Assembly (NCBI RefSeq): GCF_026151205.1
Contig: NC_087074.1
Span: 8,969,726-9,033,725 of the forward strand
DNA from: Bolinopsis microptera
Lineage: Eukaryota; Ctenophora; Tentaculata; Lobata; Bolinopsidae
Direction of reading: 5' to 3'
DNA length: 64,000 nt
The stretch's first letter is position 1; the number at the start of each line of letters is the position of its first letter. The translations under genes were made by a program, and so were the position numbers. This document shows positions 1-64,000 of the stretch, piece by piece. The notes under the pieces were generated by a model. It was not told where the DNA came from. It worked only from the letters and a program-made list of their open reading frames with translations, and made no database searches.

Positions 1-213
1 GTTAGTTACAAATCTGAGCAAGCAACTAGAAGTGTGGCGATGGAGGTCACTAACCAGCACACTCATGTTTTCCTTGATAGATCCTGCTCAGGAGGAGGTG
101 GATTTAATAGGGAATGGGCTGATATGGGATTAGGAAGTTGTAGAAATATGTCTTATATTGTTATTAGTAAAGAGGGCTTTCAGAATTTAGAAGCTAATAA
201 CAAGGGCAAATGA
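1..213 (+). CDS. Unidentified open frame entering from the left edge
   Basis: Frame 1 is open from the first base to a TGA at 211-213 (70 codons). The translation is mixed in composition, with a Gly-rich turn and a lysine-rich end, and I recognise no family. It lies antisense to the XPO5 intron that begins at 273. It may be the tail of an exon or transposon ORF continuing left of the window, or chance. Confidence 0.2.
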   Translation, partial: VSYKSEQATRSVAMEVTNQHTHVFLDRSCSGGGGFNREWADMGLGSCRNMSYIVISKEGFQNLEANNKGK

Positions 214-273
214 ACATAGAAGAGACCTTTTTAATCACTTTGCGTGAGCCGTATTAGAAACAAGAAAATTTAC

Positions 274-1931
274 CTGGAAGGGTGCGTTCAAACTTTTTTC
301 CCAGTAAATTAAACAGTTTCTCTAGCATGGGGATAGTTTGATGGTCACACAACCTAAAAGTAGGGACGTATCCGTTGATAGCCGACACATGCCAATAAGA
401 TATCAGAGGATCAGAGCTGTCAAAACCAAGCAGCAAACTCAAACTCTGCTGAATAGGATCGATCTTCAGTGGTGTTTTGCTCTTCAAACATGCTGTTATA
501 GCTTTCTCTGTGAAGATTGAGAAATATTTCCAAACATTGAAGGGCGGGGTGTCATCCTGGCAAAGAGATTCAGTTGGGATAGGACTGTTGAGAAGCGCTC
601 TCTGCCATTCAAACACCACTTCCAGTGATTCATTCGGACACAACTTTCCGGAGAGATCAACAATAGAAATCATCTTGCTCAGTAACATATTGTATATCTT
701 CATGAGCTCGAAGTGATCCAGGACATCTCAGCTGGTTCTAATGGTTTGCAAAAATTCTTCATCGTCGCTTGAACCAAGTGGGGCACCACCATCTGCAGGT
801 CCTCATTTGTTTTAAGTTGGTTAAAGTTAAGGAAGTGACCCACAAATCTACCACAATTGATCTGATGGATATCCGAGGGTTTTGATAAAATATCATCATC
901 AATTGGAGGTATTTTTGGAATGCTTCTTTAGGTAATACGAGATCGTTTCGTATGATACCTGACACGTGGTTCTCTCCAACTGACACGTAAACTCTACACA
1001 GAGTCTTGAGAAAGAGATTTGCATCGTCGTCGATAGGAACCGAGCAGATCTCGTTGCTGATATCAAAGACCATCTTCATACATTCGTCATGAAGCATGAA
1101 ATTAGTAAATTGGAGATTATCGTTAGCTGTGGTCTTCCGAGCTGCAATATTGTACAGAACGTCAGCTGCAGACTGTCTCAGAGTGTTGTTTCTCAGCAAG
1201 AGAAACAGAATAGTGCAGACGTGGGAGGTTTTGTCGTAGAGTGAGGAAACATGGAACCAAGTCATGGAACTTGCAGCGCTCAGCAGGTTTAAAGCGCTTA
1301 GACAAGTCATGAGGAGCGGATTGCTCAGCTGATTGTCGCCCTTATCAACAGCGCACTGTAACTTACAGGAAATCATTTCAACCAGCTGGTCTTTACAGAG
1401 ACCTACAGATCGAAGCAGGTCACTTCGTCTTGCTGGGGTTAGCTTACTGTCTAACTCAATATCCTCGACAAGACGCGCCATAGCACTGAGCAGCACTTCA
1501 CCCGCTGTATTATCTTGTTCTACGTTTCTTTTAACCACTGAGAGGAAATCTAACCACTGCTGCGGCCAATCACGCTTCAGAATCTCAGCAACAAGATTAG
1601 TGAGTGTGTTTCTAATCAGAGTTGATTCTTCTACCAAGTTAAGTGTTCCACCTTCAAGCATTCTATTGATTAGTAATGTCTTAAATTCTTGTTTGTCCAC
1701 CTCACTGGCTCCTGACCATTTGAATTTCACATAATGGTCCAATAACTGATAACCAAAATGTCTGATCACTACAGAGTTTGTGGGTTTGGCTAGCTCCAAG
1801 CCAATGAGCGGGAGATTGTCACATGCTGTTTTGTAAGATTCTAATGTGTTGTAGGCTGCATTCCGTTGGGATGTAGTTGATTTTGGGGAGTGGATTGTGT
1901 TTATAGCTTCTACGATGGCCTGAGTTGACAT
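274..1931 (-). CDS. XPO5: Exportin-5, N-terminal coding exon (partial, two apparent frameshifts)
   Basis: Exportin-5 is a RanGTP-dependent karyopherin-beta that carries pre-miRNAs, structured RNAs and some tRNAs out of the nucleus. The frame starts at ATG 1931 and reads about 365 residues collinear with the XPO5 N-terminal HEAT repeats; motifs such as IRHFGYQLLDHYVKFKW and LKRDWPQQWLD are typical. Near 840-850 the similarity moves to another frame, continues about 35 codons, and moves again near 725-735 into the frame read down to 274. There CTTCCAG is followed by a GTAAAT donor, so the gene continues to the left, outside the window. Both shifts look like single missing bases, one in a T run. 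Assembly error is the simplest explanation; pseudogene decay is the alternative. No introns interrupt about 550 codons. Confidence 0.85.
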
Positions 1932-2703
1932 ACCCTAAATGTAAGCTGCTGTTAAAAACCAGTCGATAAAAATTATTAAATTCAACTTACAGATAGTTCG
2001 ATCAAACGATACATTACTGTCACACGAATCTGCAGATAATTCATATTTCAAGTAACTCCAACTGGCAAAACTTAAAATCATCAAATTTAAATAAGCCACA
2101 GTGAAGTTCACATTATATTCATGGGAATCTTTACCGTCCAAATAACTGAAATAATGAAATTAATACAATAAGAACAAATATCTAAAGAATGTTATCTGAA
2201 TGTAAAACTAGATTCCTTACATTAACATCAGGCATCTAACCAAACGTCGTCTACACAGTTACCGCGACCAAGTCACGCACCGGGTGAGGTTCTGAAAATT
2301 GATCGCTCGATTTTGAGCCGCGCATTTTAGCTCACCTCCTTCAACTATCAAATATCTCTTGTTAAGCGCCGTACGTAGACAAACATCTTCTTTCGTGACT
2401 GTTTTATAACCAGATCCAAGATGGCGTCACTCTGAGTCATGCGGGGCTGTTTCATTTCTGGGAGCAAATCCGGTATGGTCATTGACGTCATTCCTAAGAT
2501 AACTACAAGCAACCTCATGATGATTTTCTTTCCTTTTCCAACTGCCTTCAAAACAGGAATAATCTAACCTTTAATGTTCAACAGCAGCTATTTCTTCATG
2601 AAATGAATATAAAACCAAAAGCTCGGTTAATCTGACAACTTTAACTTCCGTCTTCAAGAATAAAAGAAATTTCAATTCTGATTGTTTTTGTTAAAGAAAT
2701 AGT
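1932..2703. other. Spacer between XPO5 start and PEX16 stop
   Basis: About 770 bp with no clear gene. It should hold the XPO5 promoter and 5' UTR. A 67-codon minus-strand frame at 2348-2551 begins with a basic then hydrophobic stretch like a signal peptide, but has no recognisable family or splice context. I treat it as unproven. Confidence 0.4.
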
Positions 2704-5301
2704 TTAAGATCCCCATACATAAGAATAAATTTTTTGCCAGTCTGGTAAATAATCGGTAATGCCGTCAGTGAAAAGTCCAACGATCGGAATTTTACTGACA
2801 TAATCAAGAACTGGCGTGAGTCTGTGTTCCGTAATTTCATTGTAGAACGGTGTTCTGAACAGATACAAAAGAAAGGCTATTTTCCTGCGAGATAGTTCAT
2901 TTGCTTGTCTATCGGTGGGGTGCTCAATCTTTTGTAGTGATTTGAAACTAAATACATCTAATCCTAAAGCTAAGGTAAATGGAATCCAAGACTTTGACTT
3001 GAACAACCCGAGAGCGGTTAAATGCACAATTGGTCGCAAAGTATAACACAGTTCCGCTAGGATCAAGTCTTTGTTCGGAATTTGGTGTGGAATGTTAGAA
3101 TTAGGATGGGATTGCTTGAAGAAGATTCCACTCCTTGGCCCCACCCATCCCTTTGGACTATCATTGACGGTAAAAGAGCCGACAAGGATCTGATTGTGTT
3201 GGTAAATGAGACAAAGTCTGATGGAAGTCTTGACGGCGGCTAAAATAGCCACCACAAGCCACTTTAGAGGAGAGCCTCCCAGTCGCCGCGCGCTGAGTTC
3301 TACAAATACTTCTACACACTGTAGAACTTGTAACATCTGTTCCAATCTGTCTCGGTCAGCCTGGGGTTATGTTCGTGTTAGTAGCGTGTGGAAGTGTTTC
3401 TTCTATTACATTGATAAAAGTTGTAACAATTTAAACATGATTAATATGCTCTAATATTGCCCTAAATCGGCAAGCCTGGAGTTATCTGACGTTTCTAAGT
3501 GTTTGTTTCACTGCCAGTTACCTTCATGATTAATATTAACAATTAGTGTCAACATATACATAGCAGTTACTATCCAGTTTGAAGTTAAGCTCATTTAATA
3601 AGCATTTCACAGTATCCCATTACATTACAACCCGCCTTATGTTTAATATCATGATAATAACACCTCACCCTCCTTGTGTTAAAATCATCATTAGTCACAT
3701 TAGTTTCCTTGTGTGAGTTTTAAAGTATTGTAACAGCATTACACACGATCGGGTCTGATAAGGAACACGACATTTTGTCATATTTTCGTCAGAATGACGT
3801 TATGATTCCAAGATAACAGCCCTGTCATATTTTTACTGCAAACATTTTACACTCGTATCTAGGGTGCATATAAGGTGATCTTATTAAGTAGAGGGATGAG
3901 GCTAAGTTGAGTGTAACGGTGGTGATTAAGCGTAGGTATGTAAAATATGCATATATTTTAAGATATGGAGGAGAGAAATTATTCGGTATTATAAGAAACA
4001 TTATTCGACGTTTTAACCAACATTTCTTCACAACTACATACTCATCACATCAACTAATAAAAGATGAAAAAACATTGCCCTCCAAGAGTTTTTACCGTAA
4101 ACCTTTTGTAACAAGGCACTTCTCACTTATCTACAGTTCTACAAAGTTCTACAAAGTTCTACAAAGTTCTACAAAGTTCTACAAAGTTCTACAAAGTTCT
4201 ACAAAGTTCTACAAAGTTTTACAAAGTTCTACAAAGTTCTACAAAGTTCTACAAAGTTTTACAAAGTTCTACAAAGTTCTACAAAGTTTTACAAAGTTCT
4301 ACAAAGTTCTACAAAGTTCTACAAAGTTCTACAAAGTTTTACAAAGTTCTACAAAGTTTTACAAAGTTCTACAAAGTTCTACAAAGTTCTACAAAGTTCT
4401 ACAAATTTCTACAAACCTCCAGCTCCCCTCTGTCTTGAGGAGACTGCTGTTTTCCCCCAGACAGTATCTTATCGTTTAGATATCTCAATAGATTTGATGA
4501 CATGTACAGTAACTCAATTATCTCTATCGGCACTCTGAAGTGTAGAGGATATCAGTTACACACTTGTAATTGTTCAGGATCAATTACACTGAGATCAATT
4601 ACACTGGTAGTTGGGTAAGGTTTCACTTACATGGGACAGAATCAGTGGCAGATTGTTCAACAAATTGGGTAAAATATTTAGTGTACATAACTAATGATAA
4701 AAGATGAAATACAACCCCACTCCGACAACTCACTATTCACATCCTCATACTAAAATACACTGCTTATCTATGACAGATGTGTTACACAAAAACACAATTC
4801 CTACTCAAACGTCAAAAAGTAATATAAAAAGCATAACCTGTTAGTAGCAAGATATGAGAGAGTAGAAAGAAGTGACTCAGCCCCTCGATACATGTGCGGG
4901 TCTGCCCTGACCAGCGCAGTGTACCTCTTTAACAAGTGCGTTACTGTAGCAGTCCCGTTTATACAGGACATACTGTGTATCTGTGCTGAGATTCCTGTAT
5001 CACTGCACTCAGTAGGTGTGTTACTATAATCTACAGGCTCGGTGGTGATTCCCATGCTACTGGACTCAGAAGACGTGTAATCAACAGGCTCTGGTTTCTC
5101 TAATTCTGACATCTGTTCAGTTGAACTGAGTTCAGGCTCGGGGGATGTTGCTCTGGGGAGTGGTTCCGGGGATGTTGCTCTGGGGAGTGGTTCCGGGGAT
5201 GTTGCTCTGAGGAGTGGTTCCGGGGGTGTTGCGGAGGGTATCTCCCCCGAGGATGATGGTCTCTCGTTATCTTGGGGTGTTGTGTCTCTGATATCATTCA
5301 T
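2704..5301 (-). CDS. PEX16: PEX16 peroxisomal membrane biogenesis protein, 3 exons
   Basis: PEX16 recruits PEX3 and membrane proteins to nascent peroxisomes. I join exon 1 (5301-4838, donor GTTATG), exon 2 (4534-4417, acceptor CTTCAG, donor GTTTGT) and exon 3 (3360-2704, acceptor CCCCAG). Phases match and give 412 aa. Exon 2 carries the ELLYMSSNLLRYLND block that matches the N-terminal helical part of PEX16. Exon 3 carries the CVEVF segment, the hydrophobic middle and the conserved end DYLPDWQKIYSYVWG. Human PEX16 is 336 aa. The excess is an acidic, Ser/Pro-rich N-terminal extension of about 115 residues containing three to four copies of an RATSPEPLP-type unit (27-nt DNA repeats, about 5140-5230) before the family domain begins at LLKRYTALV. 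Intron 2 starts with a 10-bp tandem array. The start is the first ATG of the open frame; an upstream non-coding exon is possible. Confidence 0.85.
4131..4412. repeat. 10-bp minisatellite (ACAAAGTTCT)n in PEX16 intron 2
   Basis: About 28 head-to-tail copies of ACAAAGTTCT in strict 10-bp register from 4141 to 4410. Five units have the variant ACAAAGTTTT and the last units degenerate (ACAAATTTCT, ACAAACCTCC). Read on the minus strand, the array begins within a few bases of the PEX16 exon 2 splice donor at 4416. The open plus-strand frame across it is a by-product of the repeat. Confidence 0.97.
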
Positions 5302-6245
5302 TGTGTGTCTGCTATGTGATAGTTATATAGTTATTGGGTAATTATATTTACATTTAAATTATCCGACGATATGTATTTTGCATTTAATTATGCATCTATC
5401 TTGCACTTATTTAGATTTGCACTACTGTTGAACTTTTTCGACTCATGAAATAATACACAGTTTATTAAGAGTAACGTTGGATAATTGAATATATTCAAGT
5501 GGGAAAAAGAAGTGTTTCCATATTTCCATATTGTAATCAACGATATATAAGCATTAATAAACATTAAATTTACAATGGTCAACGAATAAATGATACAATA
5601 AAATAACGTCCATCTCCCAATATATTCTTGTCTAGATACAAAGTTATTTTCTGAGGTGTATCACTGGCCAGCAGCACTAAAATAAGTAACGTCTGAGTTC
5701 TGTGTGATAATTGATAACTATTATAACAGTAAGTAGATGTCTGATGAAGAGTAAATGTGATCAGGAAATACTTATATGGATTATTCTGTGTAAATTCCGA
5801 CGTAATGGAGTTAGTTCAAATTGAACAGTGTGCTTTTTATTTACAAATGATCAGGCAGTATAAATCGTAAAGAGCTAACATGCCTACTCATAATAAAACC
5901 ATACAAAGAATTAAAGAATAGTAATTCTTTTTGAACCATATAATATCAACTAACAATCTATTGATATAACAATACCACTAAAATATTCATATTGATTACG
6001 ATTGCTGATTATTTTTGACAAATTTTAAGTCGAAACATTTCTGACGAAATTTCTCAACTTATAAATCAATTTTGAAGTCTAATCAAATGTAAGGAGAGTA
6101 ACCAGCCGGTTCAGGAAAGTCGAGTTGACAGTCATCAGTCTTAATGTACACTACTAATTACATGATTACGCTTAGTAATAACATTATTATGTGCATATTT
6201 TGCATAGTAATAACATTATTATGCAAATAATTCGAGCCAAACACC
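5302..6245. other. AT-rich spacer between PEX16 and the myosin light chain gene
   Basis: AT-rich sequence with no supported coding region or RNA. It must include the PEX16 promoter and the light-chain 3' UTR. A 20-22-bp direct repeat around ATAACATTATTATG occurs at about 6176-6227. Confidence 0.4.
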
Positions 6246-7580
6246 CTATTCGTCTTTGGATCCGTGCTTGATCAGTCTGACGAAAGCGTTATAGTCAAAC
6301 ATTCCGTTGTTATCGATGGGAGCTCCGCGGAACATCTCATCTACTTCCTCGTCGGTAAACCTAGGTGAAAATATTTACTATTTAGTTGAATTATTGGGAG
6401 AAAATGTTAGAAGTAGAAAACAATTCGATGTAGCTAACATGAGGGGTACATATTATCTTCAGTGCCAATTTTTTCTTACCAAATGTTCAGTTATTTCTTA
6501 CCTAATATTCAGTTAAATTGAGGATACTGGGTGTAAAATCAGTTAATTGTTTTAAAACATCGCTCCTGATATTTTAAGTCATCATTCCTGCATATTAAAA
6601 TCTGACGTAATCTAACATTGAATCAGTAGTCTACATTATAGACTATAATTAAACTAACCTGTCTCGCATAGTACAGAGCAGGCCGGGTTACACTAGTATA
6701 CTGTATAATATATAGATTATAGACTATAACTAAACTAACCTATCTCCCATGGTACAGAGCAGGTCTCTCAATGTATCCTCATGTATCGTCCCGGTCGTTT
6801 CCTCGTCAAAACATTGGAACGCATTCTTTATCACGTCCTCAGGATCTGTTCCATTCAGCTTCTCTCCAAACATGGTGAGAAACATGGTGAAGTTGATGGG
6901 GCCAGAGGCTTCGTTCACCATTGCTTCAAGGTTGGCGTCAGTTGGTTCTTGGCCTGAAACACGTTACATGAATTAAATTTAAGTCTTGTATAGAGTGAGG
7001 ATCATGCAGGGAACTGTATTAATAAAGCTAGGAAAATTGAGGAAACTAGAAGCTCCTTTTTTAGGTAATAAACTGCAATCTATGTAGTATTATGGAAAAA
7101 GGCAGCACAATAGTTTCTATACAAGTAACATTGTCAGATAAACAAACTAAGTGAATTTTCAATGTATTTCCTTCAATGTGCATAAAGTTGAACAAGTAAT
7201 AGTTTATCAGCCACATGGAATATGGCAGCTTAACTGTTGAACAAATGACACAAAATCTTAATGGGAGAGAATTTTGCAGATTCTTATTCCTTCCCATTAT
7301 GACGTTGTATCATTTGTCCAGCAGTTAAACTGCTAAACGATGAAATAAACATTTGTCATTGTATATTCAAATAAACACCAAAACAATGCATACCAAGGGA
7401 TGCCAACATATCATGGAGATCTTCCTTGCAGATGAATCCATCATGATTCTGATCAATCATATTGAAAGCCTCTTTGAACTCCTGGATTTGACTTTGATCA
7501 AACATAGCAAAGACATTGCTGGTAGCTCTTTGGGCCCTCTTCTTGACACCCTTCTTTGCTCGCACACGACTTGAAGACAT
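6246..7580 (-). CDS. Myosin II regulatory light chain (non-muscle/smooth type), 3 exons
   Basis: EF-hand light chain that binds the myosin II neck and switches the motor on when phosphorylated. Exons are 7580-7394, 6953-6740 and 6360-6246, all GT-AG and phase-compatible, giving 171 aa, the usual family length. Visible parts: a basic N-terminus with the kinase target [10 protein letters not shown] (the Thr-Ser pair phosphorylated by MLCK/ROCK in the family), EF-hand 1 with loop [12 protein letters not shown] (its divalent-cation site looks intact), the conserved block [21 protein letters not shown], and degenerate C-terminal EF-hands. The protein is close to vertebrate MYL9/MYL12. A partial copy of the exon 2 end lies in intron 2 (6633-6682). 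A 5' UTR exon may lie further right. Confidence 0.95.
6633..6763 (-). repeat. Tandem duplication of light-chain exon 2 end and splice donor
   Basis: The segment 6713-6763, which spans the last codons of exon 2 and its donor, has a diverged copy about 80 bp downstream in the intron at 6633-6682. The copy keeps the Leu-Cys-Thr-Met-x-Asp-Arg coding sense and a GTTAGT donor but has no acceptor or remainder of the exon. Confidence 0.75.
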
Positions 7581-8080
7581 GATCTAAATGTAATACATTA
7601 TAAATTGTGTGAAAGATAGTTGTCAGTATAATTACAGGTTAATAACTTATACACAGAGTAATAAGTTCAAAATGCTGTGAGGAAGTGTTGATTATGTTGA
7701 AATTTCAAAGCGACAATAGTGCAACTGCAAACATCAGAAGTAATTTATCGAATTACAAAATAATTGTGATTATAATGCATAAAATCACCATTCATGTTTG
7801 CTAATTACTTCGTCCAGCAAACAATGCAATATCCCATTACAAATGATGACAATACTCGGGTGAGTACAACTCATGCTGTTTGTAACAGCAAATTTCAATT
7901 GAAATATTGGGATAGTCATAATAACAAGGTGATATTTTATATCAGATATGGAGAAATATGAATGAAACAATGCTGTATTTAACAAGTATTTTTGTTTAAA
8001 CAATAGATTAGTCAAGTTTAAAAGTCAGTCTACACTACAGCAGAAGTTTTATTTTGAGATGGGCCTTTGCACAAAATGTT
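7581..8080. other. Spacer upstream of the light-chain start
   Basis: AT-rich sequence, probably the light-chain 5' UTR or promoter. No gene is seen. Confidence 0.35.
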
Positions 8081-8162
8081 CGCGTTTGGCAGGATTCGAA
8101 CCTGCGCGGGCAGAGCCCATTTGATTTCGAGTCAAACGCCTTAACCACTCGGCCACAAACGC
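8081..8162 (-). tRNA. tRNA-Ser(CGA)
   Basis: The minus strand folds as a class II tRNA of 82 nt without intron. The acceptor stem GCGTTTG pairs with CAAACGC; there is a D-arm GGCCGAGTGGTTAAGGC, an anticodon loop CTCGAAA (anticodon CGA, reads UCG) closed by TTTGA/TCAAA, a long variable arm GGGCTCTGCCCGC, and a T-arm with GTTCGAATC. The discriminator is G, as for serine. CCA is not encoded and a short T run follows, consistent with Pol III transcription from the internal A and B boxes. Confidence 0.97.
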
Positions 8163-9295
8163 CTGTCCATAATAAAAATGTCCTTTAATTTATACCCACA
8201 CTTGCACTAGCTCCCATTCACAAGTTTGATGAGGTATGCACACAGCTGTTGAAAATAACAAACCTAGTTGGTTGGGGAGTTTGTACTCTTCTGAATCCCA
8301 TGATTGATGTTGTGCATGTTCTCGGTAAATCGAATCGCAATCTGCCTCAGATAAAGGACATCACATCACAATACTTTTGACCTTCCTTAAAGCTCATTTT
8401 TCAGCTGTTTTAAGAATTGAGATGCCTTCGATGCCATTTTTTCTGTCAAACTGAAATCGAGTGGGGTGAAGTCTGAAGGTATCTTTTTCAACATCTAGGA
8501 CTTTAACATGTATGTATGTATGTATGTATGTATGTATGTATGTATGTATGTCGACAGAGGGCAGCGCTAGGCCCGCTGTGGTGCCCTCAACCTACTTTTA
8601 GATTTGAGGGTCACAACGCAGGCCGGTGAGCTGAACACTGGGCACGCGCGCGTAATAATAGAGCTCAAACAGGTAATAGACCCCGCGAGCATATAGAATC
8701 AGGATTTTACAGGAAATGGTCAGCCGGCCCTGTGAAGGTGAAGGATGCGTGCAAAACTGAGGGCTTGAAGCGAGTGTATTGTGGTGCTAGCGTACTCTGA
8801 TAAGTGAAGTAGTCCGAACCAGGTAGCTCACCTGATCCGCGTCGCGGGGGGCCGTTCCAATTTACGGATGTACATGGGGAGATATGTCGACGCTCGTGAG
8901 TGAATGGGGAATAGCTGATTTGTGCAAAGGTGATGTGTGGGTTTAGCAATCATATATGATCATGTAGAATGTGTTGCAAAAACCATCCTAATTGAGGTTA
9001 ATTGGTTAGCGTATGTAGTGAACTTGTGGGAACTGACAATGAAAGAACGAACGCTAAGATAATTTTGGGAATGTAGCATAGGCAGTGATAGATTCAAGGT
9101 TGATGGAGATAATTAAAACAACGAGGAGAGCTGCAATTGTAGAAAGTGATAGTAAATATTTGTATGTGAATCTCAATTGTTTGTGAATCCTCTTTATCGA
9201 CACTAGGCAGAGTATGATGCTGAGGCGAAGTTCGGGACTGATCTGGTATCATCTTCCTTGAGTTTACTAATCTTGATCAACCTGGAGTGATGGAA
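8163..9295. other. Spacer between tRNA-Ser and the LTR element
   Basis: No supported gene. It contains the tetranucleotide array at 8508-8551, then a GC-richer tract (8551-8900) that may be a decayed repeat, and ends in the target sequence CGTTC used by the LTR element. Confidence 0.4.
8508..8551. repeat. (ATGT)n microsatellite
   Basis: About 11 uninterrupted copies of the tetranucleotide ATGT. Confidence 0.97.
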
Positions 9296-9300
9296 CGTTC

Positions 9301-10133
9301 TGTTAGAATCTTAATTCTATTTGTAGCTTGTTTTTGTACTTCATATTACTAACCCTGTATCTCACTTTAGCAAAGGTTTAGTTCCAGTGATTGTATATAC
9401 AGTGTTGGGGTAAAGGGACTCCAGAAGGCAGACAAGGCTCGACTCCAGACTCTAGTTGAAGTAACAGAAGAGAGAGGAGTGTCCAGTGTTTAGTTGACTC
9501 CAGACTCTAGCGTAGCAGAAGGGAGAGGAGTGACGTTGTCGACTCCAGACTCTAGCGTAGCAGAAGGGAGAGGAGTGACGTTGTTTTAGTGATCCCACAG
9601 ATTCCAGTCGACAGATACTATCTGTGTTCTGTGACGTGGAAAGAGTGGTAAGTAGTTTATAGTTATAGTTTAGTAGTTTAGTCTAGGAGTTCCCGCTTCC
9701 TCTTTCACTTTCATTTATAGTTTCACGTGGATTACCTTTCACTTTACTCACGGTAGTTTTCCCCCAGGGTTTTGTTTTATAGTTATCAGTTCCAGTTTTA
9801 CTTGAAGTCCTCATCATTCAGAAGTCCCTCATATAGTAAGAAGAACATCATCATCAGGAGTAGTAGTTTTAATTTAATAGTAGTTTAATCTAATAGTAAA
9901 AAAGACATTGTTTAGTTTAGTATTGAAATGTGTTTTAACTATTAGTCAGAGCAGAGTAGTGTGAGTTACTGAGTCACACCATATCAATCATTCACTATTT
10001 AAGAGAGTACATTGTAGAGTAACAAGGTTACTTTTGACACAAGATTTGTATAACCTCTTTATTCATCTAATTTGTATTTATAATAATTGAGTATTATTTG
10101 TTATTTAATTAACCCAAGAACAGGGTTCCAACA
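9301..10133 (+). repeat. 5' LTR
   Basis: 833 bp, TGTTAG to CCAACA. It contains three direct repeats of about 45-55 bp (starting near 9440, 9495 and 9539) built around GACTCCAGACTCTAG and GGAGAGGAGTG. These sit where promoter/enhancer elements usually lie in the U3 part; that role is inference. Confidence 0.95.
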
Positions 10134-10134
10134 G

Positions 10135-10144
10135 TGGTAGCAGG
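10135..10144 (+). other. Candidate primer-binding site
   Basis: TGGTAGCAG, one base after the 5' LTR, is complementary to the last nine bases of animal initiator tRNA-Met including CCA. The match stops after about nine bases, so the primer identity is tentative. Confidence 0.5.
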
Positions 10145-10230
10145 AAGAACTACGTTACACCGGACCGTTTTTCTTTTTTGTATATTTAAACTAACACATT
10201 AACACCTAACACTAGATTTCAGTTTTCATC

Positions 10231-12273
10231 ATGGGAGGTGATAAAGTACCTGTTCTTGATGAGAAGGCCAACTATACAGATTGGAAACGGAGAGTTCAGT
10301 GGTGGAAGAAGGTGACCACCGTCAAGCCTGAGGCAGGAGCAGCTGCATTAATCATGAATATGTCTGGAAAACCAGAAGCTGTTGCTATACAGCTGGACGT
10401 GGAAGAATTGTCCAAAGCAGGAGGAATAGATGTTCTCATTGCTGAGCTGGACAAGTTATATGAAAAAGACCAGACTCAGTCAGTCTTTACGTCCATTGAC
10501 AGCTTCATGAACTACAGAAGACCCAAGGAAGTGCCCATGGAAGAGTATGTGAGAGAATTTAGCCATCGTTACAAGAGCCTTGTGCAGAAGCGTGGTGCTA
10601 CTGTGGTATTTGAAGATGGAGTACTAGCGTACTTCTTATTACATCATGCTAATCTCTCGGACCATCAAAAGACGTTAATCAGGGCAACGGTCTCTAAGTT
10701 AAGCTACGAGAATATGGAATCCCAGCTTAAGAGAGCATACGGAGAAGATTATACTAATACATCTTCTTCTTCATCAAGCGCAAGCGGCGCAAGCGATGAA
10801 ACATATTCCATCGGAAAACCAAAGATTAAAGAAGAGCCTGTAAATACTTATTTTCAACAGTACGACATCAACAATTCAGAACATTTTGGTGAGGACCAGA
10901 GCAACCAGGAGGAAGACCCTCAGAAAGTTTTTTATCAACAAAGACACCACCAACACAGGGATTTTTATTCATCTAAGAGACCTTTCGGACAAAGACCCTT
11001 CGGACAAAGACCTGCGTTTCAAGGACAGAGTTCAGGAAACGTGTATCAACAAGCTCCATTTAGATCCAGACGAGGAGCACAAGCCCAACAATCAGGACCC
11101 TTACGTTGTCATATTTGTAAGGAAACAGACCATATGATGAGAGACTGTAAGTACAACACATTTGGAGAGAAGAAGCTTACATTCTTTGAGTCTGACTTTA
11201 AACTAAAAGATGAAAACAAGTGTATCACGTACCTTATGGGAGAAGCGACAAATAAAGCACTTTTAGATACAGGTGCTAGCTCCACAGTGTGTGGAAAGAA
11301 ATGGCTGACAGTCTTCGAGGAATCTCTCACATCAGCTGAACATGAAGAGGTCAAAGTGACTCCTTGTGAGAAGAATTTTTGTTTCGGGGATGGAGATGCA
11401 GTTACAGCCAGGATACAAAAAGCACTCCCAGTAACAATATGTGGTCAGAAAGTAACTTTAAACGTGTTTATTGTGGAAAATGATATTCCTCTGTTACTGT
11501 CTAGAGAGTCCATGAAAAAGATGAAGATGAAGATCGATACTGAAACTGACAAAGTTTATGCTTTCGGAGGAGAAGAGAATCTAGTGATCACTAAGTCAGG
11601 ACACATGATGATACCCATAGGACGATGTGAAAGGTCTATCAGCCAAACAGAGTCTGGAAGAACTAATCATGCAACAGAAATTAAGGTCCGTCCTGTTTTA
11701 GAGGAGAAGATTACATCGCCATGGTCACTAAGTGACGATGAAAGTGATCAAGAGGAGGAGTTAGAAACATTCAGTGGAGCTGACAATGAGAGTGTGCAAG
11801 ACAATGAGCCAGAAATTGAGCCAGATAGTGAGCTAGAGGACCATGGAGTTGTGAGCTCAGTTTCAGGTAATGTGGATCAAGACAGTGAGCCAGAAATTGA
11901 GACAGAAATTGAGCCAGATGACCATGGAACTGTAAGTTCAATTTCAGGGAGTGTGAATCTGTCAGATCTGTCAGTGAATCAGTCGGATTGGGAAAGTGTG
12001 TGTCAAACCAGAACAGGCGTGGGTGTAAAGAAGAATGACATTATCAGGTTCAGATCCTCGGAGAGTGATGATTGGAATAATGCCTTGGTGATAGGTAGAG
12101 CCGGGAAACCTACAGGGAAGAACAAAAATCTTTACAATGTACGACTGGACGAGTCAAACGGTGAACCCGTATCAGTTGAGTTGGATAACTCTGTACAAGT
12201 GCAGAGGTTAAAGATTGTTCAGGATGTCTCACGAAGAGAGGTGCAGTTTTCAGCAAGCTCGCTTAAGTCATAG
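10231..12273 (+). CDS. Gag-protease polyprotein of the LTR element
   Basis: 680 aa from ATG 10231. Residues 1-170 are a Copia-like Gag domain. About residues 180-285 are low-complexity and Gln/Arg-rich. A CCHC zinc knuckle (CHICKETDHMMRDC) lies near residue 293. A retropepsin-like aspartic protease follows, with active-site core LLDTGASSTVCG near 344 and the second conserved hydrophobic strand near 398-425. An acidic stretch (about 490-580) leads to a C-terminal segment (about 590-665; DIIRFR, then RAGKPTGKNKNLYNV) resembling the small beta-barrel that follows the integrase core in some metazoan Copia elements. There is no RT or integrase catalytic domain. The frame is intact, implying selection or very recent activity. 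Confidence 0.85.
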   Translation: MGGDKVPVLDEKANYTDWKRRVQWWKKVTTVKPEAGAAALIMNMSGKPEAVAIQLDVEELSKAGGIDVLIAELDKLYEKDQTQSVFTSIDSFMNYRRPKEVPMEEYVREFSHRYKSLVQKRGATVVFEDGVLAYFLLHHANLSDHQKTLIRATVSKLSYENMESQLKRAYGEDYTNTSSSSSSASGASDETYSIGKPKIKEEPVNTYFQQYDINNSEHFGEDQSNQEEDPQKVFYQQRHHQHRDFYSSKRPFGQRPFGQRPAFQGQSSGNVYQQAPFRSRRGAQAQQSGPLRCHICKETDHMMRDCKYNTFGEKKLTFFESDFKLKDENKCITYLMGEATNKALLDTGASSTVCGKKWLTVFEESLTSAEHEEVKVTPCEKNFCFGDGDAVTARIQKALPVTICGQKVTLNVFIVENDIPLLLSRESMKKMKMKIDTETDKVYAFGGEENLVITKSGHMMIPIGRCERSISQTESGRTNHATEIKVRPVLEEKITSPWSLSDDESDQEEELETFSGADNESVQDNEPEIEPDSELEDHGVVSSVSGNVDQDSEPEIETEIEPDDHGTVSSISGSVNLSDLSVNQSDWESVCQTRTGVGVKKNDIIRFRSSESDDWNNALVIGRAGKPTGKNKNLYNVRLDESNGEPVSVELDNSVQVQRLKIVQDVSRREVQFSASSLKS

Positions 12274-14118
12274 ATCAAGGATACTGTGAATATGTCAGAG
12301 AGAGTATAACTGTTTTGGACTTTATGTTGTAGAAAGAGATTGAATATTTTTGCTCGGATTATTTGTTGTTTGAAATGTCAATTTGGTTAAACAATAACTT
12401 TTTAACGTCATTTGTAATAACTTTTAACTTTAAATGTGTGTGTATATATTAGTATTGTTAGAATTACCAATTTGTAACGAGTCATTTTTACATTTTTCAC
12501 CTTTCAGAGACTTTTAACCATGCACGAAGTGTTTGTATTTAACAGATTTTAATTTTTTAAACATTTGTAACTCTTTACACGTATATTATTTTTGTGTTTT
12601 TATGTTCTAGAGAAGTTTCTCGAACAGAAGTGTTGGGAAGGATATTTTGACAATTTTTTGTCGTTAAGTTCATATTTTTTACTGAAGAATGTAGTAAGTT
12701 GGGAATGTTTGATGAAAAGTTAGTGAATCCCATTTTTAGGAACCAGTCTATCCTTTCTTTTCTTTTCTCTTAGTCTGGTAACTGAACTTTGGTTGTATTT
12801 GCTAAATTTTCAACAATTTTGGGAGAAAGATAGATTAGTTAGCGAATTTAGACGTGTGTACCAGCTTTAGCGCTCCTTTTCTTTGTGTTGTAGCGCACGG
12901 TCACATTTGTCAGTTGATTTGCTAAATTTTCTATTACATGGTGTAGAGATAATAAGGATTATTAGATACAATTTAAAGTACATTTTGTACGTGACATGTG
13001 TAATAAAATTACCGCTAACAGAATATTTCAGATTCCTACTTCTAAAAGTCTAACATTTCAGTTTCAAACTTACTTTTCAGAAAGACGATCCTTTTCTTCT
13101 CAAAGACATGAAAGTGTTTACCTGATATTACTTTATTAACTTGCATCTTCTGTAGGAAGTGTTGACAGGGGATGTTTGGTATTTTCTGTTGGGATGAGCT
13201 AGGAACAGATTGCTCAGCGTGAGTTTGTTTTATAAGAATGCTGTCGTTTCGATCAACATGCTATTACATGTTCTTCACTGATCCCGAGCCTTTAGGGACT
13301 CAGTTTGAACCTGTTTTTAAACGACAGAATTCATGTATTTTACGTTTTAGAACTGTTTAGTACAGTGGTGTGTGTCAATGATTTGTTAGTGACTCATTAT
13401 TGACTCTCTAGAGGTTGTGTTTAAAGCTTGAATAGCTCCTAATATTTAGTTTTAGTACGCAGTGTTTCTGTCATTACGATAACTCGATACAGAAATCTCT
13501 AAAGATCACACTTGTTTACAGTGTTGGACGGGTATTTTTTTGTGCACCTGTCAGTCTTGGAACGATGTTTCAATTCCGTTCATAGAAAAGAGATTTTCGT
13601 ATTAAGAACTTTGATAGTTATTAGCTAATAGTTAGACTGTATTAATTCTATCGGACGTTTTGTACAAGTATTATATCTCTCAGATCTCACGCTCAGCGTG
13701 GAAGGCAGTCATTTTAGCCACTAGCCTGTTTTACAGCGGATGTTTTTCCCGCGTTAACAGAGATTTAATCCACTTGTACCACGTGACTCGCCGAATATGG
13801 AATAATCGTTAACTGCTTTTTTAGTTATTTGCTTTTATGACAGTGGACATGACACGTATTAGATTTGCCTTTGTTTGAGCCGCGCATTTGTAGCTCAAAC
13901 TCATAGAAAGTATCTTTTTCGTTTAGCGCGCACGACACGTTTTTGTGTTGCGTGTGGGGATTAGAATATTCTTAACTCTACGGTTTTTGCTAGAGTTTAT
14001 TTCCTAATTTTAACTCGGATAGTCGGATAGTATTTTTTAACAAAGAAAGTATAGGGAGTTATGACTTTAAGATTGTAAAAGTCATGAGTTAAATTATTAG
14101 TAAGTACTTTTTCTTTTT
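12274..14118 (+). other. Non-coding internal region of the LTR element
   Basis: About 1.85 kb of AT-rich sequence with no long frame on either strand and no RT or integrase motif in any frame I could read. It occupies the place of pol. It may carry packaging or RNA-processing signals; nothing specific is visible. Confidence 0.7.
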
Positions 14119-14132
14119 TAAAGTAGGGGGAA
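14119..14132 (+). other. Polypurine tract candidate
   Basis: TAAAGTAGGGGGAA directly abuts the 3' LTR, as expected for the plus-strand primer. Confidence 0.7.
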
Positions 14133-14965
14133 TGTTAGAATCTTAATTCTATTTGTAGCTTGTTTTTGTACTTCATATTACTAACCCTGTATCTCACTTT
14201 AGCAAAGGTTTAGTTCCAGTGATTGTATATACAGTGTTGGGGTAAAGGGACTCCAGAAGGCAGACAAGGCTCGACTCCAGACTCTAGTTGAAGTAACAGA
14301 AGAGAGAGGAGTGTCCAGTGTTTAGTTGACTCCAGACTCTAGCGTAGCAGAAGGGAGAGGAGTGACGTTGTCGACTCCAGACTCTAGCGTAGCAGAAGGG
14401 AGAGGAGTGACGTTGTTTTAGTGATCCCACAGATTCCAGTCGACAGATACTATCTGTGTTCTGTGACGTGGAAAGAGTGGTAAGTTGTTTATAGTTATAG
14501 TTTAGTAGTTTAGTCTAGGAGTTCCTGCTTCCTCTTTCACTTTCATTTATAGTTTCACGTGGATTACCTTTCACTTTACTCACGGTAGTTTTCCCCCAGG
14601 GTTTTGTTTTATAGTTATCAGTTCCAGTTTTACTTGAAGTCCTCATCATTCAGAAGTCCCTCATATAGTAAGAAGAACATCATCATCAGGAGTAGTAGTT
14701 TTAATTTAATAGTAGTTTAATCTAATAGTAAAAAAGACATTGTTTAGTTTAGTATTGAAATGTGTTTTAACTATTAGTCAGAGCAGAGTAGTGTGAGTTA
14801 CTGAGTCACACCATATCAATCATTCACTATTTAAGAGAGTACATTGTAGAGTAACAAGGTTACTTTTGACACAAGATTTGTATAACCTCTTTATTCATCT
14901 AATTTGTATTTATAATAATTGAGTATTATTTGTTATTTAATTAACCCAAGAACAGGGTTCCAACA
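14133..14965 (+). repeat. 3' LTR
   Basis: Same 833-bp length as the 5' LTR. The differences seen are A to T in the GTAAGTAG stretch and C to T in TTCCCGCTTCC. Followed by target duplicate CGTTC. Confidence 0.95.
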
Positions 14966-14970
14966 CGTTC

Positions 14971-15845
14971 CGCTAGAATTTTGCATCATATGTAATGGTA
15001 CGTGAAACTCTTTCTTTGTGATGAAAGGTACCCTTACCAAAAGAAAGGTCATTCAAACAATATATATATACATTCAATTAAATCCAGTGATGCAATCCAA
15101 CCAAACCTTGGCCTTACTGCCTGGTGATATTACTATAGGTGATTGCGTCTTCACAGCTTGTTGAGCTTCGCGCACGCTCGTAAGTTCGTTGCATTTGCAC
15201 GCTTCAAACATTCCAAGAATGCAATTGCACCACGCACCACGAAATATATTCAGCCAATCAGAGAACAAGAATCCGCGAAGTTAAAGCTGCGCACTTTTAT
15301 TCGGCCCAAAATCATACTTTTCGCGATAAATCAAAATCTATTATGTCTGAAAACTGGCCACGGGCCTAAATATTACATAGGGGTACATATCAATCAATTA
15401 CAATTCATTAACATTACCAATATTAAAAACTATCGAAAATATTCAAGAAAGTATTCTCTAGCCAAAGGGCTCAATATTTAAATCTAAATCTATTATGTCC
15501 CACATTTTGCTCCTGGTGAGCTAACTTTAGTTTTACGAAGCGATAATTTTGTTGAAAACAGAACTTTCGATTTCTTTTACTTCCAAATTTAGGCCCTTAT
15601 CAGTAAGGTTTCTTGGGTTTGGTTGAGCACAATGCTAAGTATGCTCGTTAGAAAAACTATGAACAATGAACATGCTAGCTTTCTTTATTTGTGTAAGTCG
15701 CGTCGGCAGACATTTTGGGTTGTACTGGACGTAACAAGTTTATTAGCGGATGTCTACTTATATTTATTATGATATCATTATTCATTGTAATGGCAATAAA
15801 GTTTAAATTTTGTATTACTTAAATTTTGTTTTACTTAATGCACGT
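14971..15845. other. Spacer between LTR element and LINE
   Basis: No supported gene. Moderately AT-rich, with a short (TA)n at about 15060. It may include the decayed 5' part of the LINE that follows. Confidence 0.35.
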
Positions 15846-16288
15846 ACATTGTACGTAGATAGTTCATCTGAGTCAGCTGAGGTACTTGCTAGTGCCTTTA
15901 GTTCTGTGTTTGTGCGTGAACCACCTGGCCCTCTTCCCCAAAATGAGAGTTATAACAAAGAGGTGATTGATGATATGGAAATTAGCAGTTCTGATATCAA
16001 GAAGCAGCTTTTAAAGCTTAATGTTTTTAAGAGTTCTGGTCCGGATGGCGTTCATCCAAAGTTGTTGAAATCCTTAGCATACGATGAAATGTTTGTTGAA
16101 GCTGTTACTAAATTATTTGTTAAATGTTCAGAAACAGGAGTCCTGCCTGACATTTGGAAGACAGCATCAGTTGTAGCATTATTCAAAAAGGGTGTTAAAT
16201 CTGATCCCTTAAATTATAGACCTGTCTCATTGACTTGTATTTTGTGCAAAGTGTATGAAAAGTTGGTGAGGGCACATTTATTAACATA
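15846..16288 (+). pseudogene. CR1-like LINE reverse transcriptase, N-terminal piece
   Basis: Open frame with the RT entry motifs (SSGPDGVHPK; LNYRPVSLT). It runs into the target site TAACATA, where another LINE is inserted. Removing that insertion puts the frame in phase with the piece beginning at 18326, so the RT was intact here at the time of insertion. Confidence 0.85.
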
Positions 16289-18318
16289 GGATACAAGGAT
16301 ACAAGGATACAAGGATACAAAAGTGATAATTATTTTATTGAATTCACAATAGTTATAATTCTGAAATAATTTAAGGTTACACAATTCTAGTTATTTACAA
16401 ATGTGTAGGGATAAAATAGAAATGTTTTATAATACTATTTTTGAGGTCCTATAGCATTATGCATTGGCCAGTATTTGAGTGGAAATCTGGGCTCTTATAG
16501 TAGGCTGTAAAATGTTCGTTCACAGAGAGAATTGAATGGATTGCTCTTGCTGTGGCATTAAATTTTGTAGGGTCTAGTGTTTTATCGGATAGCAAACCGG
16601 CTAGGTCAGTAATATTTTTGGGATGGAAGTTAAATTTTTCTCTAACTGAGGAGTAGAGTAAACAGTCAGTTAGAACATGAATTTCGTCCTCAATAGGCTT
16701 AAGCCCCTTGCTGAGAAAGCAAAAAGTGCACCATCGATGTTCTCTTGGTACTAGGGGGGTTTCGTAACGGCCCCTCTCAATGTAAAGATTGTGGCAGCTA
16801 ATACGAAACCTTGTTAAGCTTTTCCGAGCATCGGGGATCTTAACCACTCCTAAGTATGTTTCTGGTTCAAAATCATGTTTAATTTGATTGTAGAATTCTA
16901 ATTTAGGTGAGGATGCCTTGGCAGATTTCCAGGTATCCACAAATTCTTCCCTCATGTTGTGACTGATTTGGGTAGAGAGCTTGGATTTTGAAGAGGATGA
17001 GTGGGGGAAGTTATATTTGGTGAGAAGATTAGAGATGTTGGTGTACCAAGGAAGGCCCAGCATAATCTGCTCGTGAAATGCAGCGGAGAGAAGTTCATTT
17101 TCAGTGCTTTCAAGACGACTATAGAAATCTATTGCAAGTTTGCAGGCTTCAAAGAAGAGGGGGTGGCGCCCACTTTCGCCCCAGCAGCCTATATTTGATG
17201 CTTTTGAATGGACAGACAAGGACCACTTGATAAACTTAAGGTGGAATCTTTCATAGTGGTCTTGTGAGATGTACCTGAGAGTATGCTGGGGGTTGGCTTT
17301 GCTATCTGTTTTGGAGAGGTATCTCATGGTTTTTGAGTGAGGACATAAGATTTGGCAGCCATAGAGCAGTATCGGTTTTATTAGAGAGTCAAATAGAATG
17401 TTTAGGGAATGGTGAGAGAGGGCATCTTTGACGATATTGCCTTTGAGGCCATAGAGAGCACGGAGAGCCTTGGCCCTCAGTTCAGTATTTGCTGCTGTAA
17501 AAGATCCATTTCTGTGGAATATAATGCCAAGATAGCAGTATTTTTCGGTGTGTTGGATGGGCTGGCCTCCCAAAATGAATGTTTCATAGGATTGTTTTCT
17601 TTTAGGAGGGCAGAATATGAGAATCTTGGTTTTTTTAATGTTTACTTCAAGGCCCATAGAGTTACAGAAGTCGAATAGGATGTTTATATTGTCTTGCAAG
17701 GCCTTGGGACTTAGGGCAAGTAGGACAAGATCGTCAGCCCAGAGCAGATGTGATATTAGGACGTCAGCTAGAATAGGATAATCACCAACAGATTTCAGGA
17801 GAGATGACAAGTCGTTGATATAGATTTTAAAAAGGTCCGGTGATAGGGGGTGTCCCTGCTCTGTTCCTTTTCCAATGTCAATATTAGGGGACAAGAGTTT
17901 GGAGATTTTTATATGAGCTATTGAGTTTCTATACATATCACTTAGGCAATTGAAGAAGTTTCCAGTTATTCCAAGGCATGTGATTTTGTGCAGAAGGAGG
18001 TCCCTACATACAGTGTCAAAGGCCTTTCTTAGATCAACAAAGCATGCATAGAGGCGAGCTTTCTTAACCTTGGTATATTTGTCAATGACTGTCTTAAGGG
18101 TAAAAACGTGGTCATTTGTTTGAGCACCCTTAGAGAACCCTAGTTGTTCTTTTGGGTCAGGGCAGTAGAGCTTTTTGAAGTGCAGGAGACGCTCAAGTAA
18201 GATGCTAGAAAATAGTTTACCCATACAGCTACCAACAGCTATTGCTCTGTAGTTGTCCGGGCTGAGAGGGTTGCCAGACTTGTAAATAGGAGTAATGATG
18301 CTGGTGTGCCATGGATAG
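16289..18318 (-). mobile_element. LINE-A, 5'-truncated, inserted in the CR1-like LINE
   Basis: A minus-strand non-LTR element with a 3' tail made of GGATACAA-type repeats (reads TTGTATCC on its own strand) at 16289-16320. It is flanked by a 7-bp duplication TAACATA (16282-16288 and 18319-18325). Its 5' end is truncated within the RT; the last element bases share the microhomology TAAC with the target. It is nearly identical to LINE-B (23203-26680). Confidence 0.9.
16449..18318 (-). pseudogene. LINE-A reverse transcriptase and C-terminal zinc motif, 5'-truncated
   Basis: Continuous frame of about 620 codons ending at 16449. Visible parts: RT finger and palm motifs (QLGFSKGAQTNDHVF, CFVDLRKAFDTV, GTEQGHPLSPDLFKIYINDL), the catalytic WADD box (LLWADDLVLLALS), GLEVNIKKTK, and a C-terminal C-x2-C...H...C motif (CTFC, then EIHVLTDC). 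The frame is undamaged; only the 5' end, with endonuclease and RT start, is missing. The clade is not assigned with confidence. Confidence 0.88.
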
Positions 18319-18325
18319 TAACATA

Positions 18326-19017
18326 TTTAGAAGAACAAATTTCAAAGCATCAGCATGGATTTGTGAAGGATAAATCTTGTCTATCTAATCTCTTAGAGAC
18401 ATTTGATAATATTCTTGATATTTTAGACGAAGGTGCTCCTGTTGATCTTTTATATTTTGATTTTAGTAAGGCTTTCGATACAGTCCCCCACTTTAGACTT
18501 CTATCTAAATTGGAGGGGTTTGGGGTCAAGGGAAAACGTTTTAGATGTTATAAAAGACTTTCTGACAGACAGAACCATGAGGGTTTGTGTAGAAAGTCAA
18601 TGGTCTGAGGTGAAACATGTATTATCTGGTGTTCCCCAGGGGTCAGTATTAGGTCCTTTGTTATGTATTCTTTATATAAACGATTTACCTGACAATGTTA
18701 AAAATAAGATTAAATTATTTGCAGATGATCTCAAGTTAGTTTGTAATGCAGCTAACCATAAAAGTGTATCTGATGATATTTTAGAACTCGATATTTGGGA
18801 GAGTATTTGGCACTTAAACTTCAATCCTGCCAAGTGTAAAGTAGTCCATATTAATCTGAATAATAATCCTAACTCGAATTATATTGTAAATGGAGTAGAA
18901 CTAGAAGTATCTGCACAGGAAAAAGATTTGGGGGTTATTACCCATAGCTCCTTGCTTTGGAATGAACAGATAAAAGCATGTATTTCTAAAGCAAAAGCAG
19001 GGGTCCGAAAAAGCCGT
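18326..19017 (+). pseudogene. CR1-like LINE reverse transcriptase, middle piece with frameshift
   Basis: Continues the RT after LINE-A. The first frame ends soon after the FSKAFDTV box. Near 18530 homology moves to another frame carrying GVPQGSVLGPLL, the catalytic FADD box and the thumb. It stops near 19017, where unrelated sequence begins. Confidence 0.85.
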
Positions 19018-19568
19018 ACAGGCACTTGGGTCCTTATCCTTGTCACTAGTCCCAATTGGATTCACTTTACACAAAACATGAACGTTTACAATTTAGACAT
19101 ACACATTGGCACGATATTTATTAGAAAGCAAACAGTATAAAATAATACGTGCGTGCGCGGCTTGAGCCGCGCCGCATAACAATTTATGCGTTTAGGGGCT
19201 GGAGTACGCGTGTTTACAGATTAATGAATTGTTGCATTGTGAATATTTAAAGTTGACGATATATTATGATTTAATAGTAAATTTTTCAAAGCTGGCTTTG
19301 GACTTAGGTAAATTATAACTTATTTGTTTTAAAGAAAAACCACGGATAGTTTTAAATTTACATAGTCGTATAACTATAATCAAGTTAATCCTGTTTTCAA
19401 GAATGCGCGGCTTTGGCGGCCAGTTATTGAATTGTACATAAAATTGAATTTTAAATAGAAATGTGAATGTATTAAAATTTAAAACTTTCAAAACGGAGGC
19501 TTATAAATATTATTATATTATGATTGTAAAATAAAGGATAAAATTTTAAATTTGTTTCACTAAAAAAA
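19018..19568 (+). mobile_element. Short non-coding insertion with doubled AATTTGTTTCACTA tail
   Basis: About 550 bp of AT-rich sequence splits the CR1-like LINE. It ends AAATTTGTTTCACTA, an A run, and the same 15-mer again. The same doubled tail ends insertions at 22781-22833 and, in diverged form, 24214-24460. This suggests a SINE or a LINE 3' UTR with a tandem 3' tail. The left border is approximate. Confidence 0.55.
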
Positions 19569-19582
19569 AAATTTGTTTCACT

Positions 19583-20001
19583 ATGATCTGCTGGATTGTA
19601 AGGAACTTAGTTATTAGAGAAAAGGTTGTAATGATAGCTATTTATAAAGCTTTGATAAGACCTCATCTTGAGTATTGTGTCCAATTGTGGAATCCAGTTG
19701 CGGCTCATGGAAGTTGGGGGACTGTTTTGGAGCTGGAGAGCGTCCAGAGGCGGTTTACCCGTCTTATTGATGAGGTGGGTACTCTTCCATACAGCCGTAG
19801 ACTGGATATCCTCAATTTGACAACGCTGGCAGAGCGGCGAATACGTGGGGACCTTATTGAAGCTTTGTTTCGAACGAAGTTTTAGGGAAAATTGAAGGAC
19901 CCAGTTATTTAAGCAATAAGGAGACACATAATGAATATCTTTGGTTTCATCCTTTTGTGGCAAAGAAACGTTTTATAAATCTTTATTCCACTGGGAAGTT
20001 T
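19583..20001 (+). pseudogene. CR1-like LINE, C-terminal piece
   Basis: Carries the post-RT block RPHLEYCVQLWNP, RLDILNLTTLAERRIRGDL and, after a shift near 19883, the ending WFHPFVAKKRFINLYSTGKF. This is the normal C-terminus of this LINE group. Confidence 0.85.
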
Positions 20002-20193
20002 TAATTAATTATTTATATATAATGCATTAGATTTTATTAATTAATAAAATTGAATTTAATAAATTATTAATGTTGATGGAAGAATATGACTATTTGAATT
20101 ATTTTTCTATTTAGTGCAATGATATTTTTTTAGACACTTGTGATGATGTAATGTCATAATCTTTACTTATTTACTTACTTACTTACTTACTAC

Positions 20194-20582
20194 TATACAG
20201 GTAAGGGAAATTTTCCACTGATACCAATACGTAAAATGCACAAAAGTCTAAAATATGCACGGCGTGCTTTTATTTTCAATTTAGTATTTCATAATTTGTC
20301 ACTGCACACTTTGCTATGCAAAAATTTAAAATACAAAAGAAATATTGGATTAATTAAGAATCAGGGTTTCTATCAACTTTGTTGACAAAATATTTGCAAT
20401 TGCGATTCAATTTGACAATTTTAGTCAAATAAATGTAATAAAAGGTTACATCCACAAATTTAAAACAATTTAAAAAACAAATTTAACGAGCGATAATTGT
20501 GAAATATCTAAATATACATTATACCGCGTTGAAAGGTCAAATTTGGCGCGCGTTTTAGTTGTTTGTAAGTTATGTATTTCCG
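20194..20582. other. AT-rich spacer
   Basis: No gene or repeat structure recognised between the LINE tail and the hairpin MITE. Confidence 0.35.
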
Positions 20583-20705
20583 TTGTCATACGTTGTATGA
20601 TCCGCCGCGCACGAGTAAGTGCGCGGCTCTCCCTGTATCATAGAAACTCTACAGGGGTTCGGCCTACTATAATGAAACGACGATGAGGGTCACGACGTGA
20701 CACGA
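20583..20705 (+). mobile_element. Double-hairpin MITE, copy 1
   Basis: 123 bp starting TTGTCATACGTTGTATGA, then a CGCGCAC/GTGCGCG hairpin, ending GACGTGACACGA. Flanks TATTTCCG (20575-20582) and TATTTCCC (20706-20713) form a 7/8 target duplication. Same family as 56913-57028 and 59802-59907. Confidence 0.8.
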
Positions 20706-20805
20706 TATTTCCCCGCCAACGTTAAATATTCAACAATTAGCAATTGCACTATTTAAAAAATCATCAAAACATTATCCTGTTTTTGAAACCGAATCAAACT
20801 TTTAA

Positions 20806-21055
20806 TTGTATCATGTCGTGACCCCCAAAGTTGTAGCGCGATGCGCGTTACTGTGCCGCGCCGCGCACTCAATGAGGCTTCTCACATCTCTCCTGGCTAG
20901 ATCGGCGAGATGCGCTACTGTGCCGCGCCGAGCTGCCATGAATTGACATCGTCAATTAACTGTTAACCCTCACAGTCGTTACACTATATAATAGAGTTTC
21001 TACAATACAGGGGAGCCGCGCACTTGCGCGCGGCAGGTCATACAACGTATGACGA
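20806..21055 (-). mobile_element. Double-hairpin MITE, copy 2 (inverted, carrying a GC-rich insertion)
   Basis: Opposite orientation: starts TTGTATCATGTCGTGACCCC and ends CATACAACGTATGACGA. Flanks ACTTTTAA and ACTTTTCA match 7/8. About 150 bp (about 20832-20980) in the middle is foreign and GC-rich; it matches, inverted, the sequence at 57434-57545. Confidence 0.75.
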
Positions 21056-21600
21056 ACTTTTCATATCAGAGGAATAACGATTTAAGAAAACAATTTTAAA
21101 GAAGAAAAACAACATTCTTATTTACTACATAACATACATACATGCTACATGAAAAGGTTTCCTCCTAGACGTTGGAGTGGCCTGCATCACACACATCTCT
21201 TCTACGGCGTAACATGTTCCTCCATTTTTTTTTTTTTTTTGAAAATTCAATTAATCATTATATATATAAATCAAGCGTTACATTTCAGCCATGCAAAATT
21301 ACAATGACATATTTTGATATACTAAATGGTAAATGGTACTGCAATATAAGTTGCTTAATGTTTGGCCGGATGACAACTAACGAGAAAAAAAAACTTGATT
21401 ATATAATAATTAATTCGGCTGAACCAACACATAGCAAGAGCCACATTAACGTTGGGGCCGTCTACCAAATTTGAATGACAAACATTAACAAGAAATCAAA
21501 CATATCATAAATAATTATAAGGATTTTGTTCATTACAATTCCGTCACAACTGATATGAAAAAAGAAAAGGACAAGCAGATAGGAAATTGGACGGACAGAA
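21056..21600. other. Spacer and RTE 3' UTR
   Basis: AT-rich, with a T run at 21225-21240. The right half is probably the 3' UTR of the RTE-like LINE read from the minus strand. No gene. Confidence 0.35.
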
Positions 21601-21621
21601 TTGTAACCACTCGCTTTAGAG

Positions 21622-23202
21622 CTAATATAACTGTTGTACTGCGTCTCTGCTGATGTTATCGACACCTGTAAATTCAGCTGCATCCTCGAGTACACAGGCC
21701 ATCCAGCCTTTGCGGGGTTGTCCTCGCAGTCTCTTTCCATAGTTTGGTTTCCAATCCAGTAAGAAATTGGGAAACCGTGTTTCTGGCATTCTGACAACAT
21801 GTCCGTACCACCTTAGTCTAGCTGCACCGATAAAAGTTTCGATAGACTTAATTCCAGTACGCCTGAGAACTTCTTCATTGGAGACATGGAAGAACCACTT
21901 TATCTTCAAGATTCTTCTCAGGGAGGTCAAATGGAAGACCTTAAACCGTTTCATCTGCTTTGTTGTGTTCCAGACTTCAGCTCCAAATAACAGAATGGTA
22001 GTAACAGCAGCCTTGTAGATACGTATCTTGGTTGGCGTTCTTATAGTTCGACTGTTCCATATCTTCCAAAGCTGATGGAACGCACCATTAGCACGCTGGA
22101 TCCTGATGTCAAGATCTCGGTCAATGGTACCATCCCCACTGATGTTGGCACCAAGATAAACAAAGTTGCTGACCTGTTCAACAGGTTCTCCATCCACTGT
22201 TAGCTTTATACTGTCTCTTTCGGTGTAAGGTCGCTGGGACGCAAACTTGCTGATCGCCATGCATTGTGTCTTTTTAGCGTTGATCTTTAACCCAGCATAA
22301 GAGGTGTAATAAGCGATAAGATCAGTGGACTCTTGCAGCCCTTCTTCAGTATTGTCCATCACTGCCAGATCATCAGCGTAGTCACTATCCATGATAACGT
22401 TTTCATCTGCACCCTTTAGTTCCTTTTGCAGTACAGCACCATGACTGATTGCCTTGTGAACCTCAGCCAAAAAGATTCCAAAGTTCAGACAAAAATTAAA
22501 TATTAAATACAGGAGGGCCCTGGATATCACCCTGTCCAGTGCCTGAATTGACAGAGAACCAATCAGACATTTCCCCATTTACCCTGACAGCACTCATGGT
22601 TCCGTTGAAAAATGCCTGAAAGATTCTAACATGTTTCTCAGGGAGTCCATAGTGTCTCATGCTTGACCAGATAAACTCTCTTCTGATGGAATCAAACGCT
22701 GCCTTAAAATCAATGAAATTAACATAAAGTGGAATGTTAAATTCAATGCAGTTATGAATAATGGATGGAATAAATCTGATTTATAAATAAAGGATACAAT
22801 TTTAAATTTGTTTCACTAAAATTTGTTTCACTAATACATGAGCGGAGTTCCGTCTGAACCCACACTGGTTTTCCCTAAGAAGACACTCCATTCCAACGTC
22901 CAGCCTCTTAAGAAGAACCATTTGAAGAACCTTAGACGATGTTGCCCTAAGAGTTATACCCATATTATTACTGCAGTATGAGGTGTCTCCCTTCTTTCCA
23001 ATAACCACTATAACCCCTTTAAGCCAATCATCAGGGATCACCTCCTCTTCCCATACCTTTTTAAACAGTAGCTCTAGTTGGCCAACAAGAACACTTCCGC
23101 CATACTTAAGTTGTTTATTAGTTGTCTCATCAACCCCCGCACTTTTGCAGTTCTTTAATTTCTTTAGAGCATAACTAATCTCATCTCTAGAAGGAGGTGC
23201 AC
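21622..23202 (-). pseudogene. RTE-like reverse transcriptase pseudogene
   Basis: Three frame pieces: 23202-22835, 22780-22510 and 22578-21622. A roughly 50-bp insertion at 22781-22833 and a frameshift near 22510 (just after the GQGDIQGPPVFN block) break the ORF. Endonuclease and everything upstream of the RT start are missing. Confidence 0.85.
22781..22833 (+). mobile_element. Truncated insertion with doubled AATTTGTTTCACTA tail
   Basis: About 53 bp interrupt the RTE RT. They end in the same AAATTTGTTTCACTA doublet as the insertion at 19018-19568, and the preceding ATAAAGGATAnAATTTT also matches. Probably a strongly 5'-truncated copy of that family. Confidence 0.6.
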
Positions 23203-23367
23203 AAGGATACAAGGAATACAAGGATACAAGGATACAAAAGTGATAATTATTTTATTGAATTCACAATAGTTATAATTCTGAAATAATTTAAGGTTACACA
23301 ATTCTAGTTATTTACAGATGTGTAGGGATAAAATAGAAATGTTTAATATAATACTATTTTTGAGGTC

Positions 23368-26300
23368 CTATAGCATTATGCATTGGCCAGTATTTGAGTG
23401 GAAATCTGGGCTCTTATAGTAGGCTGTAAAATTTTCGTTCACAGAGAGAATTGAATGGATTGCTCTTGCTGTGGCAGTAAATTTTGTAGGGTCTAGTGTT
23501 TTATCGGATAGCAAACCGGCTAGGTCAGTAATATTTTTGGGATGGAAGTTAAATTTTTCTCTAACTGAGGAGTAGAGTAAACAGTCAGTTAGAACATGAA
23601 TTTCGTCCTCAATAGGCTTAAGCCCCTTGCTGAAAAAGCAAAAAGTGCACCATCGATGTTCTCTTGGTACTAGGGGGGTTTCGTAACGGCCCCTCTCAAT
23701 GTAAAGATTGTGGCAGCTAATACGAAACCTTGTTAAGCTTTTCCGAGCATCGGGGATCTTAACCACTCCTAAGTATGTTTCTGGTTTAAAATCATGTTTA
23801 ATTTGATTGTAGAATTCTAATTTAGGTGAGGATGCCTTGGCAGATTTCCAGGTATCCACAAATTCTTCCCTCATGTTGTGACTGATTTGGGTAGAGAGCT
23901 TGGATTTTGAAGAGGATGAGTGGGGGAAGTTATATTTGGTGAGAAGATTAGAGATGTTGGTGTACCAAGGAAGGCCCAGCATAATCTGCTCGTGAAATGC
24001 AGCGGAGAGAAGTTCATTTTCAGTGCTTTCAAGGCGAGTATAGAAATCTATTGTAAGTTTGCAGGCTTCAAAGAAGAGGGGGTGGCGCCCACTTTCGCCC
24101 CAGCAGCCTATATTTGATGCTTTTGAATGGACAGACAAGGACCACTTGATAAACTTAAGGTGGAATCTTTCATAGTGGTCTTGTGAGATGTACCTGAGAG
24201 TATGCTGGGGGTTCAATGAAACAAGAAATTCAATGAAACAAGAAATTTAATTTTAGCACATTTTACAGAATAAAAGATGTAAAACAATTCATAAAATATA
24301 ATGCCCATTTGGTGTATGACTTTTTGTCCTTGACTGCTTGTTTGGTTTTGGAAGGACAGGTTACTAACGGGGCAAGGAATGCGCGTGCCTGGGAGCTTTT
24401 GCACACACCAAAACGCTAGTTCAGTTAAGTTTTTAGAGACAAGGCTCAAATTAGGACTATGGCTTTGCTATCTGTTTTGGAGAGGTATCTCATGGTTTTT
24501 GAGTGAGGACATAAGATTTGGCAGCCATAGAGCAGTATCGGTTTTATTAGAGAGTCAAATAGAATGTTTAGAGAACGGTGAGAGAGGGCATCTTTGACGA
24601 TATTGCCTTTGAGGCCATAGAGAGCACGGAGAGCCTTGGCCCTCAGTTCAGTATTTGCTGCTGTAAAAGATCCATTTCTGTGGAATATAATGCCAAGATA
24701 GCAGTATTTGTCGGTGTGTTGGATGGGCTGGCCTCCCAAAATGAATGTTTCATAGGATTGTTTTCTTTTAGGAGGGCAGAATATGAGAATCTTGGTTTTT
24801 TTAATGTTTACTTCAAGGCCCATAGAGTTACAGAAGTCGAATAGGATGTTTATATTGTCTTGCAAGGCCTTGGGACTTAGGGCAAGTAGGACAAGATCGT
24901 CAGCCCAGAGCAGATGTGATATTAGGACGTCAGCTAGAATAGGATAATCACCAACAGATTTCAGGAGAGATGACAAGTCGTTGATATAGATTTTAAAAAG
25001 GTCCGGTGATAGAGGGTGTCCCTGCTCTGTTCCTTTTCCAATGTCAATATTAGGGGACAAGAGTCTGGAGATTTTTATATGAGCTATTGAGTTTCTATAC
25101 ATATCACTTAGGCAATTGAAGAAGTTTCCAGTTATTCCAAGGCATGTGATTTTGTGCAGAAGGAGGTCCCTACATACAGTGTCAAAGGCCTTTCTTAGAT
25201 CAACAAAGCATGCATAGAGACGAGCTTTTTTAACCTTGGTATATTTGTCAATGACTGTCTTAAGGGTAAAAACGTGGTCATTTGTTTGAGCACCCTTCGA
25301 GAACCCTAGTTGTTCTTTTGGGTCAGGGCAGTAGAGCTTTTTGAAGTGCAGGAGACGCTCAAGTAAGATGCTAGAGAACAGTTTACCCATACAGCTACCA
25401 ACAGCTATTGCTCTGTAGTTGTCCGGGCTGAAAGGGTTGCCAGACTTGTAAATAGGAGTAATGATGCTGGTGTGCCATGGATAGTAACCGGAGACCAGTG
25501 AGTGGTTGAAGTTTTTGAGGATGGCTTTGAGACAAAGCGGAGTTACGCTCTGAAGCATCTCGTTGGATATCAAGTCGTTTGAGCAACTTTTACCTTTTTT
25601 GAGATTTTTGATGGCAGAGGTCACTTCAGATTCTGACATGAGCTTATTTAGGATATCCAGATCTGGTGGTTCAGGGTAATGTTTGTGATTGTGGTGAGTG
25701 AGATCTGGCTCCTGGTCTGGTTTTTTATAAAGGGATGCAAAGAAGTCATGGAAGCTAGCTAAATCAAATTTGTCAAGTAAGGGGCTAGTGTCATGTTCTT
25801 GTTTAAGCCGTTTAAATTTTTTCCAGTCGAGTATGTGACCTTCTTCTATAGCTTCATTTAACTTCTTAAGGAAAGCTACTTTCTTACTGTTTACAAAATT
25901 GCTATGCTTGTTGCGTTGCTTAAAATATTCTAGTCTGAGGATACTGTTACAGTGCTTACTACCAAGCCGATTTGCTAGCCTATTAAGGTTCCGCCGCGAG
26001 GAGTTGACTTGTGGGTCGAACCATTTTTTACGGGCAGAATTTTTGGGAGGCTTTTTCACTTTTAAGGCTATATCAGCAGCACTGTGGAGACATTTTATGA
26101 CTGCATCGTTCAGTTCGTGATTGCCCTCCAGAGTACTGCTAAATTCATTTGTCACAATGCTTTCCAGATTGTTGATAATTTCGGGCGAGGTAAGGGCTTT
26201 TTTAAATAGTGAATGGGAGGTGTTGCTGTCCCACTTATAGCCACAAGGAAAGTTAGAAAAGTCTGGGAGCTGGAAGTTTGCGACAAATGGTTCAAATGTA

Positions 26301-26680
26301 GTGAGTTTCAAGACTAATGGACAATGATCAGAGTATGATGTAAACTCTTTTACTTGGAGAGAGTTTACATGATCTCTTGCCCATGAGGTGATTACAAAAT
26401 AGTCAACCACACTGCTTCCATTGTATTTGTGACAGTTCATTTTTCCAGTGGTGTCCCCAAGGGTACGACCATTAAGAATTTTGAGTTGGTTATTGATAAC
26501 CATGTCAAGGAAGTGTTGGCAGTGGGGTTCAGATATTGTAAGGTCAGAATTGTTTCTTGGTTCTTCTATGTCGTGCTCGAGTCCAATGTCGTTATAGATG
26601 TCATGGATGGCAGGTGCATTACAGGAAAGGATATAGTCTGGGAGTTTTCCAGTTCGTGCATCAGAACTACTACAAAACAA
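23368..26680 (-). pseudogene. LINE-B endonuclease-reverse transcriptase, split
   Basis: Frame 26680-24461 starts inside an apurinic endonuclease-type domain (last motif SSVVDYF...SYSDHCPLVL, with the conserved Ser-Asp-His). It continues through a basic linker into the RT, with WADD box LLWADDLVLLALS. Frame 24213-23368 carries the C-terminal part with CTFC and the H...C zinc residues. Comparison with LINE-A shows that the insertion at 24214-24460 is the only break between them, so the ORF was intact before it. The start of the endonuclease is missing. Confidence 0.88.
24214..24460 (-). mobile_element. 247-bp insertion in LINE-B with doubled tail
   Basis: The exact borders come from comparison with LINE-A (site GGGGGTT/GGCTTT near 17290). 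The minus strand ends in two copies of AATTTCTTGTTTCATTG, a diverged version of the tail at 19568. No target duplication is present. Confidence 0.75.
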
Positions 26681-26999
26681 TCAATACATATTATATTATA
26701 TTTATAGATAAATTAAAATTTGAAATCCAACCATATACACAGTCCGCCGCGCCGCGAACACTGAGAAAAGACAATTTTTTGAGAAAAGACACTGCCACAC
26801 AGCCGTTTATATATGGCCCACAGTACGGGACATTATGAGCTCCAAGACTATAATAATCCCAAGTTAAACGTATCGACTCACCATTGTCAGCCATCTAAAA
26901 TTTGTATGTTAAACTCTAAATATAACATATAATTAAGTTTTTAATTGGCTGACTTTTAATTCGAATAAGCGATGGATGACGACAGAAACATAGTGAGAG
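26681..26999. other. Short spacer
   Basis: AT-rich with a CCGCCGCGCCGCG patch near 26745. No gene supported. Confidence 0.3.
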
Positions 27000-28262
27000 A
27001 GGATTGTTATGTGGAAGGACACAAACATATTTATAAGACACTTCTTTGCCACCAGCCACATATGGATGAAACCAAAGATAATTGTTATGTTTCCCTTTAT
27101 TACTGACGAAACTCGATCAATTCTTACTAAAACTTCATTAGAAACATTTTTAAAAAGCAATCATTTGCCATATACTTTTAGAAATCATATCTTTCTTAAA
27201 TCCTTCTAATTTAATTTAAAAGCCTAAAACTGTTACAAAGTTCTTGACCAGTGATCAACCGGGATCCCGGCCCCGGCCCCGGATACGGCCGGGATTTGTG
27301 TTTTTTCCCCGGCCCCGGCAAAACAATTTTCAAAATCCCGGCCAGAGGCCCCCAATCCCGGCCCGGCTTTTTGTCAATTTTTGCCGGGATTTTGCCGGGA
27401 TTTCTCGTATTTTCTGCCTCAATTTAAACCAATAGATTATCAGAATTTATCTTGATTTTTAGACTTAAATTAAACACAAAATTTTCGGTAACATGAGATC
27501 GAGTGAAAAATATAAATACGCGGACTTGAAATCATTCCAGTTTGATATTCAGAAAATTTCAACTTTGAATTTACAAAGAATGTAAAATATTAATGTTGAT
27601 TAAAAAAGTTAGAGGTTGATTAAAAAGTTCGAGTAAAGTCATGTGTTCGTGTACCGTTTTCTTTCATATAACTAGTACAAACGTCAAACAATTTAGTTCA
27701 GGAGCAAAAAACAGTAGAGAGTGAGGCCAACTCGATGCAGATGATGATGATAGTCATCAGATCACAGATGACTACTCGTTTCCGGTGTCAGCTTCAGTGT
27801 CCGAAATATCTATGTCCGGCTACAAGAAAGCCTTTCTGAGTTACATTTAACTATTAAAAAGAAATAATCGTTCCTCATCCTTTAAAAATTGTGTAGCTGC
27901 CTTCTAGGTTGACCTTGAAGCTAGCTCACATTGATACGAGTTTCCGGAAACTTTCAAAAATTTTCAAAATTAGATTAAAAAATCCCGGCCCCGGCCCCGG
28001 CATATTTAAGCCAATCCCTGCCCCAGCCCCGGCCTTGGCATAATTTCAAAATCCCGGTTAATCCCGGCCCTGGCTGATTCAACTTGGTCCCGGCCCCGGC
28101 TAAATTTCGTCCCCGGTCGATCCCTGTTCTTGACGTCCGGAGGGAGTTTGTTCCAATATGAAATAACTGGCTCTGGGAGAAAAAACTTCTGGATATTCTT
28201 GATTTTAGTTAAACTTCTACTACATCTGTTGCTTGAAACAAGATTAGGACCGGACCTGCTAA
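27000..28262 (-). pseudogene. CR1-like LINE C-terminal remnant, split by a hAT MITE
   Basis: The minus strand at 28262-28127 reads a CR1-type ending (GPNLVSSN, then FFLPEPVISYWNKLPPDVKN), and the frame continues on the other side of the MITE at 27248-27000 with decayed homology, including a WFHPYVA block like that at 19940. Stops and shifts are frequent. The MITE target duplication TTCTTGAC lies inside this LINE. Confidence 0.7.
27249..28126. mobile_element. hAT-type MITE, 878 bp
   Basis: Ends CAGTGATCAACCGGGA and, inverted, CAGGGATCGACCGGGG (13/16), followed on both sides by CCCGGCCCCGG-rich subterminal repeats. It is flanked by a perfect 8-bp duplication TTCTTGAC (27241-27248 and 28127-28134). 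No transposase frame. CAGGG ends with 8-bp duplication are the hAT signature. Confidence 0.92.
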
Positions 28263-28603
28263 TTCTAAATTAGTATGTGTGCAAAGGTCTATACAGTTGT
28301 TCAAAATCTGTACAAGAATTGACTGCAATTTGGCACCACAAAACTTAACAATTACGCATCACATGAATGTGTTTCACAACATGATGTGGATTACAAATGA
28401 TGCATTCAGTGATTAATTGACGACGTCAATGCAAAGCAGAGCAACGATCTGGTTGAAGCAGTTTGTGCAGCGTGTCGAACCGGCTAAGTCCCCCATATCC
28501 AGTGATTGAGCTGTTGGTGGTATCGATTAATATTTATATGTTTTCAGATGTTGACTTCATGTTGTTTCTTTAATTCTTTTGTTGTATTCCTGTATATTAT
28601 TAA
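28263..28603. other. Region before the zinc-finger exon
   Basis: No gene. It ends in a pyrimidine-rich stretch and TTATTAACAG, a good splice acceptor at 28594-28603. It is therefore likely the 3' end of an intron of the zinc-finger gene. Confidence 0.4.
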
Positions 28604-28624
28604 CAGTAGCATCCTTACAGTCTT

Positions 28625-30214
28625 ATGCCTATTGGCTATATGGCTCCTACTAATCGTAAGAAGACAACCCTGAGACCCTTCCAGTGTAATCTCTGCGACT
28701 ATGCAACATCCATAAGCAGCAGCTTGAAAAAGCACAAACGTACTCACACCGGAGAAAGACCTTTTCCTTGTGAAATATGCAATTTTTCTGGAGTAACAAA
28801 GAGCTCTTTAGTAAGGCACATACGCACACACACCAAGGAAAAACCATTTAAATGTAAACTGTGTGACTATTCAGGTGCTCAAAGCAGTTCCTTGAAACTT
28901 CATCAACGTACTCACACTGGAGAGAAACCTTACTCTTGTGACAAATGTGATTATTCTGCGTCAACTAGCAGTTCTATAGATAAACACAAGCTTATCCACA
29001 CGGGGGAAAGACCCTATATTTGTGATATGTGTGATTATTCAGCAGTCCAGAGCAGTGCGTTGACAGTTCACAAACGTACACACACAGGAGAGAAACCTTT
29101 TCATTGTGACATATGCAACCATTCCACTGCAACTAGCAGTGGATTAGCAGTTCACAAACGTACTCATGCCAAGGAACGTCCTTATCAGTGTGATGAATGT
29201 GATTTTAAGACAAAGACACAAAATAGCCTGAAAAAACATAAAAATTCTCATAGCAGAGCTCGACCATATGAGTGCAATCAGTGTGAACACCGTTCAAAGG
29301 ATAAGATTCAATTGAAAATCCACATGCTGTTTCATAGCGGTGATAGGCCCTGGGTTTGTGATAAATGTGATTATGGATCAAAAACTAAACGTCAGCTGAC
29401 TCTTCATTATCGTACTCATACTGGTGAAAAACCTTTTGTTTGTGATATGTGTGACTACAGAGCTGCTCTAAATGAAAACCTGGCAAGGCACATTGAAATA
29501 CATCATTCTGATCGCCAAAGGCTGTTCAAATGTAATGACTGTGATTACAGTGCCTTTTCAAAACCAACATTATTAACCCATATTCAATATATTCACTCAA
29601 ATGAACGACCATTTGAATGTGACAAATGTGAATATAAAGCAAAAACGAAAACAAGTTTAGCAAATCACAAACGAACTCACACTGGATTACTCCCCCACCA
29701 ATGTCCTACTTGTGATCACCGTTTTGCAACTAGACAAACTCTAAAGATCCACTTGGAGACACATTCTGACGAAAGACCATTCACATGTGAATACTGTGAC
29801 TATAGCTCACGCCTGAAGAGAGATCTAAAATCACACATTAAAAGAGTGCACACTCACCCAGGTCCACGTCCATACAAATGTACTTTATGTGATTTCCGAG
29901 CAGCAAAAAATGCCTACTTGCAATACCATATGGTAAAGCACTCTGACGAAAGACCCTTCAAATGTGATTTCTGTAACCATCGAACACGTCGAAAAGTCAA
30001 TCTTAATGTTCATATTAGAGTTAAGCATACTCATGCAGGATTACGTCCCTTTCAGTGCTCAAAATGTGATTTCCAGGCAGCAAGAAAGGGCCACCTCACA
30101 CAGCATTTACTTACCCATTCTGAGGAAAAACCATTTGCTTGTGATCTTTGTGACTTCCGAACACGCTGGAAAAGTGAAGTACCATTACATCGTAAAAGGA
30201 TTCATGCAGAATAG
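28625..30214 (+). CDS. C2H2 zinc-finger protein with 18 tandem fingers
   Basis: 529 aa from ATG 28625; another in-frame ATG lies five codons on. After about 19 residues the whole protein is 18 C2H2 fingers (CxxC...HxxxH or HxxxxH) with TGE(K/R)P-type linkers in the first half and looser SDERPF linkers in the second. Many fingers have the form CDYxAxxxxxLxxHxxxH, typical of animal poly-zinc-finger transcription factors such as the REST/CTCF-like or ZNF families; orthology cannot be assigned. There is no KRAB, BTB or ZAD domain here. An acceptor at 28603 implies at least one upstream exon, probably UTR. DNA binding in the nucleus is inferred from the family. Confidence 0.9.
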   Translation: MPIGYMAPTNRKKTTLRPFQCNLCDYATSISSSLKKHKRTHTGERPFPCEICNFSGVTKSSLVRHIRTHTKEKPFKCKLCDYSGAQSSSLKLHQRTHTGEKPYSCDKCDYSASTSSSIDKHKLIHTGERPYICDMCDYSAVQSSALTVHKRTHTGEKPFHCDICNHSTATSSGLAVHKRTHAKERPYQCDECDFKTKTQNSLKKHKNSHSRARPYECNQCEHRSKDKIQLKIHMLFHSGDRPWVCDKCDYGSKTKRQLTLHYRTHTGEKPFVCDMCDYRAALNENLARHIEIHHSDRQRLFKCNDCDYSAFSKPTLLTHIQYIHSNERPFECDKCEYKAKTKTSLANHKRTHTGLLPHQCPTCDHRFATRQTLKIHLETHSDERPFTCEYCDYSSRLKRDLKSHIKRVHTHPGPRPYKCTLCDFRAAKNAYLQYHMVKHSDERPFKCDFCNHRTRRKVNLNVHIRVKHTHAGLRPFQCSKCDFQAARKGHLTQHLLTHSEEKPFACDLCDFRTRWKSEVPLHRKRIHAE

Positions 30215-30912
30215 AATTCTATGAATTATAAGACCAAAGTACTAATAAACAGACTCTTAAACCTTATTATTGTTGACTAATTATTGTTGACTACCATAGT
30301 GCCATAAAGAATAATTTTAAACATTTCCTAATTTTATTTATTTCTTAGTATGCTCATAACATGTGTGTAATATTACAATCAGTAAAATGCAAGGGAAGCT
30401 TTGAGTTGTTATTTCTACATTATGTATTTGAGTCTTCATAATAATATTTATAGACATATCGCAATCTTTTATATAGGGGTTCATATTATGTATATCAATT
30501 ATTTAATATGTAACTTAGTTTATTCCTTTTAGTGTCATATCTGATGTTGAAAAGAATGGGCAAAATTTTGTATACCTGTACCGTACCAGTATTAGGTAAG
30601 ATGCCATTATCGTCTAATGACCAGGGACACTATATTATGACCATATTATATTAAGTTGAAAAGATTGTTATGTTTTCACTACTGTAGTGTAATATCTGAT
30701 GTTGATCATTGAAATTTATTCCCATTTGTTTTGTATACTCTTGGATATATTACAAATTCAACAATATTTTCAGAATTAGCATGGTACCGAACTAATGTAA
30801 TATCTGATGTTGATCATTGAAACTTATTCCCATTTGTTTTGTATACTCTTGGATATATTACAAATTCAACAATATTTTCAGAATGGTACCGAACATAAAA
30901 TATCAGAGGTGA
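30215..30912 (+). other. Zinc-finger 3' UTR and HIRA upstream region
   Basis: AT-rich. AATAAA-like signals occur shortly after the zinc-finger stop (30242 region). The last 220 bp are a tandem duplication (separate entry) and must include the HIRA promoter or 5' UTR. Confidence 0.4.
30689..30896 (+). repeat. 108-bp tandem duplication just upstream of HIRA
   Basis: Copy 1 (30689-30776) and copy 2 (30797-30884) are almost identical (one mismatch seen over 88 bp), and the shared GGTACCGAAC follows both. It ends about 20 bp before the HIRA ATG, so the HIRA 5' leader or promoter is duplicated. Confidence 0.9.
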
Positions 30913-33558
30913 ATGAGGATAGTTAAACCCTCGTGGGTTCGATCAAAAGAGCCGCTCTTTTCGTGTGATGTTCACCCTGATGGTAAAAAATTTGCTACAG
31001 GAGGACAAGGAGAGGGCAATGGTCGCATCACCATCTGGCATGTAGCACCTGTAGCTCGACAGAAAGCTGAGAAGTCTGCCTTCAAGAAGAGTATTGCCAC
31101 ACTTGAGCACCACCAAGGATGTGTCAACTGTGTTAGGTGGTCCAGCAGTGGTCAATTTCTAGGAAGTGCTAGTGATGATAAAGTAGTGATGATTTGGGGG
31201 GCTGTGAGGTATGAGGGTTCTGAGTCAGAATCTTATAAGTGTCTTCATATCTTGCGTGGACATGACGGTGATGTGCTGGACTTGGCTTGGTCTCCTGATG
31301 ATTCCTACTTAGCATCCTCAAGTATTGATAACAGTGTTATCGTGTGGAATTGTCGGAATTTTCCTGAAAAGCTGACTACATTAAAAGGTCACGATGGTAT
31401 GGTGAAAGGTGTAGTTTGGGATCCTATCGGCAGATATCTGGCCACTCAGTCAACGGATAGAACTTTGCGAGTTTGGCGTCTGTCTGACTGGCAGGAGGAA
31501 GCTAAGATAAGCGACCCATTTTCAAAATGTGGAGGAACTACAACCGTTCTCAGGATCGGTTGGTCGCCTGATGGTCAGTACATCGTGTCCTCTCACGCAA
31601 TGAACAACGAGGGCCCTGTCGCAAAGATTATTGAAAGAGAGGATTGGAAAGCTAGGATGGACTTTGTTGGCCACCGTCGTGCAATAGAGAGTGTCAGATT
31701 CAACCCTCATCTATTCTACTACAACAAAAGACCAGTATCATGTGTAGCTATTGCTGGTAGAGACAGCAGCATATCTGTCTGGTTAACTGCTCTGAAACGG
31801 CCCCTGTTTGTTCTGCATGATGTCTTCACCAGCTCAGTGCTGGACATGTCCTGGACTCCTGATGGATACGGACTTTTTATCTGTTCTCTTGATGGGAGTT
31901 TAGCTTATATTGAGCTGAGCAGTGCTGAAATTGGTAAGACTTTGTCCCCTCAGCAGACAGCAAGCTTGAGAAGTAGTTTGTACGGTTCATTTAAACCGGA
32001 GAAACTCACTATCATAGAAAATCCTGATCTTCTTGAGGATGAAGAAGACCAAAATGGTGATGAGGAATCTTTGAGCAGCGATTCAGAGGAACCAATGGAT
32101 GTAGACACAACAGATGAGCTCAGTACAGAAGCTAGTTCCAAGTCAAGGGAGGGTAGTCTGCAGCCGGAACCTCGTCACCAACATAACGGTTTCTCCACTT
32201 CAAACAACGGGGGATTCGCAAATGCCTTCTCTAATTCAAATGGTAATGGTAAAAACGATAAAATTCTCAGCTCTGTCCCCGACAAACTGTCCTTACGTTT
32301 TGAAAAGCCCTCATCCTCCTCAGTTTCCTCCAAACCTTCCTCCTCAGTATCCTCACCTGTATCCTCTAATGTATTTAATAAGCAAGTAGAGACCACTACT
32401 AAAGACGGCAGAAGGAGAATCATGCCCATTACACTGAAAGAAGTTCCTGTAGCGTCTCAGAAGCCTACTCAAGCAACCAAACGGGTGCTGTTAACCCCAG
32501 TATCTAACTCTAAAGCTTCTGAAGTGCTTCCCTTAGAGACTAAAAGTAGTGCTATTAGTCTCGGTGACATTCCAGTTAAATTGTCAAACCGTTTACAACC
32601 AGTTAGGAAAACTCCTGTTTTAAAAACACAACAGAAATTAGAATCTAAAGACAAACTTTTTGCCTTGATTTCTGGTTGCAGAGTAGAGGTTGATAACATT
32701 CAGAACATGGTGAGTTTCACTCTGGGACCCAAGTCTTGGAAGACAGTTATATACAGCAAGGCTACATCACTCTCTGCGGGAGATAGTTACCTGGTGTTGG
32801 GATGTCAAGATGGCACACTTCATGTTTATAACAAACAGGGGGTTTTAGCATTTCCTGTTCTCAATGTGGGGTGCTCTATTGTAAAGTCTGCTGTTAATGG
32901 GAATTATGTTGTGGTGATCACTAGTGCTCCTGCTTTGGCAATTTGGAACGTTGCTGAGAAGAAGAACGTTCTCAAAGATGAATCTCTTGCGTCATTCATG
33001 ACTGAAAACCAGTCCATCTGCAGCCTGGAGATCACAAAAGAAGGAAATGTAACAATTGGACTGAGCAACAAAACCAGCTACTGTTACAGTTACAGTCTAT
33101 CAGCATGGATGTTGATCGGCCACCACCAACTAGACTCGACCTGGTACAAAGAACTCCAAACCAACAAACAACAAACCACACCCTCTCAAATCCTGTGCCC
33201 CATCCTCCAGACCCACGTCTCCACCCCCGACACCAGCTCCACCAACAGAGACAAGCTCCACCTCAACACTGTCCTCATGTTAGAGCAACAGATCCTGGTA
33301 GCGGAGAACCTGAGTTCTTTCTCCGAGTGCAGGCTGTGGTTATCCTCCCTGGTCCGGTATCTGACCATGCAGCAAGAGGAGGACAGGCTACACTCACTTC
33401 TCCAGCGCCTCATTTCCTCACCTCTACCCACTCTCTTCAACGAGGACAAACTGAGTGTCCTGAAAGAGCTGTTGAAGATAGTTGCTACTAATGTTAATTG
33501 TCAGAGAGTTTATTCCGATTTTAAGCAACAAGTTGAGTGGGCTGAAACTAAGAGGTGA
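30913..33558 (+). CDS. HIRA: HIRA histone chaperone, single-exon 881-aa frame
   Basis: Scaffold of the HIRA/UBN/CABIN1 complex that deposits histone H3.3 independently of replication. The N-terminal 370 residues are a WD40 propeller with near-universal HIRA motifs (HPDGKKFATGGQG, VNCVRWSSSGQFL, DVLDLAWSPDD, GGTTTVLRIGWSPDG, MDFVGHRRAIESV). An acidic segment follows (about 370-405). The ASF1-binding B domain, TTKDGRRRIMPITL, is near residues 492-507. The C-terminal Hira domain (about 590-881) includes LTLQ-type helices and ends RVYSDFKQQVEWAE. Human HIRA is 1017 aa; the shortening is in the disordered middle. No intron interrupts the frame. Confidence 0.95.
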   Translation: MRIVKPSWVRSKEPLFSCDVHPDGKKFATGGQGEGNGRITIWHVAPVARQKAEKSAFKKSIATLEHHQGCVNCVRWSSSGQFLGSASDDKVVMIWGAVRYEGSESESYKCLHILRGHDGDVLDLAWSPDDSYLASSSIDNSVIVWNCRNFPEKLTTLKGHDGMVKGVVWDPIGRYLATQSTDRTLRVWRLSDWQEEAKISDPFSKCGGTTTVLRIGWSPDGQYIVSSHAMNNEGPVAKIIEREDWKARMDFVGHRRAIESVRFNPHLFYYNKRPVSCVAIAGRDSSISVWLTALKRPLFVLHDVFTSSVLDMSWTPDGYGLFICSLDGSLAYIELSSAEIGKTLSPQQTASLRSSLYGSFKPEKLTIIENPDLLEDEEDQNGDEESLSSDSEEPMDVDTTDELSTEASSKSREGSLQPEPRHQHNGFSTSNNGGFANAFSNSNGNGKNDKILSSVPDKLSLRFEKPSSSSVSSKPSSSVSSPVSSNVFNKQVETTTKDGRRRIMPITLKEVPVASQKPTQATKRVLLTPVSNSKASEVLPLETKSSAISLGDIPVKLSNRLQPVRKTPVLKTQQKLESKDKLFALISGCRVEVDNIQNMVSFTLGPKSWKTVIYSKATSLSAGDSYLVLGCQDGTLHVYNKQGVLAFPVLNVGCSIVKSAVNGNYVVVITSAPALAIWNVAEKKNVLKDESLASFMTENQSICSLEITKEGNVTIGLSNKTSYCYSYSLSAWMLIGHHQLDSTWYKELQTNKQQTTPSQILCPILQTHVSTPDTSSTNRDKLHLNTVLMLEQQILVAENLSSFSECRLWLSSLVRYLTMQQEEDRLHSLLQRLISSPLPTLFNEDKLSVLKELLKIVATNVNCQRVYSDFKQQVEWAETKR

Positions 33559-33833
33559 CAGGATTGTACTGTAGAATTCTTTAGAATTCTTTAGGTTAAA
33601 TCATTTTTATGGTTTTTGGCACTGAAATCAGTTTTTGTTTTCGAAACGGAAATTTTTGTCAATCTTGTCCAGAAGGTTAAGTTATTTTGTAATTACAGGA
33701 TTGTACTGTAGAATTCTTTAGGTTAAATCATTTTAATGGTTTTTAGCACTGGAAATCAGCTTTGGTTTCGGAACGGAAATTTGTGTCATTCTTGTCCAGA
33801 AGGTTTAGTTATTTTGTAATTTGTTAACTCTTT
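33559..33833 (+). repeat. Tandem duplication of about 138 bp in the HIRA 3' UTR
   Basis: Starts one base after the HIRA stop. Copies at about 33559-33697 and 33698-33833 share GGATTGTACTGTAGAATTC, GGTTAAATCATTTT and TTGTCCAGAAGGTT, with scattered substitutions. Older than the upstream duplication judging by divergence. Confidence 0.88.
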
Positions 33834-33983
33834 GAATTTAAGTAGGGCTACTGATTTGTTTCTTATAAAATAGGACAATGTCTCGCTTTTGAAGTTTTAA
33901 CTGGTTTATTTATTCATAATAATTTAAATATACGCAACAGGACTGCATTAGCAATGTTATTTTTTATTGTATTTGTAACATGA

Positions 33984-33989
33984 AATAAA
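33984..33989 (+). terminator. HIRA polyadenylation signal candidate
   Basis: AATAAA inside GAAATAAAGAAC, 425 bp after the stop, followed by a T-rich stretch. Confidence 0.5.
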
Positions 33990-35682
33990 GAACATTTCTT
34001 CACTCCTATGGTTTTATTGCTGTTTTAATTGGCGCTTTGTATTAAAATTGGCACAAGATCAGCTAAGGCGCTTTAATTTTATAAAATGAACTGGCTATTG
34101 AACCTATTGCTTATTTCTCTTGCTTGTGCCAGTTGCTATCCACATGGGCGGTATTCACTGTACTCTATACAAACACATTATTTCATCTAGTTCTGTTGTC
34201 TTTGTGTTTTCTTAGGTGAAATAATTGTAACCTTTTATTAGGAAGAACGATAGAGAAATGATGGCAAAATCAGCAGAACTCTGGAGCAACCAGGAGACTC
34301 AGTTCCACAAGAGGTTTGTACGTTTTTTATTGAGTTATTCTTACGATAAAAGCTCAAAATAACAATAGAACTACACTAAAAAGTAAAAACTCGAAATTTA
34401 GAGCCAGTTTTTAGCGGCCGTGGTACAGCACTAATTAGTGAACAGTTTAATGTATACTGTGTTAACTACACTTTTTTACTTTTTTTGTTAACTGCCCTCA
34501 ACCGACTGTGAACTTATGTTACATGATGTAATACATCCATCATGAAATCATGTATACATCAATGAGCAATATGTATTCTTTAATGCAAATGTTCTAAGAG
34601 TAAGTCATTGACTAGCCATCGACTACTAATCTCTTTATGGTTTTTAGGATTACTTCTCACTTTAGTCCTTACTGCTAAGTCTGCTTCAAAATTATTTCTA
34701 TTTGCAATCGAGAACCGCTTTGAATATGATAATTTTCTTTGCTTCAAACTAATATGAGGGAAATTCAATGGATATCTACTGTCAGTCGTGTGGCCTAAAA
34801 TATCTTACTGTCCGACGTTCCATCTCTTATCCCCTGACCATAAAAAGATAAAACTAACCCTAACTCAAACCCTGAGCCAAGCCTATATCCTTGCAAAACC
34901 CCAACACACTAACACTTTCCAATTAAAGTCTTGCTAAAGAACATCTGGTCTTCAGATCTCTTACACGTATTGTTGGGTCTTATCAGGTGACCTGATAAAA
35001 CCAAACGATACGTGTAAGAGATCTGGTTCAGGTCATTTAAGAGCTTAATAAACATTTAATCCTCCGACATTTTATGTGACGATGTTTTGCCACCAATAAT
35101 ACCTGACCCGATCCTTACTCTATTCCCAGTTTTGACCATAACCGTAACTCTAACCCTTACTCAATCCCTTAACCCTAATTCTATCCCACAGCCCTCAGCC
35201 CAACCCAAAAACTTAGTTTTTATACAGCAGAGGTGAAATACCGAGAAATAATGTTAGCTCCTTTGAAACACAGTAATTTGAGTAGCAGTTCATGATCCTG
35301 TCTATTTCCTTTAAACTAGACGGTGCATCACGCGGTTTGGTACGTGATCTACTAAGTGCCGTGCGTCTAGTTAGGGGCTATATAGAATTCAGAAGTCACG
35401 CACTCCAAGGCTTATAATAGATCTATTTTGGGAAGCTAAGTTTAATATTCTACTGCAGTCGGCTTGCCGCCAATTCAGGATTTCCGGGCTAATATATTAT
35501 ACAATAGAACACATTTGATAAGTATTATCTCTCTATAAAAATGGAGCACTTTTGAATGTGGTGAAGAATAAAATCAAAATTTGAATATAATGGTTAATTT
35601 TGGATCAATATGTTAGCGATGAAGAACCATCTCGGAGGTCTCAGAATATAATATCTGCGTCTTTAGGAAAAGGTTTTCCACC
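33990..35682. other. Spacer between HIRA and Unkempt
   Basis: No supported gene. It contains a near-perfect 71-bp palindrome at 34954-35024, surrounded by loose AACCCTAA-like strings (34855-35210). The Unkempt promoter and 5' UTR must lie at its right end. Confidence 0.4.
34954..35024. repeat. 71-bp palindrome
   Basis: Arms of 35 nt (34954-34988 and 34990-35024), 32 of 35 paired, around a single central base. The arms start AGATCTCTTACACGTAT and meet at AGGT-G-ACCT. Probably the core of a foldback element or a cruciform-forming site. Confidence 0.93.
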
Positions 35683-38600
35683 ATGGCACCCATTGTCTTC
35701 ACAATTTGTGACGGAAAAAACTGGTGAGTAAGAAAACTTACAAATGAAAATCGTTATCAGCGCATGTACTCAAATATTTGTTTTACACACTATTGTAGGT
35801 AATTAGGACTTCAGTGCCTGAATTGGCAGTTATCAGAACTTATGATATGCGCGGAGGTGACAAGATTATTTATAAGGTCAGATTACGTGCCTTTCTGTAC
35901 CGGAACAATTCGGTTGTATTTTGCGTTTGCCTGCCAAAATTTTCAATAGCTCGAATCCCGTGACTTGTTCTTTTGGCGCCATTTAAAAACTCGTGCGCGC
36001 GGCTTTTGTTGTGCCTTAAATGCTTGAATTGTGTGCTTTTCTCGGGAGCCTTAGATGAAAAGTTTCCACTGGTAACATTTACATCGCCAGAAATCGCGCG
36101 CAATGCGCGTTAAAGTTCCCCTTTTTACTCGTCAAAAATAATGTATTTATTCTAGAAAGATCTAAGACAATGACATGTCAAAATATTCAGGTATTTGGAA
36201 CATTTTAGAGTGGAACAGTGCTCTATGTTCCTTCAACACAAGTGTTCACACCATCGCCCATTTACCTGCTTTTACTGGCATTTCAAGAACCAACGTCGCC
36301 GGCGGCCCGCTCTTGATAGCGATGGAGAATTCACGTACAGTCCATTTACATACTGTACAGAGTATGACGAAACAACTGGGGTCTGTCCAAATGAGGATAA
36401 GTAAGTTCGACTTTCGAGGGAACTGTATTTGCTGATACCATTAGGCACTCACCGTTAATTGTGTAGCGCAATTCCCTGCCACAGGACACAGCTAGCTATT
36501 TTGCTGATTCTATTTGACTGTTTTGTCCGGCATCCTCCTGGGAATCCATACTATATTTGACACATTTTAACCTACCAGGTGCTTATTGTTACACAAGAAT
36601 GCTGGGGACACCGAAAGGAAATACCATTTGAGGCATTACAAGACAGTCATATGCCCGAACGAGACAGACAATTCGGGTCACTGTTTGAAGAATGGTGCCC
36701 ATTGCCCTTTCTCCCATACCAAATCTGATGTCAGACAGCCCATCTACGGGAGAGAAGAAGTAAAGGTCAGCTATTTACTCCTCACATTGTCAGCATTCTG
36801 TTTTGTACATTCGCTCTAGGTTAGCTGATGTCACGTGATACTCGCGTGACCTGCGCGCGCGACATTATGCGATTTGCTGCATTATGGTTTGAGTGTTGGA
36901 GTTGGTTTGTAGTTCGTGTGTACATCTACCTTTGTAGTTCCCTCGCGTCAACCTTGGAGATGTACCAGAGTATGGGCTCTTCCGGAAACATGATACTATA
37001 CATTATGCTTACACATTCATCTATGTTTAACGCAGACAAATTTACTCAACAGTGAGCCAATTATTCCATATTTGGGGATAGGCTTATTATCTGCACTGTG
37101 TGCACTGTGAAACTAACATCGTGTGTAATTAACTTGTGTCTCCGTCGCTGCATAGCTCGGTATACATGTTTGATTAACTTCCGCTTTTTCCTCGATTTGT
37201 TATGCAGTGTTTTCCGGTCGATTATTAGCCTCCAGTTTTACTGGATGTGCTGTACAGTACTATTTAAGAATACTCTGCGTGTTCTCTTTCACTACAGCAG
37301 TTTGGCAAGCAATGCATTAGCCACAGGAGCCATTCGACTGGTTTAACGTTGTTGTAAATGTTGTTCTGTTTGCTCATCCGCATGGATGGTTATTTCCTGG
37401 CTTCCAAAACGGGAAGCACTAAGCAGTGAACAAATAGATCACTCCTGGATGACATTCCTTGGTTTGTTATGATTTAATTCGTTAATTGACCCGTACGTGC
37501 GTCAACTTGTCAACTTACTGTTGAGTGTGCTATTTGCTTTTGTCGAGCTTCTCCAGAAGATTTAGCTTAGCGGTCACTTGCATACAAAAATAATTGGAAA
37601 CTAGACTTCCCAATCAGAACAATTACTACCGGTTCGGGTTTACGCATTTAACATTTCCATCAATCGTTGACAATGACACGATTTTTCAATATGTGTCATA
37701 TGTTCGGTATGCTGAGTTTCTAAACTGTCATATTGTTGTTATTGTGACATAGTAAATTAGTGATTTAACCCTTCCAACTTGTCAATAAAAGGTCTCTTCA
37801 TGACCTCATCAATGGCCGATGCCAGCACCTAGTCCTTCTATCAACTAATAACACACAAGACCCATTTTGCCATTTACGTCAGACCTAGATCCAATATGTG
37901 CAATATTCGGCTATATCCGTCAGCTCCGGGACTCTTAGCGGCTCTTATATTAGCAACTGTAGTTTTTAGACTTGCCGTGACAAGTTACTTACACTGAATG
38001 TAAACCTACCTGTCAGCTATACGCTTAGCAGTTGTAGCTTAAAATATATACATATAAGCTGCTGTAGTCAAGGAATATTATCGGATCATGTTACCGAGGA
38101 GGCCGTCTGTTTTCATGCTCAACACCTAACAACGCTCTCTCTCCCTCCTTCTAGATCTATAAAGCGGTACTGGCTGACTGGCTCATTTACTGGAACATTT
38201 TTGTAGTTTCCTGCTCCTTTTCTCAATTATAAGAATACAAACTAATGCGAGATCTTTAGTAACGGAACTTGAGGAACGATAATTGTTGAATGTTCATCAG
38301 TTCGGAGCTCCATTTAACAGAAGCCTTATTAGCAATGTGGGTTGTGTGTATCGTTGTCGCGTAATTTATGTGTTTTGTCGCATTCTAAAGCGTTTCTTTT
38401 GTCATTCGGACGAATTTCGACAAGGTAAACTGCATGCTGCAATCTGCTTTGATTACTGCCGTTCTTGTGGCGGCCTCTGTACCCTGATTTGACTCTTTTA
38501 CTAATCACTAAGTAGCCCATATCCAAAAACCCGCATTCTCGCATTCTAAGAATGTAGGAAATTTTTAAAAGTAGGAAATTTTTGACAAAAAGTAGGAAAT

Positions 38601-41600
38601 TCGAGAGCCAACTCTGAGAATTTTCGATAATATTTCAGTAGGAATTTAAGTGAAAGAGCAGACTAAAAGTTGCTGGACCGTTATTTAAATGTCCTCAGTC
38701 AGGGATCCACTGATCCAGTCTATCAAATTTCGTTTCACAGACCAAAGTTTGTTGCTATTAGCTACAAAATCTGTGCATCAAGTAACCACTAACCAGATGC
38801 TAATTATTGGGGCATTTTCGCGTACACGACATAAATAGTTGTCATTATTACTTTATTAACATTTTACTATCTACTTATCTAGTCTATGAAACGGGCTTGA
38901 AAGCAGAAAGTGATAGTAGTAGATGAGAAAACATTTTTGCCAAAATTATAAACTCTTTTTTTTTTTTTTTTTTTTTTTTATTTTTTTCTTTTTTGTTTTT
39001 TATTTTTTTTCTTTTTTTTTTATTTTTTTTATTTTTTTATTTTTTTCTTTTTTGTTTTTTTATTATAAATTTATAAATTATAAACTCTTGATACTTCATG
39101 CTGTCTCCTATTTCGTGCTTTAGTTAAGCCAAGTGTTTAGGGATTCTAGAATCCAGACAATTTATCCCAATAAAAATTGAAATCAGAAAATAGTATGCTA
39201 AAATCGTTCTCCATTGTCAGATTCGTTCCAGGAGGCCAAATCTAGTTTAAATTTCCAAAATTTTCGGGGGCTTCGCCCCCAAAAGTAACCTAGGATTATC
39301 TATTAAAAAGCATTCCGGGCCAGGCACGTAGACAGGGGGGGGAGGGGGGGCTAGGGGGGCGGCAGCCCCCCCGGAAAAAATCGAACCCCAGAAAAAAGAT
39401 AAGCCCCCTAGTCCCCATGGTCGCCTGGTAACTGGGCTGTGTTTATGACTGCAGTCAGTCAAAGATTTGAACTGTGGATTAGTAAATATCTGTCATTAAA
39501 TCCTAGCAAACATTCTAGAAGACTTCTATAAATAGTCAATAGTGTCCCCTAGACCGTAGGAAATGTAAAAATCTTAAGACGATGAGGCCTGAGTAAGTCG
39601 TAAATTCTGATTGGAGAATGCAGATTGCTGTTGTGAAGTTACCAAATTTACGTGAGTACTTGATTCTTTTCAATCCCAGTTTATTGCTGTCCTACAAATT
39701 TCTTTAATGCCAAATGTCGTCTAAAACACCCTGTTTCGCAAAAATTTTCCGGGGGGGCTGCGCCCCCCTAGCCCCCGCCAAGGGGCTCCGCCCCTGGACC
39801 CCGCTGGGGCCTGCGCCCCCAGACCCCTGCCACAGCTATTCACTATAAATAGTCAATAGTGTCCCCTAGACCGTAGGAAATGTAAAAATCTTAAGACGAT
39901 GAGGCCTGAGTAAGTCGTAAATTCTGATTGGAGAATGCAGATTGCTGTTGTGAAGTTACCAAATTTACGTGAGTACTTGATTCTTTTCAATCCCAGTTTA
40001 TTGCTGTCCTACAAATTTCTTTAATGCCAAATGTCGTCTAAAACACCCTGTTTCGCAAAAATTTTCCGGGGGGGCTGCGCCCCCCTAGCCCCCGCCAAGG
40101 GGCTCCGCCCCTGGACCCCGCTGGGGCCTGCGCCCCCAGACCCCTGCCACAGCTTGCTCGCTTCGCTCGCTGCGCAGCTGGATTGGACGCGTCGGCTCGC
40201 TTCGCTCGCCAACAGCCCCCCCAAAGAAAAATCCTGGCTACGTCCCTGTTCCGGGCTCTAAAAAAGTAAAATTGAGAATCTGGAATCCGCCATGAAAAAT
40301 CTTTGAACCGCGCGAATACAAAGACTTTTTATGTGAGCGAAGCGAGTGGGCCACAGAAAACGAAAAAATTGAGAATGTAGGAAATTAAAATTTTTTTGGA
40401 TATGGGCTAAGTAGTAGTGAATGGTGCTTCTTAATTCTTAAAATACCATTAGTAAGTAGTACAATTTGTGGCAGTCTTAATTGGGCTTGGGGACTGATAA
40501 TAAGAGTTCTTAGGCACGATGGCATGTAATCCAATCACCTTCAGTCAGGAACCATTACGGTAATTAAAAGGGAGGATTCTTAATCAAAATGTCTTATCTT
40601 CATGAGAGTTTGCTGCCAAGTATCGATTGCAATCCGTGGTGTTTGGAAAGGTTACACCTTGGTCACCACCACTGCAGAATATTGATCTTTGAGTGTACGT
40701 GTCACGATCTGGTTAAATTGTTATTATAATGAAACTTTCATTTGAAACCAGAATTTGTCTGCTGAGAAGTGGCGTGATTCCGCAGGATCAGCTGTGCCCG
40801 CTGAAGGATTTAGATTTGTACATTGTTATAATTTCTTATTAATGCTTCGCCAAACACTCCGTTGTTGCCGCTTCCATTTCCTTCATCTACCTGTCAATCC
40901 GGAGTCAGGAAATTCCTTAGTTTCCTTTTGTTTCCTTCAAGGAGGCGTTCCTTCAGAAACTTTTGATTTAAGTTAGCATGACTTAATCTGGTATTGTTTA
41001 GAGATAGTTAGTCAGGATAGTTTATTGAATGTTGGTGTAGCCGACCTGGTCTGACTGGTGCCTTTTTTGTATGCCTATGATTTGGCATTTTGACAAACTA
41101 ATAACATAGGGCAACTTAAGATTATGAACTCATCAAATTTGTTCCGTGGCGGCAGTAATTTTGTATTGTCTGTCTTGAGGTTTGTTTTGGAAGAGAAGAA
41201 TTAATTCAATAGTGATTTTTGTTTCCGGTACTAAGCCATTTCCGGGCGGATGGTGATGCGTGATTGATGGTGATCTGCGGTGGCTGGCTGGTCAATGCAC
41301 CATCTTCAGAACAAGGGACCCGCCCTCACCACACTCAACTTACTATGTACAACTAAAGTATTTAATGGACCTTGTATCTGATTTGATATATAGAATAAAG
41401 CTCGCACTCACCGCTCACGCACTGCTGTAGTCATAAATAATGTATAGAATGTAGATACATTTGGACACATGTGTGCTAAGAAGTTGGTGTAGCGAGTGGC
41501 TGGTACTGTTAGTTTCAGCACAAAAACACCATAGCTTATGATCTGAAGTGGTTCTTTACAACGATTAGTTTTTCCGTGGACTACCTCCATCATATGGTCA

Positions 41601-44600
41601 CTTAAACTGATATTCAATCTCCTAATGTGGTCGGCTTTTCATCATAGTAACGTGCTAAGAAAAATCATGAAACTGATGTCAATCGTTGTTGCACCATTCT
41701 TTGAAGATTGTGCCATTCATAGAGAAAGGGTTCCTCGTGATTTGTCCAGTGCTGTTTTGGGAAAAAATCATTGAATTCTGAGGAACTCTTTCAAGTGGTC
41801 GGCTTTTCATTGTGATTTTATAGTACCTTTTAAATTGTTATTTCTTTTGTTAACCGTTTTTGTACCATTCTTTGAAGATTGTGTCATTCATGAAATTTAG
41901 CAAACTTTTCCTCGTGATCTGTTTAATATTGTGTTGAGGGAGGAAACATCTAATTAGAGGAAAAACGCTTTTTAGTTTAAGTGGGCGACTTTTCGTCATT
42001 GTAATTTTTGAACGCACCATTTTATTTGTAATTTCTATTATTAATCTTCTTAATGTTCTTGTAAAATGACGCGTTATTTTTCAGATTCTTTGGAAAGCTT
42101 TTCTTGTGATCGGTTATTTGTCGGGTGAACATTCAATTATTTAAAACTCAGATTTAATTACATAAAAAGTAATTAATCATATAACTTTGTCTCCTAGTTC
42201 AAATTTGCATCCCCTTGACACATTGAATTGGACATCCCTTATTGTTACCCTTTGCTTAAAATTGACCAAAAATCAGCCGATATATTTGTGATTTGACAAC
42301 ATGACAAATTGTAAATCTAAATCGACATATTCTTCATACTGTTTCAAGTTTGAATAAGTGAAAACCTTTTTGATAAGTGACTTTTATTTATAACCATTAC
42401 TGTTTTCTGCAACTTGTAAAATGTTGTTCCCTGCCCAATTGCTTTGTTGGCTACGAACCCTGGGGTGGGCCCCTGGCCCCCCTCCCCCTGGGGTATTGTG
42501 ACACACTTGAATATTTCTTATGAATATCTGGATTCAAGAACCGGTATCACTGAGCACTGTTGGTTAAACATGCACACTCAAACCGATTTAACTGCGAGTT
42601 GAAAGTCTAGGAAGACAATTCGAAGGTCCTCTTGAGCCACAACTTTCCAGCGGATTCTCCTACATAATATAATTGCAGATCAAGTAGTACCCCGGTATTT
42701 CATAGTCCTTGGAATAAAATTAAATTTTAAATGCAAAAATATAAATATACGGCGCATCTAAAGAATCATAACTATGACAGCACTGCACACTCTTGCAGAG
42801 TGACAAAAAACTGAGGTTTCGGAAAAATTTAATTTGGACATGTAGCCTGATAATAGTGAGCAAGGTGAATTTAAAATCCAACAATTACATAATATGGATT
42901 CTGCTGAAAGTGGCACTTCATCCGTTTCCGGTCCCATAGCCACAAAGTCTGCTAAAAGTGCTAAAAGTGCCACGTATTAACCTTCCCCCGACAATAGTCT
43001 GGCCTGTGGGAAAGTACACGTTTCCACAGAAAATGATGACATCTCTAATTCATGTGCTGATTTTCTTGTTAGCCCTGGCCTGACGTAATGCCTTAATTTT
43101 GCCAAAGCAACATCCTTGTTGCCATGGCAACGATTGCTACTTGATGTTCTCTTCATTCACTTAATTGGTCCAATTATCTCGCTTTTAAATTGAAGATAGG
43201 ATGCAGAGAGACAATACTTGCTCTACCGAACACGTACACGTTTTTGAGTTTAAAACTTTTAAACTATTACATTCACGATATTGATTTATGTACATTTGAA
43301 TTAGTCGCAGCTACACTTACATGGCTGCTATATGTATATCGGATTGCACCAGGTAATTAACATTTCGTTTTACGTTTCTTACAACATGACGATACACACG
43401 GAAATAAATTTTAATCAATTTACCGTTAATCGAATCAAAGTTTTAAGTTTCTCATTAACTGGACCCTCATTATTTCATATCAAAATTTAACGGCCAGGCT
43501 CTTCGACATAACATATTTACAGCCTTTTTAAGTCGATCATTGTTACTTTAGGTAGCTACTAGCTATCCATTGTGCCGGGACCGGGTCGTGAGCCAAATTC
43601 TGCGGATATTTTTAGTTTTCTTTGTGTTGCCAACGTGGCCATCTGTCCTTGCATTATCCAAATCATCATCACGTGATACTTAAAAATAGAAATTACGTTG
43701 TTATATTTTGATTTTGTGGTCCCCTGCGACTCCGTTAAATTTGCTGACATCACGGCCTGTTAAACGTGGCAACCTAGTTGGGAAACGGACAACCTTAACA
43801 TGTTACAAAGTTTTTAACATTTTCCATGTAGATTCGGGTTTAGTTAGGCAATATTTTTACCGATATGAGTTATTCGCGGTATGTGACGCTGACTCCTGAA
43901 AAGTTTTCCTATTTCTTTGTCAGCAAAAAGTATAATAAATTTATGTAATTTCTTGCTTGAAATTTAATGATAGTTTCTGCACATCCCTATCAGATTATCA
44001 GCACATTGTACACTCTTATTAAATGATCAATCATCTGTCAATCATCTCTACTACACTTTACTACAACTCACATAATGATCTACCATCATCTGTAGGTCAC
44101 ACTTTATATAAAACTCCAATAATTTGTATATTGCACGTTACATTACAACACAATGATTAACCTGGCAATCATTGTGATAACAGCTGGATGCCATGTTTTG
44201 AGAAGAGAGGCCGCTAAACCACCGGGCAAACACCCAGACAACAGTGCGGGTGTACACACACACACACAAGTCCCCAGTCTCTCTCTCTCTCTCCCCTACT
44301 ACAAACGCCTCGTACACTCGCGAGGATCTCTTAAGAAGGTGTTATCACGTACCATCATCAAGTGTGAAATATGAACAGCAAGTGGTATGTCAGCTGGCTG
44401 GATGTCCTGGAACAGAGAGAATGGTTGTTCTGATGAAACCCTTTTTTCAGCAGTTTCAAGTACGTAGGTATTTTGGGGAGATGTAATTGAGTTATGACTT
44501 ATGTGCGCCATAATAAAATGATGAAATAATGAAATTGTTCAATTTTGTAATATTCAACATTTTATTTGTTGTGTCATAATCGATATTCATGTATATAGGC

Positions 44601-46100
44601 TGGTAAATGCTAGTGAATATTTAGCTCTCAGCATTATTCTTCTTATTATGTGCATCTTAAATTATGCGATTGTAATATTCCTGTGAGGAGAAGTCAGGAA
44701 ATAGTATTATATTCACAACTTAGAAAAATGCATATTTTCTCAGTAATTTGACTCCCAAGTCCCATCTTACATCTAAGATTACTTTCTGCAGATTTAAAAA
44801 ATGGCTCGGAAATGAGAGTGAAAGGGGCCGTTCCTAAATCAGTTTACCGAATTCCGTTTGTATTTTACCGAAAAATACAAATAAAAGGGAATTTAAAACA
44901 ATCATTTTGGGGAGATTGTTATCATTCGCCATTAATATCTGTAATTCTCAATTGTCGTATTTTAATCATTCAGTCTATTGAATGATTAGTCTATTAGGTG
45001 GGACATATATGAAATATTTTAGTTTTGTCATTTTTTCCATTGACCTCCACCCACCAACTTTGCGTTAAAAACTTACTAAATTGTTGGTGGTGTTTTAGAC
45101 AAGAGCATGGGAGATGCAATCTCAGAAAACTAATTTGATATGTCGAGATAGCAGTTATTGTTAACCTTAGGCTCTCGCTCTGAGTAGGCCACTCCCTAGC
45201 TTGTTTACCATTGCTATCTCGAAATTAAGTTAATCCAATTACACCCACTTCGCAGATTTTGTCTCAAATAATTAAATTGGGTTAATAGTTTGTGCCAGAC
45301 AACTTTCAGCACAATTCGATCAGAAATTTATGTTAAGTATCGTTTAAAAATTTCAACGCGGTAAAATTAAAAGATAAATGCTTCCTCTCAGCCCCGCAAG
45401 ATGCCCCCGCAACCCTTAATCAAGAATTAAATATTAACTCCAACCCGAAAACTTGGCGCTTACAATTATTACAATTTCAGAACATAGAGGAGGGAAACAC
45501 GATAGGCAAGGAGGAGATATACAACACTCTGGTGAACAGTCAGGGGGCCATGGAGGCCCAGAAGAAGATGCAGGAGGACATTCGGTGGGCAGGTACGTGT
45601 CTCCCTTATCTCTTGTGGCACTTTTACTGCTACTTTTATGTGTTTTATCATCACTTAGAACCGCATTAATCGACACCTCCTGTTTGCCGATTCATCGACA
45701 ATTTCCGGCCTTACTTAATTTTTGTCATCACATTCAATATAGAGGTATAGGTCTTCAATTGTTCGTTTTTAAAACTGTTGTATTATATATAATTGTAAGT
45801 TAAATTCTTTGCTTTCCGCTCTTGCTCAACGTGCTATTAGCAACTTGATTCTGCCTAGTAACAGAAATCAGGTGCCAAGTTCCGGGAAATTTTTTGTCCA
45901 GTTCGATCACAACCTCGATCATCGCCTAAGATTACAGGTCATTTCCAAAAATTGGTTTTGGAAACGGAAATGGAACAAAAACGGAACCACAAAATCACGG
46001 GAATATATACGTGGCGCTATATTATATGAAAACAAAGTGAAAGCCGGCCTTAACTCACAATATACACGTCTCACGTCTGATAATTGAAAACGAAGATAAC

Positions 46101-46141
<41 letters not shown>

Positions 46142-49100
46142 GAGAGAGAGAGAGTGCGTGACCTACTTTATATCACTGCTAACACAAATATAAAACAGAG
46201 CCACGTACTTTTCAACCCTTATCTCTCGTCTTGTCTTTCTTTTCCTGATTCAACTCTGACAATTACACGTTCACTTGTACACAATACACATGTCAGGATT
46301 CTGTTATCGACACTATAAGTGCCCATTGATTCTGGCACTGGTGATTACTTCTACCCGACACCCGTATCCGGCCCGGAAGCGTGAGGCCAGAGCAAAGAGT
46401 GCTGTCCGCCAGGGAGGGGAGAAAGAGAGGGGCTGGCTGGCTGCTAACTGCACGACGTAGTTGCTAGTGTGGTGTGATATATGAGGTCTCCGCTTGTCAT
46501 TTGATACGAGATGATAAGACAGTCTCACTAGGCGATATATTTCTGATAAAGCAGTCTTTATGTGACCCCTGCTGTTGTTTTCTCTCTTTAACTGCAGTGG
46601 AAGCCACAAGCAACCCCCTTTCCGTAGAACTTGTTGCTATTGTCGATTAGTTTTTGAAGCGTTATTTAAACCCGTACAGTTTAGTTACATTGTTACTCTT
46701 TGTTTTTTGATAGCTCGTCCTCGTTAACCCAATATATGGTGCTCGATTTCCTAGAAAGGTTAACTTTCGATTGAATAATATAATATTAAGTTACTCGTTG
46801 TTTTGGCAGCTGCTAAAGAAATGGTCCCCACATTCCGTCATTCCTCGATACCTCTCGAAACGTCTCGCTTTCCAGCTCTCGCTTTCTGCTTTTTAGTCAC
46901 GAGCACTTTCTAGAATTATTGCCCAGCAACCACACTTGAGCTGCTGCCCGGCCGACACTCGAGAACAGTGTTCCCCAGAACTTTGTTACGACACATATTT
47001 TCACCGGCTGATTTCATTAGTCACTACCGTAGTGGGTTTGAGTGACTCCCCACTGTAGTCCTCCGTCAAGAACGCTCGGTATTTATTCCGTGTAAGGATA
47101 ACTCACTAAAGCATAAGCGATGACGAAATTAACTGCTTGTAAAACCTTGCCAAAAACAGGCACCACAACAGGAGCAGTCAAACGCAATATGGCATAGCAG
47201 CACACGCACCGTGCTACTAATACTATATAGGGTGTGGTGGCTGACCAGTATACTGCTCTGTTGACGTCATCTTGGAGTTGATGACGTGTTGAGATTGAGA
47301 CACACTCTAATTCCCCGGTGAGAGAGTTGATGACCTAGGTCCTTATTAGGCGTACACCTCGTGTCCAGGACTCCCTTCTCCTGCTATTTAGATCATCGGC
47401 TGCACAGTTCCTGATACACTTTGCTGGCGTGTCCTTGATTCTCTTTCTTCTCGTGTTGTGTGCTACTGCTCCTGTTTTCTACGTTGTCGTCGTTTGGAGT
47501 TGGTGTTGCGCATTGTTACATGTACTCGACTACATGTAGTGTTACCTTGATGCTCCGCTGCAGATTTGTATTGTGTATAGTGAGACTATTAATTACCGAT
47601 GCTAGCTGTAGTAGTAGTATTAGTAGTATATAATATGTAAAATGATTTGTAGTAAGCAACATTATCTACAAGGAGATGGATAGCGAGGGGAGTAACAGCC
47701 CACCTGGTTCGTTGTCCGGCCAACAACAACAGACCACGCCCCTAACAAGCTCTACACCTGCTCCCGTCTACACACAGTACACAACACAGAACACAACACA
47801 GAACTCACAGTACCCCCCACAGAACAACTCACAGAACTACACACCACAGAACAACAACTCACAACAACAACAACAGCCCTCTGTGTACTCCTCCAACTAC
47901 TACAGCACGGTAGCTCCCTACTACACCAGCCCCCGGCTCTCCCCGGTCTCCAGCAGGAAGACGTCCCTGGAGTCCGCTCCACCAGTCCTCTGTCAGACCC
48001 CCACCATCGTCCTGTCCTCGGTGGGGTGTAGAGAGGAAACCACCACTCCCCCCAACAAACAGGCACAACCTGGAACTGGAGCTGGCAGTGTGTGGAAAGG
48101 TAATTTGAGATAGAACTTGTGTGTGCTCGCTCCTCGCCCCGTCAAGCAGCTGTTTTCTTGATTGATTAGCCGCTGTTTGATGATATATGAGTGGGAGGTT
48201 ATCTCTGAGGCAGTAAACCGTTTGCAATTTGTAACTGTCGGCTTTTATTTTAACTGGGAACTTGAACCGAGAACTTAAAGGGAAACTTTAAACCGGGAAC
48301 TGCACGTACCGGTATTCAATTACTTCTCTCGGCTTTTTAATTCGTTCGTTCAGGTGTTGATTCGCTTTATGTTTATGTTTGCCACATACTTTTCATCTCA
48401 ACTCTTCGTGCGGGTCCTGACTTAGACCGCCCAGCTCTCGACCTAGACCACTCGGTACCGACAGGTTCATCAATCACCAAGACCAATCTCCGAGACGACT
48501 CTTCAATCCGAGCCCGCTATTTTCCGTCGTCTAACTAGCTCTTACAGAGCACATTAATTGTTACGACTCAGCAGACTAAAACTGTTAAAATTAGTACATC
48601 GCACGAGATGTTGTCATTACCATTTTGGAGTGGTCTAAGTCTGGACGGCCGTAGCTAGCCCAGACAGTCAATGATCGCAGACAAAACCATGACCTAAGGT
48701 GGTCACAGACAAAACATGACCTCAGGAAGATGGAGGATGTTGCAGGTTGCTGGTCATATAGCCCTGTTATTTTGGTTCCGGGATTGTAACCAACCCCCGG
48801 TAATAGCCCCTGGCAGGTCCCTGTGTTATCCACACCGTTCATTAACTTGCCCTACATTTCTCTGAGTAGGGTGACATTATGATCTCTGAACAAGGATTAA
48901 CACACGACACAATCGGTGTTATTCATATCCAGCACTTACCTGGTAGACGTCATATGTTAACTTAGTTAAGGTAATGATTAGGTTACATCCTACACAAACA
49001 CGTACTCTCTCTCTCTCTCCCTCCCTCTCTCTCTCTCTCTCTCCGAACCCTCATTTACCCTCACTCTTTCCAACTTCTGTTCTCCACAATATGTTGGATT

Positions 49101-52100
49101 ACATGTTGTCACCTAGCGTAGCAGCAAACATTGCATCACCGTGCCATTTCAGCCAATCGACAAGTTACATCACGCCCCTACACACATAAGATCAGAGCTA
49201 TTTATACGCTGTTGCTGGACGGGCGCTGTTGCTGCTAGGCTGAACATGCTCGTGCAGCGAGGTAGCGGTACTAGTACTTCCTCAGTTTCAGCTGCCGTCC
49301 GGCACACTCTCAAAGCTGTGTGTGACTGTAGTGTTACACATTCAGGTAGAGGGGAGAGGGACCAGAGCGGTACTAGCACTTCCCGGCCTTCAGCTGGCCG
49401 GCCCACTCTAAATAGACTCATCTGCTTACTGTTGTAGTGTGTGTGCAGGCCCGGGCATGCTCCACTGTTAAAATAGATCTCCAGTTTGACATGCAAGCGG
49501 GTATATACATCTCGTGTGTGTGTGTGGTAAATTTTCGAATGTATAATGGGTGAACAGTAGCGAGGTACACAGGCTCAGCACTTGCCTACTGTCTACACAA
49601 ACCCCCATTATCGTGTCAGTAGTATCCAAACTGTACGTGATTCTCCTGTTTTCTTCTCCTACCCACACAAGAGCGTACTAATAAAATAATTATCCCTGGT
49701 TCATTGTGTGTACATAATGCGGTGTAAGGAAACATTACATTATATAAGTAGAGTAATGTTGTTAAGTTACGGAAAACCACTTAATCATGCACAGCATATT
49801 GGTTACCGGAAATTTCTAGGCTTGCGTAATGAAAACATGCACATGTGACTCAACTAATTTTATTGTTTTATTTAAAGTTAGCTCTGTGTCTCATCCTATC
49901 AACTCGTGAGTATAACAAATATTTCATAGTAGTACACTCCTAATGACTATGTTTTTCAGATTCAATGTTCGTGTTGGTGGCATACAAAACAGAGCCGTGT
50001 AAGCGGGCTGCCCGTCTGTGTCGCCAGGGATACGCTTGTCCTAACTACCACAATAACAAGGACAGAAGGAGGTCCCCCAAGATCTGGAAATATAGGTAGC
50101 CACCTCCCCAACTCTGGTTACAATTCCCGCCGTTATTCTATTGTTGCAACAATCTGCACATGTTACGTAACTTCGTCAACCCACCCTCACGAGATCTTTG
50201 AATTACGTACATATCCCGTGGTCTGGACACTGGGGATTATTACAGCACACGCCCCGTTTTACAGGACTATCCCCATTAACATAGTAGTATTGTCAGTTTT
50301 CAATGTTACACAATATAACACGGTTTAACTCTAGAATAACGCAACTGTGTAACAAGGTAATGATTAACAGGTCGACACCCTGTCCCTTGGTCAAGTCAAA
50401 TGACGAGTGGGGAGATCCCTCAGTTTGTGAACACCAGGACAGTTGTGGTTACTGTCACACTCGTACCGAGCAGCAGTTTCACCCTGAGGTATTACATCGC
50501 TACAAATATGAAATATTTGTGTTAAAATCGTTTAAATGTACGCACTCAAAATACTATTTGACACCGGAAAGTCTGCTGTTATTTAAAAACAAAATAGTAT
50601 TTTGATACAGGTAAATTTAACCAAACGCCCTTTCTCAGATCTACAAGAGCACCAGATGTAAGGACATGCAGCAGTACTTGTTCTGTCCTCGTGGTCCTTT
50701 CTGCGCGTTCGCGCACGATGACGACGAGGCCCAGATCGTGTACGATATTTCAGATACTCAATACCCCGATACCACATCTCCCCCAACCTCAGTCAGCGTG
50801 AGTTATATTTCACAGTGCCAGACGGCCAGTGACTGTTCTAATTCTTATCGTTCTTTCTTAAAAATAAGTAGAATTCCTGTTTATAATTCCTGTTTATAAT
50901 ACTTGTTGTGAAATCTAGTACGATAACATAACTTCATGGCAGGGAATAATAGGAGACAAGCGGAGCAGGTCCTACACGCACACCGGTCTTGCGCTGGAGG
51001 CGCGCGCACGCTCCGGCAGTAACGACAGCAGAATACGATCCCTCTCCCTGATAGACTCCCTCCAGAACATGTCTGTATCAGGCCAGCACCCTGTTCCTGT
51101 ACACAATGCTGCAGCACACGCTGTGGCTCACCCCAGTCCTGCCCTGCCTGATAGCAGAATGAGGTCTCAGAGCCAGGGATCCGGAGAGAATTCCAATGGT
51201 AACCTCCTTCCAGACCCCAGAGAGTCCTCTCCTGTAAGTATACTTGTTATTTAAATGATTTCAAATGGAATATTATTTATCACTCAAAGCAGAACCCACC
51301 AAAGATACCGTCTTTGTTAAGCTCACAACGAAATCATTCAATTTTCTCACCACCTTTTCACTTTCCAGTCGAAAACCACAATTATCTCACCGGAAACATT
51401 ACAACAGGCTCTTAAAACAAAGGTTACAATAATGTCATAGATATTTACATCTTTTAACTTAAAGTTATTTAAAACTATTTCTTCAGTTAGAACTTCTCAA
51501 GTAATCTTGGCCATACAGCAGTCTCAATTTTTAACAATATTTTGCTATGCAATTGCTTTACAAATCAGATAATCACATGAAACAATCTCCTCATCACCAT
51601 TACGATTCCTTCCCTTACCGATCAGCTTTAGCTACAGTGCATATTCATAAGCATCATTATCATAAGTCATAACTTTGTTGGCAAGTTTTAATTTATTCTA
51701 TTAATAAACTCTCATCAGGATTAGCTTATAAGATATTAATATAATTCAAAGTGCTACTCTGGGCCAATATCCTTCTCGCTTATAATTTTGGCAAGTTAAG
51801 TCACTATTTATACCTTATAAAACTGACATTATGATTTCATTGAATTTGATTTTTGTGATTATGGTAATCCTTCTATCATTCAGCGAGTGGCGGCACAAGT
51901 GTTGACTGAAGCGACCAAGGCAGTAACATTGGCTGCTGTCCAGCATCAACAACTAGCTGGCTTCGACTCTGAACACAACAATTTCTACGGAAATACCTCT
52001 CTACCGAGTGAGATCAGTGAGTCATACACCCTGATTTAATATTACTATTAATATTCATACCCTGACCTAATAATACTATTTTAGTCAAATACCCTGACCT

Positions 52101-53480
52101 AATTCCCCAATCCCCATGAACTTAAACTAACTCATAAGACGTGTTGCAAATTACCAAACGAAGCTAACAGCTGATTCCCTGTCAGGCGGAGTGAACGGAC
52201 ATTTCCCCGGTCATATCTCCGCCGGGCCCCAACACCCTGAGTACAACGCCTCTCACGCTAACTTCCCCGCTTCAGCAGAGCCACACAACACTGCTGAGTA
52301 CAGCATGATGCTCAACGGTCTCATCAACTCCTCCTCAGTTACTGATCAGAGGAGGATGAAGGCTGAACAAGCCGTCCTTATCCAGCAGCACCAGCAACAA
52401 GAGGTGAGAATTTGTCAGGGACGTTGTGGTGATCTAATTTTGAACCTGAATGGGTTGATAATTTTGGTATCTGCCTTGCTATCCCATGTTTCAGTGACTG
52501 TGTGATGAATGAGAAATAGTGTAGTATTTTAGACAGGATGATCCAATTTATTAATTGGATTATAACCATCCCCTTGTTTCAGCAACAAAGAGTCCTTGTG
52601 AACGAGTCACTGGAGACATTAAAAGCAATAAACAAGCTCACAACATCCCTGGTATTCAACGCTTCCAAGTTGCCACTTAACGTACTTGTCCACATTAGAC
52701 AGCAATACACTCGCACCTTGGAGGAGATCAACTCTGTTAGTATTTAATTAATTACTTGTGTACTTAATTACTAATTAGTTGTGAGGTGAATTACTTTGTT
52801 TCATATCCTTCTGCTTTAACACGCTGTGAGTGTGGGTAGCGTAACGTTTGACTTACTTTGTATGATTTCTATTTTACCATGTATTGATTCAGTACAATAC
52901 ATCGATACAGCGCCTACTTGGCTATGAATAATTCGAAGTTAGCCCACTTCAAATTGGTAAAATAAAGTCAAGAAGCATAGATAGTATGACATAATGGAGG
53001 GGGCCTCTTGAAACAGGAGAGTTAGTAATTACATAAACCCTGCAATATCCTGAATATATGCACAATGTTTCCCTGAACCCTGAGTGACGTAATGATACTC
53101 TCTGCAGATGTTGGCGGTACGGAAACAGATGGCCTGTATAGTGTGTGTAGACAGGCCTAGAGACGCCCTGATCCATCCCTGCTCACACTACGTCTCCTGC
53201 CAGGTACAGACCCTTTAATTACACTTTTATTGTGTATTTTACTTTCTTATCTTTATCTTACTCTTATCTCTTTATCTCTCTTTTCTAACTGCTTTGTTAA
53301 CTAGTAGATTATCTCCCCCTAATTGTACACAATCAAAGGAATGATGATAAACTAAAATTCACTTATACACAAATTTTAGTAACACATTAATTCCCCTGTT
53401 CCCAGGAGTGTTTAAAGACTCACAAGTATTGTCCAGCTTGTAACGAACTGATCCAGCGAATTTACAATGTTTGTATCTAG
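35683..53480 (+). CDS. UNK: Unkempt RNA-binding protein, 13 exons
   Basis: Cytoplasmic CCCH protein that represses translation of bound mRNAs and shapes neuron morphology in other animals. Exons: 35683-35723, 36191-36400, 36579-36765, 45481-45592, 49960-50095, 50371-50488, 50639-50797, 50943-51233, 51884-52016, 52186-52403, 52583-52735, 53108-53203, 53406-53480. All are GT-AG with matching phases, 1929 nt, 642 aa. Exon 1 has a strong ACCATGG start. Exons 2-3 carry CCCH fingers 1-3 (VEQCSMFLQHKC, HRPFTCFYWH, NQRRRRP, GDTERKYHLRHYKT); exons 5-7 carry fingers 4-6 (YKTEPCKRAARLCRQGYACP, CHTRTEQQFHPE, CPRGPFCAFAH). A low-complexity middle follows, then a short helical region and the C-terminal RING (CIVC, then CSHYVSCQEC and CPAC). 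The human protein is 810 aa; the middle is shorter here. Intron 3 is 8.7 kb and full of transposons. Confidence 0.94.
36766..38509 (+). other. Unkempt intron 3, left part
   Basis: About 1.7 kb without repeat structure or coding similarity that I recognise; several short frames on both strands look like chance. Confidence 0.35.
38957..39065. repeat. Long poly-T tract
   Basis: About 110 bases almost entirely T with single A, C or G interruptions. It may be the fossil tail of an inverted retrotransposed copy. The frame across it is an artefact. Confidence 0.9.
39321..40248. mobile_element. hAT-type MITE with internal 317-bp tandem duplication
   Basis: Ends CAGGCACGTAGACAGG and, inverted, CAGGGACGTAGCCAGG (14/16). 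It is flanked by a perfect 8-bp duplication TTCCGGGC (39313-39320 and 40249-40256). It contains strings of perfect G/C hairpins of the type GGGGGGCTGCGCCCCCC and AGGGGCTCCGCCCCT, present twice because of the internal duplication. Confidence 0.9.
39526..40154. repeat. 317-bp tandem duplication inside the hAT MITE
   Basis: The sequence from ATAAATAGTCAATAG at 39526-39842 recurs at 39843-40154 with no difference that I can see, so it is very recent. Confidence 0.95.
40413..45480 (+). other. Unkempt intron 3, right part
   Basis: Five kilobases of mostly AT-rich sequence. Present: a loosely repeated motif GGTCGGCTTTTCAT with GTACCATTCTTTGAAGATTGTG (41628-42000, two to three diverged copies), a G/C run at 42464-42495, and (CA)n plus (CT)n at 44253-44293. 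No coding exon is supported. The acceptor TACAATTTCAG ends it. Confidence 0.4.
45593..47675 (+). other. Unkempt intron 4, left part, with possible internal promoter
   Basis: Contains a (GA)n tract (46105-46155). The last kilobase is less AT-rich, and a TATATAATATG box at about 47628 lies some 48 bp before the ATG of the alternative exon. This would suit an internal promoter. Confidence 0.4.
46105..46155. repeat. (GA)n microsatellite
   Basis: About 25 GA units with two GTGA interruptions. Confidence 0.95.
47676..48099 (+). CDS. UNK: Alternative first (or cassette) exon of Unkempt, Gln/Asn-rich
   Basis: 141 codons from ATG 47676 to a GTAATT donor after 48099, ending in phase 1, exactly the phase exon 4 leaves for the exon at 49960. 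The encoded segment is Gln/Asn/Tyr/Thr/Ser-rich (SLSGQQQQTTPLTS; QNNNSQQQQQPSVYSSNYY) and ends SVWK before joining DSMFVLVAYKTEPC. Used as a first exon it yields a protein with fingers 4-6 and the RING but without fingers 1-3. Used as an internal exon it would need the weak acceptor TTTGTAG at 47652, which also keeps the frame. The 424-nt uninterrupted frame with an ATG and biased composition is the evidence for coding. Confidence 0.65.
48100..49959 (+). other. Unkempt intron before the fourth CCCH finger
   Basis: Contains a (CT)n tract at 49004-49044 and a twofold repeat around GCGGTACTAGYACTTCC (49263-49284 and 49368-49384) joined by GAGGTAGCGG/GACCAGAGCGG. No further exon is seen. Confidence 0.4.
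49004..49044. repeat. (CT)n microsatellite
   Basis: About 20 CT units with a CCCTCC interruption. Confidence 0.92.
51234..51883 (+). other. Unkempt intron 8
   Basis: AT-rich intron of 650 bp. No embedded feature is seen. Confidence 0.5.
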
Positions 53481-55196
53481 CACGGCCCAGTTCCCCTTGA
53501 TCTCTCAGATCCTCTGATCAAGTTTCGGTGTTCGGACGTGTGACGTCATCGCAACTCGTGACGTCATCTCGCACTCAAAACGTGTCGTCATACAGCTCAA
53601 CGCGTGAATATAGCACAAGAAAAGTCGTTTTATGAAACAAACTTTATATTACTGTTAAATGTTTGGAAAATTCAAGAGTGACGATTTTAAAAGAGATCGT
53701 ATCGATGAAAACTGTGAGATTAAAACTTTCGAGTTTTTGGATTATTTATTGTTTTTCTATCGCAGAAAAGTTTTGATAGCTTCTTTATGCGCGGAGATAT
53801 TTTTTGTATATTTAATTTTGGTAGATTTTTAGCTTTAAAGTTTAAACATTAAGAACTGTTAATAATAAGGAGCTATGTCAGTGACCAGGATTGTGCTTGC
53901 AGCTTCTAGCTAGTAGCTTTATGTGTTGTTATACTGTTGAGGGATCTATGTTACTCGTAGCAAACAAATTTAACTCCCCGCCCGTTATTATTGATATCTG
54001 GATATAGTTAGGCATATTGTACACTTAGAGATCCAGGTATAAAATTAATACATCTTGTAGTTGTTATTATTTGGATAACGAGTTCCAGTCGGCCCTGGCG
54101 GTTGTGAAATCGAGATGAATTATGATAAATTAGATTTAGTCGTATTACTGCAACTGATTTAGTATTATTTTAGATCACTCAATATACCCGTTTAAACTTT
54201 TGAGTAGGTCATTTTGATTCTCGTTATCAACTTATTGACGTTTATTGTTTAAGATCATGTTTTTACCTATATGTGTTCCTTTTAGTTTTGTAAGCGTATA
54301 AATAATAATGCGGCATGATTCCTGATAAGGTTTTTTTGTGGAAGAAAATAAAAGATAACGACTAAAAGTGATTTGAGGGTTATAAGATTACTGCTGTTAC
54401 GTGTTAGTAAGACCAATAACTCTTTGGAGAGAGAGTTAGTTGATGTGTGTTCCTTCAATAAACCAAATCTATGTAACTGAAGAAGTCTGGTTCTGTTGAT
54501 GATTCAGAGAACTGATTTACTGCGCTTTTCTGAAATTAGCATCAGATACCCTGATCTTAAAGCAAGAGTTCTTTCAACTACAGCCGATATTTTGCCAAGT
54601 ACTGATGTACGTTGTACGTGTGGACTGAGCCACTTACCGCCTGGAAACTCGCTGTACCTCACCGAATATTCTACTTTAATCATCTACAACTTTACAAACT
54701 ACTGATATATACAGGGAATATTGCCTTCTGCTATTTTCTTTATATTGCATATTGTGATTATATTCGGAGTAGCCTGAAAATTCATACTTCATGGACTTAC
54801 AGTACATACTTTATGAGATGTATCTATCACAGAGACAGTGATTAAAAATATTGATATTGCTATCTCTTTTCATCTTGAATAGGGTGAATGTGTCGCTTTT
54901 TATTGGAAATTATGTTGATCATACTTTAACTTAAGTTGTTTAGAAAAGTAGTATCAAAGTCTCGAGTTTGACTTGTTCGATAGAAAAAATTGATGTTAAA
55001 CTTTTTATTTCCAGATACACTGTAAGTGTTATGTGCACATCACTATCAGGCGCAAGTTTGAATTAATGGAGTGCGTTAAACGTGCTATTATGCGCGGCAT
55101 ATCTAACTAGCTTTGCCCGAAACTCACCAACAACCAATACAACTCCGCGGCCAATTGCATGCTGGCGCTTGGTCTTAATCGAATCCGAAATCAGAC
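53481..55196 (+). other. Unkempt 3' UTR and downstream spacer
   Basis: AATAAA-type signals lie at about 54347 (GAAAATAAAAG) and 54459 (CAATAAACC); the Unkempt transcript probably ends near one of them. Beyond about 54480 I see no gene. Confidence 0.45.
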
Positions 55197-55199
55197 TTA

Positions 55200-56010
55200 G
55201 GGGTCGTTCACATATTATGTAATCAGCCGAGGGGGTGGGGGTTTTCAAATACTTACGGTTGATTACGGGGGGGGGTTTGGTCGTTGATTACGTAATCAAA
55301 ATTTTAATTTTTTACCGATTTTCGAAATACCAATTGGACAATTTTCGTTAATTATTAATACTTTAATTTGTATAAACCATTTGAGATATTACAAAAATCT
55401 TCTCAAGTCTCAGACAGCAATGAATAATGTGTATTTCTTGTATCTCTACATCAAAATTTAACTCAAAAATGGGGGGGTCAAACCTTGATTACGTAATATA
55501 GGAGGGGGGTTGGGTCTTGATTACGGGGGGGGGGGGGGGGGGTCAAACCTTGATTACGTAATACTAATATATATATATATTTCATGGCTGGACTTCTACA
55601 CAATAAAAGAAAGCGGTTTCTACACAATAAAAGAAAGCGGTATATATATATATATATATCAGATTTATTATATGTATATATATATATATATCAGATTTTC
55701 CCACTGCTTTTAGTTTGTATTTATTCTCAATTGTATATGATTCGTATTTGTTGTAGTTACTTTAATGATATAATTTCTCAGAATTGATGTAAATAAACGA
55801 TGCAAAGACTTTCGAAGATCTAATCACAACCGCTTTCTTTTATTGTGTAGAAGTCCAGCCATGAAATATATATATATATATACAATATATATAGGGGGGT
55901 TTTGACATACGTTGCATGCCAATTTTCGGTCTTGATTACGGTTGATTACGCGGAGGGGGGGGGGGGTAAAAATTCTCAAAAAAATGATTACGTAATATGT
56001 GAACGACCCC
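55200..56010. mobile_element. PIF/Harbinger-like MITE, 811 bp
   Basis: Inverted ends GGGGTCGTTCACATATTAYG (25/26 over the first 26 bp, ending GTAATCA) with a 3-bp duplication TTA on both sides (55197-55199 and 56011-56013). TTA duplication and a G-run start fit PIF/Harbinger. Internal GATTACG and long G runs repeat. A second MITE is nested inside at 55581-55865. Confidence 0.82.
55581..55865. mobile_element. Nested MITE with perfect 38-bp inverted ends
   Basis: Arms 55581-55618 and 55828-55865 are perfect inverted repeats beginning TTCATGGCTGGACTTCTACA. Both outer flanks are (TA)n, so the element sits in a TA microsatellite and its exact duplication is hidden; TA insertion fits Tc1/mariner. 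Part of the left arm is duplicated directly (55595-55639). Confidence 0.85.
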
Positions 56011-56013
56011 TTA

Positions 56014-56385
56014 TCACTTATCCTCTCTGATCATTTCGACCATCTTACTATATATAAAGCGAGACGATAGTTTTCCGTGCCATTTTATTTTACTGACACC
56101 ACGGCATCAACTTTTACGCGAATTTCCGCAAAAACCGTAAAAGATATACAACTGAAACTTTTTTGACTGGGTCAAATGTTTTAAATTTAATGGCCTCCAA
56201 ATCAGCATGAAAAAATAAAAAATTGGCCAAGGAATAGTGATTTTAGAGCCCAAAATTTGGACCCCTAGCTAAGTCATAAGTGGTGCCAAAAACGCGAATT
56301 AAATAGGTAATAATTATTTTAGTCTCTTGAGTCTTGACACCGTTTAGGGTTATATTATACGGGTTCCTGCTAGTAGTAGCATAAT
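56014..56385. other. Spacer
   Basis: No gene. Ordinary AT-rich sequence between two MITEs. Confidence 0.3.
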
Positions 56386-56671
56386 TTGACCATTGTTAAT
56401 GGTCTGGCCCGGCGCGCGCTACTTCGTAGCACGTGCCAACATTTCGAGAAGAAAGCGGCGCGCGCTACTGTACTGCGAAGAAATTTAGACGAGTAACATC
56501 CGTCAACAAAAATGCATCATCCGACAAAGTAATGACGGATGTTACTCGTCTAAATTTCTTCGAAGTAGCGCGCGCCGCTTTCTTCTCAAAATGTTATGGC
56601 CCGATGGCACGTGCTACGAAGTAGCGCGCGCCGGGCCAAATTGCAAATCATTAACAATCAACAATGGTCAA
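56386..56671. mobile_element. GC-rich foldback element
   Basis: A palindromic unit. The left arm TTGACCATTGTTAATG, GGCCCGGCGCGCGCTACTTCG, AGCACGTGCC is mirrored on the right. The inner halves (GAGAAGAAAGCGGCGCGCGC; TTAGACGAGTAACATCCGTC) are also inverted copies. Half-copies of the same family lie at 57554-57619 and 59632-59755. No clear target duplication. Confidence 0.75.
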
Positions 56672-56912
56672 CATTTTTGGCGATCGGCGGCCGGCGCGTA
56701 CGAAATTGACCATTGCAATTGACTTCATACATGTTACGTATCACAAATATCAGCGCGAAAAGTGGCATGCAACGTTGAACGTATGTCAACAATTGACGCA
56801 CGTTACAAACCCTCTTCCCGCGCGGCAGCCGGCCGCAAAACCCTCTTTCCGGCCGGCCGGAGTGCACGAGAGAAGTAAACAACGTGAAGAAAATACTATA
56901 CTAAGCTATACT

Positions 56913-57028
56913 TTGTCATACGTTGTATGACCCGCCGCGCACAAAGTGCGCGGCTCCCCCTGTATCGTCAGAACGATAGTGAAACACCCACATAGTGAAA
57001 CGACCGTGGGGGTCGCAACGTGATACAA
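56913..57028 (+). mobile_element. Double-hairpin MITE, copy 3 (intact)
   Basis: 116 bp, TTGTCATACGTTGTATGAC to GTCGCAACGTGATACAA. It is flanked by a perfect 8-bp duplication GCTATACT (56905-56912 and 57029-57036). It contains a CATAC/GTATG stem, a CGCGCAC/GTGCGCG stem and a CCGTGGGGGTCG segment. No coding capacity. Confidence 0.92.
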
Positions 57029-57093
57029 GCTATACTAATTCAGAAAGCTGAAAACGGTGTCATGTTATTGTATGTTCAAGATTTAATATACCC

Positions 57094-57408
57094 TACCAAG
57101 ACGGGCCCCGAGTTAGACTCGTCGACACTCGACGCCCGGTCTAATCACTAATATTTGGAACAAATATTTCACAAGTATCATTTGTCAGTCATCATAATTG
57201 CTATCATGTCATGGAGCCTGAACGAATTTTTTACAATGACCATTCCACATTCGCGAAATCTATTAAAGGTAATTAAATTTATACCATTCTCGAGACTTAG
57301 GCGCGTGTCAAGTTGTTCCTTATTAACTGTTAACTGTTAACAGGTGATACTCGTTAAATATTTGTTCCAAGACCGTCGACGAGTCCAACTCGGCGCACGT
57401 CTTGGTAA
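57094..57408. mobile_element. Foldback element with GTCGACGAGT arms
   Basis: Left sequence CTACCAAGACGGGCCCCGAG, ACTCGTCGAC, GGAACAAATATTTCAC is repeated inverted at 57340-57408 with substitutions. A further single arm lies at 58725-58800. Borders are approximate. Confidence 0.65.
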
Positions 57409-57433
57409 GTTATAAACTTACAAATTGTTCCTT

Positions 57434-57545
57434 GGTAATGGATTAATTGACGATGTTGGATGTCAATTCATCGCAGCTCGGCCGCGCGGCACAGTAGCGT
57501 ATCTCGCCGATCTAGCTGCGAGAAGCCTCATTGAGTCCGCAGCGT
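57434..57545. repeat. GC-rich repeat shared with 20.8-21.0 kb
   Basis: Sequence around CGGCACAGTAGCGTATCTCG, CGATCTAGCTG and GAGAAGCCTCATTGAGT occurs, inverted, at about 20846-20965 inside another MITE. Probably a separate mobile repeat family. Confidence 0.75.
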
Positions 57546-57619
57546 TAACGGTTGACCGTTGTTAATGATCTGGCCCAGCGTGCGCTACTTCGAAGAAATT
57601 TAGACGAGTAACATCCGTC

Positions 57620-58710
57620 TTGTATCACGTTGCGACCCCCACGGTCGTTTCACTATGTGGGTGTCAAGTAATTTGCGAGCCGCACGAGAAATCTCAGGTG
57701 CAACTGTACGAGAAGAACTCGCGTGCGCGAAGCGATAATCTCAGTGCTAAATAGTTACTGCGTGCACTGTAAAGTCACATTTAGAAAGTTCCAGACTATT
57801 TGATGTTGTGTGTTAACTTTTTTGATGATGTGATCGCTATGTTGACAAAAAGCTTTTGTTTCTGGGCTCTGGCTTTTTAAATTTTTGACTTGCAGCACTT
57901 TCTTAATCAATTGTTCTTACTTGCTTACATGGGGACCCTGGGGTTTACTGTATAAATACTTAAGTCTTAATATTGAGACTATTAAATCAGTTAAAGCCAT
58001 AATTTTAGTCACAATATTTACAGAATGGAGAATAATACATAAGATTTAACAGAACTAAAATTCATCTGTATAATAAACTAACAGTAACAATATTACATAC
58101 GTCAGTGCTTCAAAGAACTATGTTTTTGAAGAAGTTTCAAAGTTAATATTTGGGTCCATATCGGGTAAAACTATTAAAGGGCATGATAACAGGAAAATAG
58201 ACTGATATCATACTGTTTCCGGTCCAGTAGCCAAATCTCTAGACGGGTACTCTGTTACTTGTCGTTTGTGATAACATAAAGAGGTGGTATATGGTAGATA
58301 TTTATATAGCATACTCTACAATCTAGATCTTTAAAACGAAGTAAGAGTTGTCACGCCTATATTAGTCGTTTATCTCTCCGTTAAATCTACAATTCTAACA
58401 TCATTGGGTAGCATGAGACAAGCGGAAAAAAGACATACGAATAGATTTCAAGCTCATAAAGGATTGTTGTTGGAGACCAGAGATTTTAAACTAAAGTTTG
58501 ATAGTCGATGTTCTTCTGTAGAATTTGAGTCCAGGTAGAGCACTTTCGTTCGACAAAGTCCAACCTTAGGGTTTGTCGAACTACAGTTGTACGTGTCGAA
58601 CTTGAGTATGTGTACCGAATTTACCGTGGTAAAAAACATCTTCACATCGTTCTGACGATACAGGGGGAGCCGCGCACTTCGTGCGCGGCGGGTCATACAA
58701 CGTATGACAA
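57620..58710 (-). mobile_element. Double-hairpin MITE, copy 4, split by about 1 kb
   Basis: Outer ends TTGTATCACGTTGCGACCCC (57620) and CATACAACGTATGACAA (to 58710), with a perfect 8-bp duplication CATCCGTC (57612-57619 and 58711-58718). The family consensus is interrupted after GTGGGTGT near 57663 and resumes near 58638. The roughly 970 bp between are later-inserted AT-rich sequence without a gene. The target is itself a copy of the foldback family at 56386. Confidence 0.85.
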
Positions 58711-58847
58711 CATCCGTCAACGTTAACGGGTGATACTCGTAAAATATCTGTTCCATATATTGGACCGTCGACGAGTCCAACTCGGCGCGCGTCCTGGTAG
58801 GTTGTAAACCTACAACCGCGGCGCGGCACAGTAACGCATCGAACTAT

Positions 58848-59350
58848 AATTTAATGGACTGTACTGATCCTGCGCGCGCTAATATTTCGAGAAGAAATTA
58901 TTAGAAAGTGATGCGCGCTACATTAAAAAATTACACGAGTATCATTTGTTTGTAATATAAGTTATTCCGCATTTCATCTACGAGTTTATTTTGAAAGGTT
59001 TGGTCCAGATTATCAGGCTCACCAATCATGAATTGTGAATCTTTATACGAGGTGCTCTTAACGAGCTTAAATGTTCACATAGCTATGCCATATGCGTATA
59101 CGCGTACTGCGTGATGCGCTTGTTTCACAAGTAGAATATATCCTTCGCCGGTCGCGCGCTACTGCAAGCGAGAGGGCTCTGGTTAGAGCAAGCTTACTTG
59201 CTTTCATGTGATCAGGTAGGGAACCGAGCAAGAGACAAAAAATTTAGGTAATGGTTCAATAAGTGCGCGCCAATTTCTTGTTTCTTTTCGAAATATGGCC
59301 CGAGGCAAGTTTGCTACAACGTTGCGCGCGCTGGCCGGGCCAGTCCATAA
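58848..59350. mobile_element. Foldback element with TGGACTG and GCGCGCGC arms
   Basis: Left TTTAATGGACTG, TGCGCGCGCTAATATTTCGA versus, inverted from the right end, TTTTATGGACTGGCCCGG, CAGCGCGCGC, ATATTTCGA. Related in design to the element at 56386. Borders are approximate. Confidence 0.55.
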
Positions 59351-59631
59351 AATAAATAAGTTCAGTTTTTACTTGTTCATAGTTTGTAGTTGATGGACTG
59401 ACCCTGGACTCTGTGCGCGCTACTTCGTAAAAAAGATTTTACTTAATGAAGGATTTATTCCTTGTACTGTCCCTTTTGTAAACACTTTTGCAACCTTTAG
59501 CGGAGGATTTTAATTTTGTGCTATAGTATCCAATTTTATTGGTCTTTGGTTCGCATCTTTTAAATTTCTTGCTACACGTTATATAAGGCCGGCAGCGCGC
59601 GCTTCGCGCGCCATCAAAAGGGGTTACAGCT

Positions 59632-59755
59632 TGACCATTGTTAATGATCTGGCTTGGTGCGCGCTACTTTGTAGCACGTACCATCATAAAATTTTGAGAA
59701 GAAAGCGGCGCGCGCTACTTCGAAGAATTTTAGACGAGTAGCATCCGTCAAGGTT
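59632..59755. repeat. Half-copy of the GC-rich foldback
   Basis: TTGACCATTGTTAATGATCTGG, then GCGCGCTACTTTGTAGCACGTACC, GAGAAGAAAGCGGCGCGCGC and TTAGACGAGTAGCATCCGTC: one arm of the element at 56386-56671 without its mirror arm. Confidence 0.8.
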
Positions 59756-59801
59756 ACAGCGTGTGTCGACAAATTTCAATGCGCAATTAAAATGAAAATA
59801 A

Positions 59802-59907
59802 TTGTCATACGTTGTATGATCCGCCGCGCACGAAGTGCGCGGCTCTCGGCCCCTGTATCGTCAGGACGATATAGTGAAACGACCGTGGGGGTCGCAACAT
59901 GATACAA
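59802..59907 (+). mobile_element. Double-hairpin MITE, copy 5 (intact)
   Basis: 106 bp, TTGTCATACGTTGTATGATC to GTCGCAACATGATACAA. Perfect 8-bp duplication GAAAATAA (59794-59801 and 59908-59915). Same hairpin layout as copy 3. Confidence 0.92.
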
Positions 59908-60358
59908 GAAAATAATGCGCACAAAGCAAAAAAATAAAAGTTCATTGGTTAAGGTCGATGGTGCGCGTCAGTCAAAGTAAAAACTAGTTACAGTTAAAAT
60001 ATTAAAACTTGATGACAGCTGGCGGTATTTTGTGTGGTACGCCATCGTATACATCATATCCGTGTGCATTTGTTTCAGTTATATCTTCCAGTTTGACGGA
60101 TGATTATTAGATAAAAGTTATAAACAACAAACAAGGATTCTTAAAATACAACAAATTTCAGCTTAAATATATGAGGAAGGGGAGCCTTCGAAATCTTGCC
60201 AGACACTATACGACCCATCATCTCATCGTAAATGGTAAAGATGAAAGAGCATGATGCAGATGGAGGGTTGCACACGAAGTTGTACAGTTTAAATCTGTAT
60301 CATTGAAATCTAGACTGCATGGAAAACATCCAATATTATAATCAATAATCTTATCTCT
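59908..60358. other. Spacer
   Basis: AT-rich, no gene. It ends with the target sequence TCTTATCTCT of the following LINE. Confidence 0.35.
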
Positions 60359-61391
60359 CTATTATCACCACAGACAACAACAACACTACACTAGATGAAA
60401 GATCATTCAAGCTTCCCGATTATTGCACCGTTTATCAAACAGAACTCACTGCCATCATCGAAGCTTGCAAATATCTATCAACTTATACAAACACACACAT
60501 CATCATATGGTCAGACAGTCTCTCCTCTATTCAAGCCATATCCTCACCTTCAACGAGGAGTAGGACTACTAGAGACTGTTACGACACCCTCAATACACTC
60601 GGATCCACTAACACCTTAGAGATCAGATGGATAGCTGCACACATCGGATTGTGGGGTAATGAAAAAGCAGACGAGCTGGCCAAAAATGGTACAACCAGTG
60701 AATCCACTTTGAATTGCCCAATTCCACAATCTTACATCAAACGCCTGATCAACGACAAAGTCACAAAACTTAATCAAGAATCATGGATTACTAATGGTCC
60801 CAGACACACTAAACTGACACTTGGACATAAAAACATCAACATCATCAAAAATCTCAACACTACACTCAGTAACAACAGACAAAATTATAGAACTGCAGTG
60901 CACCTCATCACGGGACATTGTGGCCTCAACAAACACCTACACACCATTCGCAAATCAGACACAAGTGCTTGTCCTAAATGCGGCGACGAAGAGGAGACTG
61001 TCTCACACTTTCTCGGACAGTGCCCGGCTATTGCCCAAATAAGAGGTCAATATTTCCGGGACTACTACCTCTCTGTCAATGACATATTCGACAACCAACA
61101 CATCTCCACCATTGTCAACTTTACAAACCACACTAAACGCTTAGTGGTGCCAGAGGAGTTGGACCAGACTGGTGTAACATAGCGACTACTTTAACGCCGT
61201 CTTATTTCGCCTCTCTCTTCCACACTCAACCACCACTTAAGCGTTTATCTATGACACACCCCACAACACTTACCATCATCCTTGATTACACATCTTGATT
61301 CCACTGGCATCCTCCCACAGGACTGCCATACCCCAGAGGTAGGCAAAGCATTCATATGCTATCCTCTCGTGGGCCAACCAGGCCCAGCCTC

Positions 61392-61424
<33 letters not shown>
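60359..61424 (+). mobile_element. 5'-truncated LINE with RNase H domain and poly(A) tail
   Basis: Ends in 30 A residues (61395-61424). It is flanked by a 10-bp duplication TCTTATCTCT (60349-60358 and 61425-61434), extendable to 12 bp. Only the 3' end of an RNase H-bearing LINE (I/Jockey/R1-like group) was copied. Confidence 0.92.
60361..61182 (+). pseudogene. RNase H and zinc-motif C-terminus of a LINE ORF2
   Basis: 273 open codons from the truncation point to TAG, with no internal stop. RNase H catalytic context is visible: TELTAII (Glu), WSDSLSSI (Asp) and HIGLWGNEKADELAK (His and Asp). A C-x2-C...H...C motif (CPKCGDEEETVSHFLGQC) follows. Without its 5' part it is a dead fragment, although the frame is undamaged. 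Confidence 0.9.
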
Positions 61425-61429
<5 letters not shown>

Positions 61430-61434
61430 TCTCT

Positions 61435-62587
61435 GGAAATATGGTATTCGAGAGGAACGGATGAACGGCTCTCAGATTAATCTGAGGAGCGAGGACCAAG
61501 ATTGATATCTATGAAGCATGTATCATGTCATGATTTACAACTGTAATAGCTGGAATGCTCTCCTGTCTCCTTTTCAGATTGCTGTTGAGTCCCGTAACTT
61601 AATGAAGCGGTGTATATAATAATACATCTATCAATGAAATCTATTAAAATTAGCAGGTGTACGGTAGCGAGTGCGGTTGTTACGACACTGGCATTGGCTA
61701 GTCAACATTAGAGTAACGACCCGAAATAGTGTGAGCTTTAGAGCCCACTGCAGTTTCATACAAGACTTATTTGATAATAATTATAATAATTTAAACTTTT
61801 ATATTATAGTTTAAAAGGGGCTTGAGAATACCGAACAGCACCCAGCTCTATAGACTTAATATAAGTCTTGGCATGGTAGTCTTGTGTGCGTTCGTTAAAT
61901 CGTAGGAAGACAGACATCAGGCCTTAGAAAGGGCCGTAAAAAGATCATGCATTCTGTAGGGGCATCCTTTAGTACAAATTTCCACAATCTCTAATTTAGA
62001 GATTGTGGAAGTTTTTCCTAGCAAAAAATTCGAAATTACCTTCAAATAAGGAGGCGGTATTTTGTTGCCATGGGGGTGTCATGTAGGGGGTCTTCATCAA
62101 AATTATCTCGAAATTGACTTTATAGTTGTTTCTGATAGAGGGGTGTGATATCTACCAGCTGCTTTTGGTCCCATAAAAAATATCAGCACTTATGTGTATT
62201 AATCGTAATGCGCAAGCAATTTTGAATCGCAAGTTCTGAAAATCGACTCTAAAAATCTATCTTCTCCTACATGTTTTGAGCAATCACCCTCAAACTTTCA
62301 GGATATGTTCTAAGCACCATTTAGAAGAGATCGCTCAGAAAAGATTTTGAGATCCAAGATTTTCAAAATTTCCCGAAAGGGAGTTTAAAATGATCATTTT
62401 TAATTGAGGTTATACAGGTAAAGGCACTGAATAAATAATCATAGTGCTGACATATGATTGGCCTTGGTTAAGAGCTAGTCAAACCATGAAGTAACGCACA
62501 GTGGGTCTGAGAAGAAGTTCTTAAATTGTGTCTCAGTTTTAAACTAATTACAACACTACAAATCTATTACATTTATTGAGTTCAGGG
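61435..62587. other. Spacer; probable 5' UTR of the next LINE at its right end
   Basis: No gene. A short inverted repeat CCACAATCTCTAA/TTAGAGATTGTGG occurs at about 61981-62009. Confidence 0.4.
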
Positions 62588-63541
62588 ATGGAAGAAAAGA
62601 ATGTACCCGAGAGGGCGCCGACGCTAAAGAAGAAACGAGAAGTAAAGATAAGCCCCTCAAAAGCTAAGTCAACAGCTGAGGATGTTTCTGCGCCTGCTGC
62701 AGAAGAAAAATACTGCCCATGTGAAATCTTTATGGCTGATGAGTTATCTGTGGAATGTGAAGCCTGTAAGTTGTTCTGGCATTCAAGTTGTGTTGGCCTG
62801 TCTGGGTTGACAGATGATATGTTAGGGCATCTGACTAACTGGAAGTGTCCCATTTGCTTTGTGGCACCCCACACAGTTAAGGACACTGATGACCAGAGAG
62901 CTGTCAGGGCTATTGTCAAAGAAGAGCTCCAGAAGTTCACACCAGCTTTGGCGAACTCCTTAAAAACAGTTCTAAACAACAGCACGGACAAAAGTGTGAA
63001 AAAAGCTGTTAGTCTCTATTCAGATATTACAGCTAAGTCTCAACAAACTGTTCTGAAAAATCTAAGAAGTTCAGAAACAACCAAAGAAGTTGTCCAGCAG
63101 GTACAACGTAACATTGATGCAGATAGGGTGGAGAGAGAAAGAAAGAAGAAAAATGTCTGCATCCTGAAGGTACCGGAAAGCACCAATAACAGTGTCAAAG
63201 ATCGTGAAAAAGAAGACATCGACTTTTGCATCAACTCACTTGAGATGGAAAAGGGAGACATTGTGTCCTGCTTTAGAGCTGGCAGAGTCAATAAAGACAT
63301 ACCAGAGTACTGCAGGCCCCTTATTGTCAAACTCTATGACGTAGAAGACGTAAAGTACTACACGAATGGAGGGAGAGGAATCCGGTCAAAGAGTGGTCAT
63401 TGGATAAATGAAGATTTGTGCAGAGCTGACCGTAAGGCAAATTTTCAAGCACGGGAGGAAGCAGAGAAGAGGAAAAAGCAGAAGAACGCAGAGAAGAGTC
63501 AGAAGATCGAAGAGAAGGAAGCTACAGTTGCAAAGGAATAA
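62588..63541 (+). CDS. LINE ORF1 with PHD finger
   Basis: 317 aa from ATG 62588. Basic N-terminus. The PHD-type C4HC3 finger at about residues 38-92 includes CPCEIFMADE, CEACKLFWHSSC and WKCPIC. A helical, Lys/Glu-rich coiled-coil-like middle follows, then an RNA-binding-like C-terminal half (KKKNVCILKVPES, with RAGR and PLIVKLYD, as in LINE ORF1 proteins of the L1/CR1 type) and a charged Lys/Glu tail. In this group the protein binds element RNA and chaperones target-primed reverse transcription. The frame is intact. Confidence 0.88.
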   Translation: MEEKNVPERAPTLKKKREVKISPSKAKSTAEDVSAPAAEEKYCPCEIFMADELSVECEACKLFWHSSCVGLSGLTDDMLGHLTNWKCPICFVAPHTVKDTDDQRAVRAIVKEELQKFTPALANSLKTVLNNSTDKSVKKAVSLYSDITAKSQQTVLKNLRSSETTKEVVQQVQRNIDADRVERERKKKNVCILKVPESTNNSVKDREKEDIDFCINSLEMEKGDIVSCFRAGRVNKDIPEYCRPLIVKLYDVEDVKYYTNGGRGIRSKSGHWINEDLCRADRKANFQAREEAEKRKKQKNAEKSQKIEEKEATVAKE

Positions 63542-63795
63542 GCATATTGTATACTAATGCTAGTGGATTCTTTAACAAAATAGATGAAGTAAAATGTTTA
63601 TTGATGCTAAACAAGAACATTGATATTATATGTGTCACAGAGACACATTTTGATAATGATATTTTAGATGCTGAAGTTCAAATTGACGGTTACACAATTT
63701 TTAGAAAAGACCGTGACTTTAAAATTGAATCTTCTAAAAAGGATATTAGTTCTGGAGGAGGGTCCATCATTTATGTTATTAAATCAAAGTTCTAA
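63540..63795 (+). pseudogene. LINE ORF2 apurinic endonuclease, N-terminal fragment
   Basis: The frame opens at or before the ORF1 stop (ISILYTNASGFFNKIDEV) and contains the endonuclease entry motifs NKNIDIICVTETHF (catalytic Glu) and GYTIFRKDR. It ends at TAA 63793-63795, far short of a complete ORF2. Downstream sequence shows no continuation in any frame I could read. Confidence 0.8.
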
Positions 63796-64000
63796 ACAAG
63801 GGATAGTTAAAAAACAACGCCCGAGTCTAATCTTTCCCTAAAACAAAAACTAAAAATTAAAAACTTCATTGCAATTTCCGCCAATATCTCTTGTCATAAC
63901 TCAAATTACGGAGATAATGCAGGTCAAAGATATTATTCAAATAAAGATTTCTTTTACATAAATCATGCACAATCAGCGAGAAAAGATTGCTTTGGGGTCT

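Follow-up and report, generated by a model that had tools for sequence, protein, structure and literature searches.

The 116-bp repeat at positions 56913..57028 (+) of the window, by which we mean the whole 64,000-nucleotide stretch analysed here (C3:8969726-9033725), is a short, ends-only copy of lineage A2 (CAGA...CACATAG) with a perfect 8-bp target site duplication (TSD), GCTATACT, on its left (56905..56912) and on its right (57029..57036). The origin of miniature from full-length transposons is usually inferred from one founder deletion, and the repeat raises the question of whether its family arose in this way. A genome search with the window copy and a tabulation of the flanks upheld a high-copy family with 8-bp TSDs: the left terminal 18-mer has 2119 exact occurrences in the genome (264,652,675 bases in 232 contigs, 264.65 Mb) and its reversed control none. 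When up to three mismatches are allowed, the 18-nt left end has seven matches in the window, against 0.07 expected. Five of these (0-1 mismatch) are the left ends of five family elements, and the other two (52848 and 55902, with 3 mismatches each) are apparently not family members.

The original prediction listed five copies of 106-123 bp with 8-bp duplications, three of them perfect, and the sequences at all five places are as described: the duplications at 56913, 57620 and 59802 are perfect and those at 20583 and 20806 match at 7/8. The size range holds for 20583, 56913 and 59802, but 20806 and 57620 are the right ends of longer minus-strand elements of 250 bp and 1091 bp. The copy at 59802..59907 (+) belongs to lineage A1 (CAGG), has the junction 'ATA' and lies between perfect duplications of GAAAATAA (59794-59801 and 59908-59915). 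Two copies, each of an older lineage, have 7/8 TSDs, the short one at 20583..20705 (+) between TATTTCCG and TATTTCCC, and the 250-bp one at 20806..21055 (-), with extra sequence near its right end, between TGAAAAGT and TTAAAAGT. The 1091-bp copy (57620..58710, -) joins the left ~65 nt to the rightmost ~1 kb of a long parent, with the perfect TSD GACGGATG/GACGGATG (= CATCCGTC) at 57612-57619 and 58711-58718. Its host is another dispersed repeat (GACGGATGTTACTCGTCTAAATTTCTTCGAAGTAGCGC..., window 57560-57619 and 58711-58780), which also carries a family copy at L030 2547. Elsewhere in the window, a long C2H2 zinc-finger array and a stop-free 881-aa reading frame of the HIRA-like WD40 type lie side by side (28610-30211 and 30913-33555).

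The imperfect inverted ends, TTGT...ACAA, were confirmed as predicted (TTGTCATACGTTG and TTGTATCACGTTG match at 10/13 positions), and the family shows the hallmarks of MITEs, being short, non-coding and of high copy number, with inverted (imperfect) ends and a constant TSD. The TSD was examined in 51 loci: the 30 sequences that match the window copy best, 20 C1 stretches (each of 10 kb around an exact 18-mer and chosen in coordinate order) and the window; as L001 is the window copy itself, this count includes that copy twice. Among 68 pairs of left and right ends in these loci, 48 have a TSD of 8/8, 8 of 7/8 and 12 of fewer. In a recount with L001 dropped and small end shifts allowed, 58 of 68 pairs match at 7/8 or better, and subtraction of two repeat reads (one of the same locus, one in a segmental duplication) leaves 56 sites. 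The duplication is exactly 8 bp long in 46 of these 56 sites, while each length from 4 to 7 and from 9 to 12 occurs in 0-1. Copies without 8-bp duplications and ends reaching beyond TTGT/ACAA had been named beforehand as speaking against the prediction; both were looked for, the former across the loci, and neither objection was borne out. The 56 sites share G at TSD position 1 and C at position 8, as well as A and C at -4/-3 and G and T at 12/13 outside the duplication. The site matrix correlates at 0.66 with its own reverse complement, a value reached by 1/1000 column shuffles, and the target preference is palindromic, reading alike on both strands.

Longer elements with the same ends, proposed as something to look for, exist and measure 10.8-61 kb. 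Eight long copies were read at both ends, and seven of them have perfect TSDs (compared by eye, with lengths computed by hand from coordinates). Identical 8-bp flanks enclose C1 (~48.5 kb, CAATGCGC), C4 (~60.8 kb, CGTTTGAC), C2 (10.8 kb, GTGATTTT), C1b (10.8 kb, TGAAGGCA), C14 (11.6 kb, AGGTAGAA), C7 (12.8 kb, AGGGCGCC) and C12 (11.1 kb, GTTTAAAG); the flanks of C10 (11.9 kb) are off by one T and match if one T is shared. The interiors of the 1091-bp copy and of L036 have many genome regions in common, in the same order and ~10.7 kb apart in compact copies. Within its 9.7 kb, L036 has a left end but no right end. It had been taken as a truncated copy, a reading that was rejected because the matching right end, bordered by the same TSD, is located ~48.5 kb away. 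The sequence covered for the two giants, C1 and C4, comprises their ends plus the 9.7 kb of L036; over the stretches compared they are 98-99% identical and carry a nested insert at the same place, but their TSDs differ, and hence a giant element already holding the insert probably moved. The insert in the 48.5-kb element contains a 524-aa frame (L036 2802-4373, +) that resembles, by eye, a reverse transcriptase of the Penelope type ending in GIY-YIG; a Pfam search with this frame returned no family at E 0.1, and its DNA recurs at many other genome places.

The sequence just inside the long left end was found at 27 genome places (25 exact, up to 3 mismatches, control 0), compared with 2119 left termini; these 27 are matches to the inner left boundary and as such candidate long copies, and more diverged long copies escape the count. 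A third marker pair of long copies combines GAAGACGC with CACATAG and is found again in a single short copy, L049. This copy was considered as a hybrid of two lineages, which was rejected because the long copies C2 and C1b bear the same pair. Two side observations concern other elements: long copies of the B lineage contain several copies of a ~128-bp segment (C11:15151617-15157573 and C8:9729202-9731647), and the element at L046 5159-6415 (+) is interrupted by a repeat in which CAGAAAAGGCAGTAAGTCC occurs several times in both orientations.

The ends were described originally as two stems, and here the count has to be changed: the left end consists of three consecutive hairpins and the right end adds one more. 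In the left end of a long B-lineage copy, the three hairpins have stems of 7, 9 and 14 bp with 3-nt loops and end at nt 74, and this end folds at -35.2 kcal/mol, compared to -12.3 +/- 2.35 in shuffles (z -9.7). The right-end hairpin is weaker (z -1.9), with a fold that 9 of 200 shuffles equal. In lineages A1 and A2, hairpin 3 is less perfectly paired than in the B lineage. In the window copy, folding places hairpin 1 (stem GTCATAC/GTATGAC) at 56915..56931 (+), hairpin 2 (stem GCCGCGCAC/GTGCGCGGC) at 56934..56954 (+), the remains of hairpin 3 (TATCGT/ACGATA) at 56963..56978 (+) and the right-end hairpin (CGACC/GGTCG) at 57001..57015 (+); past these hairpin 3 remains, the sequence of long parents continues to ...AAAGGGGG. 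Across the 67 left ends compared, hairpins 1 and 2 have nearly invariant stems, and two-sided Watson-Crick changes affect one hairpin 2 pair in one sequence and one hairpin 3 pair in two sequences, apart from which hairpin 3 is often broken. The suggestion that the hairpins could be RNA structural signals thus finds no support, since stem pairs that are almost invariant, with few two-sided changes, provide no argument for a role in RNA. A further GC-rich repeat of small size (TTGCTCTA...GGTGAA), whole or in fragments, lies in or near hairpin 1 at L030 2547(-), L045 301(+) and L046 4979(-); by eye it has duplications of ~8-9 bp (e.g., GTATGACC in L046), and it is possibly a sibling MITE family.

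The short copies analysed are the left ~66-74 nt of the parents fused to the right ~37-48 nt. When 49 of them are aligned, the left and right parts are near-constant and the centre differs from copy to copy. Junctions were analysed in the 31 A1/A2 copies to which the anchors could be fitted, and 18 of the 49 were excluded. Short gaps are under-represented in this set, as 26 of the 31 had been picked out by their close similarity to the 116-bp window copy. These 31 copies have 30 distinct junction strings, and the only repeated one is shared by L011 and L017, which belong to different lineages. Among 76 pairs of copies with identical ends, none have the same junction and one is within two changes. 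Beyond the invariant ends, the copies retain 1-9 parent bases on the left (sd 2.3) and 1-11 on the right (sd 2.2), so that the breakpoints are confined to ~10 nt per side. Retention is graded, with at least 5 nt kept on the right in 20/31 and at least 4 nt on the left in 11/31; the parent-left bases AAAGGGGG, seen in L036, C7 and C14, are among those retained in some short copies.

Insertions are present at the junction in 26 of the 31 copies. For the 15 insertions of at least 5 nt, the summed longest match to the ends, on either strand, is 118, compared to 68.4 +/- 3.3 for shuffled insertions, and none of 2000 shuffles of the same letters reached it. Joining of the polymerase-theta or fold-back type characteristically leaves copies of adjacent sequence, both direct and inverted. 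The junction of the window copy, AGTGAAACACCCACATA (56978..56994, +), consists of 1 nt of the left parent, a 5-nt templated insertion and 11 nt of the right parent, and a 30-mer spanning it occurs once genome-wide. At L043 9552-9700 (-), right-end fragments occur in triplicate, and this copy is an extreme templated insertion. Other breakpoints exist in the 1091-bp window copy and in L047 (269 bp).

A set less biased by similarity, the C1 stretches together with the window, comprises 26 pairs, 22 of them with a TSD of at least 7/8 and 21 shorter than 160 bp. These 21 short copies have 20 distinct middles, a distinctness that is partly not junctional, as the middles include lineage differences and mutations. 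The sole pair with identical middles, L035/L037, lies within a 1.36-kb segmental duplication at 96%, and its members differ by a SNP in the ends while the junction is kept, which shows that a junction can persist while ends mutate. Genome-wide, 249 places match the A1/A2 short-copy pattern, in which exact anchors are separated by 1-30 nt. In the first 100 listed of these (C1 to C4), a sample selected independently of similarity to the window copy, the gap is 1 nt in 17, 3 nt in 21 and of another length in 62; the 38 with gaps of 1 or 3 nt may have shared junctions. L031, with a disrupted right end, and L040 have the same gap-1 junction. This minority of simple 1- and 3-nt gaps may represent recurrent microhomology joints or true amplified MITEs. 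The markers of the two ends go together in short copies: 10 of 11 CAGA copies end in ACATA and none in CCATA, and 10 of 20 CAGG copies end in CCATA and none in ACATA. Long copies bear the same start and end pairs.

The MITE assignment thus stands in respect of the TTGT...ACAA ends, the exact 8-bp TSDs and the transposase-type nature of the repeat, but not as an ordinary founder-amplified MITE: the junctions are distinct in most sampled copies, with a possible exception in the gap-1 and gap-3 classes (38/100 listed). Long and short copies have their ends, lineage markers and TSD length in common, and the junctions of the short copies are diverse, narrowly placed and often accompanied by templated insertions. 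The graded variation in how much parental sequence survives at either side of the junctions analysed speaks for many separate deletions of long parents rather than one deleted founder. We therefore consider it probable, though by no means certain, that the family consists of very large cut-and-paste DNA transposons (10.8-61 kb, with 8-bp TSDs) whose short copies are mostly ends-only remnants that arose separately.

How the remnants would form can be outlined as follows. A putative transposase would bind the hairpin-structured ends and, around transposition, the interior would be cut out or lost as far as the bases of left hairpin 3 and the right hairpin, a boundary probably fixed by protection of the ends within the bound complex. 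The two ends would remain at the target with a normal 8-bp duplication, and the gap would be closed by polymerase-theta-like end joining (cf. PMC5466332 and PMC11724301), which would leave a private junction. Since the transposase itself is unseen, end protection is a conjecture; the narrow breakpoints at the hairpin bases suggest a protected end complex, which we prefer, or else cruciform cutting or gap repair. The interior may have been lost during transposition, as outlined, or later. More tentatively, and with the odds somewhat against it, ends-only transposition could be the normal outcome, in which the complex inserts the two protected hairpin ends and sheds the interior and the cell joins the ends; every miniature copy would then be an individually barcoded transposition event.

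One alternative concerns the class of the parent and not the junctions: the parent could belong to the hAT, P, MULE, KDZ or Merlin transposons and simply have escaped recognition, which we regard as rather unlikely. The family's TSD is of the 8-bp length typical of hAT, and domains of both hAT and MULE transposases are present in the genome. In the hAT terminal consensus, A stands at position 2 and G at position 5, and Merlin elements have ends that begin with GG and an IS1595-type transposase; the ends TTGTC and TTGTA of the present family do not fit either. A length of 8 bp agrees with hAT and P elements (PMC3706591) and with Zisupton, of the KDZ class (PMC12730594). By eye, none of the hAT dimer domains, at 150 or more places (150 of 365 candidates scored), and none of the MULE domains, at 88 places (131/131 candidates scored, one further member untraced), fall within the long spans, a comparison limited by the spans being partly known and by the long copies being possibly non-autonomous. 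Genome searches for the P and KDZ transposase domains gave no matches, and their controls were silent too. No Pfam family was returned for nine open segments of L036, of which one comes from the nested insert and the other eight lie within the parent body or at its edge, and no transposase was found in the long-copy sequence covered, about half of a 10.8-kb parent. A link to the genome's hAT elements was also rejected, as the 421-bp 3' flanks of 12 hAT places are without a TTGT/ACAA end; the best resemblance, 9/11 bases in L060, was taken as chance. Several hAT subfamilies in L051-L062 have dense GC-rich repeats (CCGAGGCCGAGG, TCCGGTCCGG and CGCCGCCGCC) shortly downstream of the dimer domain.

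The other alternatives address the junctions and are partly compatible with each other and with separate ends-only remnants. In abortive gap repair, reportedly proposed for maize Ds, a long element excises, the donor gap is copied inward from the ends of the sister, and the copying aborts, after which the short tracts are end-joined. This accounts for the templated filler and the retained TSDs, and internal deletion derivatives of Ac/Ds with variable filler are known (PMC3260210). However, it predicts scattered stops, whereas the breakpoints here fall within ~10 nt in parents of at least 10.8 kb, and it requires every short copy to have once been a separate long insertion, and so we judge it unlikely. 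Hairpin-induced collapse, in which the end palindromes of an inserted long element extrude as cruciforms and are cut near their bases, the interior being lost and the ends joined, would explain why the left breakpoints map to the inner arm of hairpin 3 and the right ones to the outer arm of the right-end hairpin, and the strong fold of the B-lineage left end (stems of 7, 9 and 14 bp, z -9.7) agrees with it. It appears more doubtful still, as it requires cuts at both ends, at least 10 kb apart, the right hairpin is weak (z -1.9), and hairpin 2, which is also strong, is seldom a breakpoint in the aligned copies. It is improbable that the copies are an ordinary founder-amplified MITE with a centre made hypervariable by slippage or template switching after insertion: the junction does adjoin hairpins and direct repeats and the gap-1 and gap-3 classes are common, but graded parent retention on both sides is not expected from one deleted founder, and the sole duplicated pair with a SNP in its ends retains its junction.

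Under the preferred reading of separate ends-only remnants, the deletion seems to have been repeated here, with reproducible breakpoints and private repair scars. Repeated deletions would open MITE birth to statistical study, since the copies bear barcodes, and suggest that the structure of the ends or a bound transposase fixes the place of DNA loss. The long copies also suggest that DNA transposons of about 50-60 kb are mobile in an animal that probably branched early. In titles and the beginnings of abstracts, mostly of papers outside subscription journals, we found no account of this family or of private MITE junctions at such a scale, and searches with the end sequences gave only unrelated titles among the matches listed. 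In Mnemiopsis, a GC-rich loop-anchor motif and DNA-transposon insertions in >90% of looped promoter regions are described (PMC12221973); a link between this motif and the GC-rich hairpins of the family is only an idea.

Among known systems, V(D)J coding joints combine fixed ends with a private joint, small trimming and added bases, and the short copies resemble them, by analogy only, in their fixed ends and their private, trimmed and filled joint. The unclassified 8-bp-TSD MITEs called 'DNA8' in Repbase are likewise short, non-coding and of high copy number, but in the present family the centre differs between most sampled copies. Zisupton/KDZ elements share 8-bp TSDs with the family (PMC12730594), a resemblance in TSD length alone. 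Polymerase-theta joining after P-element excision in Drosophila (cf. PMC5466332) likewise produces joints marked by short microhomology and templated insertions; there, the joint lies at the empty donor site, whereas here it lies between the two transposon ends. As in the case of maize Ac/Ds, the TSD is 8 bp long and short derivatives come from the ends of a longer element, with variable filler in some classes (PMC3260210). Unlike Ac/Ds, however, the family has parents of 10.8-61 kb, ends of the form TTGT...ACAA, breakpoints that recur within ~10 nt, and derivatives of ~100 bp that number in the hundreds (249 matches for A1/A2 alone).
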